From: Sphingobium sp. EM0848 | Lineage (GTDB): Bacteria; Pseudomonadota; Alphaproteobacteria; Sphingomonadales; Sphingomonadaceae | DNA: 64,000 nucleotides | Direction: 5' to 3' | Assembly (NCBI RefSeq): GCF_013375555.1 | Contig: NZ_JABXWB010000003.1 | Location: forward strand, 1-64,000 | Shown here: positions 1 through 64,000 of the stretch, in pieces | Layout: each line of letters starts with the position of its first letter | Numbering within the stretch: position 1 is the stretch's first letter | Notes under the pieces: generated by a model | What the model was told of the DNA's origin: nothing | Database searches by the model: none | What the model saw: only the letters and a program-made list of their open reading frames with translations | Translations under genes and position numbers: made by a program

Positions 1-2219
1 ATGATCGCTAAGAAACATTTGGCTCTGCTGGCATCAGGCGTTGCGCTGTCATCGCTGTTACCGACGTCTGCGCTGGCCCAACAAACTGGTCCGGCAGGCG
101 GCGGTAAGGCTGCGGCTGAACAAGAGGCCGGTCTCGAGGATATCGTTGTCACGGCGCAACGTCGGTCCGAGTCAGCACAGTCGGTGCCAATAGCCGTGGC
201 TGCATTTACGGCAGAGGGGCTGTCCGCTTCGCGCACTCTGTCGTCGGACGACCTGCCTGGTCTGGTTTCCGGTCTGACACTTGCGCCTAATGGTCCGCGT
301 ACACCATTGTATCTGCGCGGTGTCGGCAACAACAACGCCGCGTCGTCACCTGCGGTGTTGACGTTCATTGACGGCGTCTACATGCCGTTCAACATCGGCG
401 CGCAAGGGTTCAACGATGTCGCGTCGATGGAAATCGCCAAGGGACCGCAGGGCACGCTCTTTGGCCGCAATGCAACCGGCGGTGTGATTCAGATCACCAC
501 GAAGGATCCGACTTCTACCCCGTCGGCCGACTTGGAACTGGGCTATGCGAACTATGAAACTGTCTCGGCCAAAGCATATATCGCAACGGGCCTGGCCCCG
601 AACTTGCGCGTCGGCATTTCTGCCTTTTATGAGAACCAGATGAAGGGTTGGGGCGAGAATGAATTCAACGGCGCCGATATCTACCGGACTAAGAAATATG
701 GTGGGCGCGTCAAGTTCGTCTATGACGTTTCGGACGTCACGACAATCAAGTTGGCTGCAGATTATAGCTATGGCTACGGAAACAATGGATCGGGCATTAC
801 CCCACCCGCCGGCCAAAATTCCTTGTACAACTCCATCACCGGGACAAGGATGTTTTTTGCGAACGACTTTAACGTCAACGCTGATGTCTCGCCTTATTTC
901 ACAACGAAAGAAGGTGGCGCCAGCCTGACCGTTAATTCAGCGATTGGCGAGCTGAACTTGTTGAGTGTCACTTCTTGGAGAAAGAACAAGAACTTCCTCC
1001 AGATCGATTATGACGGAACTCCGACCAACTTCCTGAATATCAACCGCTTCGCCGAAGACGAAGCATATACTCAGGAATTCCAGATCAGTTCGCCGTCCGA
1101 CGGGCCATTTAAATGGGTGGCCGGGCTTTTCTACTTCAGCGAGCGCCCGAAGGTGAATCCGTTTATCTTCTATGGCCCAGGCTTGCCGTTTGTGTTTGGA
1201 ACGCCCCCGGCCAGGCGCTGAGTTCGTGGGCGTTCGACAAGGTGAATGCCTATGCAGGCTACGGACAGGCTTCACTTGAGGTGCTCCCTGGCACTACGTT
1301 GACGCTGGGCGCCCGTTACACGATCGAAAAGCGTAAGCAGCGCGGCTTCAACGATGTGGGTGGTACTGTAATTCCCGGCAGCGCCGGCGAACAGTCCAAG
1401 ACGTTTAAGAAACCTACCTTCCGTGTGTCGATCGACCATAAATTCTCGCCCGATCTGATGGTATATGCTTCGTTCAATCGCGGCTTTAATTCGGGCTGGT
1501 TCAACACCCTAGCTCTTGGCGGCTTTTCTGCTGCTGCCAATCCGGTCATTCTTCCCGAAACCATCGATGCCTATGAAGTGGGTTTCAAGAGCCAGCTGTT
1601 CGATCGGAAGCTGCGCATCAACGTGTCGGCATTCCAATATGATTATACGAATTTGCAGCAGCAGTTCTTCGAGTTCGGTGGGCTGGTGACGAAGAACGCA
1701 GCGGCGGCAAGGATCCGGGGCGTTGATGTGGATATACAGGCACGGCCGGTGCGCAATCTCGATCTCTCGGTTTCTGCTGAATATCTCGATCCTAAGTTTA
1801 CAAGCTATCTGAATGCGCCATTTTATCAGACGCTGCCCAGCGGGGAATTGGTCGCAGGCGTGGCTGATGCCAGCGGATCCTCGACGCCTCAGGCGCCGCA
1901 TTTCAGCATGAATGCGAACGCCACCTATTCACTGGAGACTGCAATCGGCACTTTCCAGTCGACTGCTGCGGTGAATTTCAGGGGTAAAACCTATGCCGAC
2001 ACTCTCGAACAGTTTCCACTCAAAAAGCGCACCCTCGTCAATCTGACCGAGCGTTGGGAGTCCATCGATCAGCAGCTTTCGGTGTCATTGTGGGTGAAGA
2101 ACCTCTTGAACGAAAGATATGATGATTCGTTGAACCTTCTGGCTCCCGTCGGCCCCGCGGCACAAGTAGGTGCACCACGTACATACGGCATTACGCTGGG
2201 CTACAAATTCGGTAGTTAA
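1..2219 (+). pseudogene. TonB-dependent outer-membrane receptor, frameshifted
   Basis: Receptor for TonB-driven uptake across the outer membrane, about 740 aa when the frames are joined, which is usual for the family. Residues 1-26 form a signal peptide ending in ALA. It is followed by a TonB-box-like EDIVVTAQRR, a plug domain with KGPQGTLFGRNATGGV, then the beta barrel ending in an aromatic-rich GYKFGS. Frame 1 stops at 1219-1221 while the barrel continues in frame 3 to 2219. One extra C in the run of five C at 1204-1208 would restore G-T-P-P-G-Q-A-L, so the break is a single-base loss in a homopolymer: either genuine inactivation or a sequencing error. The ATG at position 1 fits the signal peptide, but nothing upstream is visible. 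The ligand is unknown; the next gene is an acyl-CoA dehydrogenase. Confidence 0.85.
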
Positions 2220-2228
2220 TTTTGATGA

Positions 2229-2256
2229 GCAGGCGGGGCAATGTTTCTCCGCCTGC
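2229..2256 (+). terminator. Hairpin after the TonB receptor, possible terminator
   Basis: GCAGGCGG and CCGCCTGC form a perfect 8-bp stem with a 12-nt loop, starting 10 nt after the receptor stop codon. The T-rich tract after it is weak (cattctt), so it may be a terminator or an mRNA-stabilising hairpin. The rest of the gap to 2433 is AT-richer and presumably holds the promoter of the next gene. Confidence 0.45.
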
Positions 2257-2433
2257 CATTCTTCGAATTATTAGCAGCTGGTGCGAACACAGATATGTTG
2301 GTCATGCGTTATGCTTAACTGATGTAAATTTAGGCTTGGTGATCGGCGTGAATAACGGAACAGTGCAATCTGATATTTTCATTAAGTCGTAACTAAATAT
2401 TCAACTTATCCTGGACGCAGCAAGAGGCCCGCA

Positions 2434-3585
2434 ATGTCTTATTTCTTGACCGAAGAGCAGGAAGCAATCCGTGATGTCGCCCGGCGCTTCACTGAAAAAG
2501 AGGTGAGGCCGCGCGCACTAGAAATTTACGGGCCTAAAGGTCATGAGATCATCCGGGACTTGGGAAAGAAGATGGGTGACCTGGGCTTCTACAGGCTTTC
2601 CCTGCCCGAAAGCGAGGGGGGAATGGCTGCGCCCAAGACGACCGTCCTCCTGATATATGAGGAGCTTGCCAAGGAAAGCGCTGCGCTCGCTATCCATCTC
2701 GTGCTCAACGGCGCCTTTTCAAGCGTGCTGCTCGGCCTGCCGGCGGCCAAAGAAAAATGGTTCGAAAAGGTGATGTCTGGAGACGCCTCAATGTCGGCGT
2801 CGGGCACTGATCCGCGGGGTGCCGCAAACTACACCGAATGGAGCGATCTGGCAGTCAAGGACGGCAATCACTTCATACTGAACGGCTCCAAAAACTATTG
2901 TTCGGGCGCTCCTTACGCCGATCTAATCGTGGTATTCGGCTTGTATCAGGGGACAATGTGGGCGTTTCCGATAGAATGCGGCAGTCCCGGCTTTACGGTC
3001 GCAGAAGACAGAAAGATGGGGCTCGGTACGACCTTTGGCGCCCTGACATTATCGGATGTCAAAGTACCGGTTTCAGCATGCTTGGAAGTAGCCGACTGGG
3101 TTAGGGACCGCAAACTCGTCGGACCGACCGGGCAATCCGCCTACACTGTGCTTGACATATCCGCCATGGCCCTAGGATTAGCTGAAGGTGTCTTCGAAAA
3201 GGCACTGGAGTACGCGCGGGAGCGCACGAATGCCGGTAGCCCAATCTTGTCCCTCGGCGCCATCCAACTCAAGTTTGCGAAGATGAAGGCCCAGATCGAA
3301 GCTGTTCGCCACATGCTCTATAATGCCGTTCGCCTGCTCGACGAAGGACGCGTGGACAAAATGCTGAACCATATGGTCAAACCACTGGCCACTGAGATGG
3401 CCGTGGATGTCGCGCGCGATTGCATGCAGATCTATGGCGGCAGCGGATACTGCATCGATACGGGCATCGAACGCTATCTTCGCGACGCTATGGGCTTGAC
3501 GATCGGCGAAGGCTCCAACGATATGCACTGGTCTACCGTTTCAGCCATGATGGACATGCCAGGAGCACGACCCGGCTCATTTTAA
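2434..3585 (+). CDS. Acyl-CoA dehydrogenase family protein
   Basis: FAD-dependent alpha,beta-dehydrogenation of an acyl-CoA thioester; 383 aa is the normal family length. An N-terminal helical domain begins MSYFLTEEQEAIRDVARRF. A central beta domain follows, and the C-terminal helical domain carries QIYGGSGY near residue 335. The IGEGSND segment keeps the Glu at the position of the catalytic base in short/medium-chain enzymes (YEGTSE in SCAD). The start is supported by AAGAGG about ten bases upstream. It follows the frameshifted TonB receptor on the same strand after about 210 nt, so the two may serve one uptake and degradation route. Substrate chain type cannot be read from sequence. Confidence 0.9.
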   Translation: MSYFLTEEQEAIRDVARRFTEKEVRPRALEIYGPKGHEIIRDLGKKMGDLGFYRLSLPESEGGMAAPKTTVLLIYEELAKESAALAIHLVLNGAFSSVLLGLPAAKEKWFEKVMSGDASMSASGTDPRGAANYTEWSDLAVKDGNHFILNGSKNYCSGAPYADLIVVFGLYQGTMWAFPIECGSPGFTVAEDRKMGLGTTFGALTLSDVKVPVSACLEVADWVRDRKLVGPTGQSAYTVLDISAMALGLAEGVFEKALEYARERTNAGSPILSLGAIQLKFAKMKAQIEAVRHMLYNAVRLLDEGRVDKMLNHMVKPLATEMAVDVARDCMQIYGGSGYCIDTGIERYLRDAMGLTIGEGSNDMHWSTVSAMMDMPGARPGSF

Positions 3586-3594
3586 CGCATGGGC

Positions 3595-3790
3595 GCACGC
3601 GATTGAAGCCATGCTCGACGATCAAACGCTTACGCTCGGCGTCGCTGAGCAGACGGTGTTCAAATGGCTGAAACGCGGTAAGCTTCAGGGCCGGCAAATC
3701 ACGAAAGGCAGCCGTGGCAGGTGGACCTGACCGACCAGCAAATAAAGGCGCTCACAGCGCAAAAATACAGTATGATCCCATCCAGGAAAG
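3595..3790 (+). pseudogene. C-terminal remnant of a recombinase-type helix-turn-helix protein
   Basis: The frame through ATG 3611 reads LGVAEQTVFKWLKRGKLQGR followed by QITKG, a helix-turn-helix tail of the kind found at the C-terminus of serine recombinases and transposon proteins. The frame breaks at about 3708: one added C (ggc-cag-ccg-tgg) would continue into WQVDLTDQQIKAL. No N-terminal catalytic part is present. This is a decayed end of a mobile-element gene placed directly after the acyl-CoA dehydrogenase. Confidence 0.5.
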
Positions 3791-3794
3791 CAGC

Positions 3795-3960
3795 ATCATG
3801 AAACGTTCGGCGATCCGAACACCGATGTCCATTCATCGAACGGCAGATTGCTGGTAATCAACGCTCTGTTGTGGTCGTAGCGCTGGCCGAGCACCTCGAA
3901 TAGCAGTTCGCCGCCGATGGCGGTGAACGGGACATACTGGGCGGCAGGTGGGCCGCCGCC
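3795..3960 (-). pseudogene. istB: Remnant of istB (IS21-family helper ATPase)
   Basis: Read on the minus strand, the sequence encodes FEVLGQRYDHNRALITSNLP followed by FDEWTSVFGSP. This is the conserved C-terminal block of IstB ATPases (LITSNLPFxEW). The Walker A region is absent, so only the C-terminal quarter survives. Together with the recombinase remnant before it, this marks a former insertion site between the acyl-CoA dehydrogenase and the epoxide-hydrolase-like gene. Confidence 0.65.
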
Positions 3961-4037
3961 CTTTTCACAACGCGTGCCGCCTTGCCGTCCGACTTAGGTG
4001 TAGCACGTCTGCCAGCGGCGGCGCGCTTTGGTAGTGA

Positions 4038-4442
4038 TCAGGTCTGGGGTGTGTGCAACACCGAAAGTTTTTGGAAGGCGGCGAGATCGAAATAATCGCG
4101 CCATTCAGTAATCCTGCCGTCGGGGACACGAAAGCTTCCCATTATCGGAATGCCCTCGCGCCGCCCGTCTGACCGGTGGTAGAACATATCGATCCGCTCA
4201 GTTAGTACGATGTCACCCTCGACAGCGAGCGCGAGAATTTCCCATTCGGTCAGCAGCGAGTTTCCCAGATCGAACTTGACCATGAACGCCGGTGTTGCTT
4301 CGCGCCCAATAATGGGGTCGAGTGGGACATTGTGATAAAAGACATCCTTAGCCAGGTGGTCGAGGGCATCCTGCATCCGGTTGTCGTTGAAGCACTGGAT
4401 GAACGATCTGATTATATCGGCCGGAGAGAACGGCTCTTGCAC
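4038..4442 (-). CDS. Limonene-1,2-epoxide hydrolase-like (NTF2-fold) protein
   Basis: A 134-aa NTF2-fold protein that keeps the limonene-epoxide-hydrolase catalytic set. Tyr and Asn are in FYHNVPLD (equivalents of Y53/N55), the Arg-x-Asp pair is in LTERIDMF (R99/D101), and the final Asp is in EWRDYFD (D132). These enzymes open epoxides in one step with an activated water and need no cofactor. The gene lies about 70 bp downstream of the flavin monooxygenase on the same strand, so the two could be one transcript: a monooxygenase making an oxygenated product and a hydrolase acting on it. That pairing is inference. Some SnoaL-like homologues have other activities. Confidence 0.75.
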   Translation of the reverse strand: MQEPFSPADIIRSFIQCFNDNRMQDALDHLAKDVFYHNVPLDPIIGREATPAFMVKFDLGNSLLTEWEILALAVEGDIVLTERIDMFYHRSDGRREGIPIMGSFRVPDGRITEWRDYFDLAAFQKLSVLHTPQT

Positions 4443-4515
4443 TTATAACGTCCTGTATATTGAAGGCGACCCAACGTCGCAGCCCGGTTAGGCCAGCCCG
4501 TGAATGGAAACGGCT

Positions 4516-6348
4516 CTAACTCGAATATGCCCAGTGCGGATCGAGGGCTACGACACGGGGCTCACCTTGCGCTGCGCTGCTCTCCAGACCAATTTTTTCA
4601 GGGTCGTGGAGCACCAACCCCATCAGATCGGCCTTTATATATAGAGCCGTAAACTTCGAATAGAATCTCGCCGTGGGGAAGCCGCCGCCGAGAACATAGA
4701 AGTTTTCCTGTGCTGTTGGCGCGTACATGTTCCGCATCTCGCCTCCTTCGTCGAGCCCCCAGATCGGCCCCACCTTGTCGGCCAGCTCGCTGCCGAACAA
4801 CTTGCGCACTTGCTCCTGAAGCGACTGGTAGCCGGTCGCGAGCACGACGATGTCGGCATCCAAAGCGGTGCCGTCGTCCAGGATTACCCGTGTCGCGGTG
4901 AGACGCGCGACGCCCAGGCCGGACCGGACCTTGATCTTACCGTCGACGATCAAATCCGATGCGCCGACATTGAGGTAATAGCCGGCGTGATATCGCACCA
5001 GCTTCATGTAGAAGCCGCTATCGTCCTCGCCATTATCCAGCAGGAATCCAACCTTGCGCAAGCCGTCCAGCAATTCACGATCCTGCTCCTGGATCGACCG
5101 GCTCAATGGCTGATGAAGCTTGGCGAGTAGCGGGAAGGGTATCGCGGCCCCGGTCATGTCCGTATCATTGATAGGCCTGACGCCGTCATTGTCCCGATAT
5201 AGCTGGTAAACCCGCTGCGCGCCGGGCTCCAGGCTCAGCACCGTGATCGACGAGCGCTGGATCATCGTCACATCGCCGCCACGCGTGCAGAAGTTCTGCG
5301 CGATGTCGTGTGCGCTCGTGCCGGCGCCGACGACGACCACCTTTTTCCCCTCGACATCAATGTCATCAAACGGCTGACTGGAATGAAGAAGGGTTCCGCG
5401 GAACCCGTCGAGTCCGGGAATCTGGGGTATGCGCGGCAGACCCGCCACGCCCATCGCGCTCACGATGTGTCGCGTCTTCAGCATTCGGGTGGCGCCGTTT
5501 GCCAGCGTCAGGTTCACCGTCCAAACCCGCTCCACGGGATCGAATTTCGCGTCCTCGAAAATGGTGCTGGTCCAGACGTCAAGATCCATTGCGTGGGCGT
5601 AGAACTCTAACCAGTCTGCGACCTTGTCCTTCGGCAAGTAGGTTGGCCAGTTTTCCGGAAATGGCAGATACGGGAAGTGGTTCATCGCTATATCGTTGTG
5701 AAGCTTCAGCGTGCGATATCGCTTCCGCCAAGTTTCGCCCACCTTGGCGCCACGCTCGACGATCAACGTCTTGACATCGAGTTGGCGCAAGCGTGCGCCG
5801 AGCATCAGGCCTGCTTGCCCGGCACCAACGATGATTACATCGGGATCGACGGCCTCGCTGGCGCTTGCCGCAAGCGTGCATTCCGGAAAATCCCGGAGCC
5901 GGGTGCGGCCGACGGATTCCGGGAAGTCTTTGAGTTCGTTCATCGTCGTGAGTACGGTGTAAGCCACCGATCGACCGGATGTGCCCTCATCGCGGATCAG
6001 CCGGACGTGACCGCGACCGAGCGCGATCTCGGTCTCGAAGGTGAAGAAGAAATCGAGCGTCTGTGCGATATTGCCCAGCATGCTCACATAGGGCGTGCCC
6101 TCGACACGGAAGCTTCGCGGCAAACTATGCTGCACAGCCCCGCTAAGCATGGCGCGTATCTCATCCGCCCCATGGGCGGTTGTGAATTCCCACTTGAAGG
6201 TCAGAAGATCTCGCCAGTAACCGTCTGGCTTCAGCAGGGTCGTTGCAAGACCTATATCGTTCTCGGCCAGTGCCTCTTCGATAGATCCCAACCAGCATTC
6301 AGCAACATGCTGAAGCGCCGACGGTGCCAATTCATCCCAACGTGCCAA
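4516..6348 (-). CDS. FAD/NAD(P)H flavin-containing monooxygenase with N-terminal NTF2-like domain
   Basis: A 610-aa protein. Residues 1-160 resemble an NTF2/SnoaL fold (YWRDLLTFKWEFTT). Residues 170-610 are a two-dinucleotide-domain flavin monooxygenase. The FAD fingerprint GAGQAG is at 175-180, an FxGxxxH motif is in FRGTLLHSSQPF, a second Rossmann motif VVVGAGTSAHD follows, and ATGYQS occurs near the C-terminus. The family oxygenates ketones (Baeyer-Villiger), amines or sulfur compounds in the cytoplasm using NADPH and O2. Translation starts at TTG (6346-6348), supported by AAGGGAG about eight bases upstream; no in-frame ATG lies near it. The epoxide-hydrolase-like gene follows on the same strand. 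The exact substrate is unknown. Confidence 0.85.
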   Translation of the reverse strand: MARWDELAPSALQHVAECWLGSIEEALAENDIGLATTLLKPDGYWRDLLTFKWEFTTAHGADEIRAMLSGAVQHSLPRSFRVEGTPYVSMLGNIAQTLDFFFTFETEIALGRGHVRLIRDEGTSGRSVAYTVLTTMNELKDFPESVGRTRLRDFPECTLAASASEAVDPDVIIVGAGQAGLMLGARLRQLDVKTLIVERGAKVGETWRKRYRTLKLHNDIAMNHFPYLPFPENWPTYLPKDKVADWLEFYAHAMDLDVWTSTIFEDAKFDPVERVWTVNLTLANGATRMLKTRHIVSAMGVAGLPRIPQIPGLDGFRGTLLHSSQPFDDIDVEGKKVVVVGAGTSAHDIAQNFCTRGGDVTMIQRSSITVLSLEPGAQRVYQLYRDNDGVRPINDTDMTGAAIPFPLLAKLHQPLSRSIQEQDRELLDGLRKVGFLLDNGEDDSGFYMKLVRYHAGYYLNVGASDLIVDGKIKVRSGLGVARLTATRVILDDGTALDADIVVLATGYQSLQEQVRKLFGSELADKVGPIWGLDEGGEMRNMYAPTAQENFYVLGGGFPTARFYSKFTALYIKADLMGLVLHDPEKIGLESSAAQGEPRVVALDPHWAYSS

Positions 6349-6815
6349 TGACTACTCCCTTATGCGATCTACGGCGGGCTGCTCCGCACCTAGAGCGATC
6401 GCCCAAGTTTGCCTCGGATGGCTGATCCAGACATCGCGTGCGACTAATCTGTTCACCGCCGCCCTCAAAAGTGGAGGGCATCTGCCTATTCGATACAAGA
6501 GTACGCAATGGTTGGCAACGCAATTCGTTAAGCAGCTTTCATAATACGGTTCGTGGCACCCGGCTCGAGTAGCACGTGGCCCAAACAAAAATTTACAATT
6601 TGCTGGGTGTTATCGGCTTCTTGTAAAGCTTGGAAGAGACGGTTAAGTTAAGGAAGTTGACAGAAGTCTTAAGATTGTCGGGCCTCGCGAGCCAGACTGG
6701 TTGTTAGCTCCTGACCCGGTAGGACCTCGCTAGGACCACCTTTCAGACTCCCGTGCAATGCGTAGCCTCCAGATGGCACCAGATCGCCGAAAACCGTGGA
6801 GCACGGCATGGTCGT
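6349..6815. other. Non-coding stretch, nothing recognised
   Basis: No supportable gene was found between the monooxygenase start and the FAH fragment. The first bases hold the ribosome-binding site of the monooxygenase. The part around 6580-6680 is AT-richer and may hold its promoter, but no clear -35/-10 pair was identified. Confidence 0.4.
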
Positions 6816-7140
6816 TCATTCTGCAGGCTCGCCCACGGTGATGGTCAGTGGCGAAAGTCCTTCGATTTCAACTACCATGATATCGCCCGGCGATACCGCG
6901 CCGACCCCGGCGGGTGTTCCGGTGTAGATAAGATCGCCTGGCTCAAGGCAATAGAGGCCAGAGAGGAATTCGATCAGCCGGTCGACAGGGTTGACTAGTG
7001 CCGACAGGTCGCCCTTTTGCCGCACTTCGCCGTTCACTGTCAGGGTGATGGCGCCTTTGCTGGCATCGCCCAGCGCGGCGGTAGGATGAATTAGGCCAAA
7101 AGGCGAAGATTGTTCGACGTTCTTACCGGCTCCAGGAAAC
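6816..7140 (-). pseudogene. C-terminal fragment of a fumarylacetoacetate-hydrolase-family protein
   Basis: About 105 residues match the C-terminal half of fumarylpyruvate/acylpyruvate hydrolases: VNGEVRQKGDL, LSGLYCLEPGDLIYTGTPAG and VGAVSPGD. The N-terminal metal-binding part (ExE...D) is missing. The coding frame runs directly into a truncated IS256 transposase at about 7140-7150, so the gene was cut by insertion or deletion at that point and is almost certainly inactive. Confidence 0.75.
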
Positions 7141-7144
7141 CAGG

Positions 7145-7383
7145 ACAATAGCTCCCTGTGCGTAGCTTAGGGATGCGCAGCTCGACCGTGCCCGCGCGCG
7201 TCTCCCAGTCCGATCGCGGTAGCCATTGCGCTGCGCCTGCCGCTCCGCGCTCTTCTCGCCATAGGCGGCACCGGTCAGTCCACCAACCTCCAGCTCCATC
7301 AGCCGTTGCGCGGCAAAGCCGATCATCTCACGCAGAAAATCGCTGTCGGCACTCTTTCCCAGCAGGGCCTGAACGTCCATCAT
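7145..7383 (-). pseudogene. N-terminal remnant of an IS256-family (Mutator-type) transposase
   Basis: Starting at ATG 7383 the minus strand encodes [20 protein letters not shown], then [19 protein letters not shown], then RNGYRD, the typical N-terminus of IS256-family DDE transposases. One G appears to be missing after RDR (cggactgg instead of cgggactgg). Restoring it would give [20 protein letters not shown] in frame up to the junction with the FAH fragment. About 80 of roughly 400 residues remain and the DDE residues are absent. Confidence 0.75.
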
Positions 7384-7519
7384 CTCTTGGTCATCGGGAT
7401 CTCCATAGATTGAGTCTCGCAACCCAAATCTATCCGAGATCTCCGATGGCCACCCGCGAAACTGACCGGCCGCTACTGCGCTTGATCGATGAGGGCGTCC
7501 GGTCAGCTCCGCTACCGTC

Positions 7520-7880
7520 GAGCTACACCGCGCCTCGGGGCACGACCCGTCAGGATACGGCGGCGCAGCTGGATGCGCTGCGCGCGGCCGGGTGCGCCGC
7601 CATTTTCGAGGATAAGGCCAGCGGCGCGAGCCGGGAGCGCCCACAGCTGGCGCGGGCGATCGCGCGAGCAGGGGAGGGCCATACGCTGCTGGTGGTCCGG
7701 ATCGATCGCTTGGCCCGTTCGCCGAGTTCGAACGCGCTAAGATACGCGAGCGTACGCGGGCCGGACTCGAAGCGGCGGTTGCGCGAGGTGCCAAGCCGGG
7801 AAGCCCCAGAATGCGCGCCCGTGATGCCCACGCGATTGCGGATATCTGCTATGGCCACCGCGAGCGCTGGCGGATTGCCG
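7520..7880 (+). pseudogene. Serine recombinase (Tn3-type resolvase) with internal deletion
   Basis: One frame encodes TTRQDTAAQLDALRAAGCAA followed by RERPQLARAIARAGEGHTLL and VVRIDRLARS, the N-terminal resolvase catalytic domain. The Ser and Arg box upstream (YxRVS) is corrupted to YTAPRG. It then jumps to EFERAKIRERTRAGLEAAVA in another frame, which is the E-helix and start of the C-terminal domain. The residues between (the usual segment after DRL) are deleted. It ends around a YGHRERWRIAAA helix-turn-helix. This is clearly a dead gene. Confidence 0.7.
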
Positions 7881-8010
7881 CCGCGAAGGCGGCCACATCC
7901 TTGATCACATGATCGCTCGGCATGACGAGCAGCAGCGCGTCGGTCCTCAGCGCTTCGAGCGCGGCATGGCGATCGCCGCCGCCGTGTTCCGGCTGCCGGG
8001 TTCTAGGATC
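7875..8010 (-). pseudogene. manC: Fragment of mannose-1-phosphate guanylyltransferase
   Basis: Minus-strand frames give LILEPGSRNTAAAIA and, after one frameshift, AALEALRTDALLLVMPSDHV followed by IKDVAAFAAAI. This matches the conserved (L/I)LEPxxRNTAPAIA and LPxDHVI blocks of ManC/XanB sugar nucleotidyltransferases. Only about 45 residues remain, placed between a dead resolvase and the CIRCE element. Confidence 0.6.
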
Positions 8011-8163
8011 AGCTTGCCCGGCGCTTTCCGACCTGGTCGAGATCGTTCATGATAACCTCCAGATGCAAAACGTGGATAGGATAAGCCTGGCGTCCATTGG
8101 AACGACAGGTTCCGCGGAACTTGGAAGCCCCATTTTTTCCTTCAAGAGGGAAAACGAAAAAAA

Positions 8164-8190
8164 TTGGCACTCAATGATGGTGAGCGCCAA
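8164..8190 (+). promoter_or_regulatory. CIRCE element (HrcA operator)
   Basis: TTGGCACTC, nine bases, then GAGCGCCAA: the classic CIRCE layout (TTAGCACTC-N9-GAGTGCTAA) with exact spacing and compensating changes in both arms. HrcA repressor binds CIRCE and releases it during heat stress. It lies about 130 bp before a conserved 70-aa gene and a usg-like gene, upstream of an hsp20, so that group is probably heat regulated. A CTTGA-containing stretch near 8228 may be part of a sigma-32-type promoter. Confidence 0.85.
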
Positions 8191-8320
8191 TACTCCCTTA
8201 TCAGGGGCTTAGGCCGTAAAATTCCCTCTTGACGCGACTCGCCGTCGCACCAAAATCTGAAGGGCACGCGGTCATTTCCGCGCATGAAAAAGGAGCGACA
8301 AAAGGAAAGGAGGCAAGGCC

Positions 8321-8533
8321 ATGTCGCAGCCATTTTCCCGTTTTCTTCATCCCTTCGACGTTGCACGTCATCCGAGCCTGGAGCCGGAGGTGAAACGCGC
8401 CATCCTCGCATCCTGGGCATCTGATCGATCTGCAGTGCGGGACCAGCCAGCCATGAAGAAGCCGCCCGGCGCCAAGCGTGTGGTCTCGATCGACGACGTA
8501 CTGACGGCGATGCGCGACCTCGACGAAGGTTAG
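8321..8533 (+). CDS. Conserved small protein of the heat-shock cluster
   Basis: A 70-aa soluble protein beginning MSQPFSRFLHPFDVARHPSL, with ASWASDRSAVRDQP and a C-terminal IDDVLTAMRDLDE. I recognise it only as a short protein that recurs beside hsp20 genes in Alphaproteobacteria; no biochemical role can be assigned. The start has a purine-rich GGAAAGGAGG about eight bases upstream, a strong ribosome-binding site. It is the first gene after the CIRCE element, and the usg-like gene follows after 20 bp. Confidence 0.75.
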   Translation: MSQPFSRFLHPFDVARHPSLEPEVKRAILASWASDRSAVRDQPAMKKPPGAKRVVSIDDVLTAMRDLDEG

Positions 8534-8553
8534 GGTCCCGCGCAGTCGCTGCA

Positions 8554-8823
8554 ATGATCGAGCTATGCTTCAATGCACAGCTGCAGGGCTATGGCATTAC
8601 GACGGCGGAAATCCATTTCTACCGGCCTGATGCGCCCTCGTTCCTGCAGTTGTTCGTGTGGCAGGAATACGATCTCGCGCCCGATTTTCCGGTGCTGTTC
8701 GAGTTTCTCGACCACTGGCGGCGTGAGATCGAGGCCGCTCTCCATTCCGTCCGGATCGTGCATGACTGGCTGATCCGTCCGACCGAGTGGCGCGCGGTCA
8801 ATGGCGTGATCTCGATCCAGTGA
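8554..8823 (+). CDS. usg: Usg-like family protein
   Basis: An 89-aa protein with GYGITTAEIHFYRPDAPSFL, then WQEYDLAPDFPVL and FLDHWRREIEAALHSVRI. It matches the small alphaproteobacterial Usg family, first named from the trp operon region and of unknown function. The ATG is the first in frame. Its stop codon overlaps the GTG start of the next gene (GTGA at 8820-8823), so the two are probably translationally coupled. Confidence 0.8.
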   Translation: MIELCFNAQLQGYGITTAEIHFYRPDAPSFLQLFVWQEYDLAPDFPVLFEFLDHWRREIEAALHSVRIVHDWLIRPTEWRAVNGVISIQ

Positions 8824-9170
8824 AAAGCGACCTGTTCAGGCGATCGCATTCTCGCAAGGATGACGTGCGGCTGCGGCTGCCCTTTGATGACATCATGGAA
8901 TTTGCCATTGCGCTTCTGTCGATCAGCCCGCACGGGCTTGAAGCGCTTGGCTGGAGCTTCGTCGATCGCAAGCGGTTCCTGGATCACTTTTTCGTATTGG
9001 GCCGTGCCGCGCAAGGCGTGGAGCCCGAGCATCTCGGGAAGATGCCAATCGAGATCGTCGTTCCGAAGGCCGATCTCTCCCGTCTCCAGCAGTTCGCGGT
9101 TCGGGAATTGCCCAGGGCCGCTTACCGCTTGGACTTGTCGGCCGCTTCTGTGGCCGTTTCCACCCAATAA
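8820..9170 (+). CDS. Hypothetical protein coupled to usg
   Basis: A 116-aa protein with a GTG start at 8820 overlapping the usg stop by four bases. An in-frame ATG at 8787 would lengthen it by 11 residues but would lie inside usg. The sequence (RLRLPFDDIMEFAIALL, LGWSFVDRKRFLDHFF) shows no signal peptide or membrane segment, and I recognise no domain. The tight coupling suggests a role with the preceding heat-regulated genes. Confidence 0.6.
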   Translation: MKSDLFRRSHSRKDDVRLRLPFDDIMEFAIALLSISPHGLEALGWSFVDRKRFLDHFFVLGRAAQGVEPEHLGKMPIEIVVPKADLSRLQQFAVRELPRAAYRLDLSAASVAVSTQ

Positions 9171-9367
9171 GGGGCCGCGGTGAGAAGATCTTGTAGGACT
9201 ATCGATGGTTTCTAGCGCAGCAGTGAGAACGAAGTGGCCCCGCATGACGAACGCCAAGCAGCCAACGCCCACCACGCCCGTTTCGTTCGCGTAACCTTGT
9301 GTTCGCCGGAATAAATCCAAGACGGCCAATTGCGCGCGCACTGCACAGCGAGGCGAGCGAAGTACCT

Positions 9368-9395
9368 CTTGAAAGCGGTGGATGACCTCCTAAAT
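9368..9395 (+). promoter_or_regulatory. Candidate heat-shock sigma factor promoter for hsp20
   Basis: CTTGAAA at 9368-9374 and CCTCCTAAAT at 9386-9395, separated by 11 bases, resemble the RpoH pattern (CTTGAAA ... CCYTATNT), with a slightly short spacer. It lies about 100 bp before the hsp20 start, leaving room for the structured leader. Confidence 0.4.
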
Positions 9396-9399
9396 TCTT

Positions 9400-9497
9400 A
9401 GCCGCCGGATGCCGAACCGGGTCCGGTGGGACACATGAGAGCGCCGGCTCTCTCCGGCGTCGCTCATGCCCAGATCGCTTCGTAGGAGGATTTGGAA
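9400..9497 (+). promoter_or_regulatory. ROSE-like RNA thermometer in the hsp20 leader
   Basis: The last hairpin before the start codon pairs TCGCT (9475-9479, the conserved U[U/C]GCU of ROSE elements) with the AGGAGGA Shine-Dalgarno at 9484-9490 across a TTCGT turn. Upstream, GAGCGCCGG and CCGGCGTCGCTC (about 9438-9464) form a second long hairpin, and AACCGGGTCCGGT a third. ROSE elements block translation of small heat-shock genes at low temperature and melt when heated; they are common before alphaproteobacterial hsp20 genes. Confidence 0.65.
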
Positions 9498-9968
9498 ATG
9501 AGAAATAACTTCGACTTCACGCCCTATCGGCGTTCGACCGTGGGCTTTGATCGACTCTTCAACCTGCTTGAAGCAGGTGCGCGGGAGGACGAAGGTTACC
9601 CACCCTTTGACATCCTCAAGGATGGCGAGGACAGTTATCGCATCACGCTGGCGGTCGCTGGCTTCCGCCCCAACGACATTGAGGTGGTGGCACAGCAGAA
9701 TTTGCTCACCGTCACCGGCAGGCATGCCGAAGACGACGGCAAGGGCGAGTATCTCCATCGCGGGGTCGCCATGCGCCCATTTGAGCGACGCTTCCAGCTT
9801 GCCGACTTCATCGAAGCAGGAGAAGTCAGCTTCGAGAACGGCTTGCTCAGCATCGCGCTCAAGCGCGTCGTGCCTGAGGCGATGAAGCCACGCCGGATCG
9901 CGATCAGCCCTGGCGTGGCCGCTAGTGATCGCATTGGCGGAGGCGATACAGTCGGCGCGGCTGCCTAA
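9498..9968 (+). CDS. Small heat-shock protein Hsp20 (alpha-crystallin/IbpA type)
   Basis: An ATP-independent holdase chaperone that binds unfolding proteins in the cytoplasm. The product is about 156 aa from ATG 9498, which has AGGAGGA at the right distance; the TTG six bases earlier is less likely. N-terminal YRRSTVGFDRLFNLLE precedes the alpha-crystallin domain (PFDILKDGEDSYRITLAVAG, RHAEDDGKGEYLHRG), and FENGLLSIALKR carries the C-terminal beta strand. Residues after PEAMKPRRIAI give an IxI-type tail. It is preceded by a ROSE-like leader and followed by a truncated second hsp20. Confidence 0.9.
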   Translation: MRNNFDFTPYRRSTVGFDRLFNLLEAGAREDEGYPPFDILKDGEDSYRITLAVAGFRPNDIEVVAQQNLLTVTGRHAEDDGKGEYLHRGVAMRPFERRFQLADFIEAGEVSFENGLLSIALKRVVPEAMKPRRIAISPGVAASDRIGGGDTVGAAA

Positions 9969-10062
9969 CCCACGTCCCACCCGGCCTGCCGGCACCGCCG
10001 CCTGCAACCCAGCGGGCGGCGCCCGGCAGGTTCTGCCCATCTTCAAAGAAAGGAGATTACCT

Positions 10063-10290
10063 GTGGCCATTCGTGACTTCATTCCTTGGAACCGGCAGGA
10101 AAACCGGCTTCCCGTCCCGGTCAGCGCTGAGCGCGACCGCGACAATGACACCCACCCGCTGCTCTCGCTCCACCGCGACGTGAACCGGTTGTTCGACGAC
10201 GTCTTTCGCGGTTTCGGTGTGCCGTCGCTTGCCGGGTTCGACCGCGGTCTGTCGTGGCCGAACCTCGAACTGGCTGAGACCGATAAGGAT
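10063..10290 (+). pseudogene. N-terminal fragment of a second Hsp20
   Basis: A GTG start at 10063 with AAAGGAGA about seven bases upstream encodes AIRDFIPWNRQENRLPVPVS, then LHRDVNRLFDDVFRGFG and LELAETDKD, the N-terminus of the other common alphaproteobacterial Hsp20. The alpha-crystallin domain is missing: the sequence switches to unrelated DNA at about 10290. The product, if made, would lack chaperone function. Confidence 0.75.
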
Positions 10291-10302
10291 ACGCCTACAG
10301 TC

Positions 10303-10480
10303 GGATCTTCAAACAGCCGCCCGCAGAAGCCGACATGCGGCGGCATTTCAATGTGACCGCCCCTCTGTTCACCAGGCGGTACTTACGCTCGGAAAAGCCG
10401 GCCTCATCAAGCGCGAACCCGGCTCCGCTAGAAGCATTCAACTCATCCTCCCTCCAGAGGACCTGCCCATCTTGCGATGA
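10303..10480 (+). pseudogene. Fragment of a LexA-like winged-helix regulator
   Basis: Two frames together read MRRHFNVTAP and SVHQAVLTLGKAGLIKREPG followed by SARSIQLILPPEDLPIL. This is a winged-helix DNA-binding segment like the small LexA-type regulators of Alphaproteobacteria. A single missing base after the TAP codons breaks the frame. It begins directly at the junction with the truncated hsp20, so a deletion probably joined the two. Confidence 0.5.
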
Positions 10481-10649
10481 GCCAAACCGTCATAATTTCT
10501 GTGGCGCGACGCCGGCGGGCTTACCTGTAAAAACTCAGTGCACGAGTGCCCAGGATGGCGGCTCGCGGCCATCTTATCGCACCTGCCACTGGGAATGGGG
10601 CTTTCCGCACCTCAGGCGACCCGCCGATCGAGTCCGTCCACTCACGGCA

Positions 10650-10774
10650 TGTCCATAATCAGCCTCGATGAGCGCAATGCCGAGCTTTTCGCCCAGTGGC
10701 GGATGCCTCCCTGTCGCCAGCATCGCCCGGACCTGACCGAGGCCATCAAGGGCCCGTGCTGCATCTTTGAACAT
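10650..10774 (-). pseudogene. N-terminal fragment of a PaaI-type thioesterase
   Basis: From ATG 10774 the minus strand encodes ALDGLGQVRAMLATGRHPPL and GEKLGIALIEADYGHAV. This is the N-terminus of hotdog-fold PaaI thioesterases (GLEQLRAMLxGxRPPIGETLxF...). The HGG active-site half is missing, replaced by unrelated sequence at about 10645. Nothing else could be recognised from 10481 to 10640. Confidence 0.5.
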
Positions 10775-10798
10775 GATGTTGGCTCTGAAGAAAGAGTG

Positions 10799-12256
10799 TC
10801 AGACGTCTCCGGGGATGACTTGCGGTTCCCAGCCGCCGCCCAGCGCGCGGAAGGATGCGATCGCGCCTCGGGTTGCTGCGGCGCGCGCCTGGATCGCCCC
10901 ATCGCGGGTTTCAAGTAGGCGCCGGTCGGCATCGAGCACCTCGATCAGGCTCGCAACCCCGCCCTTGTAGGCGGCCATGGAGGCGTCTCGCGCACGCGAT
11001 AGCGAAGCCTCACCCTGTAGGAGCGACGTCGCGCGTGCTTCTTGCTGCACCAACGTCGAGAAGGCGTCTTCGACATCTTGCGAGGCGCGCAGCACCGTCA
11101 GGCGATAGGCCGCCAGAGCTTCCGCATTGCGCCCCTTGGCAGCCTTGATTTCAGCATCAACCCGGCCGAAGTCGAACAGGCGCCAACGCAGACCGAGTAT
11201 CCCGTTGGCTTGGGCCGCATTGCCCGTAAAAAGGCCTCCGGCAGCCGTTGTTGCCGTTCCCAGCAGGCCGCTGAACGAAAATTTCGGATAATATTCGGCA
11301 ATCGCTACACCGATCCGGGCATTGGATGCGGCAAGGGTCCGCTCTGCCGCGATGACGTCAGGGCGACGGCGCAGCAAGGCGGCCGGTCCCCCTGCAGTCG
11401 AGATCGCCGGCGGCGCGGGGATCGGCGCTTGCGGAGCCAACTCCACCCGCGTGGTGCCGGGCTGAACGCTAATCAGCACGTCGAGTGCATTCATCGCCAT
11501 GTCGAGTTCGTTTTGTAGCGCCGGCACGGAAGCACGGACCTGCGCCAGCGCGCCTTCCGCCTGCCTGAGTTGCAATTCTGCGGCCACGCCTTTTCGATAT
11601 TGAAGCGACACGAGGTCGACGAGGCGCTGCTGGGTGTCGAGTTGCGAACGGGCGACATCGAGACGGGCCTGCAACATTCGGATGGCAACGTAGGTATCGG
11701 CGATCTGCGCCGCGACTGCGAGTCGCGCCGCAACCGCCCCAGCCCCCGATGCCTGCCAATCGGCGCGCGCAGCGTCACGTCCAGCATCGCGGCCGCCGAA
11801 TAGGTCGAGTTCCCAACTGGCGCCGAGGTTCAGCTCATAGGTTTCGGTCGACCGCTCGAACTGCGGAAAGGCGCTGCCGATCCGGCCGATCGGGGTTTCC
11901 GTCGATTGATAGACCTCCCCCATCTGCCCACTAACCTGCCCCGACGGCAGCAGCGCGGCGTTGGCACCCTTAAGCGCCGCGCGCGCCTGAACGACACGGG
12001 CGCTCGCCTGCTGCAGATCGAGATTTTGCGCCAACCCCCGCTCGACGAGGCTGGTAAGCATTGGGTCGTTGAACGAGCGCCACCAGGATATCAGATCGGC
12101 TGCTTCCGCCGAAGAGCTTCGCGCTTCCACCGCCGCCCCTGCATGGAAAGCTGGAGGCAACGACGATATAGGGGGCGCATACTCCGGGCCCACGGCACAG
12201 CCTGCGAGCAAAAGAGGCACCCCAAGGGTAGACATGATCAAAGGCAAGGGCCGCAT
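10799..12256 (-). CDS. RND efflux outer-membrane lipoprotein (NodT/OprM type)
   Basis: The outer-membrane channel of a tripartite efflux pump, 485 aa as usual. The N-terminus MRPLPLIMSTLGVPLLLAGC ends in the lipobox LAGC, followed by AVGPEYAPP, typical of this lipoprotein family. The body contains the repeated coiled-coil halves (QNLDLQQASARVVQARAAL and the ARAASMAAYKGG-like SRARDASMAAYKGGVAS). It is transcribed divergently from the TetR gene, with a candidate operator (12288-12310) about 30 bp upstream of its start. The matching adaptor and pump lie on the other side of tetR, so all parts of the pump are present. Confidence 0.9.
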   Translation of the reverse strand: MRPLPLIMSTLGVPLLLAGCAVGPEYAPPISSLPPAFHAGAAVEARSSSAEAADLISWWRSFNDPMLTSLVERGLAQNLDLQQASARVVQARAALKGANAALLPSGQVSGQMGEVYQSTETPIGRIGSAFPQFERSTETYELNLGASWELDLFGGRDAGRDAARADWQASGAGAVAARLAVAAQIADTYVAIRMLQARLDVARSQLDTQQRLVDLVSLQYRKGVAAELQLRQAEGALAQVRASVPALQNELDMAMNALDVLISVQPGTTRVELAPQAPIPAPPAISTAGGPAALLRRRPDVIAAERTLAASNARIGVAIAEYYPKFSFSGLLGTATTAAGGLFTGNAAQANGILGLRWRLFDFGRVDAEIKAAKGRNAEALAAYRLTVLRASQDVEDAFSTLVQQEARATSLLQGEASLSRARDASMAAYKGGVASLIEVLDADRRLLETRDGAIQARAAATRGAIASFRALGGGWEPQVIPGDV

Positions 12257-12287
12257 CTTTATCCTCGAGGGTCATTGAAGGATAATA

Positions 12288-12310
12288 TGACTAATAAGTA
12301 GTTTGGTCAC
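12288..12310 (+). promoter_or_regulatory. Candidate TetR operator, copy 1
   Basis: A 23-bp sequence, TGACTAATA at 12288-12296 to GGTCAC at 12305-12310, in the gap between the outer-membrane factor and tetR. The same 23-bp layout occurs, inverted, at 12972-12994 before the adaptor gene, with 18 of 23 positions identical. Occurrence in both gaps flanking tetR makes a binding site for this regulator the simplest explanation. Confidence 0.6.
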
Positions 12311-12348
12311 TTGTTGTCAATGGCGGCAGTCGGAACTATGGTCGAAGG

Positions 12349-12963
12349 ATGACCAATGCCAATTTGAATGCCCCGACGCGCGGCCCCGCCGAACATGCCG
12401 TGCGAGACCAGATTATCGCGGCGGCGCAAGAATGTTTTGCACGCTACGGCTATGGCAAGACGACTGTTTCCGACCTTGCCAAGGAGATCGGCTTCTCCAA
12501 GGCCTATATCTATCGGTTCTTCGAGTCGAAGCAGGAAATCGGCGAAGCGATCTGCAGCTCACGTCTGGAGCGAATCATATCCGAGGCGCGCGCAACAATC
12601 GACGAAGGAGGCAGCGCCACGGAACGATTTCGCCGCATGTTCAAGAGCCTGACGACACTCAGCGTCGAACTCTTTTTTCATGATCGGAAGATCTACGACA
12701 TCACGGCTCATTCGGCCGCCGAGCAATGGGGCTCTTCCATCGCGTACAAGGAGACGCTCAGGGCGATGATCCTGGAAATTGTCAAAAGTGGGCGGGAAAG
12801 CGGCGAGTTCGAGCGCAAGACGCCGATCGACGAGACCTGTCGCGCGATATTCTACGCCATGATGCCATTCGTCGACCCGCTTCACCTTGAGCGCAACCTA
12901 GACCTGCTTCCCGATGCTCAGACCGAGGTCGCTAGCCTGATCCTGCGTAGCCTCGCCCCCTAA
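12349..12963 (+). CDS. TetR-family regulator of the RND efflux operon
   Basis: A 204-aa regulator. Residues 20-70 form the TetR helix-turn-helix (AVRDQIIAAAQECFARYGYG, then TTVSDLAKEIGFSKAYIYRF), and the rest is a helical ligand-binding domain. It lies between the divergent outer-membrane factor gene and the adaptor/pump genes, and two copies of one palindromic sequence flank it. It therefore most likely represses both arms of the pump and releases on binding a pump substrate. The ligand is not predictable. The ATG is preceded closely by GAAGG. Confidence 0.85.
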   Translation: MTNANLNAPTRGPAEHAVRDQIIAAAQECFARYGYGKTTVSDLAKEIGFSKAYIYRFFESKQEIGEAICSSRLERIISEARATIDEGGSATERFRRMFKSLTTLSVELFFHDRKIYDITAHSAAEQWGSSIAYKETLRAMILEIVKSGRESGEFERKTPIDETCRAIFYAMMPFVDPLHLERNLDLLPDAQTEVASLILRSLAP

Positions 12964-12971
12964 ACGAGACT

Positions 12972-12994
12972 GTGACCTATTGACATATTAGTCA
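12972..12994 (-). promoter_or_regulatory. Candidate TetR operator, copy 2
   Basis: On the minus strand it reads TGACTAATA, then ATAGGTCAC at the far end, the same 23-bp layout as the site at 12288-12310. TGTGAC and GTCACA at its edges also form an inverted repeat. It ends 11 bp before the ATG of the adaptor gene, a position where a repressor would block transcription. Confidence 0.6.
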
Positions 12995-13005
12995 CAAGGC
13001 AACAC

Positions 13006-14106
13006 ATGATCCTTCAAAGTTTGGAGGATCCAGCCTTGTCGATTCGATTTATCGGAGCGGGATTATCCGCCCTTGCATTCTCGCTTCCTTTGGCAGCCTG
13101 CCATCAGGCAGAGGCGGACCCGCGTACGGAGTCGCCGCTCGTCCGGGTTATGCAGCCTGCGGCCGAAGGGGAAGTGAACCGGGAATTTACCGGTGTGGTC
13201 GCCGCGCAGGTTAAGAGCGATCTTGGTTTCAGAGTCGGAGGCAAGGTTATCGAGCGCCTCGTCAACGCGGGTGATATAGTCCGACGGGGTCAGCCTTTGA
13301 TGCGAATCGATCAGACGGACCTGGCACTCGCCACACGCGCCACGCTCGGTACCGTCGACGCGGCGCGCGCGCGCGCGCGGCAGACGGCTGCGGACGAAAG
13401 GCGGTTCCGCGATCTGGTTGGCGCGGGCGCGGTATCGGCGTCTGCCTATGATCAGGCGATGGCTGCGGCTGACTCGGCCCGCGCCCAGTTGTCAGCGGCC
13501 GAGGCACAGGCGCGTGTGGCTCGCAATGAAGCAAATTACAGTGTCCTCGTGGCGGATGCCGACGGGACGGTCGTCGAAACTTTGGCCGAGCCGGGGCAAG
13601 TGGTGAGCGCGGGCCAGATTGTCGTGCGTGTGGCCCGATCAGGCCCGCGCGAGGCGCTGGTGCAACTGCCCGAGACGCTGCGTCCCGCCATCGGATCGGC
13701 CGCGCAGGCGCGCACCTACGAGGGTGCAAGCGGAACCGCCACCCTGAGACAGTTGTCCGATGCCGCCAACCCCGAATCCCGGACTTTCGAGGCGCGCTAT
13801 GTCCTGAGCGGCACCCCCGCCCGCGCGCCGTTGGGATCGACTGTCACGGTGATGTTGGCGCTGCCCGGCGATGTCCGCGCAACCCAGGTGCCGCTCGGCG
13901 CGATCCGCGATGTCGGCAAGGGCCCGGGTGTGTGGGTCATTCGTAAGGGATCACAACCGACCGTGACATGGCGTCCGGTACGTATCGTATCCCTTGGCCA
14001 AGAAAGCGCGACACTCGCTGCCGGGCTGAACTCTGGTGATCGCTTCGTGGCCATGGGTGCACACATGCTGCACGAAGGTCAGCAAGTCCGGGTGTCGGCA
14101 CAATGA
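13006..14106 (+). CDS. RND efflux periplasmic adaptor (membrane fusion protein)
   Basis: Links pump and outer-membrane channel; 366 aa, normal for the family. A hydrophobic leader ends in LPLAAC, a lipobox, so it is probably a lipoprotein anchored in the inner membrane. Then come the lipoyl halves (SDLGFRVGGKVIERLVNAGD and ADGTVVETLAEPGQVVSAGQ) around a coiled-coil hairpin rich in Ala/Arg, then beta-barrel and membrane-proximal domains. The ATG at 13006 is the longest start. A TTG at 13036 (reading SIRFIGAG) has GGAGG eight bases upstream and gives a cleaner signal peptide, so it may be the true start. The stop overlaps the pump gene by ATGA. Confidence 0.9.
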   Translation: MILQSLEDPALSIRFIGAGLSALAFSLPLAACHQAEADPRTESPLVRVMQPAAEGEVNREFTGVVAAQVKSDLGFRVGGKVIERLVNAGDIVRRGQPLMRIDQTDLALATRATLGTVDAARARARQTAADERRFRDLVGAGAVSASAYDQAMAAADSARAQLSAAEAQARVARNEANYSVLVADADGTVVETLAEPGQVVSAGQIVVRVARSGPREALVQLPETLRPAIGSAAQARTYEGASGTATLRQLSDAANPESRTFEARYVLSGTPARAPLGSTVTVMLALPGDVRATQVPLGAIRDVGKGPGVWVIRKGSQPTVTWRPVRIVSLGQESATLAAGLNSGDRFVAMGAHMLHEGQQVRVSAQ

Positions 14107-17100
14107 GTGGCGGTTCGGAAACACCCGGACCGTTCAACTTGTCCGCCCTTGCCGTTCGAGAACGGTCTGTCACCCTGTTCTTGCTGATCGCGATCATCCT
14201 CGCGGGCATCTTCGCCTTCCTGAAGCTAGGCCGCGCCGAGGATCCCAGTTTCACCATCAAGGTCATGACGGTGGTTACCGCCTGGCCGGGCGCAACCGCG
14301 CAGGAGATGCAGGATCAGGTCGCAGAGCCGCTCGAAAAGCGTCTTCAGGAACTGCGCTGGTACGATCGCAGCGAAACCTTCACGCGGCCGGGCCTCGCCT
14401 TCACCACCGTGACGTTGCGCGATCGGACGCCGCCCAAGGAAGTGCCGGAGCAATTCTACCAGGCACGCAAGAAGATGTCGGACGAGGCGCTAAAGCTACC
14501 GCGCGGCGTCGTCGGTCCTTTCGTCGATGATGAATATGGCGACGTCAGCTTCGCCCTCTATGCCTTGAAGGCCAAGGGCGAGCCTCAGCGCAACCTAGCT
14601 CGGGATGCCGAACGACTGCGCCAGCGGCTGCTCCATGTGCCGGGCGTCAACAAGATCAAGATCGTGGGCGAACGGCCCGAGCGTATCTATGTGGAATTTG
14701 CCCAGGAGCGGCTCGCTACGCTCGGCATCTCGCCACGTGCCATCTTCGATGCGCTCGCCAAGCAGAATCTCATCACGCCCGCCGGGTCGATCGAAACGAA
14801 AGGCCAGCAGGTCGTCGTCCGCCTCGATGGCGCCTTCGACGATCTGTCCACGATTCGCGACCTGCCGATCGCGATGAATGGCAATACGATCCGCTTGTCG
14901 GAAATCGCGAACGTTGAGCGCGGTTACGAGGATCCCGCGTCCTTCCTGATCCGCAGCGAGGGTGAGCCGGCACTGCTGCTGAGCGTCGTGATGCGTGATG
15001 GGTGGAACGGCCTCGATCTCGGTAAGGCGCTCAATGCCGAGATCGACAAGGTCCGGGCAGAACTGCCGCTCGGAATGACGCTTACGGCCGTCACTGACCA
15101 ATCGGTGAACATCAGCGAGGCCGTCGACCAGTTCATGCACACCTTCATGGAAGCGCTCGCGATTGTGATGATCGTCAGCCTCATCAGCTTGGGATGGCGC
15201 GTGGGCATCGTCGTGGCCGCAGCCGTTCCGCTCACGCTGGCGGTCACTCTGGTCATCATGTGGGCAACGGACCGCGTGCTGGATCGCATCACGCTTGGCG
15301 CCCTGATCCTCGCCCTCGGGCTGCTGGTCGACGACGCCATCATCGCCATCGAGATGATGGTGGTGAAAATGGAGGAGGGCTATGATCGCATCCGCGCGTC
15401 GGCCTATGCCTGGAGCCATACGGCAGCCCCCATGCTGGCCGGCACCCTTGTCACCGTCATTGGCCTGATGCCGGTCGGCTTCGCGCAATCGACCGCCGGC
15501 GAATATGCCGGCAACATCTTCTGGGTGGTCGGCTTCGCGCTGATCGCGTCCTGGTTCGTCGCTGTGATCTTCACCCCCTATATGGGCGTCAAGATGCTGC
15601 CCATGATTAAGCCCGTCGAAGGTGGTCATGAAGCCATCTACCAGACACCGCGTTACGAAAAGGTCCGTGGAATCATCGGCTGGGCGGTACAGCGCAAGAA
15701 GTTGGTCGTGCTGACGACAGTGGGCGCGTTCCTGATCGCTGGTGTCGGCATAGGGGCGGTGAAGAAGCAGTTCTTTCCCACGTCCGATCGGCCCGAGCTG
15801 CTGGTCGAGGTGCAGATGCCCAAGGGCACGGCCATCGTGAACACCAGCGAGTCCGCCCGACAGGTGGAAGACTGGCTCCGTAAGCAACCCGAGGCGAAAA
15901 TCGTCACCGCCTATATCGGCCAAGGCGCCCCCCGCTTCTTCATGGCCCTGTCGCCCGAACTACCCGATCCCTCCTTCGCCAAGATCGTCGTGCGCACCGA
16001 CAAGGAAGAAGATCGCGACGCCCTTAAACAGCGTCTGCGGCAGGCCGTGGCCGACGGTCTCGCGCCGGCGGCACGCGTGCGGGCGACGCAGCTGGTCTTC
16101 GGACCGCCCTCGCCCTTCCCCGTCGCATTCCGTGTCAGTGGCCCCGATCTCGCGACCGTCCGTAGCATCGCTTTCCGCGTGCATGATCTGATGCAGACCG
16201 ACCCGATGATGCGCACGGTCAATATCGATTGGGGCGAGCGCGCACCGGCACTGCACTTCGTTCTCGACCAGGATCGTCTGCGTGCACTGGGACTGACCTC
16301 GAGCGATGCCGCCGAGCAGTTGCAGTTCCTGCTGACCGGCGTCACCGTCAGCCAGGCACGGGAAGACATCCGTACCGTCGATGTCGTTGCCCGTTCCGCC
16401 GGCAATGACCGGCTCGACCCGGCGCGCATCGGTGATTACACGCTGACGGGCGCCGGCGGCGAGCGCGTGCCGGTCAGTCAGATCGGCAAGCTCGAGGTGC
16501 GGATGGAGGATCCGATCCTCCAACGCCGCGACCGCCTGCCGACCATCACCGTGCGGGGCGACATTGCCGACGGTCTTCAGCCACCCGATGTCTCGACCGC
16601 GATATTCGATAAGCTGCAGCCGATCATCAGGGAGCTGCCGAGCGAATATCATATCGACACGGCGGGCTCGATCGAGGAGGCCAGCAAGGCCAACGCCGCG
16701 CTCGCTCCAATCTTCCCGATCATGATCGTGCTGATGATGATCGTCATCATCCTCCAGGTCCGCAGTCTGTCCGCCATGGGAATCGTACTCTCGACCGCCC
16801 CGCTCGGCCTGATCGGCGTGGTGCCCACCCTGCTGGTGACCGGTCAGCCATTCGGATTCAACGCGATTCTCGGCCTCATCGCATTGGCGGGCATCCTGAT
16901 GCGCAACACGCTCATCCTGATCGGCCAGATCCACGACAATGAACGTGCCGGGCTGTCCCCTTTCGACGCGGTGGTCGAAGCGACGGTCCAGCGCTCCAGG
17001 CCGGTCATCCTGACAGCGTTAGCCGCGGTGCTGGCGTTTGTGCCCCTGATCAGCTCGGTGTTCTGGGGCTCGATGGCGATCACGCTGATCGGCGGCACGC

Positions 17101-17225
17101 TGGGCGGCACCGTTATCACGCTGTTGTTCCTGCCGGCCCTCTATGCGCTCTGGTTCCGCATCAGACCACCTTCGAGCGATGATCAACCCAAAACTCCGTT
17201 CGCCACAACGGCATTGGCCTCCTAG
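14103..17225 (+). CDS. RND-family efflux transporter permease
   Basis: Proton-driven inner-membrane pump of 1040 aa, the usual length, with a dozen membrane segments and two large periplasmic loops. Visible features are the N-terminal ALAVRERSVTLFLLIAIILA, the TM4 segment LGALILALGLLVDDAIIAIE with the conserved Asp pair used for proton relay, and the second-half repeat FNAILGLIALAGILMRNTLI. It overlaps the adaptor by four bases (ATGA at 14103-14106). HAE1/multidrug type is more likely than metal type, because the lipoprotein adaptor and TetR control are typical of multidrug pumps; the substrates are unknown. Confidence 0.92.
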   Translation: MSGGSETPGPFNLSALAVRERSVTLFLLIAIILAGIFAFLKLGRAEDPSFTIKVMTVVTAWPGATAQEMQDQVAEPLEKRLQELRWYDRSETFTRPGLAFTTVTLRDRTPPKEVPEQFYQARKKMSDEALKLPRGVVGPFVDDEYGDVSFALYALKAKGEPQRNLARDAERLRQRLLHVPGVNKIKIVGERPERIYVEFAQERLATLGISPRAIFDALAKQNLITPAGSIETKGQQVVVRLDGAFDDLSTIRDLPIAMNGNTIRLSEIANVERGYEDPASFLIRSEGEPALLLSVVMRDGWNGLDLGKALNAEIDKVRAELPLGMTLTAVTDQSVNISEAVDQFMHTFMEALAIVMIVSLISLGWRVGIVVAAAVPLTLAVTLVIMWATDRVLDRITLGALILALGLLVDDAIIAIEMMVVKMEEGYDRIRASAYAWSHTAAPMLAGTLVTVIGLMPVGFAQSTAGEYAGNIFWVVGFALIASWFVAVIFTPYMGVKMLPMIKPVEGGHEAIYQTPRYEKVRGIIGWAVQRKKLVVLTTVGAFLIAGVGIGAVKKQFFPTSDRPELLVEVQMPKGTAIVNTSESARQVEDWLRKQPEAKIVTAYIGQGAPRFFMALSPELPDPSFAKIVVRTDKEEDRDALKQRLRQAVADGLAPAARVRATQLVFGPPSPFPVAFRVSGPDLATVRSIAFRVHDLMQTDPMMRTVNIDWGERAPALHFVLDQDRLRALGLTSSDAAEQLQFLLTGVTVSQAREDIRTVDVVARSAGNDRLDPARIGDYTLTGAGGERVPVSQIGKLEVRMEDPILQRRDRLPTITVRGDIADGLQPPDVSTAIFDKLQPIIRELPSEYHIDTAGSIEEASKANAALAPIFPIMIVLMMIVIILQVRSLSAMGIVLSTAPLGLIGVVPTLLVTGQPFGFNAILGLIALAGILMRNTLILIGQIHDNERAGLSPFDAVVEATVQRSRPVILTALAAVLAFVPLISSVFWGSMAITLIGGTLGGTVITLLFLPALYALWFRIRPPSSDDQPKTPFATTALAS

Positions 17226-17252
17226 AAGCGCAGAGCTCGGCAAGGGGTTCTG

Positions 17253-17395
17253 TCGGGCGGCGGCGCGATCGTTGCGACCGGATCGGTCGCAAGCACGATC
17301 GGCGTCGCTGGACTGGCGGCCTACACCGCCAACAAGCATGCGATCGCCGGCCTGGTCAAGGTCGCCGCCATCGAACTTGCTGCCGCCAATATTCG
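17253..17395 (+). pseudogene. Internal fragment of a short-chain dehydrogenase
   Basis: The frame starting TCG at 17253 reads SGGGAIVATGSVASTIGVAG followed by LAAYTANKHAIAGLVKVAAI. It includes the SDR catalytic Ser region and the Tyr-x3-Lys pair (YTANK). Both the Rossmann N-terminus and the C-terminus are absent. It is fused at about 17390 to the tail of a thiolase gene in another frame, a recombination scar directly after the efflux operon. Confidence 0.65.
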
Positions 17396-17673
17396 AGCGT
17401 GCTGGCATGTCCATCGACGAGATCGATCTCTACGAGGTGAACGAGGCTTTCGCGCCGGTTCCACTCGCATGGCTGGAGGTGATCAAGGCCGACCCTGCTC
17501 GCCTGAACATTCATGGCGGGTCCATAGCACTTGGTCATCCGCTTGGCTCTTCGGGCACCAAGCTGATGGCGACCCTTGTCCACGCCCTTCGACGCCACGG
17601 CAAGCGCTATGGCCTGCAGACGATGTGCGAGGCAGGCGGCATCGCCAACGCCATGATCATCGAAGCACTTTAA
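17386..17673 (+). pseudogene. C-terminal fragment of an acetyl-CoA acetyltransferase (thiolase)
   Basis: About 95 residues of a thiolase C-terminus: PIFERAGMSIDEIDLYEVNE, then SIALGHPLGSSGTKLMATLV with the catalytic His in GHPLG, and [14 protein letters not shown] with the C-terminal catalytic Cys. The N-terminal half with the nucleophilic Cys is missing, replaced by SDR sequence. It ends 22 bp before the ferredoxin gene and probably belonged to the same catabolic region once. Confidence 0.75.
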
Positions 17674-17695
17674 GGCGCTGGGGGAGAGTCTGGAA

Positions 17696-18010
17696 ATGCC
17701 CAAAATTACTGTCATTTTCCGCGATGGAGACCGACAAGAGGTCGATGGGGCCGTGGGCATATCGGTCATGGAAGCCATTCGCGACGCCGGCATTGATGAA
17801 ATGCTGGCGCTTTGCGGCGGCTGTTGTTCATGTGCAACATGCCACGTGATGGTGGAAAGTTCGGCAGACGTCTTTCCGCCGATCGGCGAGGATGTGAACG
17901 ACCTGCTGGATTCCTCGGATCATCGTACCGGTTGCTCGCGCCTCTCCTGTCAATTGATCGTCGGGGCTTCGCACGACGGCGTCGTCGTGCGGATCGCCCC
18001 TGAAGACTAA
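17696..18010 (+). CDS. [2Fe-2S] ferredoxin, adrenodoxin/P450 type
   Basis: A 104-aa electron carrier. Cluster ligands are C40, C46 and C49 (C-x5-C-x2-C within [13 protein letters not shown]), with a fourth Cys at about 85 (SRLSCQL). The length and the [10 protein letters not shown] block fit the adrenodoxin/putidaredoxin group that delivers electrons to bacterial class I P450s. A GGGGGAG-type ribosome-binding site precedes the ATG. A P450 gene lies 15 kb away at 32611, and no ferredoxin reductase is in the window, so partnership with that P450 is plausible but not shown. Confidence 0.9.
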
Positions 18011-18058
18011 CAGCGGCCTGGCGCATTGTGCCGCCATCAAGAAGGGAAGGGGTCTCCA

Positions 18059-18478
18059 ATGCATACCGTAAAGCCATTGGCCGGAAGCTGCCTTTGTGGA
18101 CAGATACACTACGAATTGGCGGCGCCGCCGCTGTTGACCGCGATTTGTCACTTCGCCCATTGCCAGAAGCAAAGCGGGAGCGCCTTTTCGGTCAATCTCG
18201 TGGTGCAGCGATCGGATCTGGCAGTCTCTGGAGACCTGGCGTCTTACACGGATCGCGGAGAGAGCGGTACGGTCATCTACAGGCGGTTCTGTGCAGCCTG
18301 CGGCTCGCCCATCATGACAGAACCCTCGGACAAGCCCGAGATCGCCTACCTCAAAGCCGGCACGCTGGACGACAAGGGCGGCATCGACCCGAAAGTGCAA
18401 ATCTGGTGCAGCAGCGCGCAGCCTTGGTGGTCGTCGCAGTTCGAGATCCCCGCGTTCGACAGAAACCTCTCCCAGTAA
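18059..18478 (+). CDS. GFA-family (glutathione-dependent formaldehyde-activating-like) protein
   Basis: A 139-aa zinc-binding protein of the CENP-V/GFA fold. Cys sets are visible in GSCLCGQIHYE, CHFAHCQKQSG and FCAACGSPI, with the C-terminal WWSSQFEIPAF usual for the family. Members act on glutathione or other thiol adducts; the individual reaction is unknown. The ATG at 18059 has GAAGGGAAGGGG just upstream, so it is preferred over the in-frame ATG 33 bases earlier. It follows the ferredoxin gene on the same strand. Confidence 0.85.
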   Translation: MHTVKPLAGSCLCGQIHYELAAPPLLTAICHFAHCQKQSGSAFSVNLVVQRSDLAVSGDLASYTDRGESGTVIYRRFCAACGSPIMTEPSDKPEIAYLKAGTLDDKGGIDPKVQIWCSSAQPWWSSQFEIPAFDRNLSQ

Positions 18479-18728
18479 GTCCTTGCTAAACGCCATTGCC
18501 CGCAACGGGCAGGCAATCTGCTAGTCGACTGGCCGACCACGTTTTCCGATCAATTTTCCCAAGATATCGGGTGATCCTGTCATCGAAAGACGAAGGCAGC
18601 GGCGCCGTGAAGGCTTTAGCAGTATCCGGTCCGATTGCATCGGACCGGATTTATGGTTGGACGCGTTTTCGTCAGTCCGCAGGTGACTGGCTGTGTCGAA
18701 CTGTGTTTTTACCTGCTTCTAAAACCTT
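18479..18728. other. Intergenic gap between convergent genes
   Basis: No gene recognised. It holds a perfect hairpin (listed separately) between the GFA-family gene and the converging alcohol dehydrogenase. Confidence 0.5.
18624..18650. terminator. Perfect 12-bp hairpin, bidirectional terminator or palindromic repeat
   Basis: ATCCGGTCCGAT and ATCGGACCGGAT are exact inverted copies with a three-base loop (TGC). Its place between two converging genes suits a bidirectional terminator, although no long T-tract follows. Such CCGG-rich palindromes also occur as dispersed repeats in sphingomonad genomes. Confidence 0.5.
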
Positions 18729-19853
18729 CTAGAGAAGGTGGTTCGGCATCGTGAGAACCGCCTTTACGATCTTTCCATCGTGCTGATCCTGCACTGCCTG
18801 ATTGAGCTGGTCGAAGCGGTAAAGGCTGATGAGCTTGTCGAAGGGAAACCGGCCCTCGAGATAGTAAGAGATGAGTTCGGGGATGAAGCTGTCCGGCTGG
18901 CTATCTCCCTCGATGATACCCTTGATCGTGTAGCCGAACATGAGCACCGTTGAAGCAAGGCCAGGCAGGCGCTGCTCGGGGTTCGACGGCACGCCGAGCA
19001 GTGCCAGCGTACCGTGGGGCCGCAGGCATCCAAGCGCGCTGTCCATCACGGGGCCTGCGCCGGTAGTATCCAGAGCGAAGTCTGCCCCAGCGCCCGTGAG
19101 GCGTCGAACGGCCTTGTTCACCTTCTCGGCCGTCGGGTCGATGACATGCGTGGCTCCGAGCTCGAGCGCCAGCGCACGACGTTCCGCCTTGGGGTCAGAG
19201 ACGATGATGGTTGTGCATCCGGCAATCACGGCACCGAGAACTGCGCTGAGCCCTACCGAGCCTCCCCCCAAGATGACGATCGAGGACCCTTTGGGGCAGG
19301 CCAGTGCCCGCAGCACGGCCCCGGCACCGGTTTGTACGCCGCAACCTAGCGGTCCTAAAAGTTCGAGCGGGACTGTCGGATCGATCTTCACCACGTTGGA
19401 TTCGTAAGCGAGCGCATAGGTCGCGAAAGACGATTGGCCAAAGAAGTTGCTCGACACGGGCGCGCCATGATCGTGGATCGCCTTCGAGCCATCCGGACGG
19501 CAGCCTGTGTAGTTCAGGGCCAGTGCCTGCTCGCAATAGGTCGGCTCTCCCGCGAGGCAGCGCGTGCAGACGGCGCATGAGCGGAATGTCAGAACCACAT
19601 GATCGCCTTCGGCGACTTTCGAGACGTTCGCACCAACCCGAACAACCATACCGGCCCCTTCATGCCCTAGAATGGCCGGTAGCGGTACAGGTAGGATCTG
19701 GTCCCGCGCGACAAGGTCGGTGTGGCAGAGGCCCACAGCAGCGATACGCACCAATATCTCGTCGTCCCGTGGTTCCTCCAGTTCGAGTTCGGCGAATTCG
19801 AAATCGGCTTTCGGGAATTTGGCGACTGCCGCAGTTATCTTCATCGATCGCAT
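18729..19853 (-). CDS. Zinc-dependent NAD(P) alcohol dehydrogenase (aryl/benzyl-alcohol type)
   Basis: A 374-aa medium-chain dehydrogenase. Catalytic zinc ligands are in GLCHTDL (Cys), ILGHEGAG (His) and LGCGVQTG (Cys). The structural-zinc lobe CAVCTRCLAGEPTYC is complete, and the cofactor site is VILGGGSVGLSAVLGA. The overall pattern (CGVQTGAGAVL) is that of aryl-alcohol/benzyl-alcohol dehydrogenases, which oxidise alcohols to aldehydes in the cytoplasm. It is divergent from the TetR gene at 19980, with a palindrome between them, and an aldehyde dehydrogenase is nearby. It could therefore supply the alcohol-to-aldehyde step for the P450 product; that is inference. Confidence 0.88.
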   Translation of the reverse strand: MRSMKITAAVAKFPKADFEFAELELEEPRDDEILVRIAAVGLCHTDLVARDQILPVPLPAILGHEGAGMVVRVGANVSKVAEGDHVVLTFRSCAVCTRCLAGEPTYCEQALALNYTGCRPDGSKAIHDHGAPVSSNFFGQSSFATYALAYESNVVKIDPTVPLELLGPLGCGVQTGAGAVLRALACPKGSSIVILGGGSVGLSAVLGAVIAGCTTIIVSDPKAERRALALELGATHVIDPTAEKVNKAVRRLTGAGADFALDTTGAGPVMDSALGCLRPHGTLALLGVPSNPEQRLPGLASTVLMFGYTIKGIIEGDSQPDSFIPELISYYLEGRFPFDKLISLYRFDQLNQAVQDQHDGKIVKAVLTMPNHLL

Positions 19854-19936
19854 ACCTTAAAAGTGGCCCTCCTGTTGCTTGCCATGCGGGCCCCTTCGTC
19901 GCCCTAGCCAAAAGGAGGGTGAAATCACTTGCCAGA

Positions 19937-19960
19937 GTTTATCTATGCGCATAAATAAAC
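19937..19960. promoter_or_regulatory. 24-bp palindrome, likely operator of the catabolic TetR regulator
   Basis: GTTTAT-C-TATGCGCATA-A-ATAAAC is a palindrome with a single mismatched pair, centred between the divergent alcohol dehydrogenase and TetR genes. Its size and position (20 bp before the tetR start) fit an autoregulatory TetR operator controlling both genes. Confidence 0.6.
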
Positions 19961-19979
19961 ACATGGAGGGAGGATTCGT

Positions 19980-20627
19980 ATGGCTAGGATAGGCGTCCGC
20001 GTCGATGAGAATGGCCGCGTAGCAGCGCGGGAGCGTTTGCTGGACGCAACCAGCGCATTGCTGAGCGAGCGTGATACGCTGGACATTTCTCTCAGCGAGA
20101 TCGCCGTTCGGTCTGGGCTCAATCACGGGCTGGTGAATTATTATTTCCGGGGTAAGGAGGGGCTATTGCTGGCTCTCCTCGAGCGCGACGCTGCCAAAGC
20201 CCTGCACAACCTCGAATATCTTGTTGTCCAGGATGTGGCGCCGCTTAAAAAGCTCGAGCTGCACATCCGTGGTGTCATCAACGTCTACTTCCGTTATCCC
20301 TATATCAACCGACTGATCAATGTTCTTCAGTCCGGCAATGCCGAAACCGCTCGCGAATTAGCCAGGATTTTCATAGCGCCACTTCAACAGTATCAGGCAC
20401 GCATCCTCGACGAATGTCGCCAGGCCGGCGATATAACATCTGTCGACACCAACCTCTTCTATTATACCGTGATCGGCGCGTGCGAGTTTCTGTTCCATTC
20501 GCGCAGCACCCTGCCATTTCTATCGGGCCCCCCGGAAATTACACCAGCCCTCAAGGACGCCTACGCCGATCATCTGGTGCGCTTCCTTCTCGACGGGCTG
20601 AAGACCAGAAGCGAGCGTCTCGGCTAG
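19980..20627 (+). CDS. TetR-family regulator of the catabolic locus
   Basis: A 215-aa regulator with the N-terminal helix-turn-helix SLSEIAVRSGLNHGLVNYYF (the recognition helix and NYYF are typical of TetR) and a helical effector domain. It is preceded by a strong GGAGGGAGG and a 24-bp palindrome. It is divergent from the alcohol dehydrogenase and followed after 23 bp by a large LuxR-type regulator. A role in sensing the substrate of the neighbouring degradation genes is likely but the effector is unknown. Confidence 0.85.
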   Translation: MARIGVRVDENGRVAARERLLDATSALLSERDTLDISLSEIAVRSGLNHGLVNYYFRGKEGLLLALLERDAAKALHNLEYLVVQDVAPLKKLELHIRGVINVYFRYPYINRLINVLQSGNAETARELARIFIAPLQQYQARILDECRQAGDITSVDTNLFYYTVIGACEFLFHSRSTLPFLSGPPEITPALKDAYADHLVRFLLDGLKTRSERLG

Positions 20628-20650
20628 AGAACGCCCAAGGAGTAGGATCA

Positions 20651-23212
20651 ATGCTCAGGACCCACGCACGAAGTGCAGAGACGGTTTCCTCTGCAGTCCA
20701 ATCTCAGGCCGTGCCCGAGGCACGCAATGTGGCGAGCGGGGTTGTCCCCACAAGGGCGTTCGAGCGATTGCGCCAGAGCAAGTCCAGCGTGATCCTCATC
20801 TCCGCGCCGCCAGGCTATGGCAAGACGACCCTTTTGCGGGGCTATTCCGACGCGATTGAATATGCTGGCGGACAAGTCGCGTGGTGCCAACTGGATCGCA
20901 TCGTCAGCGACGGGCAACCCGGCGGAAACGCTGACGTCATCTTCATCGACGATGCCCACGATGCCGATTCGCGCAAATTTGCCCGGCTGATCCGAACCAT
21001 CACCTCCAATGATGCGACACAGTGTTTTGTGATCGCTACGCGGATGCTTCCCGACATGGACTGGATCAGTCTCGTGGCAAGGGGGCGGGTTGAAATACTA
21101 GATGTGGAACTCCTCGCCCTTGATGAAAATGAAGTCGGTGCGCTCCTTGGTTTCTATGCCGGCCAGATGCCAAGCGCGGGACAGACTCGGAAAGTATCGC
21201 AATGGATCGAAGGCTGGCCGATCGCCGCGCAATGCTATGGCATGCTGGCAAGGCGACGTGGAGGATGGTCAAAGGTAGATATTCGTGAAGTCTATCCCCG
21301 CGATGATCTCGGTCAGTATCTCAACGAAAGCATATATTCAGAGCTTGATGACGCAATGCGTCGCTTTCTGTTTGATCTGGCGGATTTGGAGCGTTTTTCG
21401 CCGGCAATGCTGCGAGAGGTGATCAATCCCTCGTCCGAGCTCCTTCTCCAGCGCGCCCGACTTGAAAATGTCATGATCGTTCCTGCCACAGGCGGCGGCG
21501 ATTGGCTGCGACTTCACGGGATATTTCAGCAGTTTCTGGACGCGAAAAAGCGCCAGGCTGGCGCGACAAAAAGTATTGAGCTTCTGCGCGCTGCCAGTGA
21601 TTGGTGCGAGCGGCGGGAGGCCTATTGCGATGCTGTCGACTACGCCCTGGGGGCAGGTGACCTCCAACGTGCGCAAGACCTTATCGTCACAAATGCGGCC
21701 AATATTGCCCATGGCCTAGGCGAATTGCCGAGAATGCTGGCCTGGACCGAACAACTCGAGCAAGCCGGTCAACCGATCTCCGTTGCGCTCAGGCTCTGGA
21801 AGACATGGGCACTGGTGCTGGCCCTGCAGGTTGATCCGGCGCTGGCCGAGCTCGACATTCTCGACCGCGAGATGCCCAAAGACGCACCCAGGCTCTGGCT
21901 GGCACATCGCGACAGGCTGAGGGTGAGCGTCGCCGCGCGGGGCGATGACATGCTGGCACTGGTCGATCTGGCGGACAACTGGATGACGCGCTGGGAACAG
22001 CTCGATGCGTTTCAGACAGCTGCCGTCTGCGTCACTCGATCCCTGGGTCATTATCAGTTGGGAGACAGGCACGCTGCCCGACGTGACCTGCTGATTGCCC
22101 GTCAACGGGCTGGAGAAGGGGGCGGAAAATACGGCCAGCTTTGGGTTGCGAAGGCGGAAGCCTATCTCGAGCTTCAATCTGGTCGTGCGACCCGGGCTCG
22201 AGAAATCATTCTTTCCGCGCTCGAACGCGCCCACGCATCCGACGAGATCGCGGCATCGATGATCGGTACCGTCCACCTCCTCGCCGCGAGAATTCTCGTC
22301 GAGACGGGCGAGGTCGCCCTCGCTCGCGAACATCTCTCCGCAGGGCATCTCCATGTCGGCGATAATGGGCTGATCGAAACGCACATTGCTGCGCTAGAAG
22401 CCGCAACGCTGCTTGCCGAGGAATCCGATGGCGTAGATGCGGCGCTGTGTGAGACCCAGCATCGGTTGGTCAGGGGGTTGCGCTACAGCGTAAGCGCCGA
22501 CCTCCTGGCAGTAGCTCTTCAACTCAGGCATGGCCGCGCGGCAGACGCATCGGACAATTTCAGTGCAGCATTTGTCGGCCTTGCCGAAGGGTGGTGGCAT
22601 GTTGCAACAGGACAGCCGATCCCTAAATATATGGTCCATGATGTCGAGCAGACCCGTGCTTGGGTGGCGCTCAGCGAGGGAAAATTCAGTGAAGCATTGG
22701 CCATTGCCAACAGATTGCTTCCGGCTGCTGAGAAGGCAGGACGCGCGCGCGAACATGTGCAGCTTCTGATGCTTTCCGCGACCTGCGCGGCGAGCACCGG
22801 GAAAATGGGGGGCGCCAAACGCAGTTTCGAGCGCGCCATCCGTATGGCGAGCGAGCGGGGATTTCACCGCACGATCATGGACTTTGGATGGGGTTTGACC
22901 TCGTTGCTCGCAGAGACCGACCTGTCTTCGGCTATGCCAGGAGCGAGTGGAGTTCTCATCGAAGCGCTGCGCTCGCGTTATCGTATACAGGCTGATGGGA
23001 GTGACGAGCAGGCCCCGGTCGACCGGCTGACGGCGCGCGAGCATGAGGTGTTGGTTCTGCTGGATACCGGCCTAACCAGCCAGGCCATCGCTGATCATAT
23101 CGACCTGGGCCTTTCCACGACGAAGTGGCACATTCAGAATATCTACAACAAGCTTGGAGTGCGTAATCGGTCGGGCGCCCTCGCGCGCGCCCGCCGATTG
23201 GCCATGCTGTAG
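20651..23212 (+). CDS. LuxR-family regulator with MalT-like ATPase domain
   Basis: An 853-aa regulator from ATG 20651 (AAGGAGTAGG upstream; longer in-frame starts lie inside tetR). A STAND-type ATPase domain begins with Walker A SAPPGYGKTTLL near residue 50 and Walker B VIFIDDAHD. A long alpha-helical repeat region (about 350-780) follows, as in MalT. The last 60 residues are a LuxR helix-turn-helix (DRLTAREHEVLVLLDTGLTS, then STTKWHIQNIYNKLGV). Such proteins bind an inducer and ATP, oligomerise and activate promoters. Position in the locus suggests it activates the catabolic operons; its stop is 3 bp from the converging aldehyde dehydrogenase. Confidence 0.88.
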   Translation: MLRTHARSAETVSSAVQSQAVPEARNVASGVVPTRAFERLRQSKSSVILISAPPGYGKTTLLRGYSDAIEYAGGQVAWCQLDRIVSDGQPGGNADVIFIDDAHDADSRKFARLIRTITSNDATQCFVIATRMLPDMDWISLVARGRVEILDVELLALDENEVGALLGFYAGQMPSAGQTRKVSQWIEGWPIAAQCYGMLARRRGGWSKVDIREVYPRDDLGQYLNESIYSELDDAMRRFLFDLADLERFSPAMLREVINPSSELLLQRARLENVMIVPATGGGDWLRLHGIFQQFLDAKKRQAGATKSIELLRAASDWCERREAYCDAVDYALGAGDLQRAQDLIVTNAANIAHGLGELPRMLAWTEQLEQAGQPISVALRLWKTWALVLALQVDPALAELDILDREMPKDAPRLWLAHRDRLRVSVAARGDDMLALVDLADNWMTRWEQLDAFQTAAVCVTRSLGHYQLGDRHAARRDLLIARQRAGEGGGKYGQLWVAKAEAYLELQSGRATRAREIILSALERAHASDEIAASMIGTVHLLAARILVETGEVALAREHLSAGHLHVGDNGLIETHIAALEAATLLAEESDGVDAALCETQHRLVRGLRYSVSADLLAVALQLRHGRAADASDNFSAAFVGLAEGWWHVATGQPIPKYMVHDVEQTRAWVALSEGKFSEALAIANRLLPAAEKAGRAREHVQLLMLSATCAASTGKMGGAKRSFERAIRMASERGFHRTIMDFGWGLTSLLAETDLSSAMPGASGVLIEALRSRYRIQADGSDEQAPVDRLTAREHEVLVLLDTGLTSQAIADHIDLGLSTTKWHIQNIYNKLGVRNRSGALARARRLAML

Positions 23213-23215
23213 GGA

Positions 23216-24637
23216 TCAGGCAGCCTTGGCAGCCTTTACGGTGATCGTTTGGGGCATGGTATATTCGAGCAGGCCGCCCAAGCCATTCTCGACACCGAGG
23301 CCTGACTGCTTGTGACCGGCAAATGCCTGGAATGGCGAAAGATGTTGAACTTCATTGATCCAGACCGTTCCGGTCTCGAGTCGCGCGGCGATTGCCAGCG
23401 CTGCGTCGGTGTCCGACGACCAGACTGAACCTGCCAGCCCAAATTCAGAGGCATTTGCGCGAGAAATCACATCCTCGAGTTCGCTGAACTTTATGAGGGG
23501 CAATATGGGGCCGAACGCTTCTTCCTGCACGACGCGCGACTCTTCAGGCGGGTTGTCGACGATGGTTACGGGAATGAAATAGCCCGGGCCATCCTGCGAA
23601 ACCTCGCCGCCAGTAAGAAAGCGAAACCCGTTGTCCTTGCAGTCCTCGATTATTTCCACGACCCGGTCGAACTGCAGCTTGTTCTGCACGGGGCCAAGTT
23701 CGGTGCCTTGTTCGGAACCGTCACCCATTTTCACCGATTGCGCATAGTCTGTCAGGGCCGCGGCAAGCCGATCATAAATCGCTTCATGGACGTACATCCG
23801 CTTGGTTGCGATGCAGATCTGGGCCGAGTTCCGGAAAGCAGCCCAGAACAGGTCCTTGGCAACAGCATCGACATCGACATCGGGCATGATGATCGCCGCA
23901 TCATTGCCCCCAAGCTCGAGTGTCACGCGCTTGAGGTCGGCGGCAGCCGACGCCATCACGCGCTTGCCTGTGGCGGTCGAGCCGGTAAAGCTGACTTTGT
24001 CGATTCCCGGGTGAGCCGTCACTTTCGGGCCGAGCGCATCACCTCCGGTGATGATGTTGAGTACGCCATCGGGGATAACGCCGCGCAGCAGTTCGCCGAT
24101 CCGTAGCATCGTCAGCGGTGTGAAGGGAGACGGCTTCAGGATCATGGTGTTGCCCGCTCGCAACGCCGGGGCGATCTTCCAGAAGGACAGCAGGACCGGG
24201 AAGTTCCAGGGCGAGATACCGGCGACGACGCCAATAGGAACGTGCCGTGTCTCAGACCGCCGCTCGGCGCTATCCTCGTTCACCTCGACGGGTATCTCCA
24301 TCCCCGCCAGCGACGATAGCCAATAAGCTGCGCCCATTATCTCGAAACGGGCTTCGTCATGAGGCTTGCCCTGTTCGCTCGTCAGCAGGCGCATGAGTTC
24401 GTCTGCATTCGCGGCCAGCACAGCGGCGGCGGCCTTGAGGACACGACCACGGTCCATATCCGACGTGGCCCGCCAGGCCGGAACGGCTGCACGTGCGCTT
24501 GCGACGGCCTGTTCGAGTTGCTCGGTCGAGCAATCGGGAGCGGTTGCGAGCGGCTTCCCGGTTGCCGGATTTATGACAGTGATCACGTCGGTACTCTCGA
24601 CTGCCTTGCCGGCGATTGTCATCGTAAAATTTTTCAT
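23216..24637 (-). CDS. NAD(P)-dependent aldehyde dehydrogenase
   Basis: A 473-aa aldehyde dehydrogenase oxidising an aldehyde to the acid. Visible sites are GISPWNFPVLL (cofactor), SFTGSTATGKRV, the general-base Glu in TLELGGND and the nucleophilic Cys in NSAQICIATKRMYV. It is the last gene of the minus-strand operon, 12 bp after the enoyl-CoA hydratase. Together with the alcohol dehydrogenase at 18729 it could carry a hydroxylated side chain to a carboxylic acid for CoA activation. Confidence 0.92.
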   Translation of the reverse strand: MKNFTMTIAGKAVESTDVITVINPATGKPLATAPDCSTEQLEQAVASARAAVPAWRATSDMDRGRVLKAAAAVLAANADELMRLLTSEQGKPHDEARFEIMGAAYWLSSLAGMEIPVEVNEDSAERRSETRHVPIGVVAGISPWNFPVLLSFWKIAPALRAGNTMILKPSPFTPLTMLRIGELLRGVIPDGVLNIITGGDALGPKVTAHPGIDKVSFTGSTATGKRVMASAAADLKRVTLELGGNDAAIIMPDVDVDAVAKDLFWAAFRNSAQICIATKRMYVHEAIYDRLAAALTDYAQSVKMGDGSEQGTELGPVQNKLQFDRVVEIIEDCKDNGFRFLTGGEVSQDGPGYFIPVTIVDNPPEESRVVQEEAFGPILPLIKFSELEDVISRANASEFGLAGSVWSSDTDAALAIAARLETGTVWINEVQHLSPFQAFAGHKQSGLGVENGLGGLLEYTMPQTITVKAAKAA

Positions 24638-24649
24638 TGTCAGTTTCCC

Positions 24650-25423
24650 TTAGCGACCTGTCCAACGCGGTGCGCGTTTCTCGATGAAAGCGCGCGGACC
24701 TTCCTTATAATCGTCGGTGAGCGCGAGCCTCTTGCCCATGGCAGCGGCTGCGGCTTCAAGATCTTCTTCGGGCCGATTATACGCGTCACGCGCTATTACC
24801 AGGCTTTCTCTGACGGCTATCGGCGCATTCGCCGCGATGAGTTCGGCCAGCGCGAGAGCCTCTGCGGCAACATCGGTTTTCGCGACGACCCTGTTCACCA
24901 GACCGAAGGCGTGTGCGCGAGCGGCGGAGATCGGCTCGCCCGTTGCGATAAGTTCAAGGGCGATTGCACGGGGCAGTGCCCTGGGGAGCCGGAAGAGGCC
25001 GCTCGCTAACGCGGCCAGGCCTCGCTTGACCTCCGGCAGCCCAAGCTTCGCGTCATCTGAGACGACCGACATGTCGCAAGAAAGAACAATCTCCGTACCA
25101 CCGGCCAGGGCGACGCCGTTTACTGCCGCGATCCAGGGCTTCTGGCGCGGCGCTCGGACGAACCCCGCAAACCCGCCGTTACGGGTAACGAGGTCGCCAA
25201 TTCTGCCTGCTGAAATCTCTTTCAAGTCCGCGCCGGCGCAGAATGCACGATCTCCGGCGCCAGTGAGGATGACACAGCGAATCTCGTCGTCGGCCTCGGT
25301 TTCGATGACCGCCTGTTCCAGCGCGCGCGCTACCGCACCATTGATCGCGTTCCGCGCATCAGGGCGGTCGATGGTGACCCGCGCGACGTGAGGGACGGGG
25401 CGGTCAACGAGGATTTCGGTCAT
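24650..25423 (-). CDS. Enoyl-CoA hydratase/isomerase family protein
   Basis: Crotonase-fold protein of about 257 aa adding water to an enoyl-CoA or catalysing a related step. The oxyanion-hole motif is AFCAGADLKEI, and the second motif is LPEVKRGLAALASGLFRLPR with the conserved Glu. The ATG at 25423 overlaps the stop of the upstream thiolase-like gene (TAATG) and has GGAG ten bases upstream, so it is preferred to the in-frame ATG four codons earlier. It sits in the operon before the aldehyde dehydrogenase. Confidence 0.9.
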   Translation of the reverse strand: MTEILVDRPVPHVARVTIDRPDARNAINGAVARALEQAVIETEADDEIRCVILTGAGDRAFCAGADLKEISAGRIGDLVTRNGGFAGFVRAPRQKPWIAAVNGVALAGGTEIVLSCDMSVVSDDAKLGLPEVKRGLAALASGLFRLPRALPRAIALELIATGEPISAARAHAFGLVNRVVAKTDVAAEALALAELIAANAPIAVRESLVIARDAYNRPEEDLEAAAAAMGKRLALTDDYKEGPRAFIEKRAPRWTGR

Positions 25424-26901
25424 TAAAGTCTCCATTCCAGCAGGCCGTCATCCCCGGTCGTCACGGTTCCGTTCTCGCCGATCGGCGAACGCGACATGTC
25501 GGTCAGACGCGCAATTGTATGTGTATCGGCAGGAGGGACGCGCGCCATGGTGCGCCGACCGTCGAGCGTCCGCAGGATCACGATCCCGCGATCGATAGCG
25601 TTGTCACGACCGTACAGGACGGTGAAACTCTCAATGGCCGCGCGTCCCTCGTAGCAGTCTATTACAAGTGGCACAGCGCCCCGTATCGCATCGGCTTTGC
25701 TGTCGACGCGGTAGTCCATGGCCGGACGCATCTGCGGCCTATAACTCGAGAGCACGACGGCGTGATGCTTGGTCACGAAATCACCCTGGCCGTAAAGCAG
25801 GCCGTTGCCCGCTTGCGCCCTGAGCTGGCGTGTCATCGAACATGTCGCGTGCAGCATATAATCGTTGAACGGTCCGCCGAAGAAAGTGAGCCCGCCCGTA
25901 ACGGTTGGTACGACATCTTCGCTCAGACCAAGCGTGCGCCGCGCCATCTTGGGCACGCAGGGGAAGCAGCTGTAAAGTTCGAGATGGTCGAACGGAGCCT
26001 CATTCAGGGCGCCGACCGCTTCGAGTACCGCCTGCTGAGAGGGGGACGTGTGATAACAGTCCCGATCAAGATAATCCTCGGGCTCCTTCGATGCGGCGCC
26101 GCCAATGAGATAGATCATGCGGGCTGGATCGACGCCAAGGTCACGTGCCGTTTCTTCCGCCATGATGATAGCGGCCGCGCCCTGATTCACCGTTGGATTG
26201 GCCACCATAAGCTTGGGATAGGGCCACGCGACCAGCGGGTTTTGCGGTGTGACCGTCGTAATTTCCGAGGGCGCAACGGCGCGTTGCAGCCAGGCGGTAG
26301 GGTTGATCGAGGCGACGGCGGCGTAGCGCGACCACAGGTCCGCCGATTCGGCCTGCGCTTCGGCCGGGGTCATGCCCCATGCCTGCAGCGTGGCATTCTC
26401 GAACAATGGATAGATGTAGGTCGGTTGCGCGATGCCATGGGCGCGGCCCATCGGGGAAATCATTTCCTCGACCCGCCACGGTTGCTCCATGACCTTCGCT
26501 TTGGCGACCCATGGTAGATCAACACCCGCCTTGCGCGCCTTCTGTATGGTACTGCGCGCCTCTCCACCGCAGATAAGCGCGATCCTGGACTGCCCGTCGA
26601 TGATACGCAGGGCAGCGTCGTGCAACACCCTCAGTGGACTTTCGCCGCCGCCGGCATGATAGGTGGCGCGCGCGGGCGCAAGCCCCAGCCGCTCGCATAA
26701 TTTGCGTGCGGTATCCTCGTAACGCCATGAGATCTGATGTATCACCTCGACAGCGTCGATCCTGTCCAACAGGGCGACGCCGCTATCGACCTCTGCATTC
26801 CTCGCAGCGGCTGCCATAAGATCCAGGGGATCGAGGCCCAGGATAGGCTCCGGCGGCCGATCCTTGATTTCGCCAACACCGACAATGACCACATTGGTCA
26901 T
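25423..26901 (-). CDS. Thiolase-like protein (TLP1/SCP-x-like) lacking the usual nucleophilic Cys
   Basis: A 492-aa protein of the thiolase superfamily. The N-terminus VVIVGVGEIKDRPPEP and GQSRIALICGGEA are thiolase-like, but the position of the nucleophilic Cys reads HAGGGESPLRVLHDAALRI. The C-terminal 80 residues (AIESFTVLYGRDNAIDRGIV, then LDGRRTMARVPPAD) resemble the additional domain of type 1 thiolase-like proteins. A CoA-ester binding or carbon-carbon cleavage role in side-chain degradation is suggested by the operon; activity as a classical thiolase is doubtful. It overlaps the CoA-transferase gene by four bases and the hydratase by three. Confidence 0.8.
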   Translation of the reverse strand: MTNVVIVGVGEIKDRPPEPILGLDPLDLMAAAARNAEVDSGVALLDRIDAVEVIHQISWRYEDTARKLCERLGLAPARATYHAGGGESPLRVLHDAALRIIDGQSRIALICGGEARSTIQKARKAGVDLPWVAKAKVMEQPWRVEEMISPMGRAHGIAQPTYIYPLFENATLQAWGMTPAEAQAESADLWSRYAAVASINPTAWLQRAVAPSEITTVTPQNPLVAWPYPKLMVANPTVNQGAAAIIMAEETARDLGVDPARMIYLIGGAASKEPEDYLDRDCYHTSPSQQAVLEAVGALNEAPFDHLELYSCFPCVPKMARRTLGLSEDVVPTVTGGLTFFGGPFNDYMLHATCSMTRQLRAQAGNGLLYGQGDFVTKHHAVVLSSYRPQMRPAMDYRVDSKADAIRGAVPLVIDCYEGRAAIESFTVLYGRDNAIDRGIVILRTLDGRRTMARVPPADTHTIARLTDMSRSPIGENGTVTTGDDGLLEWRL

Positions 26902-28115
26902 GCGGCGGCATCCGGTGCTCTACCCAGTCCGACGTCTGCGAGGATTTCCTGGGTGTGCTCGCCAAGACGGGGCGGATCACGGCGGACAGAAGCCGGCGTT
27001 GCACTGAATCGAACCGGATGCCGCAACGAGATATACGTACCTTCGGATGGGTGCTCGCGCTTCTCGAAAAAGCCGATGGCGTTCAGATGCTCGTCGTCGA
27101 GAACTTCGTCCAGACGGTTGACCTTCATACAGGGCACGTTGCGTTGGGTCAGGGCATTGACCCACTCGCGCGTTGTCTTCGTCTTGGCGACTTCCTCGAT
27201 CATCGCATAGATTTCGCTGATATTCTCGGTCCGGAGCGCATAGGTCGCGTAGCGGGGATTCTTCGTGAACGTACCCGGCGGCAGCCCGCCGATCTCGAAG
27301 AAATCGTCCCACTGCGAATCTGAGTAGGGGAGGATCGCGAGGTAGCCGTCCTTGGTCGGATAGGGCTTGCGGTTGGGATTGAACACGCGACTGTAACCAA
27401 AACTGCCAGTCGGGGGCTCAAAAGTATGGCCGTAAAGATTCTCCGTCATGTTGAAATAGCTGAAGCATTCGAACATCGGCACTTCGACAAACTGACCCTG
27501 GCCGCTACGCTGCCGATGGAACAGCGCTGCCATCGTCGCATAAGCGCCGAACAGGCCAGATGACTTGTCGGCAATCAGCGATGGCTGGTATCGCGGAGCC
27601 GGGTTTCCATCGACCCGGCTCATCAAGTCCGTGCCACCCGCAGCAGCCTGGATCAGGTCGTCATAAGCCTGCTTCTTGGCATAGGGACCTTCCGAGCCAT
27701 ATCCCGAGCAATGGACATAGACGATATCGTTTTTCAGTGCTTTTACGGACTCATAACTAAAGCCGAGTTTTTCGAGCCCTCCCATTCGGACATTGGTGAT
27801 GAAGATATCGGCGCCCGCGATCAGCCGCCGCAGTGCCTCGCGGGCGTCTTCCTGCTTGAGATCCAGCAGCACGGATCGCTTGTTGCGGTTGTAGTGCATG
27901 AAGATCGGCCCCATCGCCTGGGTCCTGGCGGACTTTCCAGTATAACGGAAGATATCGCCCCCATTGTCGGCGCGGGTTCCCGGCGCCTCGACCTTGATGA
28001 CATCGGCGCCCAGGTCGCCAAGGATCTGCGAGGTATAGGCGCCGAAAAGGACGCTGGTCATGTCGACGACTTTTATGCCGTCGAGTGCACCGGGCGAAGC
28101 AATGGGGACGTTCAC
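26898..28115 (-). CDS. Class III (CaiB/BaiF) CoA-transferase
   Basis: A 405-aa family III CoA-transferase moving CoA between acids. Visible are GIKVVDMTSVLFGAYTSQIL, DLGADVIKVEAPG, NRNKRSVLLDLK and the catalytic Asp in KKQAYDDLIQAAAG. The start is GTG (28113-28115) with GAGG six bases upstream. It is the second gene of the operon, 16 bp after the TonB receptor, and overlaps the next gene by ATGA. Together with the plus-strand acyl-CoA synthetase it gives the locus two ways to form CoA esters. Confidence 0.9.
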   Translation of the reverse strand: MNVPIASPGALDGIKVVDMTSVLFGAYTSQILGDLGADVIKVEAPGTRADNGGDIFRYTGKSARTQAMGPIFMHYNRNKRSVLLDLKQEDAREALRRLIAGADIFITNVRMGGLEKLGFSYESVKALKNDIVYVHCSGYGSEGPYAKKQAYDDLIQAAAGGTDLMSRVDGNPAPRYQPSLIADKSSGLFGAYATMAALFHRQRSGQGQFVEVPMFECFSYFNMTENLYGHTFEPPTGSFGYSRVFNPNRKPYPTKDGYLAILPYSDSQWDDFFEIGGLPPGTFTKNPRYATYALRTENISEIYAMIEEVAKTKTTREWVNALTQRNVPCMKVNRLDEVLDDEHLNAIGFFEKREHPSEGTYISLRHPVRFSATPASVRRDPPRLGEHTQEILADVGLGRAPDAAA

Positions 28116-28131
28116 GTTGACCTCTATTCGG

Positions 28132-30558
28132 TTAATATTTGAAGGAAGCGACCAAACCGTAGGTCCGCACCATTCCGGGAACCCGGATGGATGTGTCGGT
28201 CAGAATATCGGTTGCGGTATAATAATTCTCGTTGAAGAGGTTGCGGGCATAGAGGCCGATGCTCCAGCGATCGTCCTGCCGATGCAACGCGATGTTCGCG
28301 TTGACGATCGTATAGGCCTTCACGTCAAACACCGGATCCTCGTCGAGCGAACCGACGGTCTTGCCCTGGTAGTTGCCGTTGGCGCCGAACTGGATCGCAA
28401 GATCGTCATTGATCGGTAGATCGTAGGAGACCAGCGCGTTGAGCTGATACTTCGGCGTGAACGGGAATGCCGAACCGGCAAAGTCCTGCGCTTGGCCGAA
28501 GCGGTTGAAGCCGGTGAACTCTGTGACCTTGGTGTGGGTGTATGACGCGCCGAATTTGAGCAGCAGCTCGCGTGTTGGCGAGATGGTGATGTCGGTCTCC
28601 GCGCCGTACACTTCGGACTTGGGGATATTCACGATGCGGGTCAGAGAAACGAAGATCGGATCGAGTATTTCGCCGAACACCTGCTTGTCGCGATAGTCAT
28701 AGAAGAAACCGGCGGCGTTGAATTGCACGAGGCGGTCAAATAGTCCGAGCTTCACGCCCGCCTCGTAGGCGGTGACCTTTTCCTGGCGCGCCGGAACGAG
28801 CTGGGTGACGACGTTGGCGGCGACTACCGGGAAGGCACCCGACTTATAACCGCGGCTGACCGATGCATAGGCCAGGGTATGGCTGTTTGGAGTCCAGGTC
28901 AGGGCAAGGCGCCCAGACACGTTGTCCTGCTTGAGCTGGTTGCTGACGAGGCCGGCCGGACCCGAAAAGTCGGCCTTGTAGGTCAGGCACTGGTTGGGGC
29001 CGATTCCCGGATTGGCAAACGGGCGGCCCGTCCTGGCGGCAACGATCGCCGCCACGCCAGTATTCCAAACCGGCGCGGTGTTGTTGTCATGGTCGGCCGA
29101 GCAACCCTTGAAGTCGAGCTTGTCGTCCGAATAGCGCACGCCGCCGCTGATCTTCATCTGGTCGGAAATCGCCCAGTCCGCGTTTGCAAACGCGGACAGC
29201 GAGCGGCTGACCTGGCTGGACAGGTTTCGGAATGTGTTGAAACCATTTGCGATCTGCGAGGCTGTGTAGGTGGTTTGCGGAACTGTCTGACCCAGGAAAG
29301 CCAATGTATTGAGGATCGATGAATCGCGATAATAGCCGATCTGGTCGTCGCGAATTTTGTCGCGCGAAAAATAGCCACCCACGATCCAGTTTACGGGGCC
29401 AGTCTCGCCAGTCAGGCGCAATTCCTGCGAAAAGGATCGGATGCGGCCGTCCGAAAGATATTCAGATGGTTCGAAGGTCGTACCATCCACGTCATTCATG
29501 TCATGGCGCTTGACGTCGGAATAGCCTGAAAGTGAGGTGAAAGTCAGGGCATCGCTCAGTTCATAATCTATTCGGCCGGTAGCAGACCAGAAGCTGGAGT
29601 CCGCCTTGTAGGCTGGCTTGGCCGGATAGCTTGGCCCCCAGCTCGCCTCGCCGGCCTTCCAGTTCGTGTGGATTTGCGATGCGAGCCCCGGCGCGACAAA
29701 TGGCGCAGAGTCCGGGTTGAAGGCGACCGCCTGGACCGCGATAGTGTCGGAATTATCTTTCCAGAAGGAGCCGCCGAGCGTCACAGTCAGGCGATCTGTG
29801 GGTTCCCACAGCAGAGTGACGCGCCCACCCATCCGGTCCTTCTCACCAAGGCGCTGCCCGGGCACATTGACGTTACGCTGCCAGCCCCTGTCGGCGGTGT
29901 CCCAGCGTCCCGCGACGCGAATGCTCAGCGTGTCCGTCAACGGTCCGCTCACGAAGCCTTCGAAGTTGATCGTCTCGTAATTGCCCACCTCTGCCGTCAG
30001 ACCGGCATGGAAATCCCTGGTCGGCTTCGCGGTGATGAAATTGACCAGCCCGCCAGTGGTGTTCCGGCCATAAAGCGTGCCTTGTGGCCCTTTCAACACC
30101 TCCACCCGCTCGATATCGTAGGAGGGACCGTTGCTCATATAGGGATAGGCGTAGGCAACCTCGTCGACATAGATGCCGACCGGCGAGGTCGCCGACAGGT
30201 TTGGCGTGTTGAAGCCAATGCCGCGCACCGTATAAATGGGCGTATTGGCGCTCGAACGGCTGAAGTTGAACGCGGGAACCATTTGCGAGATACCCGCTGC
30301 ATCCGTTACGCCCGCCTTAGCGAGCGTGTCGCCGCCAAATGCCTGGATCGAGAGAGGCACCTTGTTGATGCTTTCCGATCGGCGCTGCGCCGTCACCACG
30401 ATATCCCCGACCCCGCCATCAGCATCCTGATCGGCGGTTGGGGTCTGCTGTGCAGACGAGGCAGCTTGTTCCTGCGCCTGCGCTACAGTCGACAGAGCTG
30501 CTATTGCGATCGCCACGCACGACACCGTCATCAGATACTTAGTTCCAGGCATGTCCAT
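28132..30558 (-). CDS. TonB-dependent outer-membrane receptor
   Basis: An 808-aa receptor with a signal peptide ending VAQAQEQ, a TonB-box-like GDIVVTAQRRSESINKVPL, a plug with EVLKGPQGTLYGRNTTGG, and a barrel ending in GLVASFKY. It heads the minus-strand operon with CoA-transferase, thiolase-like, hydratase and aldehyde dehydrogenase genes. It most likely imports the substrate of that pathway, a common arrangement in sphingomonads. It is related in layout to the frameshifted receptor at 1-2219. Confidence 0.92.
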   Translation of the reverse strand: MDMPGTKYLMTVSCVAIAIAALSTVAQAQEQAASSAQQTPTADQDADGGVGDIVVTAQRRSESINKVPLSIQAFGGDTLAKAGVTDAAGISQMVPAFNFSRSSANTPIYTVRGIGFNTPNLSATSPVGIYVDEVAYAYPYMSNGPSYDIERVEVLKGPQGTLYGRNTTGGLVNFITAKPTRDFHAGLTAEVGNYETINFEGFVSGPLTDTLSIRVAGRWDTADRGWQRNVNVPGQRLGEKDRMGGRVTLLWEPTDRLTVTLGGSFWKDNSDTIAVQAVAFNPDSAPFVAPGLASQIHTNWKAGEASWGPSYPAKPAYKADSSFWSATGRIDYELSDALTFTSLSGYSDVKRHDMNDVDGTTFEPSEYLSDGRIRSFSQELRLTGETGPVNWIVGGYFSRDKIRDDQIGYYRDSSILNTLAFLGQTVPQTTYTASQIANGFNTFRNLSSQVSRSLSAFANADWAISDQMKISGGVRYSDDKLDFKGCSADHDNNTAPVWNTGVAAIVAARTGRPFANPGIGPNQCLTYKADFSGPAGLVSNQLKQDNVSGRLALTWTPNSHTLAYASVSRGYKSGAFPVVAANVVTQLVPARQEKVTAYEAGVKLGLFDRLVQFNAAGFFYDYRDKQVFGEILDPIFVSLTRIVNIPKSEVYGAETDITISPTRELLLKFGASYTHTKVTEFTGFNRFGQAQDFAGSAFPFTPKYQLNALVSYDLPINDDLAIQFGANGNYQGKTVGSLDEDPVFDVKAYTIVNANIALHRQDDRWSIGLYARNLFNENYYTATDILTDTSIRVPGMVRTYGLVASFKY

Positions 30559-30760
30559 CCCTCCCTCTTATTGAATTGGCCCGAGCGGTCTTGCTTCATC
30601 TTGACTAAGAGCATCCCAAGCGTCGCAACCCCGTAAAAAGGACGGGCACTCATCATTCGGGCTCGAGGCTCGATCAGGACGGCCCCTCCTTTCGAGTGGG
30701 CACGCCCATGATGAGATCGCGCCATACCGCGTTCAGAGAATTGCGATCGGAGAGCGATGA

Positions 30761-32614
30761 ATGGCGGGAGCCTCTACAGCGGAAGAAATCAGAGCGGCGT
30801 TCGCAGAGATTGGGACTGCCGATTTGCCGGGTGTCAGCGTTTATGATGCGATCCGAAGGAAAGCGGAGCTCTATCCCGACAAGCAGGCTGTCATCGACCT
30901 TCCCAGCGCACAGCTCCATGCGATGGCGGTTACGGTCACCTACAGAGAACTGCATAGTTCAATCGTACGAGCGGCGAACTATCTGCTCGGGCGAGGCCTG
31001 CTGCAGGGCGACAGAATCTTGTATATCGCACCCAACGGACTTGCGGGTCTGACGGGGTTTTGGACTGCCCAGCTTCTGGGCGCGGTCGTGCCGGTCAATC
31101 CCTTCCTCGATCTGAGTGCCATCGCCGAAATCGCACGAGCTGTTGGCGCACGCGCTATCATGTCCGCGGGACACGGCAGCCCGTGTGGCAGTTATCAACT
31201 GGCCCGCACTTTGATGGCAACCAATCCTGATCTCGTTTTGCACCTGACGCTGGGCAGCGGCGGCGATGGTGATGCCATCGACCTCCTTCGCGCATCGGCA
31301 TCTGCTCCAGCCGAAAAATATCTTGGACGCGAACCGGGCCTTGACGATATCGCGGCATATTTCCCGACAGGCGGAACGACGGGCACCCCTAAAGTGGCGC
31401 GATTGTCGAATTGCAATCTGTTGGTGGGAGCCTATAGCAGCGCTCTGGCAAGCAGCGCCGATGCCGAGCATGTGGTGCCGTTGGGCTTGCCCATGTTTCA
31501 TGTCGGTGGTGGCGTTATTGCCTCGACCCGGACTTTGATACTCGGGCAAACGCTGGTGATATTGACGGCTGCCGGGTTCAGAACGGCAGAGCTGGCAGTG
31601 AATTTCTGGGCGCTGGCCGAGAAATACGGGCTCACCCAGTTCATATCGGTGCCCACTGTGTTCTCCGACCTGCTCAAGACGTACACGGGCGGGGAGACCA
31701 GCATTCGCTATTTCATCGCGGGTGCCAGCAAGCTGCCATCCAGTCTGTGCCGCACCTATGAGAGAATTTTCGGCCATGGCATCTACGAAGGCTATGGCAT
31801 GACCGAGACAGCGGGTTTCTGCTGCGTCAACCCAACCGCGTTGCCGCCGAGACCCGGGAGCGGCGGGATCGTAGCGCCATTATATGATGTGAAGGTCGTA
31901 ATGCTCGACGAAGCCGGTCGCTTCGTGCGGGAATGCGAAGCGGGCGAAACGGGCAACATCGCGGTCTCCGGGCCAGCGGTATTTCAAGGCTATGTCGATT
32001 CCGCGCAGGACGCAGGTAAGTTCATCTCTGGAATCTCGGGCGCGCGATGGATCGATGCAGGCGATCTTGGGCACTTCGACACCGACGGGTATCTTTGGAT
32101 CACGGGTCGCGAAAAGGACCTGATCATTCGCGGCGGTCACAATATCGATCCTGCCCCGATTGAAGAGACACTTCTGGACCATCCCGATATCGTCGACGCC
32201 GCTGCGGTTGGAATGCCAGATGCGCGGGTTGGAGAATTGCCGGTGGCGTTCGTGCAACTTGCCGAGGGCGCACGGCTTGACGAGGCTGGGCTGCGTGCCT
32301 TTTGCCAGGAACGCCTTCCAGAACGCGCTGGGACCCCGGTGCGTATCTTTTCATTGGACGAACTTCCTCGAACCGCGATGCGCAAGGTTTTCAAACCGGA
32401 ATTGCGCCGTCTGGCTGCCAGCGTCGCAGTTGAAAGCCGGTTTGCCGAGGCCGTGATCCCCGATCGCCTGATCTGGAAGGTCGTCTGCGACGAGAAGGGT
32501 TGCCTCGCCGTGGAGATTAGCGGTGACGCAGCGGATCGCGCGCTTTGCGAGCGTATCGAAGAGCAGCTCAGTAACCTCAACTTACACGTAACATTCTGCG
32601 AGACACATTCATGA
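30761..32614 (+). CDS. AMP-dependent acyl-CoA synthetase (ANL superfamily)
   Basis: A 617-aa ligase that activates a carboxylic acid via an acyl-adenylate. The P-loop-like motif is PTGGTTGTPKVARL, the adenylate motif GYGMTETAGF, the hinge/Asp motif DAGDLGHFDTDGYLWITGRE followed by KDLIIRGG, and the C-terminal domain carries RTAMRKVFKPELR with the catalytic Lys region. The ATG at 30761 follows CGGAGAG. It is divergent from the TonB-receptor operon across a 200-bp gap that must hold both promoters, and it overlaps the P450 gene by ATGA. Confidence 0.9.
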   Translation: MAGASTAEEIRAAFAEIGTADLPGVSVYDAIRRKAELYPDKQAVIDLPSAQLHAMAVTVTYRELHSSIVRAANYLLGRGLLQGDRILYIAPNGLAGLTGFWTAQLLGAVVPVNPFLDLSAIAEIARAVGARAIMSAGHGSPCGSYQLARTLMATNPDLVLHLTLGSGGDGDAIDLLRASASAPAEKYLGREPGLDDIAAYFPTGGTTGTPKVARLSNCNLLVGAYSSALASSADAEHVVPLGLPMFHVGGGVIASTRTLILGQTLVILTAAGFRTAELAVNFWALAEKYGLTQFISVPTVFSDLLKTYTGGETSIRYFIAGASKLPSSLCRTYERIFGHGIYEGYGMTETAGFCCVNPTALPPRPGSGGIVAPLYDVKVVMLDEAGRFVRECEAGETGNIAVSGPAVFQGYVDSAQDAGKFISGISGARWIDAGDLGHFDTDGYLWITGREKDLIIRGGHNIDPAPIEETLLDHPDIVDAAAVGMPDARVGELPVAFVQLAEGARLDEAGLRAFCQERLPERAGTPVRIFSLDELPRTAMRKVFKPELRRLAASVAVESRFAEAVIPDRLIWKVVCDEKGCLAVEISGDAADRALCERIEEQLSNLNLHVTFCETHS

Positions 32615-33870
32615 TCGAGCCTCTCACCCCCGAATCATTGGCGCGCGCATCGACCTTCTCAAAGCCGGATGAGGTCTATGATCTTTACGCCCGGCTGAGG
32701 CGAGATGCCCCGGTGGTGAAGGCAGAGCCGCGCGGCTACCGTCCATTTTGGGTCATGACCCGCCATGACGACATCATGGCGGTCGAGCGTGATCCCGCGA
32801 CCTACGCAGCTGGTGACCGGACTGTCCTGCTTCCCGAGAAAGTTGAAGCCATCTACGAGGCCAAATATGGAGACCGCAACGGCGTCAAGCCGTTGACCCA
32901 TATGGACGGCCCTTATCACCGCGCACATCGCGGCGTCACGATGGACTGGTTCGGTCCGAAAAATCTTCGGAAGTTTGAACCGCAGATCGCGGCGATCGCG
33001 AAAGAGTTCGTCGATCGCATGGAGGATCTCGGCGACGCGTGCGACTTCTCGGCCGACATCGCTTATTGGTTTCCCCTTCGGGTGGTCATGACCCTCATGG
33101 GGGTGCCAAAAGAGGATGAAGCCCAGGTTCTTCGTTTGACGCAGCGCCTGTTCAGCCCCGCCGACAAGGATCTTAAGACGCAGGACGGCGAAAGGCCCGC
33201 CTCCGCACCTGGCGGCGTGCGCGACGTTTTTGCTGAATTTGGCGATTATTATCGGACCCTGACTGAGGATCGACGCAAGAATCCGAAGGATGACATCATT
33301 TCCACGATCGCTAATGGCGTGATCAACGGCTGTCCCATGGCTGAACGCGAGATGACGTCCTACTATGTCATTGCATCGACAGCGGGCCATGACACGACGG
33401 CTGCATCCATCGGAGGAGGCTTGCTGGGTCTCCTGCAATTCCCCGATCAGCTCGGTATGCTTCGAGCCGATCTGGGGCTTCTGAACTCCGCGGCTGAGGA
33501 GTTTGTCCGATGGACAGCGCCGGTGAAGCACTTCATGCGCACTCCACAGCAGGACGTCACCTGGCACGGCACGACCATCGCGGCTGGCGAGGCTATCATG
33601 CTGTGCTACGCTTCTGCGTGCCGAGACGAATCCGTTTTCCCGGACGGTGATCAATTTCGCGTCGACCGCAAGAGCAACCCCGCGCACCTCGCCTTCGGCT
33701 ATGGCCCGCATTTCTGTCTCGGGAAATTCCTGGCTACCATGGAAATCCGCGCATTTTATGCCGAATTGCTTCCTCGCCTGAAACATGTCGAACTGGCGGG
33801 TGACCCCACCTATATCGAGTCTACCTTTGTCAGCGGGCTGAAAAGCCTTCCTATCCGGTTCAGCTTTTGA
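32611..33870 (+). CDS. Cytochrome P450
   Basis: A 419-aa soluble bacterial P450 that hydroxylates a small hydrophobic substrate using O2 and ferredoxin electrons. The oxygen-binding I-helix is STAGHDTTAAS, the ExxR motif is in EEFVRW, and the heme loop is FGYGPHFCLGKF, with the Cys ligand near residue 369. It is translationally coupled to the acyl-CoA synthetase upstream (ATGA) and the GST-like gene downstream (TGATG). The [2Fe-2S] ferredoxin at 17696 is a candidate electron donor. The substrate is unknown; the surrounding genes suggest a terpenoid- or side-chain-bearing compound. Confidence 0.92.
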   Translation: MIEPLTPESLARASTFSKPDEVYDLYARLRRDAPVVKAEPRGYRPFWVMTRHDDIMAVERDPATYAAGDRTVLLPEKVEAIYEAKYGDRNGVKPLTHMDGPYHRAHRGVTMDWFGPKNLRKFEPQIAAIAKEFVDRMEDLGDACDFSADIAYWFPLRVVMTLMGVPKEDEAQVLRLTQRLFSPADKDLKTQDGERPASAPGGVRDVFAEFGDYYRTLTEDRRKNPKDDIISTIANGVINGCPMAEREMTSYYVIASTAGHDTTAASIGGGLLGLLQFPDQLGMLRADLGLLNSAAEEFVRWTAPVKHFMRTPQQDVTWHGTTIAAGEAIMLCYASACRDESVFPDGDQFRVDRKSNPAHLAFGYGPHFCLGKFLATMEIRAFYAELLPRLKHVELAGDPTYIESTFVSGLKSLPIRFSF

Positions 33871-34499
33871 TGAGGGACAGGCCAAAACTCTACCATAGCG
33901 CGAATTCCCGCTCCTTCCGCGTTCTTTGGGCGCTGGAGGAGGTAGGGATTCCGTATGACCTCGAGCTTCTGGAGTTCCCACCGCGACTGACCAGTCCCGC
34001 CTATCTCGAGGAGAACCCGCTCGGGACGGTTCCGCTCTTTGTCGATGTGGATGTGCGAATGACCGAGTCTGCCGCTATCTGCCACTATCTGGGAGCAAAG
34101 TACTCATCTGAGGGCTTGGTTCCTGATCCTCAGGCTTCAAATTTTGGCGCGTTCCTCAACTATCTTCATTTCGGGGAAGCGACCCTCACTTTTCCACAGG
34201 CGGTCGTTCTGCGCTATGGCCGCTTTGAGCCCGAAGACCGCCGCAGCAAACAGGTGGTCGAAGACTATTCCCGCTGGTTCCTGGCGCGCGCGCGCGGGAT
34301 TGAGGCGTTTCTGAAGCTTGGAGATTATGCTGCTGGCCCCGCGTTCACCATGGCTGATATATCCGTAGGATATGCGATCATGTTGTCCCAATTCACCGGT
34401 CTGTTTGATCAGCTGAGCGAGCCCATCCACCAATATTGGCTGCGCTTGCAAGCGAGGCAAGCTTTCCTGCGGGCCGTAGCAGTGCAAACGCAAGATTGA
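33870..34499 (+). CDS. Glutathione S-transferase family protein
   Basis: A 209-aa cytoplasmic GST. The N-terminal thioredoxin fold carries SANSRSFRVLWALEEVGIPY, the cis-Pro segment ENPLGTVPLF and the glutathione-binding ESAAICHYLG; a helical C-terminal domain follows. The ATG at 33870 shares its A with the P450 stop (TGATG). It could conjugate glutathione to an epoxide or other reactive P450 product, or act as an isomerase; neither can be told from sequence. Confidence 0.88.
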   Translation: MRDRPKLYHSANSRSFRVLWALEEVGIPYDLELLEFPPRLTSPAYLEENPLGTVPLFVDVDVRMTESAAICHYLGAKYSSEGLVPDPQASNFGAFLNYLHFGEATLTFPQAVVLRYGRFEPEDRRSKQVVEDYSRWFLARARGIEAFLKLGDYAAGPAFTMADISVGYAIMLSQFTGLFDQLSEPIHQYWLRLQARQAFLRAVAVQTQD

Positions 34500-34581
34500 G
34501 GTCCATCGAACGGGGTAGGGCGCAGGAGCCGGTGCGGATAAGGCATATCACTCGAAGCCGCAGGAAGGTTATAGTAACGCA

Positions 34582-35004
34582 ATGATCGATCAGCGCGCGA
34601 TTGAAGAGCGACTCGCCCGAGGCCATAACGCCACGATCGGCTTGCGGTATGCGGCCCATGGTGGTGACTGGGCGGAGCTTGTCCTTGATTACGACATCGG
34701 GCTGACAGCGGACTGGGACGAAGGCATTCTGGCTTCGGGGCCGATTATTACGATGATGGACCTTGCGACGAGTTTTGCCGTCTGGATACGGAAAGGTGAT
34801 TTCACCAATCAGGCCACACTCGATCTGCGGGTGGACTATATGCGTCCAGCCTTGCCAAGACAGCCCGTTTTCGGGCGAGGGGAATGTTACCGTCTCACCC
34901 GCAGCATCGCATTTGTGAGAGGGGTTGCGCATCAGGGCGACGTTGCCGATCCTGTAGCGCACGTCGCGGGCACATTCATGTTCCTCGACGGAGCAACGCT
35001 GTGA
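34582..35004 (+). CDS. PaaI-type hotdog thioesterase, first of a pair
   Basis: A 140-aa hotdog-fold protein with LDYDIGLTADWDEGILASGP, IITMMDLATSFAVW, and LDLRVDYMRPALPRQPVFGR, the usual blocks of acyl-CoA thioesterases. The active-site HGG is replaced by EGILASG, so catalysis may differ. Its stop overlaps the GTG start of a second hotdog gene (GTGA at 35001-35004), suggesting the two form a heteromeric enzyme releasing CoA from pathway intermediates. Confidence 0.8.
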   Translation: MIDQRAIEERLARGHNATIGLRYAAHGGDWAELVLDYDIGLTADWDEGILASGPIITMMDLATSFAVWIRKGDFTNQATLDLRVDYMRPALPRQPVFGRGECYRLTRSIAFVRGVAHQGDVADPVAHVAGTFMFLDGATL

Positions 35005-35402
35005 GGCTTCCCCCCTATGCCGAACGATTGCAGGCTGTTCTCGAGCTAGAACAAGGACGGCATCGTGTGATCATGGCTGCCGGCCCCCATGTAACTGGTC
35101 GGCCGGGCTTTCTTCATGGTGGAGCGATTTCTGGTTTGCTCGAGCTGGCTGCGTTTGTCGCACTGTACGAAGCGATCGGTGAACCCGGCACGATCCGGGT
35201 AAAACCTATCAACGTCACAATCGACTTCCGCAAGGGCGGAATGCTGACGAAAACAATTGCCCGGGGCGATGTCATCCGGCTTGGCACACGCATCGCCAAT
35301 GTAGAGGCGACTGCTTGGCAGCCGGAGTCCAAAAAACCAATTGCCGTTGCCCGCATGAACTTTCTCATCGGTCGGGAGCAGGGAGGACTGAACAGGCGCT
35401 GA
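35001..35402 (+). CDS. PaaI-type hotdog thioesterase, second of a pair
   Basis: A 133-aa hotdog-fold protein with a GTG start overlapping the previous stop. It keeps the canonical active-site segment GFLHGGAISGLLELAAFVAL and IRVKPINVTIDFRKGG, followed by the catalytic-helix partner strand. Since the first gene of the pair lacks HGG and this one has it, a division of labour (one catalytic, one structural subunit) is possible. It is the last gene of the acyl-CoA synthetase/P450 operon before the IS zone. Confidence 0.82.
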   Translation: MRLPPYAERLQAVLELEQGRHRVIMAAGPHVTGRPGFLHGGAISGLLELAAFVALYEAIGEPGTIRVKPINVTIDFRKGGMLTKTIARGDVIRLGTRIANVEATAWQPESKKPIAVARMNFLIGREQGGLNRR

Positions 35403-35554
35403 CCATCAGAGCGCCTCTCCCTTACTGCTTCACGACTAGGAAATCGGGGCCCCCGATATTTTGTTACACCAAAGTTGAACAAGAACGGAGCGCTATTTCG
35501 CTCCAGTTCGCAGGTTGTCGATGTGCCTGGCGACCGGGGTCGCTGCAGCGCCCG

Positions 35555-36766
35555 ATGGCCCCGCTTCGTCTCCGCATGATGGAAGATATGCAGATCCGCA
35601 ACCTGTGTGCGAACACGCAAGAATCGTATCTTCGCCAGGTTTCGCTCTTTGCCCGTCATTTTCACAAATCGCCGGAACTCTTGGATCAAGAGGATGTCCG
35701 TTCCTATCAGGTCTATCTGGTCAACGAGAAGCAACTGGCGCCTAAGTCGGTTCAGGTGGCGGTTGCCTCGCTTCGGTTTCTTTATCGGACAACGCTTGGT
35801 CGCGATTGGGATTTTGAACGTGACATTCCGTGCCCCAACGTACCGAAGCAGTTGCCAGTCGTCCTCAGCTCCGAAGAAGTTCTTCATTTCCTCGGCTGTG
35901 TGGAAAGCCTCAAGCTGCCGCACGATCCTGACCACCTGCTATGCGGCAGGACTGCGGATCTCTGAGGCCACACACCTGAAGTGTCGCGGCGCCATCGACC
36001 GGCAGCGCATGGTGCTGAGGGTAGAACAGGGCAAGGGCCAGAAGGACCGCTATGTCATGCTGTCCGAGCGGTTGCTCGATATCCTGACCAGCTACTGGCC
36101 TGTTGCCAGACCCAAGGAATGGTTGTTCCCTGGCGAAATTGATGGTCGACCAATCACGCGCGACGCTGTTGGCGACGCCTGCGGAAAAGCGCATAAGCGG
36201 TCTGGTATAACCAAACAGGTTACTCCACATTCTCTGAGACACTATGTTCCCATACTGATTATGTCGGGTAATTTCCCATATCCCACGTAAATCCGTCGAT
36301 TCTTATGGCTTTCCAGAGACATAATATTGATCGCCTTCCACCAACAGCGTGGCCAAAGACATTACCTCACGACGCAAAACTGGGTCGTTATCGGCCGGTA
36401 GATCGTTTGCTCGGTTTCCTCATCAGTCTGTAGCTCAAGAAATTATGTCGCGTGGTATGTCCACGGATGCGCCGAAATGCCCAATGTGCCGCCGTTCGGA
36501 CAGCGCTACCCGACATAATCAGTATGGGAATATAGTGCCTCCTATTTCTCCGAAGAGATAGGAGACATGCCTTTGCGGTTCATTTACTGGAGGCCGGAAC
36601 AGACGTGCGAACCATCCAGCTCCTGCTTGGTCATCGCTCCCTGGCCACGACAGCCCAGTATCTCCGTATCGCTACCAACAAAGTCTGCTCCACGACAAGT
36701 CCGCTGGAACTGCTACCGCATCCAGTGCCGCTTGCTCCTCCGCCACGCGCTCCAGAACCCTTCTGA
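35555..36766 (+). pseudogene. Tyrosine recombinase of an IS91-like element, frameshifted and interrupted
   Basis: The N-terminal core-binding domain is QIRNLCANTQESYLRQVSLF. After a frameshift near 35915-35930 it continues AAGLRISEATHLKC (first catalytic Arg), then QVTPHSLRHY (HxxR). There a 323-bp insertion begins at 36247, and the frame resumes at 36569 as [34 protein letters not shown] (catalytic His and Tyr) to the stop at 36764-36766. Such recombinases are commonly carried next to IS91-type transposases. Start codon choice (35555 or 35576) is uncertain. Inactive as it stands. Confidence 0.8.
36247..36569. mobile_element. 323-bp insertion with 29-bp inverted repeats, MITE-like
   Basis: It splits the recombinase between CACTATG and GCCTTTGCGG; removing it restores the reading frame, with ATG present on both sides. 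36241-36269 and 36508-36536 are inverted repeats of 29 bp with one mismatch (core TTCCCATACTGATTATGTCG). A further small hairpin (CTCCTAT...ATAGGAG) lies at 36538-36563. One short frame contains PKCPMCRRSDSATRHNQYG, reminiscent of the zinc ribbon at the start of IS1/IS1595-type transposases. It is too short to be autonomous. Confidence 0.6.
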
Positions 36767-36777
36767 GCGAACGAGCG

Positions 36778-37920
36778 ATGGGCCACTCGGGTCCCGAAGT
36801 GGCGGATATCTTCCGCCGCTATGGCGCTGGCTGGCGCGATCGGCATGGTGCGTCCATGTGGACCGCCCAGCGCGCCGCAATGAGCGCGATCGAACTCTGT
36901 CGCACTGCGGCACTGGGTGGCCATGTTGAGCAATGCGATCAATGTGGCGCACAGCGTATCTGTTACAACAGCTGTCGGTCGCGCAATTGCCCAAAATGCC
37001 AATCGCTGGCCCGGGCCGAGTGGGTCGAGGATCGCCGTGCCGAGCTACTCGATACCCAATATTTCCACGTCGTATTCACCATCCCGAACGAGATTGCCGC
37101 CATCGCCTTTCAGAATGCTGATGTCGTGTATAATATCCTTTTCCGTGTAACGGCCGAAACCCTGCGGACGATCGCCGCCGACCCGAAGTATCTTGGGGCA
37201 GAGATCGGATTCTTCGCGATCCTTCATACATGGGGGCAAAATCTCGGGCATCATCCCCACATTCACTGCGCCATCCCGGGTGGCGGGATATCGCCCGATG
37301 GGGACCGCTGGATTTCTTGCCGGCCGCGCTTTTTCCTACCCGTCCGGGTCCTCGGCCGGTTGTTCCGTCGCCTCTTTCTTGAAGCTCTGGAAAAGGCGTT
37401 CCGGACCGGGAAGCTGAAGTTTTTCTCGTCACTGGAGCACCTCCCGACGCCGGTGCGTTCAAACGGTACCTTGGCTCGGTTCGCCGTATCAACTGGATCG
37501 TCTACTCCAAACCACCCTTTGGCGGTCCGGAACGGGCGCTGAATTATCTCGGACGGTACACCCATCGCATCGCCATTTCTAACAATCGGCTGATCGACAT
37601 TGAGGATGGCAAGGTTCGCTTTTCCTGGAAGGACTATCGCAACGGCAATCAGCGCAAGGTCATGACGCTGGATGCCGATGAGTTCATCCGGCGCTTCCTC
37701 ATCCATGTCCTGCCCCAGGAATTCCAGCGGATCCGCTATTATGGCTTCCTGGGTAATCGCTACCGCAAGGAAAAGCTGGCGCACTGTCGCGAACTTCTCG
37801 GGATGCAGCAACATTCTGCCGATCAGGCCACTCTTGCGAAGGCGACTGACGGACACAAAGTCGAGGACCTTACCAGTGTCTATGAGGAGGTGAACAGCGG
37901 ACGGCGCTTTGGCAGACTGT
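36778..37920 (+). pseudogene. IS91-family HUH transposase, frameshifted and truncated
   Basis: The zinc-binding N-terminus has CDQCGAQRICYNSCRSRNCP. The HUH nickase motif is HHPHIHCAIPGGG, and after a frameshift near 37440 the tyrosine motif ALNYLGRYTHRIAISNN follows, then FIRRFLIHVLPQEFQRIRYY. The C-terminus ends at LLGMQQ-like sequence, replaced around 37900-37950 by the IS110 element. With the recombinase before it this is a dead IS91-like unit. Rolling-circle transposition of this family can mobilise adjacent genes. Confidence 0.85.
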
Positions 37921-37950
37921 TATCGCTAGAAAACCATTCTGGAGACAGGC

Positions 37951-39171
37951 ATGTCCATTGCAGCCCATCGTTCCGAAGCGCCGTCCGCTGTTCGCGTCGA
38001 CCTTAACGCCATTTTCGTGTCTTTGGAACTGAGCCAGTCGAAATGGCTGATCACCTCGTTGTCACCGGGCAGTGGCGAGAAGCTGTCGAAATTCACGGTG
38101 GGTGGCGGTGATGTTACCGCGATGTTCGGGCGATTTGCCGAGTTGCAGCGCAAGACCGAGGCCCGCACCGGGAACCACTATCCGCTCATCGTCATCCAGG
38201 AAGCAGGGCTGGATGGCTTCTGGATCCATCGCGTGCTGGAAGCTGCAGACGTCGAAAGCCATATCGTTGATCCGGCTTCGGTCGCGGTCCCGCGACGCAA
38301 GCGTCGCGTCAAGACTGACCGGATCGATGGCGAGATGTTGGTACGTACCCTTCTCGCCTACAAGCGCGGCGAGCAGCGTGTGTGTGCCATGGTGCGGGCA
38401 CCGACGCCGGAAGAGGAAGACTGCCGCCGCGTCTCGCGCGAGCGCAAATCTTTGACCAATGAACGCACCCGCCACATCAACCGGATCAAAGGCCTGCTCT
38501 TCGGGCAGGGTGTCCAGGGTTATGAACCCATTCGCCGCGATCGTCGCAAACGACTGGACGAACTCGCAACCGGTGATGGGCGACCGCTTCAGGCGCATCT
38601 GAAAGCGCAAATCAGTCGCGAGCTCGACCGTCTCGAACTTGTGATGGAGCAGATTAAGGCGTGCGAGCAGGAACGGGATGCTTTGCTCGCGGCAGCACGG
38701 GCCAGAGTCACAGCTACAACTGAAGCAGACAATCCCGCTCAAGGAAAACCGCCAACGCCGATCCCATCGATCCCTGCCATGCTGCTCGAGCTGAACGGGA
38801 TCGGCGCGCAAACGGCGTCAGTGCTCTGGCTGGAGGGATTGTCCCGGCCATTCGATAATCGCCGGCAGGTTGCAGCCTATGCAGGACTCGCGCCCTCTCA
38901 CTGGCAAAGCGGGAAGGTCGATCATGATCAGGGGGTCTCCAAGGCGGGCAACCCAAGATTACGCACTGCCCTCATTCAGCTGGCATGGCTATGGCTACGA
39001 CATCAGCCAAACTCGGCGCTGACCATCTGGTTCAACACCCGGGTAGCGCAGAACGGTGGCCGCATGAAGAAAACGGCCATCGTCGCACTCGCGCGAAAGT
39101 TGCTGGTGGCCTTATGGAAGTACGTCAACGCCGGTGTCGTAATCGAGGGCGCTATCGTGCGGCCAGCGTAA
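37951..39171 (+). CDS. IS110/IS1111-family transposase (DEDD recombinase)
   Basis: A 406-aa transposase with an N-terminal RuvC-like DEDD domain (IVIQEAGLDGFWIHRVLEA, then RVKTDRIDGEMLVRTLLAY) and the C-terminal IS116/IS110/IS902 domain (LELNGIGAQTASVLWLEGLS, AAYAGLAPSHWQSG with the catalytic Ser region, SKAGNPRLRTALIQLAW). The ORF is complete, with GAGACAGG upstream. It is inserted in the end of the IS91-like transposase. The short 5' flank and the longer non-coding 3' flank resemble the IS1111 arrangement. Confidence 0.88.
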   Translation: MSIAAHRSEAPSAVRVDLNAIFVSLELSQSKWLITSLSPGSGEKLSKFTVGGGDVTAMFGRFAELQRKTEARTGNHYPLIVIQEAGLDGFWIHRVLEAADVESHIVDPASVAVPRRKRRVKTDRIDGEMLVRTLLAYKRGEQRVCAMVRAPTPEEEDCRRVSRERKSLTNERTRHINRIKGLLFGQGVQGYEPIRRDRRKRLDELATGDGRPLQAHLKAQISRELDRLELVMEQIKACEQERDALLAAARARVTATTEADNPAQGKPPTPIPSIPAMLLELNGIGAQTASVLWLEGLSRPFDNRRQVAAYAGLAPSHWQSGKVDHDQGVSKAGNPRLRTALIQLAWLWLRHQPNSALTIWFNTRVAQNGGRMKKTAIVALARKLLVALWKYVNAGVVIEGAIVRPA

Positions 39172-39384
39172 ACAAAACAAATCGAGGCAACGAATGTAGA
39201 AATCTTCCAGGACAGGATCGGTCCTGGTGGATGCAGGGCAGACGAACCGAGGAGACCCATGGCCTCAACCGCCGCTCGTCCAGAATGGTATCGTCGACCT
39301 TGAGCTCTTATCCGCCGCAAGCGGAATCTTGGTGCAGCTCCTTACGCAGCTGACCGTATATAAGGTGGACCGGGTTCGGCAACG
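39172..39384 (+). other. Non-coding 3' flank of the IS110-family element
   Basis: About 210 bp with no supportable gene between the transposase and the helix-turn-helix remnant. In IS110/IS1111 elements the long non-coding end encodes a structured guide (bridge/seek) RNA, so this stretch is a candidate. The element boundary was not located. Confidence 0.4.
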
Positions 39385-39581
39385 AGCCGCGTCATGCAAA
39401 CGAGCTCATAACCTGGATCCAAAGCAACAATGCGAAGGAGTTAGTTCATGTCGCCCTGACTAAGCCTCTTGACCCTCCTCATATAAGGGTCTCGCCAGCG
39501 GAAGCTGCCAGGCAACTCGGCATAGGGCGATCTACCATCTACCGCGAAATGCGTCGCCTCGGCGTAGAAAGGCCTGCCTGA
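39385..39581 (+). pseudogene. C-terminal fragment with a recombinase-type helix-turn-helix
   Basis: A frame ending in TGA at 39579-39581 reads LTKPLDPPHIRV and SPAEAARQLGIGRSTIYREM, then RRLGVERPA, a resolvase-like helix-turn-helix tail. It reads upstream as NELITWIQSNNAKELVHV without a recognisable catalytic domain. It ends directly before the ATG of the 457-aa gene, which may once have been its operon partner. Truncation by the IS110 element upstream is likely. Confidence 0.45.
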
Positions 39582-40955
39582 ATGTCCAGCACGAAATCCA
39601 CCCACGATCTTTCCGGCCTGATCAAATATGCGGGCCGTGCGCCTTGGGACGAGGCGATGGACGAAATGCTGTCCGCGCATTTTGGCCCGGCATGCGAGGC
39701 GACGGGCCTTGAGCCTGACGGCATATTCGACATCATCGGCGACCATTGGGAAGGGTCGCTATGGGGCTGCGCCTTCGAGGATCTGCTCGCGCAGGAATGG
39801 GAACCGGACGGCCACAATCTGGTCGATGACTATCTCAAGCGGCGTGGGTGGAATGAAAAGGCGCCAAACAAGGCCTATATGCGTGCCCTGCGCCATGCGG
39901 TCATGTCGCTCTATGAAGTCAGCGAAGTCATACCCGGCCAGTCTATGACCCTGCGCGATCTGTTGCGCGACACCGCCCCGGTGACCGTGCAGGAACGCAG
40001 TGCAACCCGGACCCTTGTTAACTGGGACAGGATCGCCGCGCGGGTTGTCGAGGTTAACGGGCGCTACGGCATTTCCGGTGCGCTGTTGTCATTCAGCGCG
40101 GATGGAGCCGCTCAACTCGTTGATGCGTTCGATAGGCTGTTCACCGAACCGGCGGACGATGACGAATTTGATGTGTCCGATCGAGATGCACTGCTGCGTG
40201 CCTCTGCGCCGATGTTCACCAATATCTGGCTGCTGGACAGCTTGGGCCAGGCCGCGCCCGGTTCTGAGCCGGAACTGGTCAATGCCGATGGCGATGACAT
40301 CGTATTCCATCGGATCGTCTTCCCGCTGGCAAAGGGCGTGATCGGCAAGAGCGTGGTCCGAAGGCTGAACGCGGCACCTTGGCTCGAACCAGCCAACGAC
40401 AGTTTTTGGAACTGGTTGGCACCGGCGGCACAGAGCAGGAAGCCGCAAGAGACTAAAGGTAAACAGGCCCTCGTCACAACCATGGATGACGGCACGCCGG
40501 TCTTTGCCAATGTGGAACTGACAGAACGCAAACTGATCATCGAAGTGAACAGCGCCGCCCGCGCAGAACGAGCGATAGAGCAGATGCGTGAATGGCTAGG
40601 CGATTGTCTCGATGCACCCATGACCGAAATCCGAACGCTGGCCCAGCTTATGGCTGAGGAGGCCAAAGGCGGCCCGCAGAGCGAAGCGCTGGATATCCCA
40701 CCCCACGAGTTGGAGCGGATTGTCCACGACATGCTGACACGGGAATATGCAAAAACGCTCGATGAACCGGTCCCGGCCCTTGGCCACAAGACCCCACGCG
40801 CTTTGGCCGGCACCAAGGCGGGGCGTGGAAAAGTGGCGGATTGGCTCAAATATATTGAAAGCGGTGCAGCAAAAACAGGCGTCGCCGATCCCATGGCGAC
40901 CTATGACTTCACATGGATGTGGGAAGAACTGGGACTGATTGAACTCCGGCGTTGA
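39582..40955 (+). CDS. Uncharacterised 457-aa protein
   Basis: I do not recognise the family. Acidic and soluble, with no signal peptide or membrane segment. It begins SSTKSTHDLSGLIKYAGRAP. A C-terminal block DEPVPALGHKTPRALAGTKA, then GRGKVADWLKYIE, resembles the PxPALGxxTP segment seen in several antitoxin-like (DUF2384-type) and SEC-C-associated proteins, but this is weak. It starts immediately after the stop of a helix-turn-helix remnant, suggesting translational coupling to a lost gene. It is surrounded by IS elements, so probably accessory cargo. The ORF is intact. Confidence 0.6.
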   Translation: MSSTKSTHDLSGLIKYAGRAPWDEAMDEMLSAHFGPACEATGLEPDGIFDIIGDHWEGSLWGCAFEDLLAQEWEPDGHNLVDDYLKRRGWNEKAPNKAYMRALRHAVMSLYEVSEVIPGQSMTLRDLLRDTAPVTVQERSATRTLVNWDRIAARVVEVNGRYGISGALLSFSADGAAQLVDAFDRLFTEPADDDEFDVSDRDALLRASAPMFTNIWLLDSLGQAAPGSEPELVNADGDDIVFHRIVFPLAKGVIGKSVVRRLNAAPWLEPANDSFWNWLAPAAQSRKPQETKGKQALVTTMDDGTPVFANVELTERKLIIEVNSAARAERAIEQMREWLGDCLDAPMTEIRTLAQLMAEEAKGGPQSEALDIPPHELERIVHDMLTREYAKTLDEPVPALGHKTPRALAGTKAGRGKVADWLKYIESGAAKTGVADPMATYDFTWMWEELGLIELRR

Positions 40956-41168
40956 CGGCCCTCGTATCCCGGTTCTTGCATTGTTCCGCCTTAGCGTTGT
41001 CTAGCGGACCATCCACGCTATGCCCTCAACGAGCAAATGGTTATGGATTAAAGGAGCATATCACGTTCTGTGACGTGATTGACTCTGCCGCTTGATGACA
41101 CCCATGATCGTGCGGTATACTCTTCCCTGGCACATTTCAGGCGAAAATCTGGTGTTATTGGGGTCTTG

Positions 41169-41263
41169 CGATCTGAGGTAAAAGTCTACCGATCTTGGGT
41201 AATTTTTGTCTCGCGAACTCGGGTAATTGCAGCCAGATTCAGTCAGAGTCTTGCGATCTCCGG
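41169..41263. repeat. Four imperfect direct repeats, possible transposon end
   Basis: CGATCTGAGGTAAAA (41169), CGATCTTGGGTAATT (41190), CGAACTCGGGTAATT (41214) and CGATCTCCGGAAAAC (41254) are related units spaced 21, 24 and 40 bp. Multiple short repeats of this kind mark the transposase-binding ends of IS21-like and Tn7-like elements. No transposase gene adjoins them here, so this may be the orphan end of a lost element. Confidence 0.4.
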
Positions 41264-41279
41264 AAAACGACAATAACAC

Positions 41280-41962
41280 TGCCTACAGGGACAGTTGTGG
41301 TATTGCTATTAACATAATTCTTATTCACCCCACTTTTTGCTCCCATTGAGTGCGGCGCACGACAGCATTTTTCGTATGTCAAGAAGCTCATAACGGCAGC
41401 GATCAACGGCCGACGCCTGACCATTTCCGTGACCAGAAAATGGGGGACTTGGACATCGTGCTGAAGCGCGACGACGCCATGATTGCGGGTATCGAGACCA
41501 ACGCATCGGCGACAGTGGGATCGGGCGATTTTTGGGGGTTTGGGCACGCTGGCGGAGGCGTAGGGTGACCGCTTCGCTGCTGTATGATAGCGGCGAGATT
41601 ATCCCCAGCGGCGATCGCCTGGCTGCAGTTCCTTTATCTTCCCTGTGGGGGTTGAGCGGGCAAATGTGAGGTCGATGAATTTGACCTGGGCACCTTAGAA
41701 AGCCGGTCAGCTTGATCGCCCGCGATCAGTCTTGAGTCTCCATTGGTTCTAGCAGCCTTTCCGCCTTTGACGTGACACCTGCGGCGAGACGCTCGCTGAT
41801 CACAACCCCTTCCGGGCGCCCGTGTTGCCGCTGCGCGGCGGCCCGCGCCAGCACCCTCCAGGGGTTCCCCTGCGCTGCGCTCCGGTGTGATCCGCCACCG
41901 CACGCCGCTCATTCGGTGTCACCGGCGGGAAGGCTGCCGGAACCAACGAAGGAGACAGTATC
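41280..41962. other. Non-coding stretch upstream of ssb
   Basis: Only short overlapping reading frames on both strands, none with recognisable protein sequence. The last 150 bp (very GC-rich, ending AACGAAGGAGACAGTATC) resembles the leader found before plasmid/ICE housekeeping genes and contains the GAAGGAG ribosome-binding site of ssb. Confidence 0.45.
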
Positions 41963-42194
41963 ATGAACGTCGTCAACCTGACCGGCCGCGTCGCCAAGGA
42001 TCCCGAAATCCGCAACAACGTCACCACCCTTATCGTGGCCACCGACCGGGTGAAGCTCAAGGACGGTAAGACCTACGTTGACGAGGCCACCGGCTACACC
42101 TCCAAGACCACCGAATTCCACAAGGTCACCTGCTTCAACGGCATGGGCCGGGCCGCCGCGACGCGCGCAAAAGGCGCCGTCGTCGCGATCAGCG

Positions 42195-43920
42195 TGTCAA
42201 CCGGCGCGCAAAGTTGGCTCTGACTCATATTTGATGCAATTGGCAGGTAGGGTTTGGTTGATTTTCCAAGGAGGATCAGCAGCATGCCTCGTCGATTGCG
42301 TAATGGAGCGTTGGTGCCAGCGGGCCTGGTGGTAGAACAGGTCGACAATGCTGGAGCGGTGATGGAAATCGCGGTTCGTTCAGCAAAGCCATATTCTCGG
42401 TGCCCAAGCTGCGACGTTAAGGCGGCGGCGGTGCATAGCCATTATTCCCGGCGGTTGGGTGACCTTCCGCTGGCCGGCCGATCCGTTCGTCTGGTTCTCA
42501 ATGCGCGGAGATTCCGCTGTCGGACAGCAAACTGTGCCAGACGTATTTTCGCCGAGCGCTTCGACACCGAGGTTGTGGAACCTTGGGCGCGCCGAACCAG
42601 TAGGCTCGGTTTGCTGGTCTTTCATCTCGGCTTGGCACTTGGCGGTCGGCCCGGCGCTCGTTTTGCCAATCGGCTGATGGCGCCCGTCAGCAAGGATACG
42701 CTGCTGCGGTCGATCCGTCGCCGTGGCCGTCCTGAACATGCTGCACCCACGGTGGTCGGCATTGATGATTGGGCATGGCGGCGCAATCAGCGTTACGGCA
42801 CAATTATCTGCGATCTCGAACGGCGTAGGCCGATCCGTTTGCTCCCCGATCGCGAGCCTGCCACCGCACGCGGCTGGCTCGTGGGACAACAGCAGATTGA
42901 GGTCGTCGCCCGGGACCGCGGAGGTGGATATGCGTTAGCCGCCGCCCAGGCCCTTCCCCACGCCCAGCAAGTGGCTGATCGTTGGCATCTGATGGAAAAT
43001 GCCAGCCACGCCTTTCTCGATGCGGTTCGCTGCTCGATGCGCGAAATCCGTACGGCGATCGGCACGACCATCGTTAATCCGGACCTGCTCACGGCGGCGG
43101 AACGCTTGCAATATGAGGGCTATCTTCGCCGACAGGAAAACAACGAAATCATTTTGAAGCAGGCAAAATCTGGGCTCGGTATCAAGGAGATCGTTCGCCG
43201 GACCGGGCGCAGCCGAGGTTATGTGCGGGCTGTGTTGCGTGGTCAGCGGACCGATATCTTCCGTACTCGGGAAAACTCCCTTGAAGCCTGGTTGCCTTGG
43301 CTCGATGCGGAATGGGCTGGTGGCCAGCGCAACGCTGCACAGCTTTGGCGGCAGATGCGACAGCAGGGCTTCGGGGGCTCGCTTCGGGTAGTGACCGAAT
43401 GGGCAACGCGGAAGCGGCGGGCGGAAAAAGCGGAGGGATTGCACCGGGTTCCGTCAGCTCGAACCATCGCGCGGCTGATGATGGTAGAGCGCGAAGCTCT
43501 TTCGAGAGCTGAAACGATCACCGTCGCGGCGATCGAGGAATCCGTCCCCGAACTCGTCGAGGCACGCGACATCACCGACGCCTTCCATGTCATGCTGCGG
43601 AAGAAAGCGGCCTCCTCTCTCGATGCCTGGCTCGAAAGAGCGCGTCAAAGCCTGGTGAACTCCTTCGCCCGCGGCATGACCAAGGACATCGACGCCGTTC
43701 GGGCCGCGATCGCCTCGAACTGGTCAAACGGGCAGACCGAAGGCCAGATCACCAAGCTCAAGCTCGTCAAGCGGCAGATGTACGGCCGAGCCAAGCTTGA
43801 CCTCCTGGAGGCCAGACTGATCGCGGCTGCGACATGATCTCCGTCATCAAAATTGCGTCAGAGCCAATTTTAGACGCCGATCACCCCGCTAAGGGGGTCA
43901 ATTTTGCACGCCGCTCCACA
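42195..43920 (+). mobile_element. ISL3-family insertion sequence
   Basis: 1726 bp. The left end TGTCAACCGGCGCGCAAAGT and right end (read inward on the minus strand) TGTGGAGCGGCGTGCAAAAT are imperfect terminal inverted repeats. ATCAGCG is duplicated on both sides (42188-42194 and 43921-43927), in line with the roughly 8-bp duplication of ISL3 elements. It carries one transposase gene and interrupts ssb. The clean duplication and restorable target frame indicate a recent insertion. Confidence 0.88.
42284..43837 (+). CDS. ISL3-family transposase
   Basis: About 517 aa from ATG 42284, which has AAGGAGG eight bases upstream; the in-frame TTG 30 bases earlier lacks support. The N-terminal zinc-finger part SRCPSCDVKAAAVHSHYSR precedes RRFRCRTANCARRIFAE. 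The DDE domain starts with VVGIDDWAWRRNQRYGTIIC, and DRWHLMENASHAFLDAV carries the second Asp. A helix-turn-helix insertion (IKEIVRRTGRSRGYVRAVLR) and the final Glu block SNGQTEGQITKLKLVKRQMY follow. All expected motifs are present, so it is probably active. Confidence 0.9.
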   Translation: MPRRLRNGALVPAGLVVEQVDNAGAVMEIAVRSAKPYSRCPSCDVKAAAVHSHYSRRLGDLPLAGRSVRLVLNARRFRCRTANCARRIFAERFDTEVVEPWARRTSRLGLLVFHLGLALGGRPGARFANRLMAPVSKDTLLRSIRRRGRPEHAAPTVVGIDDWAWRRNQRYGTIICDLERRRPIRLLPDREPATARGWLVGQQQIEVVARDRGGGYALAAAQALPHAQQVADRWHLMENASHAFLDAVRCSMREIRTAIGTTIVNPDLLTAAERLQYEGYLRRQENNEIILKQAKSGLGIKEIVRRTGRSRGYVRAVLRGQRTDIFRTRENSLEAWLPWLDAEWAGGQRNAAQLWRQMRQQGFGGSLRVVTEWATRKRRAEKAEGLHRVPSARTIARLMMVEREALSRAETITVAAIEESVPELVEARDITDAFHVMLRKKAASSLDAWLERARQSLVNSFARGMTKDIDAVRAAIASNWSNGQTEGQITKLKLVKRQMYGRAKLDLLEARLIAAAT

Positions 43921-44023
43921 ATCAGCGGTTCCCTCCATTATTCGATCTGGGAAGATCGCGATGGCAAGACCCGCTATGGCTGCGAGATCATCGCCGACAA
44001 GCTGGATTTCTTCTGAGCGATCT

Positions 44024-44045
44024 GGGCGGCGCAACGGCGCCGCCC
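44024..44045 (+). terminator. Hairpin after ssb
   Basis: GGGCGGCGC, loop AACG, GCGCCGCCC: a perfect 9-bp GC stem eight bases after the ssb stop codon, followed by ACTTTC. It suits a factor-independent terminator with a weak T-tract. Confidence 0.55.
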
Positions 44046-44315
44046 ACTTTCAGGCGGAACGTCACTGTGCGCGATCGTGGAAAGCGGCGCTGCCCGCTTC
44101 GCACAGACCGTTTGTGTACTCTATCGGCGCCCCCTGTGACCCGCTATATCCTAGCTCGTGCGAAGGCCGATCAACGGCCTTGCCGGCGCTGATTATGGAC
44201 AGCCGGTTTCGGCTGGGCGGGATGCGTGACGGGTTGATTTCAGATGAGGTCGGACGAGGAATGAACTGGTACACACTGCAGGAAAGGTTGCAAGCGTAGA
44301 CGGAGGATCACCGCA

Positions 44316-45583
44316 GTGGCGGACATCGACTATGCCCGCGTCATCCATTCCGCGTCCCCTCGGCGCCTGCAAGGCAAGACCCAGATTCTCAATCTGGGCG
44401 ACAGCGATTTCTATCGGATGCGGTTGACCCATTCACTGGAGGTCGCCCAGATAGCGGGCGGCATAACCCGTCCGTTCAGGCAGGACTTTTCCGACCATCC
44501 GGCCATCCCGCATCTACCGATCATAGCCTGATCCAGGTGGCCGGAATGACCCATGATCTGGGCATCCGCCCTTCGGGCGTGGCGAGGAAGTCGCGCTCAA
44601 TTATTGCATGCGCGACGCGGGCGGCTTCGAGGGAAACGGCCAGACCTTGCGCATCCTCTCCAGCCTCGAAAATTTCCCGGCCGGGGCAGGGGCCAATCTC
44701 ATGCGCCGGACCCTGCTCGGCATCCTCAAATATCCCGTTTCTTTCTCCCAGGCGTTTAACCCTGCCTGCGCTCCCCGGCTCAACCTCAAGCCCACCGCGA
44801 TCAGCATCACCTGCCGCGCGGCATCGAAGCCGCCCAGTTGCTATCTCAATACCGAGGCGCAGGTTGTGCAATGGATATTGGCGCCTCTTTCCAGCGCCGA
44901 CCGAGCGGCGTTCGTCGCGCTGAAAACGCAGACCGACAAGCACCACAAGGCCCTTCATAAATCGTTCGATTGCAGCATCATGGAGGTGGCCGATGACATC
45001 GGTTTGGCGTCCCTGATCTTGAGGACGCACTGGCGTTCTTGCTCATCCGCGAGGAGGCATTCCGGTCGCTGGTGCCCGAGGAGAAATGCGCCTCCTTCCT
45101 GACCGAGCTCAAGCAGAAATATCCCGGCGAGTCCGAGAATAATGTGTACGAGAAAATGGTCGCAACCCTCTTCGGCGAAGGGGGGGGAACGCAAGTGCTG
45201 CATCAGCCGCATGGTCCACCACCTGATCACCCATTGCCGGATCGACACACTGGCGGAATTTGAGGAGCCGTTTATCCGCAACAGGGCCGCGATGCAGGTG
45301 GGACCGGCACGGTTCATGAGTGCCCTGAAGGAGGCTGTTTCAGAGCGCCGGTTTGCAGCAACTGGAGTTCTAGGGGTAGAAAATGGTGGTCTCGGTCTTC
45401 GAGGCGTTGGCCTCTGAACCCGAGACGCTTTTGCCCTCCGAACAGCGCACGCTGGTGCGGGAGGGGAGGACGTTCCCAGGGTCATTTGCGACTATATTGC
45501 GGGTATGACGGACGGAGCTTTTGCTGAAGGCCTATGACCGGCTTTTCAGTCCCGGGATGGGGTCGATTTTCAACCAGTTCTGA
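44316..45583 (+). pseudogene. dgt: dGTP triphosphohydrolase (dGTPase), multiply frameshifted
   Basis: A GTG start with GGAGGA upstream opens [40 protein letters not shown] (the conserved RRLQxKTQ and RLTHSLEV blocks). After frame changes near 44525 and 44565 come [12 protein letters not shown] and HPPFGRGEEVALNYCMRDAG (the HD metal site), then GQTLRILSSLENF, NVYEKMVATLFGE, IDTLAEFEEPFIRNRAAMQV and finally ICDYIAGMTDGA with KAYDRLFSPGMGSIFNQF. At least four frameshifts separate the pieces. The enzyme family cleaves dGTP and some members limit phage replication; this copy is dead. Confidence 0.8.
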
Positions 45584-45600
45584 GCTTACGCCGCTAACGG

Positions 45601-45660
45601 GATGTGTAAAGATTCTGGCATTCTCTTTGCGCGTTTTTCGGACGTGTAAAGGCTTCGACA
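45601..45660. repeat. Pair of direct repeats, possible IS end
   Basis: GATGTGTAAAGATTCTGGCA (45601-45620) and GACGTGTAAAGGCTTCGACA (45641-45660) share GA-GTGTAAAG and further bases, 40 bp apart. Paired short repeats of this kind occur at ends of IS21-like elements. No matching transposase is adjacent. Confidence 0.3.
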
Positions 45661-45764
45661 GTTCGGGGTGTCGTGATGGCTATTTGGTCCCCAATGCGGT
45701 CCAAAGAAAGAACAAAATGGATTTCCGGCCGACGCCGAGAAGACGGGTCGTGCGCGCTCACGCG

Positions 45765-47484
45765 GTAAGCGGGGCAAACTCCCGGGCGGTCAGGCGGGAG
45801 CGGCGCTGACGAGGTCCGGCAGCCATGGAACGGATGGCGCGCCGGGAACGGCGAAGCGATCACCGAGGAATTGGTAGAAGGAGACGCCAAGCTTGGCACA
45901 GGTTTTGATCAGGCCGAGCATGATGTCGCGAGCGATCCGTCCTTGTTCGCTAACGGTGCCACCGGAAATTTTGCGCTTGGTGACAAAGCTGCGGATATCG
46001 TTTTCCGAACCGTTGGTATGCAACGGGATTTCGGGACGTGTCAGAACGCGCAGGAGATCGTTTTTCTGGCGGTAGAGGCGTGCCAATTGCCGATCGAGCA
46101 TCACAAAGCCGGTTTTGCGGGCAAAGATCCGGTCAAAACGAACCCTGAGGGCACGGCCCCGTTTGGGATCCGGATGCTTTTGCCAGGCTTTGAGATCGGC
46201 GTAGAACCACCAGATCAACGTGCGGATGAGTTCGAGCGCTTCACGATCTTTCTTCGAGCGGGGATGGAGTTTGTGGACCAGCCTTTCTGCATGTACCCAG
46301 CACAACGCATGGTTGCTGCCGACGCGGAACTGACCGGCGCCATCGGAGACGATAGCTGTGTCGCCGAGCAGACCTTGTTCGCAAAGGGCGCCCCATAGCG
46401 CGCCTTCGGTCGCGACCTTGGTGGGATCGGGCGTGACGCTCAACTTGTCAAAGCCCAGCGCGCAAAGATGCGCCTGCCACGCCTCGGGGCTCTCAAAATG
46501 CTTGGCTTCGTGGGCTTCCAGCACGGCAATCGGTTCGGACGCGAGGTTCATCTCGCGCATTTTGGCTAGCGCTTCGTCGTTGACGACAAAATGGCTGATG
46601 CCCGCCTGAAGAAGATTGAGAAAATTGCGCCGCGATTTGGAAAAGCTGCTGCGAAACACCGCGAAGCGCCGATCCCCAAGATGGGTGACATACCCATTCT
46701 TGCGAGCATGCGGAGCGGAAGTGTCGTCGACATTGATCCATTGCGCCGTGGAAATCCCCGTGGCTAAAATCGCCCGATCTTCGGCAACCAGATCGTCGAG
46801 CCCACGGCTGAGCAGTCGTACGACCTGGCGTTTGGAAATGGCCAAACCCATCCCGTTCAACATCGAGCACAGCCGTTCGCTGGTGATCTGACCTTGGAAA
46901 TGACCCGCCGTGATAAAGCGCCGTAGCTCGGGGCCAAAGCCTCCCAAAATGCCCGCCGGCAACTCTGCTGCGATCCGCTTACCATCAGGACCCCGCCAAA
47001 TCTCGCGACGATAGCGGATGACGTCAACTTCAAGCCGAAGATCCTGCACCAAGACGTCTTCGTAACCCTTGAAACGTGAGCCATCAGGAACTGCCGCTTT
47101 CAGCGTCACATCCCGGCTGACGGTGAGCTTCGATTGCACCGCCCCACGCCTCCGCTTGCTCCGCTTCTTCCCCGGTGTCGGTGACGTCGACTTCTCCATC
47201 CCCGATGGCTTCGACTTGAAGCGGGGACGCGGCGGATCGCCCTTCAATCGCGCAATCTCGTCCCGTAATGCCTGGATCTCCAGCTTGTCAGCCGCCCTCT
47301 CGATCAGCAGATCCTGGTTCGTCGCTTCCAGACGGTCGCAACGCTCAACCAGCGCAGCAACAACCCGACGAATATCCTCCTCGCCTCTTGTACCGCCAAT
47401 GTCGTTGCCCGAAGTCATCGGCAGTGTGAATCACGCCAAACCAACCTTGTCCAGTCCCCCTGCCCGGAAATTTGCCCCGCTTAC
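45765..47484 (-). mobile_element. IS66-like element, copy 1
   Basis: 1720 bp bounded by inverted repeats GTAAGCGGGGCAAA (left) and the same sequence inverted at the right end (TTTGCCCCGCTTAC). The 9-bp target duplication GCTCACGCG lies immediately outside both ends. It holds one transposase gene. It is the same as copy 2 at 47659-49378 at every position compared, but sits in a different target. Confidence 0.88.
45790..47418 (-). CDS. IS66-like transposase, copy 1
   Basis: A 542-aa DDE transposase. The N-terminal coiled coil is RCDRLEATNQDLLIERAADK, the basic linker KKRSKRRRG, and the central part QWINVDDTSAPHARKNGYVT and HALCWVHAERLVHKLHPRSK has Asp residues expected for catalysis. The end IPLHTNGSENDIRSFVTKRK matches the final block of IS66 TnpC proteins (NGxENxIR). 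Unlike most IS66 elements there are no TnpA/TnpB accessory genes. The ORF is intact. Confidence 0.8.
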   Translation of the reverse strand: MTSGNDIGGTRGEEDIRRVVAALVERCDRLEATNQDLLIERAADKLEIQALRDEIARLKGDPPRPRFKSKPSGMEKSTSPTPGKKRSKRRRGAVQSKLTVSRDVTLKAAVPDGSRFKGYEDVLVQDLRLEVDVIRYRREIWRGPDGKRIAAELPAGILGGFGPELRRFITAGHFQGQITSERLCSMLNGMGLAISKRQVVRLLSRGLDDLVAEDRAILATGISTAQWINVDDTSAPHARKNGYVTHLGDRRFAVFRSSFSKSRRNFLNLLQAGISHFVVNDEALAKMREMNLASEPIAVLEAHEAKHFESPEAWQAHLCALGFDKLSVTPDPTKVATEGALWGALCEQGLLGDTAIVSDGAGQFRVGSNHALCWVHAERLVHKLHPRSKKDREALELIRTLIWWFYADLKAWQKHPDPKRGRALRVRFDRIFARKTGFVMLDRQLARLYRQKNDLLRVLTRPEIPLHTNGSENDIRSFVTKRKISGGTVSEQGRIARDIMLGLIKTCAKLGVSFYQFLGDRFAVPGAPSVPWLPDLVSAAPA

Positions 47485-47658
47485 GCTCACGCGCGGCTAA
47501 ACCCCTACTAGAAAAGGGTTTTCGTGCCATGAACGGCCAGTTTCTGACCGCCTCCAACGTCCCCAAAACCGCTGCCTATTGACAGCACACCCCACGCACC
47601 ACGGTGCCTAAGAAGATAGAAAATAACAAGAAAAACAATGATATAGAGATTTCCGAAA
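47485..47658. other. 174-bp spacer between the two IS66-like copies
   Basis: Starts with the second copy of GCTCACGCG and ends with the first copy of TTTCCGAAA. It contains a small AAACCC/GGGTTT hairpin near 47497-47520 and an A-rich stretch; no gene recognised. It is the only original DNA left between the two insertions. Confidence 0.6.
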
Positions 47659-49378
47659 GTAAGCGGGGCAAACTCCCGGGCGGTCAGGCGGGAGCGGCGC
47701 TGACGAGGTCCGGCAGCCATGGAACGGATGGCGCGCCGGGAACGGCGAAGCGATCACCGAGGAATTGGTAGAAGGAGACGCCAAGCTTGGCACAGGTTTT
47801 GATCAGGCCGAGCATGATGTCGCGAGCGATCCGTCCTTGTTCGCTAACGGTGCCACCGGAAATTTTGCGCTTGGTGACAAAGCTGCGGATATCGTTTTCC
47901 GAACCGTTGGTATGCAACGGGATTTCGGGACGTGTCAGAACGCGCAGGAGATCGTTTTTCTGGCGGTAGAGGCGTGCCAATTGCCGATCGAGCATCACAA
48001 AGCCGGTTTTGCGGGCAAAGATCCGGTCAAAACGAACCCTGAGGGCACGGCCCCGTTTGGGATCCGGATGCTTTTGCCAGGCTTTGAGATCGGCGTAGAA
48101 CCACCAGATCAACGTGCGGATGAGTTCGAGCGCTTCACGATCTTTCTTCGAGCGGGGATGGAGTTTGTGGACCAGCCTTTCTGCATGTACCCAGCACAAC
48201 GCATGGTTGCTGCCGACGCGGAACTGACCGGCGCCATCGGAGACGATAGCTGTGTCGCCGAGCAGACCTTGTTCGCAAAGGGCGCCCCATAGCGCGCCTT
48301 CGGTCGCGACCTTGGTGGGATCGGGCGTGACGCTCAACTTGTCAAAGCCCAGCGCGCAAAGATGCGCCTGCCACGCCTCGGGGCTCTCAAAATGCTTGGC
48401 TTCGTGGGCTTCCAGCACGGCAATCGGTTCGGACGCGAGGTTCATCTCGCGCATTTTGGCTAGCGCTTCGTCGTTGACGACAAAATGGCTGATGCCCGCC
48501 TGAAGAAGATTGAGAAAATTGCGCCGCGATTTGGAAAAGCTGCTGCGAAACACCGCGAAGCGCCGATCCCCAAGATGGGTGACATACCCATTCTTGCGAG
48601 CATGCGGAGCGGAAGTGTCGTCGACATTGATCCATTGCGCCGTGGAAATCCCCGTGGCTAAAATCGCCCGATCTTCGGCAACCAGATCGTCGAGCCCACG
48701 GCTGAGCAGTCGTACGACCTGGCGTTTGGAAATGGCCAAACCCATCCCGTTCAACATCGAGCACAGCCGTTCGCTGGTGATCTGACCTTGGAAATGACCC
48801 GCCGTGATAAAGCGCCGTAGCTCGGGGCCAAAGCCTCCCAAAATGCCCGCCGGCAACTCTGCTGCGATCCGCTTACCATCAGGACCCCGCCAAATCTCGC
48901 GACGATAGCGGATGACGTCAACTTCAAGCCGAAGATCCTGCACCAAGACGTCTTCGTAACCCTTGAAACGTGAGCCATCAGGAACTGCCGCTTTCAGCGT
49001 CACATCCCGGCTGACGGTGAGCTTCGATTGCACCGCCCCACGCCTCCGCTTGCTCCGCTTCTTCCCCGGTGTCGGTGACGTCGACTTCTCCATCCCCGAT
49101 GGCTTCGACTTGAAGCGGGGACGCGGCGGATCGCCCTTCAATCGCGCAATCTCGTCCCGTAATGCCTGGATCTCCAGCTTGTCAGCCGCCCTCTCGATCA
49201 GCAGATCCTGGTTCGTCGCTTCCAGACGGTCGCAACGCTCAACCAGCGCAGCAACAACCCGACGAATATCCTCCTCGCCTCTTGTACCGCCAATGTCGTT
49301 GCCCGAAGTCATCGGCAGTGTGAATCACGCCAAACCAACCTTGTCCAGTCCCCCTGCCCGGAAATTTGCCCCGCTTAC
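47659..49378 (-). mobile_element. IS66-like element, copy 2
   Basis: 1720 bp with the same GTAAGCGGGGCAAA terminal repeats as copy 1 and a different 9-bp target duplication, TTTCCGAAA, on both sides. The different duplication shows it arose by its own transposition rather than by tandem duplication. Confidence 0.88.
47684..49312 (-). CDS. IS66-like transposase, copy 2
   Basis: The 542-aa product is identical to that of the copy at 45790-47418, in the same orientation. Identity of the whole element points to very recent transposition. Two such elements in direct orientation also provide 1.7 kb of homology for deletion of the 174-bp spacer with one copy. Confidence 0.82.
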   Translation of the reverse strand: MTSGNDIGGTRGEEDIRRVVAALVERCDRLEATNQDLLIERAADKLEIQALRDEIARLKGDPPRPRFKSKPSGMEKSTSPTPGKKRSKRRRGAVQSKLTVSRDVTLKAAVPDGSRFKGYEDVLVQDLRLEVDVIRYRREIWRGPDGKRIAAELPAGILGGFGPELRRFITAGHFQGQITSERLCSMLNGMGLAISKRQVVRLLSRGLDDLVAEDRAILATGISTAQWINVDDTSAPHARKNGYVTHLGDRRFAVFRSSFSKSRRNFLNLLQAGISHFVVNDEALAKMREMNLASEPIAVLEAHEAKHFESPEAWQAHLCALGFDKLSVTPDPTKVATEGALWGALCEQGLLGDTAIVSDGAGQFRVGSNHALCWVHAERLVHKLHPRSKKDREALELIRTLIWWFYADLKAWQKHPDPKRGRALRVRFDRIFARKTGFVMLDRQLARLYRQKNDLLRVLTRPEIPLHTNGSENDIRSFVTKRKISGGTVSEQGRIARDIMLGLIKTCAKLGVSFYQFLGDRFAVPGAPSVPWLPDLVSAAPA

Positions 49379-49494
49379 TTTCCGAAAGCCGGGCGTTAGC
49401 CCTAACATCCGGCTCTGCTGAAGGCTGTTTGCTTACGGATTTTCAGCCTTTTGCCAGCGAATCGAAGCGGTTCGCGAAGAGCAAAGGTGGCCAT

Positions 49495-50622
49495 ATGCTT
49501 ACGGATGGAAATCTCGCCCGTCGCTCGACCCTCGAAGCAGGCATACATTGGGACAGCGAATTGCCCGGTTTCGGCCTGCGCGTGTATAAATCGGGGCGCA
49601 AACGCTGGATCGTGCAACTGCGGCAGCGGCGCGTTTCCCGCCGTATCACCCTTGGCGACCCGGCAAAGCTGCCCGCCACGGAAGCCCGCCAGGAGGCTCG
49701 AGCCTTGCTGGCCGAGAACGCTTTGGATGGCCTTCCCGTCCGCAAGCCCCGTACTGTGCGCGCCGATCCCTGGTTCGATGCCTATGTTGCGGAATTCTGG
49801 CGGGACTATTCCAGCCATTGGAAGCCCTCTACCCAGGTTCGCAACCGGCAGGCGATCGACAGGACGTTGCTCCCCTGGTTCGGCCGTCGTCACATCGGAA
49901 CCATCACCCGAGCCGATGTCTTTGCATGGCGCGATAGCCTGGTTGACCGGCAGGGCATCTTCAATCGCGACCTCCCCGTCCTTGCCGCCATGCTCGGCTA
50001 TGCCGAAAAGCTGGGCTACCGGCCGAAGGACTCCAATCCCTGCAAGGGGGTGCCGCGTTACAAGCGTCAGCTCCCGGAACGCTTCCTGACCAGCAGGGAG
50101 TATCGGCGCCTTTGGGCCGTCCTGACCGAGTTTGAATCCGATAATGTCGAGGCTGTGGCCGCGATCCGCCTGCTGATTTTCACGGGCGCGAGAAAGTCGG
50201 AAATAACCACTCTGCGCCGCGAATGGCTCGATCCGCCCTACGCCAATCTGCCAGACAGCAAAACCGGTCCGAAGCGCCTTTATCTGAACCGGCAGGCGCT
50301 GGCGATCCTTGATGCGAGGAAAGGGGAGGGGGAAGGCCCGGTCTTGCCGATGTTGGATGCCAAGGTGCATGTTCTCCCCTATGTGTGGGAGGACATCAGG
50401 CGACGCGCCGCCATTCCCGATGTTCGCCTTCACGATCTGCGCCATAGTTTCGCGTCCGTGGGCATCACGGATGGCATGTCCCTGATGCGCGTGGGGAAGC
50501 TTCTCGGGCATGCCCTGCCAGAAACGACGGTTCGCTATGCCCATCTGGCGGACACGGCCATTGCCGACGCCGCCGCCCGCGTTTCCGGTTCGATCGCCGC
50601 AGCCTTGGGGCTGCGGCCATGA
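49495..50622 (+). CDS. Tyrosine recombinase/integrase 1 of a tandem pair
   Basis: About 375 aa from ATG 49495 (AAAGGTGG upstream; the longer frame extends into the IS66-like element). An N-terminal arm domain (SELPGFGLRVYKSGRKRWIV) is followed by a core-binding domain and the catalytic domain with FTGARKSEITTLR (Arg), HDLRHSFASVG (His-x-x-Arg), KLLGHALPETT (His) and VRYAHL (nucleophilic Tyr). It belongs to the DUF4102-type integrases of genomic islands. It overlaps the next recombinase by ATGA, so the two are co-translated. Confidence 0.9.
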   Translation: MLTDGNLARRSTLEAGIHWDSELPGFGLRVYKSGRKRWIVQLRQRRVSRRITLGDPAKLPATEARQEARALLAENALDGLPVRKPRTVRADPWFDAYVAEFWRDYSSHWKPSTQVRNRQAIDRTLLPWFGRRHIGTITRADVFAWRDSLVDRQGIFNRDLPVLAAMLGYAEKLGYRPKDSNPCKGVPRYKRQLPERFLTSREYRRLWAVLTEFESDNVEAVAAIRLLIFTGARKSEITTLRREWLDPPYANLPDSKTGPKRLYLNRQALAILDARKGEGEGPVLPMLDAKVHVLPYVWEDIRRRAAIPDVRLHDLRHSFASVGITDGMSLMRVGKLLGHALPETTVRYAHLADTAIADAAARVSGSIAAALGLRP

Positions 50623-51797
50623 ACGCGGTTTCGTTGCGCGCGATCCTCGCGCGGGAGCTTGCTGCGGTCGGCATTGTCGATCGCGGTGATCTCGCCGCCC
50701 ACAGCCGCCCTCGCTTCATGCGCTGGTCGGCCAAGCAACCGGGCTTTGGCGTCCGGATATATCGATCCGGCAAGAGGGTCTACGTCGTGCAGGTGCGGAT
50801 GCAGGGCGTGGTCCGTACCGTCACCATTTGTAATGCGGCATTTATTTCCGAGCATGTCGCCCTCGACGTGGCCCGCCGTGTCATTCTGCGCGCTCAGGTC
50901 GGAGAGAATCCGGCCGAGCAGCGCAAGCGCACCCGCTCGCTCCCGCCCTTCGATCGCTTCCTTGAGCGATATTGGCAGCAGGCCTCGCCCTCGTGGAAGC
51001 CCTCGACGCGCGTCGCGCACGACAAATATCGTAGCTATCACCTCGACGGCGCTTTTGCTGGAAAGACGATCGATGCGATCGACACGGCAGACGTAACGGC
51101 GTGGTACGCTGCTGTTGCCGACAATGCGGGACCAGGCGCGGCCAATCGCACGCTTGATATTCTCAGGGCCATGCTCAACAGGGCGGAGGAATGGGGCGCA
51201 CGCCCACCGGGGTCCAATCCCTGCCGATCGATCCGGAGATATAAGGGCCGGAAGATCGAACGGCATTTGACCCAAGCGGAATTCGAGCGGCTGGGCAAAG
51301 TGCTGGACCGGCAAAAGGTGGAAAGGCCAATCCACACGGCGGCGGTCTATTTGCTGTTGCTGACCGGGTGCCGCTTATCGGAAATCATCAATCTCACATG
51401 GGGCGAGGTCAAGGGTCATCGGTTGAAGTTGACCGATAGCAAGACAGGCCCGCGTACCGTCTGGCTGGGCGAAGATGCCCGCGCGATCCTTGACCAGCTG
51501 GAGCGGGGGAAGGGAGCGGACCTTGTGTTCCGCAGCCCGACCACCGGAGGCGCGATCAACCTCAGCTTTCTCTGGACCACCGTCCGCAAGGAAGCTGGGC
51601 TAGGCTTGATACGCCTTCATGACATCCGCCACAGCTTCGCCAGTCGGGGGGCCGGGATGTGCGAGACGCTGCCGATGATCGGCAAGCTGCTCGGCCACAG
51701 CAGTATCAAGAGTACCGCCCGCTATGCGCATCTGGATGATTCCGACGCCACGGAGGCCGCCCAGCGGATAGGCGACCTGATCGAGGCGATGATTTGA
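50619..51797 (+). CDS. Tyrosine recombinase/integrase 2 of a tandem pair
   Basis: A 392-aa recombinase with the same layout as its neighbour: arm domain KQPGFGVRIYRSGKRVYVVQ, catalytic LTGCRLSEIINLTW, HDIRHSFASRGAG, KLLGHSSIKST and ARYAHLDDSD. Its start overlaps the stop of integrase 1. The two differ clearly in sequence, so this is an old paired system rather than a recent duplication. It borders the defence genes that follow and probably mobilises or once mobilised them. Confidence 0.9.
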   Translation: MNAVSLRAILARELAAVGIVDRGDLAAHSRPRFMRWSAKQPGFGVRIYRSGKRVYVVQVRMQGVVRTVTICNAAFISEHVALDVARRVILRAQVGENPAEQRKRTRSLPPFDRFLERYWQQASPSWKPSTRVAHDKYRSYHLDGAFAGKTIDAIDTADVTAWYAAVADNAGPGAANRTLDILRAMLNRAEEWGARPPGSNPCRSIRRYKGRKIERHLTQAEFERLGKVLDRQKVERPIHTAAVYLLLLTGCRLSEIINLTWGEVKGHRLKLTDSKTGPRTVWLGEDARAILDQLERGKGADLVFRSPTTGGAINLSFLWTTVRKEAGLGLIRLHDIRHSFASRGAGMCETLPMIGKLLGHSSIKSTARYAHLDDSDATEAAQRIGDLIEAMI

Positions 51798-51988
51798 AAG
51801 GAAAGTAAGATAGGTAGGTTAGAGAAGGACGTGATGCTGACACGGATTTTCAAGAGCCAACGGACTATGAAGTTCTCGTGGAGTGGACGGATAACGGATG
51901 CAGTCTTACGGGATGCATTAACCGCGTCAGAGCCATTTGTTCGTTGCCAATTCAAGGTTGGACTGATTCAGACCGATCGAAATCCAAT
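51798..51988. other. Gap between integrase 2 and the defence operon
   Basis: About 190 bp, AT-richer than the integrases, between a plus-strand integrase and the 3' end of a minus-strand operon. No gene or clear terminator recognised; an attachment site could lie here but no repeat partner was found by eye. Confidence 0.3.
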
Positions 51989-53812
51989 CTACGGTTGACA
52001 AACTACAAACCCTACAGCTCCCATTTCTGCACATGCTGAGTAATAGTTTGTCAGTAACCAAAATAGCTGAACGAAATGCGCGGAAGGGCGACCGCCAGAC
52101 GCAATCTCCGTAAAAGCATCTTGGACGGCCTGCTTGCTGAGCGAAGAAGTAACGATATATACGTGCCTGACCGCGTCTGGAGCCCACCGAATTTCATCGA
52201 TTTTTTGGCGAATTTCTACTATCTCCCCACCGCGAATGATCTTACAAATCTCCGTGGCCACGCCACTACCGCTGGTGTAATTTCCCGCCCAGCCCTGATA
52301 TTTCGCCTCCATTGCATCGGCGGCAAGAGTTAGTCGACCTAAATTTTTTTGGGCTTGGCTCACAGAAACATGAAATGCCGACGCTCCAAGAGTTAGAGTT
52401 CCGTGCTTTCCATGATAAAAGCTCACACTTGGCGGTCGGGACTGCGTGTTAAGACCTATAAAATCGGCCCACTCGTCACCGAGGTCGTCACAAATTAGAA
52501 CGTCATCCCCCACTGCGATTTCATCTGCAATTTGACGGAATACACTGCCCTCACCAAACTGTTCTTGGCCAATTTCGAATTCCCCTTTTTCGCTTGTAGC
52601 TGATCCTAGTAGGAGTGAAGGTAGGAGGTGCCGTAAGAAATTAGCGCCTCCGTCCTGCATAGCTTCATTACGGAATACTTCGCCTTCCAAATAGGCTATG
52701 GTAGGATCGGTAAAGAGGATCGTGAATAAATTCTCGCGATCGAGGTAGCGCACGAACGCCTTTCGATCCTCATCATCACCAACCGGAAATTCAGTGTGTT
52801 CGACCTCTATTCCGACGACTTGAGGCATATTTAGGGCGCGAAGTGCAATCCTAGTTTTCGTCATGCGGATCGTGCCTATATTTCGAGCACCGCGTTTAAT
52901 CCGAAAATCTGGCCTACCGGGTCTAACCGGAAATACCTCTCCAATAGCTGCTAGGATATCTTCCACTTCGGCCACGGTGAGTTGTGTGAAATTGCCGGTC
53001 GTAGGGTCCTTCCGAACTAGGCGAATAAGCGGCGTCTCCGCCAAGAGCAGTTCAGAAAGCTGAGGTGTGTCAAGAGCGAACGTAATTGGAGTAGTGTCAG
53101 GGGGGAGCGCGTCCAGGCCCAAGCGCCGTGCGAAGTTTCGGATGAAGCGGGCATTGGTTGCGCCGCCTGCCTCTAACTGGTCCATTACTTCTGCGGCCCA
53201 TTCAATGGCTATCGCCGCATCCCCTTTATCACTGCGCTTGGCAATTCGCCCTGTTCCCGGTGTTGCAGAGAAAAATCCGTCAGCCCGCGCTACGCTATAT
53301 CCTTGTGCAAAGAAGCCGTTAGCGCTTGCGAGAGGCATCGCCTCCTCAAGGTTGTTGGCTTCCACTGTTTTTGCTCGAACGCCCTGTTTCGATTGCGATG
53401 TGCTTTTGACACGAACCTTCTCAAAAATAGCCTCTGCGGTAGCGATTGCAGCCTCCACACTACCGGGGTTAGCTCGCGCAAGATGGCGACCTTTGAAGGT
53501 CGTCGGCAATTCGAGGCCTGATTTAAAAATGGCGATATGACTGGCTCGCTCAACGATAAGTAAAAAGCCATGAACGCGATCAAACGCCATCTTCTCCGCT
53601 GTTAAGAAACCGGCGGCTCGCTCGTGTGAAAAGCAGATGGCTGAAATCACGCTGCCATCATGGGCTTCTCGGACGTGGCGAAATAGGTTGGTGGATGGCT
53701 TTCGCGAACCGCTGCGCAAACTCGTAAAGAGGCGTTCGACGACGGCGGCATTTATTGGCTTTTGGCATGAAAAAAAATTTGCGGTAGTGCCAATTATGAG
53801 ATCATCAATCAT
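51989..53812 (-). CDS. Uncharacterised 607-aa protein, third gene of the hamAB operon
   Basis: I do not recognise the family. Residues 1-130 have a hydrophobic beta-rich pattern (VHGFLLIVERASHIAIFKSG). Residues 200-330 are mixed. Residues 438-492 form a conserved-looking core: VLICDDLGDEWADFIGL, then SVSFYHGKH and SAFHVSVSQAQKNLG. The Asp/Glu cluster followed by a Tyr-His-x-Lys-His strand faintly resembles the DUF6119/TIGR04141 group, or a nuclease-like core; this is inference. It lies 46 bp after hamB on the same strand and is AT-richer than the surrounding IS and recombinase genes, like hamA and hamB. Probably an effector, sensor or regulator added to a Hachiman-type module. Confidence 0.65.
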   Translation of the reverse strand: MIDDLIIGTTANFFSCQKPINAAVVERLFTSLRSGSRKPSTNLFRHVREAHDGSVISAICFSHERAAGFLTAEKMAFDRVHGFLLIVERASHIAIFKSGLELPTTFKGRHLARANPGSVEAAIATAEAIFEKVRVKSTSQSKQGVRAKTVEANNLEEAMPLASANGFFAQGYSVARADGFFSATPGTGRIAKRSDKGDAAIAIEWAAEVMDQLEAGGATNARFIRNFARRLGLDALPPDTTPITFALDTPQLSELLLAETPLIRLVRKDPTTGNFTQLTVAEVEDILAAIGEVFPVRPGRPDFRIKRGARNIGTIRMTKTRIALRALNMPQVVGIEVEHTEFPVGDDEDRKAFVRYLDRENLFTILFTDPTIAYLEGEVFRNEAMQDGGANFLRHLLPSLLLGSATSEKGEFEIGQEQFGEGSVFRQIADEIAVGDDVLICDDLGDEWADFIGLNTQSRPPSVSFYHGKHGTLTLGASAFHVSVSQAQKNLGRLTLAADAMEAKYQGWAGNYTSGSGVATEICKIIRGGEIVEIRQKIDEIRWAPDAVRHVYIVTSSLSKQAVQDAFTEIASGGRPSAHFVQLFWLLTNYYSACAEMGAVGFVVCQP

Positions 53813-53858
53813 TGGGAAGCCTTACTGAAGATTTACATGATTCTATCTGAGTGTAATT

Positions 53859-55946
53859 CTACCGTGGAATGGCATCTGCTATCCATTGCCGTTCCATTGC
53901 CGACATTTGTGATTGCTCATTTAGGGCGATCGCACGGAGTCTGGTCCCCAAAGTCGTGACAGTGTCGCCATTACGCAGAAATCTCTCGGATATCTGAATT
54001 GGAACGCCTTGTTCCTCAAGGATTTTCAGGCTTTCGTCGCGAAACCATCTAGGCAGTTCTGCTAAAATCAGCGAATAATCTAATGTTCGCGACGGCATGT
54101 TAATTTTCGCAAATAGCTCAACCACCGCAAAGTATTCGGGTAAACTGAATTCAGCTGCACGGAGAAACTTAAAAACGTTATCAATCCTCTGCGGTAGTCC
54201 TTTATAACTCTCCGAGTGCCAATGGTAAAATTCCTTCATAGTCGCGCTTTGTCTCAATTTGCTGATGTATAAGGCGAGTTGGCGAGCCGATCCACATCCA
54301 AAAACTTGTGCCTTCGTCACTTTGCAAATAACTTCACAAGTCGCAGCGAGATTATCGTATGAGGGTCTGCCGCTCCACGCGATCGCGGCTCGAGCGCGCA
54401 CGGCGGCCCCTACAGCAGCTCGCAGCCCGACTAGCGTCTCTACTCCTAATCCTGAGAATCGACGTATCTGATGAGGTTCTAAACCTACTCTCTCTGCCAT
54501 GTCTGCAAGGCGGTCAGACACAACTGGAGAAAGGTCTACATCGTCCATATGGACGACGAATTCGTCGGGGGCCTGTTCAGGATCGCCGAAGAGTGGCGCC
54601 GTTACCTCGACGTCTTCATGATCGGGAGGTTCATGGAATAGATAAACTTGACCTACGTGGTGCTTTCCTAGCCTTCCGGCGCGACCTCTAATGTTTGAAA
54701 ACGTAAAAAAGTCATAGGGGCGGTTCGCAATTGTTTTGTCATAAATCATGACTGACTTGGCTGCGGTGTTTACTCCTTCAATCAAGGTCGAAGTGCAAAT
54801 TAGGACCGGTATTTTTCTGTCGTTAAAAAGTTTAACAAACCGGGAGGCGAGTGCCCTTGGGATGCGGCCGTGGTGAATACCAATCCCCGCTGCAACTGCC
54901 TCGGAAAGTTCCCATTTTCCTCCATAATTATCTGCCATCCATTTGGATAGAGCAGTTCCATTGCCAAGCTTGGTTCCATTCTCGACTATGTCGCTGGCAA
55001 GTTTGTTCGCCTTGTCTGGTGACGAGACGAAAACTAACGCAGGCCAATTGGACTGCATCTTAATTTCTTGGTGTAGGCGAACATCTTTATTGGAAACGGA
55101 TTTGAGGTCGATCGTATCAACGGCGACTGTGGAAAATCGGGTTCTTAGGAATTCGAATCTCCATCGGCTACCTTCTGATGTTAAGACCCCATCAATGTTT
55201 GGCCCTAAAAAGAAAAACTGACGAGCTTTGCTGAGAAGTTTATAGACTGCGGCGTTTAGCGTCACCGATCTATCGTCTTTTCGGTGAGGATCGAGCTTGT
55301 AGAATTCGTCAACGACGACGAGATCGAGGGTACCTAGGTCATCGCGGTTGATCAACCTTTCCTGAGTTCCCAGAAAAATGACCTTTTCGCGACTTGCCTT
55401 CTCGGAATGATGCATTAATACGTCAAATGTCTCACCAAACCTAGTGATGAGGCGTCTTCGGAATTCATCGAGCAGAGCAATAGTGGGCAGGACAATTGCC
55501 ACTCGCCGGAATTTTGGTTGATATAGAAGAGCATCAATCAGAATACTTTTACCGAAGCTTGTGGGCGCGCTCAATATAAGGTTTTTGCCGCTTGCTAGAG
55601 TGTGAAGGGCCGATAATTGTTCGCGATGGAGGGTTAGACCTAGGCCGGGAATCGTCGCACGCTCTGCGGCCAGTTCATCTTGGGCCGATGCCGATGAACG
55701 ATCAATATAGTTCCATAAGCCAACGGAACGTGCCAGAGCACTAAACGCCTCGCTGAAAGATTGAAGCTCATTTCGGCGGGCCATTAGATCGGCAAGGCGC
55801 GGTATTGTCGCGAGAAGTTCAGGGTCATCCGCCGGAGCGTTTTGAATCCGGTTCGACGCATCTTGCAAGATCGAAAAGACGTCACCTTTCAAATCAAACT
55901 CATTCTTCTGAGCAAGTTCTATCCAGTTGGTATTTGAGATACTCAT
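53859..55946 (-). CDS. hamB: HamB-like superfamily 2 helicase
   Basis: A 695-aa helicase. A Q-motif-like HREQLSALHTL lies at 107-117, Walker A APTSFGKS at 127-134, motif Ia VLPTIALLDE, DExx box DEFY at 213-216, CTSTLIEGVN near 384-393, and motif VI SNIRGRAGRLGKH at 417-429, a Ski2-like pattern. In Hachiman, HamB is a DNA helicase that holds and activates the HamA nuclease when it meets aberrant DNA. It overlaps hamA by ATGA (55943-55946), and a third gene follows after 46 bp. It is shorter than the HamB proteins I recall and also resembles the AbpB/YfjK helicases, so the subtype is uncertain. Confidence 0.8.
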   Translation of the reverse strand: MSISNTNWIELAQKNEFDLKGDVFSILQDASNRIQNAPADDPELLATIPRLADLMARRNELQSFSEAFSALARSVGLWNYIDRSSASAQDELAAERATIPGLGLTLHREQLSALHTLASGKNLILSAPTSFGKSILIDALLYQPKFRRVAIVLPTIALLDEFRRRLITRFGETFDVLMHHSEKASREKVIFLGTQERLINRDDLGTLDLVVVDEFYKLDPHRKDDRSVTLNAAVYKLLSKARQFFFLGPNIDGVLTSEGSRWRFEFLRTRFSTVAVDTIDLKSVSNKDVRLHQEIKMQSNWPALVFVSSPDKANKLASDIVENGTKLGNGTALSKWMADNYGGKWELSEAVAAGIGIHHGRIPRALASRFVKLFNDRKIPVLICTSTLIEGVNTAAKSVMIYDKTIANRPYDFFTFSNIRGRAGRLGKHHVGQVYLFHEPPDHEDVEVTAPLFGDPEQAPDEFVVHMDDVDLSPVVSDRLADMAERVGLEPHQIRRFSGLGVETLVGLRAAVGAAVRARAAIAWSGRPSYDNLAATCEVICKVTKAQVFGCGSARQLALYISKLRQSATMKEFYHWHSESYKGLPQRIDNVFKFLRAAEFSLPEYFAVVELFAKINMPSRTLDYSLILAELPRWFRDESLKILEEQGVPIQISERFLRNGDTVTTLGTRLRAIALNEQSQMSAMERQWIADAIPR

Positions 55947-56797
55947 TGCAGCCCCTTAAGGCGATTGTCGAACGAGCTAACGAATTCCTTTTTGCTAGCC
56001 AAGGGAATGTAGGCTAAGACAAGTTTTAATTTTGTGGGAAGTCCACTTGCGGATAGCTTAGTTTCTATTGCTTCAAGTTCACCGATGGCTGCTTCAAAAT
56101 AGCTTTGGCCATGTTCTTTTGCCGCTGACACAGCCTTACTATCGCACAATATTCCTACTACAAATACTGCATTCTTTATCAGCGTATCTAGGCTTTCTTG
56201 TCTGCTGAAAAGCTGCATAATTTCATCATATCGCGGTGTGGATTTCGGTATTTGTGGGCCAAGAAGCAATTTTTGATTGGAAAGGAAGCCTTCATCAATG
56301 TGAAGCTTTATCGATTTGATCGCGTCCGCAATCGCTGATGCACCGGACTTGAAAAGCTTGGACTCGCCTAACCAAATCTGAACCGATCCATCGCTCGGAA
56401 ACCGGGCGTGTACCATATCGAATGCCTTGACCACGTCATTGGACGCAGATTTGTAAAACACTCGCGGCGACAACGGAATTGTTTTGAAAAAATCGCGGCA
56501 TATCGCGTGTAGCGCAATTTCGCCAGCTTCACCCCGAGAAGCATATTTTGTGCTAGTGTAAACTCTAACTGCCGCCTGGTTCAATTTTACTAACACGTTC
56601 CCATGGTCAAATCGTAATTCTTCTTCGGGAAGCGCATAATCGGGTAGCCATTCGGCCAAATGAAATGCGAATTGCTTACAGCGCCACTCGCCCAACTCAA
56701 AGCCTGCACAATACAGGCGGGTATGAGGGTTCTCGATTTTTCGATGCAGGCGCTTTAAGAAGCGTTGCGGTTTTTGATCGTAAATACTCAAATGCAC
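55943..56797 (-). CDS. hamA: HamA-like DUF1837 nuclease
   Basis: A 284-aa DUF1837 protein, the nuclease subunit of Hachiman anti-phage systems. It has the family's RGEAGEIALHAICRDFF (residues 88-104), FYKSASNDVVKAFDMVH (D127) and the active-site strand IWLGESKLF with the Glu-x-Lys pair E145/K147 of the PD-(D/E)xK fold. The start is GTG at 56797 with AAGGGG immediately before it; the TTG two codons later would be better spaced. The stop overlaps hamB by ATGA. It is first in the operon, with its promoter in the 56.8-57.0 kb gap. Confidence 0.82.
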   Translation of the reverse strand: MHLSIYDQKPQRFLKRLHRKIENPHTRLYCAGFELGEWRCKQFAFHLAEWLPDYALPEEELRFDHGNVLVKLNQAAVRVYTSTKYASRGEAGEIALHAICRDFFKTIPLSPRVFYKSASNDVVKAFDMVHARFPSDGSVQIWLGESKLFKSGASAIADAIKSIKLHIDEGFLSNQKLLLGPQIPKSTPRYDEIMQLFSRQESLDTLIKNAVFVVGILCDSKAVSAAKEHGQSYFEAAIGELEAIETKLSASGLPTKLKLVLAYIPLASKKEFVSSFDNRLKGLQ

Positions 56798-57081
56798 CCC
56801 CTTGCCCTCTAAAGAAAATGCATAAGTTGAGTACGTTGGCTAGAGGGTTTCTACACCGAAACGATATGGAGGCGCATGAGAGTGTGTTTTAATGGATTGA
56901 AGTTCTCTATGTGTTCTCATTGAAGCATGTTGGGAGCGGGCTGAGGGTGAAGGCAATTCCAGGGTTCAGTGGGCACCATGAAGGCCGAGGACCGCTAACC
57001 GCGCCCGGCTTAGATCATGTTTCCTGCCTCTGAGCTGCGGTTTTTCTCCCACTCTCCCGTCATCAGCGCTATTACCATTCT
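56798..57081. other. Divergent intergenic gap between hamA and vsr
   Basis: About 280 bp between divergent starts. The half near hamA is AT-rich and should hold its promoter; the half near vsr is GC-richer. No gene, palindrome or clear -35/-10 pair could be supported. Confidence 0.4.
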
Positions 57082-57501
57082 GTGGTCGATCGAATAACGC
57101 CGGAAGCGCGAAGCGCCAATATGAGCCGTGTGCGGAACAAGAACACCAAGCCGGAGCTTTTGGTGCGAAGCGTTTTGCATCGAGCAGGGTATCGTTTCCG
57201 CCTTCATCTAGATGACCTTGCGGGCTCTCCCGACATCGTGCTGCCCAAATATCAGACGGCAATTTTTGTACACGGCTGCTTTTGGCACGGGCATGAAGGC
57301 TGTCGCCGATCCAAGCTGCCCGCCACTCGCATAGAATTTTGGCGGGCCAAGATCGAACGCAACAAGGAGCGAGACCTTACCGCCAAGCAGGAGTTGACCG
57401 TGCTAGGCTTTAAGGTGGTGACTCTTTGGGAGTGCGAGCTTAAACCTGCGTCCGCGATCTTGAGTAGGGTGGATAGTGTGACCGGGCGGGGCGAACTTTG
57501 A
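57082..57501 (+). CDS. vsr: Very short patch repair endonuclease
   Basis: A 139-aa Vsr nuclease that nicks beside T:G mismatches produced by deamination of 5-methylcytosine. It shows the N-terminal RSANMSRVRNKNTKPELLVR, catalytic Asp in AGSPDIVLPKY, zinc-site residues in HGCFWHGHEGCR and the helix FWRAKIERNKERD. The start is GTG (57082). It travels with the m5C methyltransferase at 60301, as expected for repair of its methylation sites. The next gene starts within its stop codon (TTGA). Confidence 0.92.
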   Translation: MVDRITPEARSANMSRVRNKNTKPELLVRSVLHRAGYRFRLHLDDLAGSPDIVLPKYQTAIFVHGCFWHGHEGCRRSKLPATRIEFWRAKIERNKERDLTAKQELTVLGFKVVTLWECELKPASAILSRVDSVTGRGEL

Positions 57502-57788
57502 AGGGACTAAGCAAAGAATTAGAGGGCGTGTTGGCGCAGGTGACGAGCAGACACGACGTTGTTCCGTTCTTGGCGAAGATGTTGCCCGTTGATGGCTTAG
57601 TCTTCCAGCCTCTGCCGCCCGAAATGCTCGAAATTATTTGCTCATCTCCAGACTATCAGAGCGTTCGTCCCGGAGCACAGCCTACTTGGTTGCAGATTGC
57701 CACTGACGATGATTTTGTGGAGTTGGTGGTGTACCGGGCGGAGGCGGACGGCAATTACTATATCCTCTCGCCCCGGGCAGAAGGCTGA
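57498..57788 (+). CDS. Hypothetical protein between vsr and the HNH gene
   Basis: A 96-aa soluble protein (LPPEMLEIICSSPDYQSVRP, DDFVELVVYRAEADGNYYIL); no domain recognised. A TTG start at 57498 overlaps the vsr stop, and its own stop overlaps the ATG of the HNH endonuclease gene (TGATG at 57786-57790). The overlapping layout shows it belongs to the restriction-modification operon, perhaps as a small accessory subunit or immunity protein. Confidence 0.65.
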   Translation: MKGLSKELEGVLAQVTSRHDVVPFLAKMLPVDGLVFQPLPPEMLEIICSSPDYQSVRPGAQPTWLQIATDDDFVELVVYRAEADGNYYILSPRAEG

Positions 57789-58645
57789 TGGCGAGGCGAC
57801 CACGCGGGAACGATGCGGAGGCGCTGCGGCGCGGCCTGATTGAGCTTCTCACTAATTTCGAGCAGCACCTTCGAGAGAGCGGCCTGAGAGATCAGGTCCG
57901 AGCGCTCGTGCCTGCCCATAAGCAGCTCCAGGACCTAGGATGTTCGCTGCTCCCGCAGGGATCGAATCTCTCTGCCCGTGAACGCATCCTCGCCTATCTT
58001 CGAACCTTTCCCGGCCAAGTGATCGACGGCGACGAATTGATGATCGTCGCGGGTATTAGCGAATATGCGAGACGACTCCGTGAGCTTCGTGTTGAGGAAG
58101 GCTGGCCGATCCTGTCCGGGATGACCGCACGCGAACAGCGGGATGCTGACGCGGAAGGTGGTGACGGTACTGACCTGCCGCCTGTAATGAAGCCTGACCA
58201 GTATATGCTTGCAGAGGATCGGCAGGACCGCGACGCCGCACATCGTTGGAATATGGCGAACCAGATTCGTAAGAGTGAGGCTGGGGTGCGCGATAAGTTG
58301 CTGCGGTTCTTCCGAGCCAATGTGGGCAAGCCGATCACCTCGGAGGAATTGCGGTATGTCGCCGGCAATGTGAGCGAATGGGCGCGTCGTACCCGAGAGC
58401 TCAGAACTGAGGACGGTTGGCCGGTAGTTACACGGACTAGCGGCGATCCATCACTGCCGGTCGGCGTTTATGTATTGATGCGAGATGAGCAGGCTCCGGC
58501 ACATGATCGCCATATCCCGGAGATCGTCCGACGGGAAGTCATGCGACGGGACAACTGGTCGTGTCGTTGGGTGGGATGCGGCTGGCCGCACGGGTTCCCT
58601 GCCTCCGATCATCGCTAAGGAGAAACAAAACCGATTGTCTGTGGA

Positions 58646-59917
58646 TCATGGGGCCTCTGCGATTGGTTGAAGCTCGACCTGGAAGCCAAGCTTGGTGAGC
58701 TGGGCGACCAGACGCCTGGCTTTGCATTCGGCGGAGCGACGGTCGAAGTGGTCGATGCCAAGATCCTGATGTACGACGCCGTTTGTGAGCATGTGCCAGA
58801 TCGCGGTGAGCATGGCGGCGGCGACCGCACAGATCGCTTTCTTGGGTCCCCGCCGGCTGCGCAAGCGGTTGAACTGCGCCTTGTAATAGCTGTCTTTCTT
58901 TTTCACGGCAGACCAGGCGCATTGGACCAGCACGGTCTTGAGCCAGCGCCCGCCCTTGCGCAGGTGCGAGGATTTGCGCTTGCCGGCGCTCTCATTCTGC
59001 CCCGGACACAGCCCGGCCCAGGCGACAAAATGCCCGGCGGTGGCAAAGCGGCTCATGTCGGTGCCGGTTTCCGCCAGGATGCTGGTGGCCGACAGGGTGC
59101 TGATGCCCGGCATCGTGTTGAGAAGATGGATCAGGGATCGAAAGGTGGCTCGCCCGGGCGCCACCTGCTGGTCCATGGCAGCGATTGCGGCATCAACTGC
59201 CCGATCGATCTCGATGATCGCCTTGTCCAGCGCGTCATACTGCTCGAGGTAGAGCCTGAGCATGAAACAGTGATGATCGGTCAGCCGCCCATGCAGCGCA
59301 TCATACAGATGTTTGGGAGTGGCCTTGACCCGTCCATCGGCCAGGGCCGCCAGCCTGGCCGGATTGCGGATCCCGGCGATCATCGCTTCGATCATCCGGC
59401 GGCCCGACACGCCCATGATGTCGCTGATTACCGAATCCAGTTTGATATTGGCCTCTTCCAACGTCTTCTGGATCCGCTGGGTGTGGCGGGTCTGCTCCTG
59501 GATCAGCTGCTTGCGCATGCGCATCAGCGAACGCAGCTCCTGCGTCGCCTGGTCGGGAACGAAGCTCGCCCGGATCAGGCCACAGGCGACCAGATCGGCA
59601 ATCCAGGTCGCGTCATTGACGTCGGTCTTGCGGCCCGGAACATTCTTGATGTGCGCGGCATTGGCCAGGATCAGATCGAAGGGGCCCTCGCTCAGGATAT
59701 TCCACACCGGCTTCCAGTAGACCCCGGTCGCCTCCATCGCGACATGGCTACAGCCTGAGTCCGTCAGCCACGCCAGCAAGGACGACAGGCCCGCCGTCGT
59801 GGTCTCGAAGGACTGGCATTCCCGGCTTGTCTTGCCCTCCGACGCCAGGCGTACACAGCCCACGATCATCGCTTTGTGTACATCCAGACCAGCGACACGT
59901 TCGTGCATGATCTCCAT
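58646..59917 (-). CDS. IS110-family transposase (DEDD recombinase)
   Basis: A 423-aa transposase. The RuvC-like N-terminal domain has VAGLDVHKAMIVGCVRL (first Asp), HVAMEATGVYWKPVWNIL (Glu) and GRKTDVNDATWIADLVACG (two Asp). The C-terminal domain has MPGISTLSATSILAETGTDM, AWAGLCPGQNESAGKRKSSH with the catalytic Ser region, and LRKGGRWLKTVLVQCAW. The ORF is intact and unlike the other IS110-family transposase at 37951, so it is a separate element. Confidence 0.9.
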   Translation of the reverse strand: MEIMHERVAGLDVHKAMIVGCVRLASEGKTSRECQSFETTTAGLSSLLAWLTDSGCSHVAMEATGVYWKPVWNILSEGPFDLILANAAHIKNVPGRKTDVNDATWIADLVACGLIRASFVPDQATQELRSLMRMRKQLIQEQTRHTQRIQKTLEEANIKLDSVISDIMGVSGRRMIEAMIAGIRNPARLAALADGRVKATPKHLYDALHGRLTDHHCFMLRLYLEQYDALDKAIIEIDRAVDAAIAAMDQQVAPGRATFRSLIHLLNTMPGISTLSATSILAETGTDMSRFATAGHFVAWAGLCPGQNESAGKRKSSHLRKGGRWLKTVLVQCAWSAVKKKDSYYKAQFNRLRSRRGPKKAICAVAAAMLTAIWHMLTNGVVHQDLGIDHFDRRSAECKARRLVAQLTKLGFQVELQPIAEAP

Positions 59918-60173
59918 CGAGACTCTCCTCTCACCAGTGCCGCCAGCGTGGGGACCTCACCGAAAAGAACTCTAAGGAACGCGCTCCAGGAACATGGCTG
60001 CTCCCTGGCGCCAATGGGGGTGATCGAGGCGCCCCGGGTCCAAACTACTTTACGGGCTCTCCAGCACCATAGCAAAAAGCAACCTCCGTGCTGACGACGT
60101 CGACATAATATCGCGCGGAGCGCAGCCCGACCAGTTTCAGTTAAGGGGGTCAGCCAAAGGCTGGTGCCGAACT
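59918..60173 (-). ncRNA. Candidate bridge RNA region of the IS110 element
   Basis: 256 bp of non-coding DNA upstream of the transposase inside the element. It contains several GC-rich inverted segments (for example GGCGCCAATGG and CGAGGCGCC near 60008-60034). AACTACTT at 60043-60050 matches the junction AACTACTT at 60170-60177, where CTACTT continues into the target, so it could be a guide segment. In IS110 elements the bridge RNA comes from the end upstream of the recombinase. No expression evidence is available. Confidence 0.4.
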
Positions 60174-60300
60174 ACTTAGAAGCGCATCACATTAAACAGC
60201 ATGCCCACGGAGGAGAGAACACAGCCGAAAACCTCATCACGCTATGCAACCTGCATCATGACGAAACCCACCGAACCGGTGCCTTGGAGATTGAGCCGCT

Positions 60301-61374
60301 TTAAGCTGCGGCTTTCATTTTTCCGTCAAGAATCTGGCGAACTACTGACGCGATCGCTCCAGCAAGCGGTGGAGGGACGGCGTTGCCGATCTGACGCGCG
60401 ATCTCAACTTTCGTCCCCACGAACTTGAAGTCATCAGGAAAGCCCATGATGCGCGCGGCCTCGCGATGCGTGATTGGACGATCCTGATCGGGGTGCAGAT
60501 AGCGGCCCTTCTCAGGCTTGAAGAACTCAGTGCGGATGGTGACGGAGGGTCGATCCCACCAGAGACGCCCGAACAAGTCGGTTCCCCCGCTGGTCTTTCT
60601 AATCCAGCAATCGGGCGTAATATCCGGGGCGTTGCGCTGGAGATCGAAACGGTTTCCGCCCGGAGGGACGGCCTTATAGCGCTTGAGACTCTTTTCGGTC
60701 GGGGTCCGCCCGAAATGCAAATTTAGCGGAGCCTTGGCCTTACGAATTTCTGTGCCGACTGGCTTTGGAAGATTGGCAATCACATCCCGGACCGTCCTCC
60801 AGGCCGGTAAGTTTGTGATCGAATTAGGCTGTGCATGGGTGGGGAGCGGCGGAAACTGCGGAGCAGTCATTCCGCGCTTGTAGCCGATAATGACAGTGCG
60901 CTTGCGCGTCTGCGCAGCGCCATAATCAGCCGCCAAAAGGATTTCCTTCACGGTGTTGAAGCCGAGCTTTTTCGCGTATTTCTCGATTTCGACACACTCG
61001 GGTGACTTATATAGCTCGGCCACATTCTCGATCACAAACATCGAAGCGCCGCTACGCTGAACTACATCCATGAACGGGAGCCAGAGCGCACGACGACGAT
61101 CGCCGACACGGCGTTTGTTGAGTAGACTAAAGCCTTGGCAGGGGGGGCCGCCGATCACGATGTCGGCGGCAGGGATAGGGCGATTCGAGGAAACCCATTC
61201 CTCTATATCGCCGTGGTCCGCGTGCGGCCCGAAATTGGCGCGATGCGTTTCCACGGCCGCTGCATCAAAATCCAGCGACCACACACTTTCGAAACCACCG
61301 CAGAACCGGCGATCGGTGAACCCCAGCGTCATCCCGCCGGCTCCCGAGAAAAGATCGATTAGCCGGTAACTCAT
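60301..61374 (-). CDS. DNA (cytosine-5) methyltransferase
   Basis: About 357 aa. It has motif I DLFSGAGGMTLGF, motif IV GGPPCQGFSLLN with the catalytic Cys, motif VI VIENVAEL, motif VIII QTRKRTVIIGY, the target-recognition region after SITNLP, motif IX REAARIMGFPDDF and motif X RQIGNAVPPPLA. The ATG at 61374 is preferred; a TTG seven codons upstream lacks a ribosome-binding site. Its stop overlaps the stop of the HNH gene on the other strand. With vsr and the HNH gene it forms a restriction-modification system whose nuclease is now disrupted. It should still protect or mark DNA; the recognition sequence is not predictable. Confidence 0.92.
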   Translation of the reverse strand: MSYRLIDLFSGAGGMTLGFTDRRFCGGFESVWSLDFDAAAVETHRANFGPHADHGDIEEWVSSNRPIPAADIVIGGPPCQGFSLLNKRRVGDRRRALWLPFMDVVQRSGASMFVIENVAELYKSPECVEIEKYAKKLGFNTVKEILLAADYGAAQTRKRTVIIGYKRGMTAPQFPPLPTHAQPNSITNLPAWRTVRDVIANLPKPVGTEIRKAKAPLNLHFGRTPTEKSLKRYKAVPPGGNRFDLQRNAPDITPDCWIRKTSGGTDLFGRLWWDRPSVTIRTEFFKPEKGRYLHPDQDRPITHREAARIMGFPDDFKFVGTKVEIARQIGNAVPPPLAGAIASVVRQILDGKMKAAA

Positions 61375-61571
61375 ATGCCCCCAAGGCTGCGACAATAAAT
61401 TTGGTGGCTACCCTATCGCCGAGAGATTCGGTAAGCAAGAGGTTCTGGTTTCGTTCTATCGCACAGAAGGGGTGGCGTGTGATATTACCGGCGCATGCCG
61501 AGGCTTCGCTGCCTGTGTTTGAGGGCTTAGCTCTTGCTTTATAAGCTTTCTCCCGACAGGGTAATCCTATC

Positions 61572-62471
61572 ATGCGTACCGACCTGGATCATCTACCGGC
61601 GCCGAACCAGCAGGAACTGGAAGAGGTGGTGCGCATCCTGTTTGAGGAGTTCTCCACAGCCATCGGAGCAACCACGGCGCCATGGAAGAAACAAGCGCGC
61701 ATTCTCAAGGTAATCTTGTACGGTAGTTACGCGCGGGGCGATTGGGTTAACGACCCGATAGGCGGTTACAAATCCGACTATGACATTTTGGTCGTCGTGA
61801 ATGACGAGCGGCTGACGGATATAGTGGATTATTGGGCAAGCGCTGAGGATCGGCTTATGCGCGAGGTGACAATAACCGGCAGTCTCAGTGCCCCGGTGGG
61901 CTTTATTGTTCATAGCCTCACGGATGTGAACAAGAGGCTTGAGCAGGGACGACCCTTTTTCGTCGACATCGCCAAGCAGGGAATCGCGCTCTACGAGGCA
62001 GAGGGGTTTGGGCTGGTTACGCCGCGTAAACTTCCTCCAGCCGAAGCAAGAGCGGAAGCTCAGGAATATTTCAATTACTGGTTTGAACAGGCTGAGAGTG
62101 CACGGTTAGGTGCCGAATTTTACCGTGGTGTGCGAAAGGTTCGCGACGCGGCATTCTTGATGCATCAGGCTGCTGAGCGCCTATATCATTGCACCATGCT
62201 GGTGCTGACATTGTATTCCCCGAAGTCTCACAAGCTCACCTTTATGCGCGGTCAGGCAGAGGAAATTGCCCCCGAACTGATTGAAGCATGGCCGCGTGAT
62301 GACAAATTCGGCCGCCGCTGTTTTGAGCTGTTGCGCCAGGCCTATGTCAACGCCCGCTATTCGCCCCATTATAAGGTGACGGACGAGGAGTTGAACTGGC
62401 TCGGGGAGCGCGTCGGTCGCCTTCACGAACTGGTGAAATTGGTCTGCGAGCGGCGACTAGCCGAAAGCTGA
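61572..62471 (+). CDS. Nucleotidyltransferase-HEPN fusion protein
   Basis: A 299-aa single-chain fusion. An N-terminal minimal nucleotidyltransferase domain has VILYGSYARGDW (G51, S52) and the metal Asp pair in YKSDYDILVVV (D69, D71). A C-terminal HEPN domain covers about 160-295 with RKVRDAAFLMHQAAERLYHC and NARYSPHYKVTDEEL; the usual Rx4-6H RNase motif is not clear (R262 and H266 are three residues apart). As separate proteins, MNT and HEPN form a toxin-antitoxin pair in which the MNT adenylylates the HEPN toxin. The fusion may be self-regulating. It lies next to the methyltransferase, inside the defence cluster. Confidence 0.82.
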   Translation: MRTDLDHLPAPNQQELEEVVRILFEEFSTAIGATTAPWKKQARILKVILYGSYARGDWVNDPIGGYKSDYDILVVVNDERLTDIVDYWASAEDRLMREVTITGSLSAPVGFIVHSLTDVNKRLEQGRPFFVDIAKQGIALYEAEGFGLVTPRKLPPAEARAEAQEYFNYWFEQAESARLGAEFYRGVRKVRDAAFLMHQAAERLYHCTMLVLTLYSPKSHKLTFMRGQAEEIAPELIEAWPRDDKFGRRCFELLRQAYVNARYSPHYKVTDEELNWLGERVGRLHELVKLVCERRLAES

Positions 62472-62638
62472 GCCAGATTTTCCCCAATCTCACGCGATAT
62501 GATTTAACCAGTCCATCGTTGCTTGAATGTCATAAAATATTGAATTTGCAACATATTAATTCGATGTGGCGCGGGCGTTAGCTCGCAGCCGTGCCGTCCG
62601 GCCCGGTAAATCACATCAGAAAATGGATATGATCTGCA

Positions 62639-64000
62639 ATGCCCATTGAGTCACGCCGCGCTTGCCGCGACGCGAACGAACCCCTCCCGTCCACGCGCGG
62701 ACGGAAGCCCGCCCCGGTCGTGGAACAGCCAGTCCCGAATTCAGCCGAATGGATTGACCCGCCGGGGTTTCGGGATGCACTGCTCCTGCATCTGTCTCGC
62801 TTTTCGGAAAGCTACTATACGCTTCACAAGGCGATTATTCGGCCAGGCGAAACGTTCAACAGCGCGACCTTCAAGGCATGGCTCAGTGGCCGCCGCACGC
62901 CACAAGGCGTTGCCAGCCTCCAAATCCTCGCCCGCATTGAAACCCGTTACGGCCTCCCGGCCGGATATTTCAAAGCCAAGCTCCCGCATCCGGCCCGCGC
63001 TGCGTCCGGTATCGAAGTCAAAGGCGTGGCACGGGCTGAGCAGCGGCGGCTGGCCTGGCACCTCCCCGACGATTTCAACACGCGATCCCTAAAGGCGCAA
63101 CAGGAGATACTGGAGTGGGTCCAGAACGTGGTGATCTCTGGCGCAACGGAGTACCGCCGCTTTCAGGCGCAGGCGATGAAAAGCCGCTATGCTATCCGGT
63201 TTCCCGAGCTGATCGGCAGGAAGGCGAAGGCCCCGCCGATCGAGATGGATGACGGGAGGGTCGAGGGTGACGAGGAACAGGCCGATGCACTCGCGGATGC
63301 ACCGCCCCGGTTGGCGGCGGAAATGGCCGATCTCATTCGCTTCAAGTCATCCGCCCTGACCGAGATCGGGTTCCAGCGGATCGGCGTGTGGAATGAAGAA
63401 ACTGCGTTTCAGAGGGTCGAGCATTTTGGCCTCATGTTCGGCGCTTTAGCGGCTTCACCTAGCGGATCGGTTCAGGGGCTTGGCGTTCCGCTTCGCGACC
63501 TCAGCTTTGCGATGTTGATCTTTCCGCGAGTGTGGGACTGGTATGTGCAATGGCGCGAAAGGCGGCGGGGCTTTTTCACTCGCTGGGAGTGCGACATGCT
63601 CCAGAACGGCATGGCTCTCGTCCGAGCCGAGACGGGTTGGCTTCGCCAGCACCCCGAGTTGGCCAAGCGGCTGACGCCTATCAAGGAACTGGTGACAGAC
63701 GAGGATGTCGCCTCGATCCAATCGGACTGGAATCAGGCCTGCGATACCATGCACGCGCATGCGGCCGCGCGGGTCAAGCAGATCGCGCGCGTGGCCCGGA
63801 TCCATCGCGATCCATTCGAGCCGATATTGCCCATTCTGGAAGCGCCGAGTCCGGTAGCCGAATATCTGAAGATTGCCGAGGAGGTCCTGAAATACCGGCC
63901 CGACGCGCGGCGTTATCCCCGCGCTGCGGCCGAAACCGTGCGGTCCTATCTGCTCCTTCGCCTGGGTCTTCATCTGGGCCTCAGACAGAAAAATCTGCGC
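62639..64000 (+). CDS. Large tyrosine-recombinase-like protein, 3' end beyond the window
   Basis: An open frame from ATG 62639 to the window end, at least 454 codons. An N-terminal part around residues 50-115 looks like a helix-turn-helix (SESYYTLHKAIIRPGETFNS, TFKAWLSGRRTPQGV). A long helical middle follows. The last visible residues, LLLRLGLHLGLRQKNLR, resemble the start of the catalytic domain of large tyrosine recombinases, with the first Arg in GLRQKNL. The catalytic HxxR and Tyr would lie outside the window. It bounds the defence cluster on the right, as the integrase pair bounds it on the left. The 150 bp before the start are AT-rich, presumably its promoter. Confidence 0.55.
   Translation, partial: MPIESRRACRDANEPLPSTRGRKPAPVVEQPVPNSAEWIDPPGFRDALLLHLSRFSESYYTLHKAIIRPGETFNSATFKAWLSGRRTPQGVASLQILARIETRYGLPAGYFKAKLPHPARAASGIEVKGVARAEQRRLAWHLPDDFNTRSLKAQQEILEWVQNVVISGATEYRRFQAQAMKSRYAIRFPELIGRKAKAPPIEMDDGRVEGDEEQADALADAPPRLAAEMADLIRFKSSALTEIGFQRIGVWNEETAFQRVEHFGLMFGALAASPSGSVQGLGVPLRDLSFAMLIFPRVWDWYVQWRERRRGFFTRWECDMLQNGMALVRAETGWLRQHPELAKRLTPIKELVTDEDVASIQSDWNQACDTMHAHAAARVKQIARVARIHRDPFEPILPILEAPSPVAEYLKIAEEVLKYRPDARRYPRAAAETVRSYLLLRLGLHLGLRQKNLR

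Follow-up and report, generated by a model that had tools for sequence, protein, structure and literature searches.

Hachiman is an antiviral system for which, in the accessible text of PMC12278908, DNA damage is the trigger and both phage and host DNA are degraded. The closest described forms are HamAB of E. coli ECOR31 (PDB 8VX9) and AbpAB (8ZUE), the HamA domain of AbpA being catalytically inactive according to the same part of PMC12278908. The first-pass annotation of the DNA described here knew Hachiman as hamA plus hamB only; this is superseded by the published three-gene HamMAB, in which, as far as the accessible portion of PMC12799240 describes it, the protease portion of a protease-HamA fusion cleaves an MBL-type pro-nuclease, and whose third gene differs from the one reported below.

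The present locus comes from Sphingobium sp. EM0848 (contig NZ_JABXWB010000003.1, positions 1 to 64,000; this whole stretch of 64,000 nucleotides is called the window). It is like HamAB and AbpAB in having overlapping genes for a HamA-type protein and a Ski2-like HamB, and it adds to them a 607-aa gene.

Gene order and composition of the locus

Three consecutive open reading frames run on the minus strand in the order hamA, hamB, third gene. The features are:

hamA, 55943..56797, minus strand: 284 aa, GTG start, short form without N-terminal fusion, D127 ... E145-x-K147 kept
hamB, 53859..55946, minus strand: 695 aa, SF2 (Ski2-like) helicase
Third gene, 51989..53812, minus strand: 607 aa, PDC-S71, with a predicted RdgC/RexA-like N-terminal fold and a predicted PD-(D/E)XK-like C-terminal nuclease domain
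Third-gene codons 6-217, 53162..53797, minus strand: RdgC/IML3/CENP-L-type fold (model)
Third-gene codons 385-607, 51992..52660, minus strand: PD-(D/E)XK-like nuclease domain (model), with E408, D443, E447, D450, H467-x-K469, Q486, K489 and N490
Two tyrosine recombinases with a 4-base mutual overlap, flanking the cassette, 49366..51797, plus strand: Pfam Phage_integrase, E 3.7e-13 and 3.9e-16

The hamA and hamB genes overlap by 4 bases, and the third gene (53812-51989) follows hamB after 46 bp, as the first-pass annotation had it. Both recombinases lie on one side of the cassette; on the opposite side is vsr and, farther out, an IS110-type transposase. GC3 is 0.453 in hamA, 0.470 in hamB and 0.475 in the third gene, against 0.627-0.797 in eight measured neighbour genes, so the earlier description of the three genes as one compositional block on one strand holds. 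The low GC3 common to all three makes it most likely that they moved as a single block. The same three genes in Sphingomonas parva (locus L015) have GC3 values of 0.689, 0.692 and 0.719.

The third gene, co-oriented with hamAB as its last gene, is probably co-transcribed with it. No terminator-like site was found on the minus strand within the 46-bp gap, and the terminator scan of the locus gave nothing beyond chance level. The five promoter-like sites in 51700-57200 are not above chance (5.5 in shuffles, sd 2.6). Composition, strand and spacing together suggest that, in the window, the third gene is expressed together with hamAB.

The HamA and HamB proteins

HamA matches PADLOC HamA1 (E 3.4e-105) and has one Pfam domain, PF08878 (E 2.9e-37), spanning residues 41-250 of its 284 aa. 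The DUF1837/HamA-like nuclease with E145-x-K147 that had been read from the sequence is confirmed by this match and by the motif GESK at residues 144-147; D127 is retained as well. Among 11 aligned HamA-type proteins, E-x-K is retained in seven (window, L015, L017, L045, L086, L087 and L088). It is lost in four long AbpA-type forms, which have WLGRS (L012, L085, L089) or WLGHA (L090) instead, in agreement with the statement on the inactive HamA domain in the accessible part of PMC12278908. The Pfam evidence for a Cap4 nuclease domain in these long forms comes from L012. Compared with AbpA, the Sphingobium HamA is without the N-terminal nuclease but has the E-x-K that the long forms have lost.

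The helicase that had been seen to overlap hamA is HamB by PADLOC (E 9.9e-195), with Pfam DEAD (E 7e-10) and Helicase_C domains, a Walker motif APTSFGKS at 127 and DEFY at 213. Of the solved structures, E. coli AbpB is nearest to it (8zue_B, E 8.9e-76), the match to ECOR31 HamB being far weaker, at E 5.5e-6 (8vx9_B). By gene content, a HamA/DUF1837 protein with the D-E-x-K motif and an adjoining Ski2-like SF2 HamB, the pair is a Hachiman.

The third protein: family, predicted folds and conserved site

The 607-aa protein could not be placed in the first-pass annotation, which advised a profile search and structure prediction; these gave a family and a confident two-domain model. Residues 2-607 match PADLOC PDC-S71 (PDLC05077) over its full length with E 6.9e-99. 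A protein search found 528 homologues among 8000 scored candidates. The PDC-S71 profile matches all 68 members of alignment A2, made of 27 homologues (the window's own included; from the 120 listed of the 528) and 41 locus sequences. The PDC names are reportedly from a 2024 preprint by Payne et al. on embedded defences, and the S in PDC-S71 presumably marks a single-gene candidate. The literature and databases searched contained no paper under the name PDC-S71 and no function or domain for it. PDC-S71 is thus a candidate defence label, and antiphage activity of its members is a candidate property.

There was no Pfam or NCBIfam match to the third protein at E 0.1. Compared by sequence with solved structures the protein gave no match, and its family profile none at E 10. 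Membership of the RdgC family by sequence was ruled out, there being no Pfam RdgC match at E 0.1; the 68 relatives together match 12 families, and RdgC is not one of them.

The AlphaFold (AF2) model is confident (pLDDT 90.5), and fold assignments cover residues 6-217 and ~390-607. For residues 6-217 Foldseek gives the DNA-binding fold of RdgC as a match (E 5.4e-5), and in the model this domain has the alpha/beta fold of the RdgC/RexA/IML3/CHL4 group. The N-terminal fold is thus similar to that of RdgC and lambda RexA, but with no Pfam RdgC sequence match. Residues ~390-607 have the PD-(D/E)XK core fold in the model and are similar to the FokI cleavage domain, the CdiA-CT nuclease, a Pyrococcus repair endonuclease and HamA. 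The model therefore suggests a protein in which a DNA-binding domain of the RdgC type is linked to a nuclease-like one. The earlier hint at catalysis and nucleic-acid binding is in keeping with these folds and with the invariant residues described below. Histone operons of Bacillus and Halobacteria encode RdgC-like proteins with extra small domains (PMC11390915), for which the accessible portion of that article mentions no nuclease domain. The literature searched, with most subscription papers and bioRxiv outside its scope, contained no report of an RdgC-type fold combined with a nuclease domain.

The motifs DDLGDEWADF and FYHGKH, which had been pointed out in the sequence, are residues 441-451 and 465-471. 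Among 79 non-redundant relatives (rows at least 95% alike removed), D443, E447, D450 and K469 are invariant (79/79), and E408, H467, Q486, K489 and N490 are each present in 78; at position 467 the one other residue is V. The full alignment of 89 rows, which includes near-copies (among them L076, which duplicates the window's gene), two helicase fusions and one other long relative, gives the same picture: the same four residues are invariant, E408, K409 and G410 are each present in 88, H467 is present in 88 with V in the Bradyrhizobium helicase fusion, and Q486, K489 and N490 are present in 87, with two gaps.

In FokI the catalytic residues are D450...D467-x-K469. The third protein has the same spacing, D450 ... 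H467-x-K469, when compared by numbering rather than superposition. Checked against the D ... (D/E)-x-K motif, D450 and K469 are there in 79/79, but at 467 stands H, not an acid, so that in comparison with FokI H467 replaces the second acid. E447 or D443 may take its place. Since the second acid is missing at its usual position, catalysis by the third protein is put conditionally throughout. Compared with FokI, CdiA-CT, the Pyrococcus endonuclease and HamA, the family has additional near-invariant residues: E408, D443, E447, Q486 and K489-N490.

Spread of the family

Among 398 genomes of the phylum, six have PDC-S71, and relatives were found in 5 of 396 genomes of the order, the window's own genome included in each count; the other four in the order are partial matches. 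The HamB1 model at E 1e-60 finds 3 of 385 genomes of the class, again with the window's own. Six plasmid records match the third protein, and in two the match extends over at least 80% of its length. In two of the six the module forms the C-terminal portion of a helicase of the ResIII/DEAD type (Bradyrhizobium p1S06B, 1023 aa; M. avium pP7a, 1004 aa). A phage-borne origin was considered and rejected: none of 44 pattern matches in viral_contigs was confirmed, and there was none in 50,697 phage records. In E. coli there were no matches in 5,426 genomes, by DNA similarity to an enterobacterial relative, a search that distant relatives may escape.

The tree, of 79 rows (78 different), was built by a quick method and has several long branches. 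In it the window and S. parva copies, both adjoining hamAB, fall in different clades separated by starred branches; two origins of the association with hamAB follow from this. The shuffle control for the hamAB label was as low in 500/500 shuffles and, with two rows only, is non-discriminating. Copies linked to CBASS/Tle1 are clustered (4/500 shuffles gave as low a value); one clade has most of them, and L029 lies outside it. When all neighbour labels are combined, clustering is no greater than for shuffled labels.

Genomic neighbourhoods

The neighbourhood sample comprised 66 records: 58 genome_contigs loci sampled through two peptide patterns, further loci and the window. Seven were dropped as duplicates (L001, L007, L039, L051, L062, L063 and L064) and six as not having exactly one family match above 300 bits (L048, L054 and L056-L059). 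Of the 53 loci kept, three are broken copies (L046, L049 and L050). Neighbour genes are greedy longest-ORF calls, and most cluster names rest on one or two scanned members; the Tle1-like/CBASS genes were scanned on L009, L006 and L012, the remainder being named by cluster.

An upstream gene is visible in 52 of the 53 loci, on the same strand in 30 and divergent in 22. The same-strand gaps are 60 bp or less in 12 and 61-300 bp in 15, with 3 more (raw counts). The gene directly upstream is hamB in two of the 52, the window and S. parva L015, which has the same gene order with a 31-bp gap. Anywhere in the examined flanks, hamA and/or hamB occur in 5 of 53 loci, window included. The other three are L012, with an AbpAB-type hamAB on the opposite strand and a Tle1-like gene between, and L045 and L017, where the genes are ~7 and ~9 kb off (in L017 hamA only, at the locus edge). 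Conversely, no homologue of the third gene was found in six further Hachiman loci (L085-L090) within the DNA examined per locus; four of the 10 plasmid records with HamB relatives were examined. The first-pass annotation had put the third gene forward as a candidate for an undescribed extension of a defence system and had set a survey of its homologues behind hamB as a test. With the homologues mostly away from hamAB, the view of it as an extension proper to Hachiman must be given up.

Besides the two hamB genes, the close joins (60 bp or less) comprise a Tle1-like phospholipase-domain gene in six loci (L003, L005, L006, L008, L009 and L019) and a DRT-VI-type reverse transcriptase in L020; the other three are a 112-aa gene (L017), a 126-aa gene (L050) and, in L049, another fragment of the broken family gene itself. 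Four of the six Tle1-like genes close a CBASS run, whose effector is SAVED-HNH in L003 and L009 and NucC in L006 and L008. In L019 an MkoB-like gene and a transposase precede the Tle1-like gene, and in L005 that gene is a 128-aa piece. At 125-280 bp upstream on the same strand are LmuB (L010), GajA-GajB (L041), a SAVED-cluster gene (L029) and an MvaI/BcnI restriction enzyme (L047). In L054, outside the count, a reverse-transcriptase cluster of the L020 type precedes a broken family copy. In L032 and L044 type I R-M genes probably lie downstream of the family copy, to judge from pooled methyltransferase matches and common clusters.

PADLOC was also run over 83 neighbours of 43 loci, a set without the window, L015, the CBASS/Tle1 loci L003, L005, L006, L008 and L009, the duplicates, L060, L061 and L065. 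Among the first 25 of 214 families, type I methyltransferase models reached at most 3, GajB 2 and SAVED/HNH effectors 2. With per-family counts so low, no single partner is dominant in the 43-locus set. Matches to HamB in L004, L005 and L009 (high scores) and in L014 and L022 (26 bits) arose from drift of the iterated profile, and none was counted as HamB; single-sequence phmmer with the window HamB matched L004 at E 1.4e-9, and L005, L009, L014 and L022 were not matched.

Family relatives thus stand behind CBASS, reverse-transcriptase, Lamassu, Gabija-like and restriction genes, are solitary, or are fused to SF2 helicases. With relatives beside so many unrelated defence systems, the third gene looks like a mobile accessory and not like a constant component of Hachiman.

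Proposed role and alternative explanations

The explanation we favour, with a confidence only somewhat above even, is that a Hachiman cassette and a PDC-S71 modular DNA-binding nuclease have been joined, the latter acting as a second DNA-directed effector. The cassette would consist of a short HamA with an intact nuclease motif and an AbpB-type HamB, and would have gained the PDC-S71 gene. HamB would sense DNA and HamA would open it; the third protein would then destroy phage DNA and probably host DNA. Its N-terminal domain would hold on to duplex DNA non-specifically, possibly encircling it as a dimer by analogy with RdgC, and its C-terminal domain would cut. Such an activity would have to be restrained in uninfected cells.

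The unrelated systems found beside the family mostly have DNA damage or cell death as their outcome, and the occurrence of the family behind systems with different sensing fits a shared effector. The frequent solitary copies and unclustered labels fit an autonomous defence gene, that is, a single-gene antiphage nuclease that travels in defence islands without a partner and takes from its position behind hamB a promoter only. This explanation, which we think possible though doubtful, draws further on the placement in PDC-S71 with its presumed single-gene S, on the divergent upstream genes (22/52) and 61-300 bp gaps (15/52), and on the two loci in 52 with hamB upstream. It sits badly with nine of the 12 close joins, which are behind hamB (two), a reverse transcriptase (one) or Tle1-like genes (six, four of them in a CBASS run) and of which six have a 4-base overlap, with the GC3 shared by the third gene and hamAB, and with the SF2 helicase fusions, which suggest partners. 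Because composition, strand and spacing in the window suggest expression with hamAB, the second-effector explanation is preferred and the autonomous gene is its main rival.

That the third protein is instead a guardian or regulator, its RdgC-like domain protecting or monitoring host DNA or restraining HamAB and its nuclease domain a degenerate scaffold, is improbable: the invariance of D443, E447, D450 and K469 in 79/79 is unexpected for a dead site, even though H467 stands where an acid is usual and the accessible text of PMC11077077 describes RexA as an exclusion protein that binds DNA and RdgC as limiting the function of RecA. Least credible, and very unlikely indeed, is an obligate third subunit, a true HamC defining a distinct Hachiman subtype. 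The gene order is repeated in S. parva L015 with its 31-bp gap, but the two hamAB-linked copies are kept in separate clades by starred branches and none of the six other Hachiman loci carries the gene.

Comparison with HamMAB and significance

The locus is analogous to HamMAB in logic and different in parts. As far as the accessible portion of PMC12799240 goes, both have an extra nuclease recruited beside Hachiman and beside unrelated systems; here, however, the extra protein is predicted to be RdgC-fold plus PD-(D/E)XK-like, and the 284-aa HamA is without a protease domain. A proenzyme of the HamMAB type was rejected, the trypsin-like protease being absent from this HamA with its one Pfam domain. 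An MBL fold was not seen in the third protein, either as a Pfam domain at E 0.1 or in the model assignments to residues 6-217 and ~390-607.

PDC-S71, formerly a label only, gains a testable function, that of a DNA clamp and nuclease with its residues named. It may be, after the published nuclease-protease pairs, a second case in which unrelated antiviral systems share an effector module. Taken further, and as a tentative proposal that we would not yet back against its contrary, PDC-S71 proteins could serve bacterial immunity in general as a clamp nuclease that plugs into many systems. Each would be a clamp or ring of the RdgC type equipped with its own PD-(D/E)XK cutter; Hachiman, CBASS, Lamassu, Gabija-like, restriction and DRT-type reverse-transcriptase loci would repeatedly have taken one up as their terminal gene, and SF2 helicases by direct fusion. 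If this were true, systems with different sensors would end in one common effector that grips and destroys DNA.

Mobile elements and other genes around the cassette

Upstream of the two tyrosine recombinases that flank the hamA-hamB-third gene cassette, a transposase unit is present in tandem:

45765-47484, direct repeat copy 1, IS66-type transposase unit
47659-49378, direct repeat copy 2, IS66-type transposase unit

The copies are exactly identical in sequence, lie in the same direction, and each contains a 542-aa transposase ORF; "IS66-type" is a family name given by eye. Beyond hamA, the region 57082-61395 contains, in order:

Start of the region, + strand, vsr
After vsr, 96-aa ORF
Within the region, 276-aa ORF with an HNH-like end, terminating next to the IS110-type transposase
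58646-59917, - strand, IS110-type transposase
60301-61395, - strand, C5 cytosine methylase

This looks like a type II restriction-modification/vsr cluster broken up by an insertion element. At 61572-62471, a nucleotidyltransferase (MNT-like) domain and a HEPN domain are combined in one 299-aa protein; the two are usually separate genes of a toxin-antitoxin pair.

Neighbors and fusions of the third-gene family

The commonest immediate neighbor of the third-gene family is a Tle1-like (DUF2235) phospholipase-domain gene, found at loci L003, L006, L008, L009, L012, L019 and L029 and common to CBASS and AbpAB loci. Among the genes divergent from the family gene are L013:8293-9714, which adjoins CBASS-cluster genes and encodes a protein with HNH-like, PNP/UDP phosphorylase-domain and EAD7 parts; and L004:6456-9467, encoding a 1003-aa protein that matches helicases weakly and whose N-terminus, on inspection by eye, resembles the caspase type. 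One close homologue of the third protein, P0111, has a eukaryotic transcriptome set given as its source, likely through bacterial contamination.

The nuclease module of the family is also fused to helicases on plasmids of Bradyrhizobium and M. avium:

L066:7336-10407, helicase-nuclease-module fusion, plasmid
L067:6487-9501, helicase-nuclease-module fusion, plasmid

Directly after the M. avium fusion come genes whose annotations are TnsA-like subunit, Mu-type transposase and AAA ATPase. Two relatives of the Sphingobium strain, G599 and G706, have long open frames (1264 aa at L077 and 1140 aa at L078) that match the family profile at residues ~421-564 only; these frames are probably further fusions.
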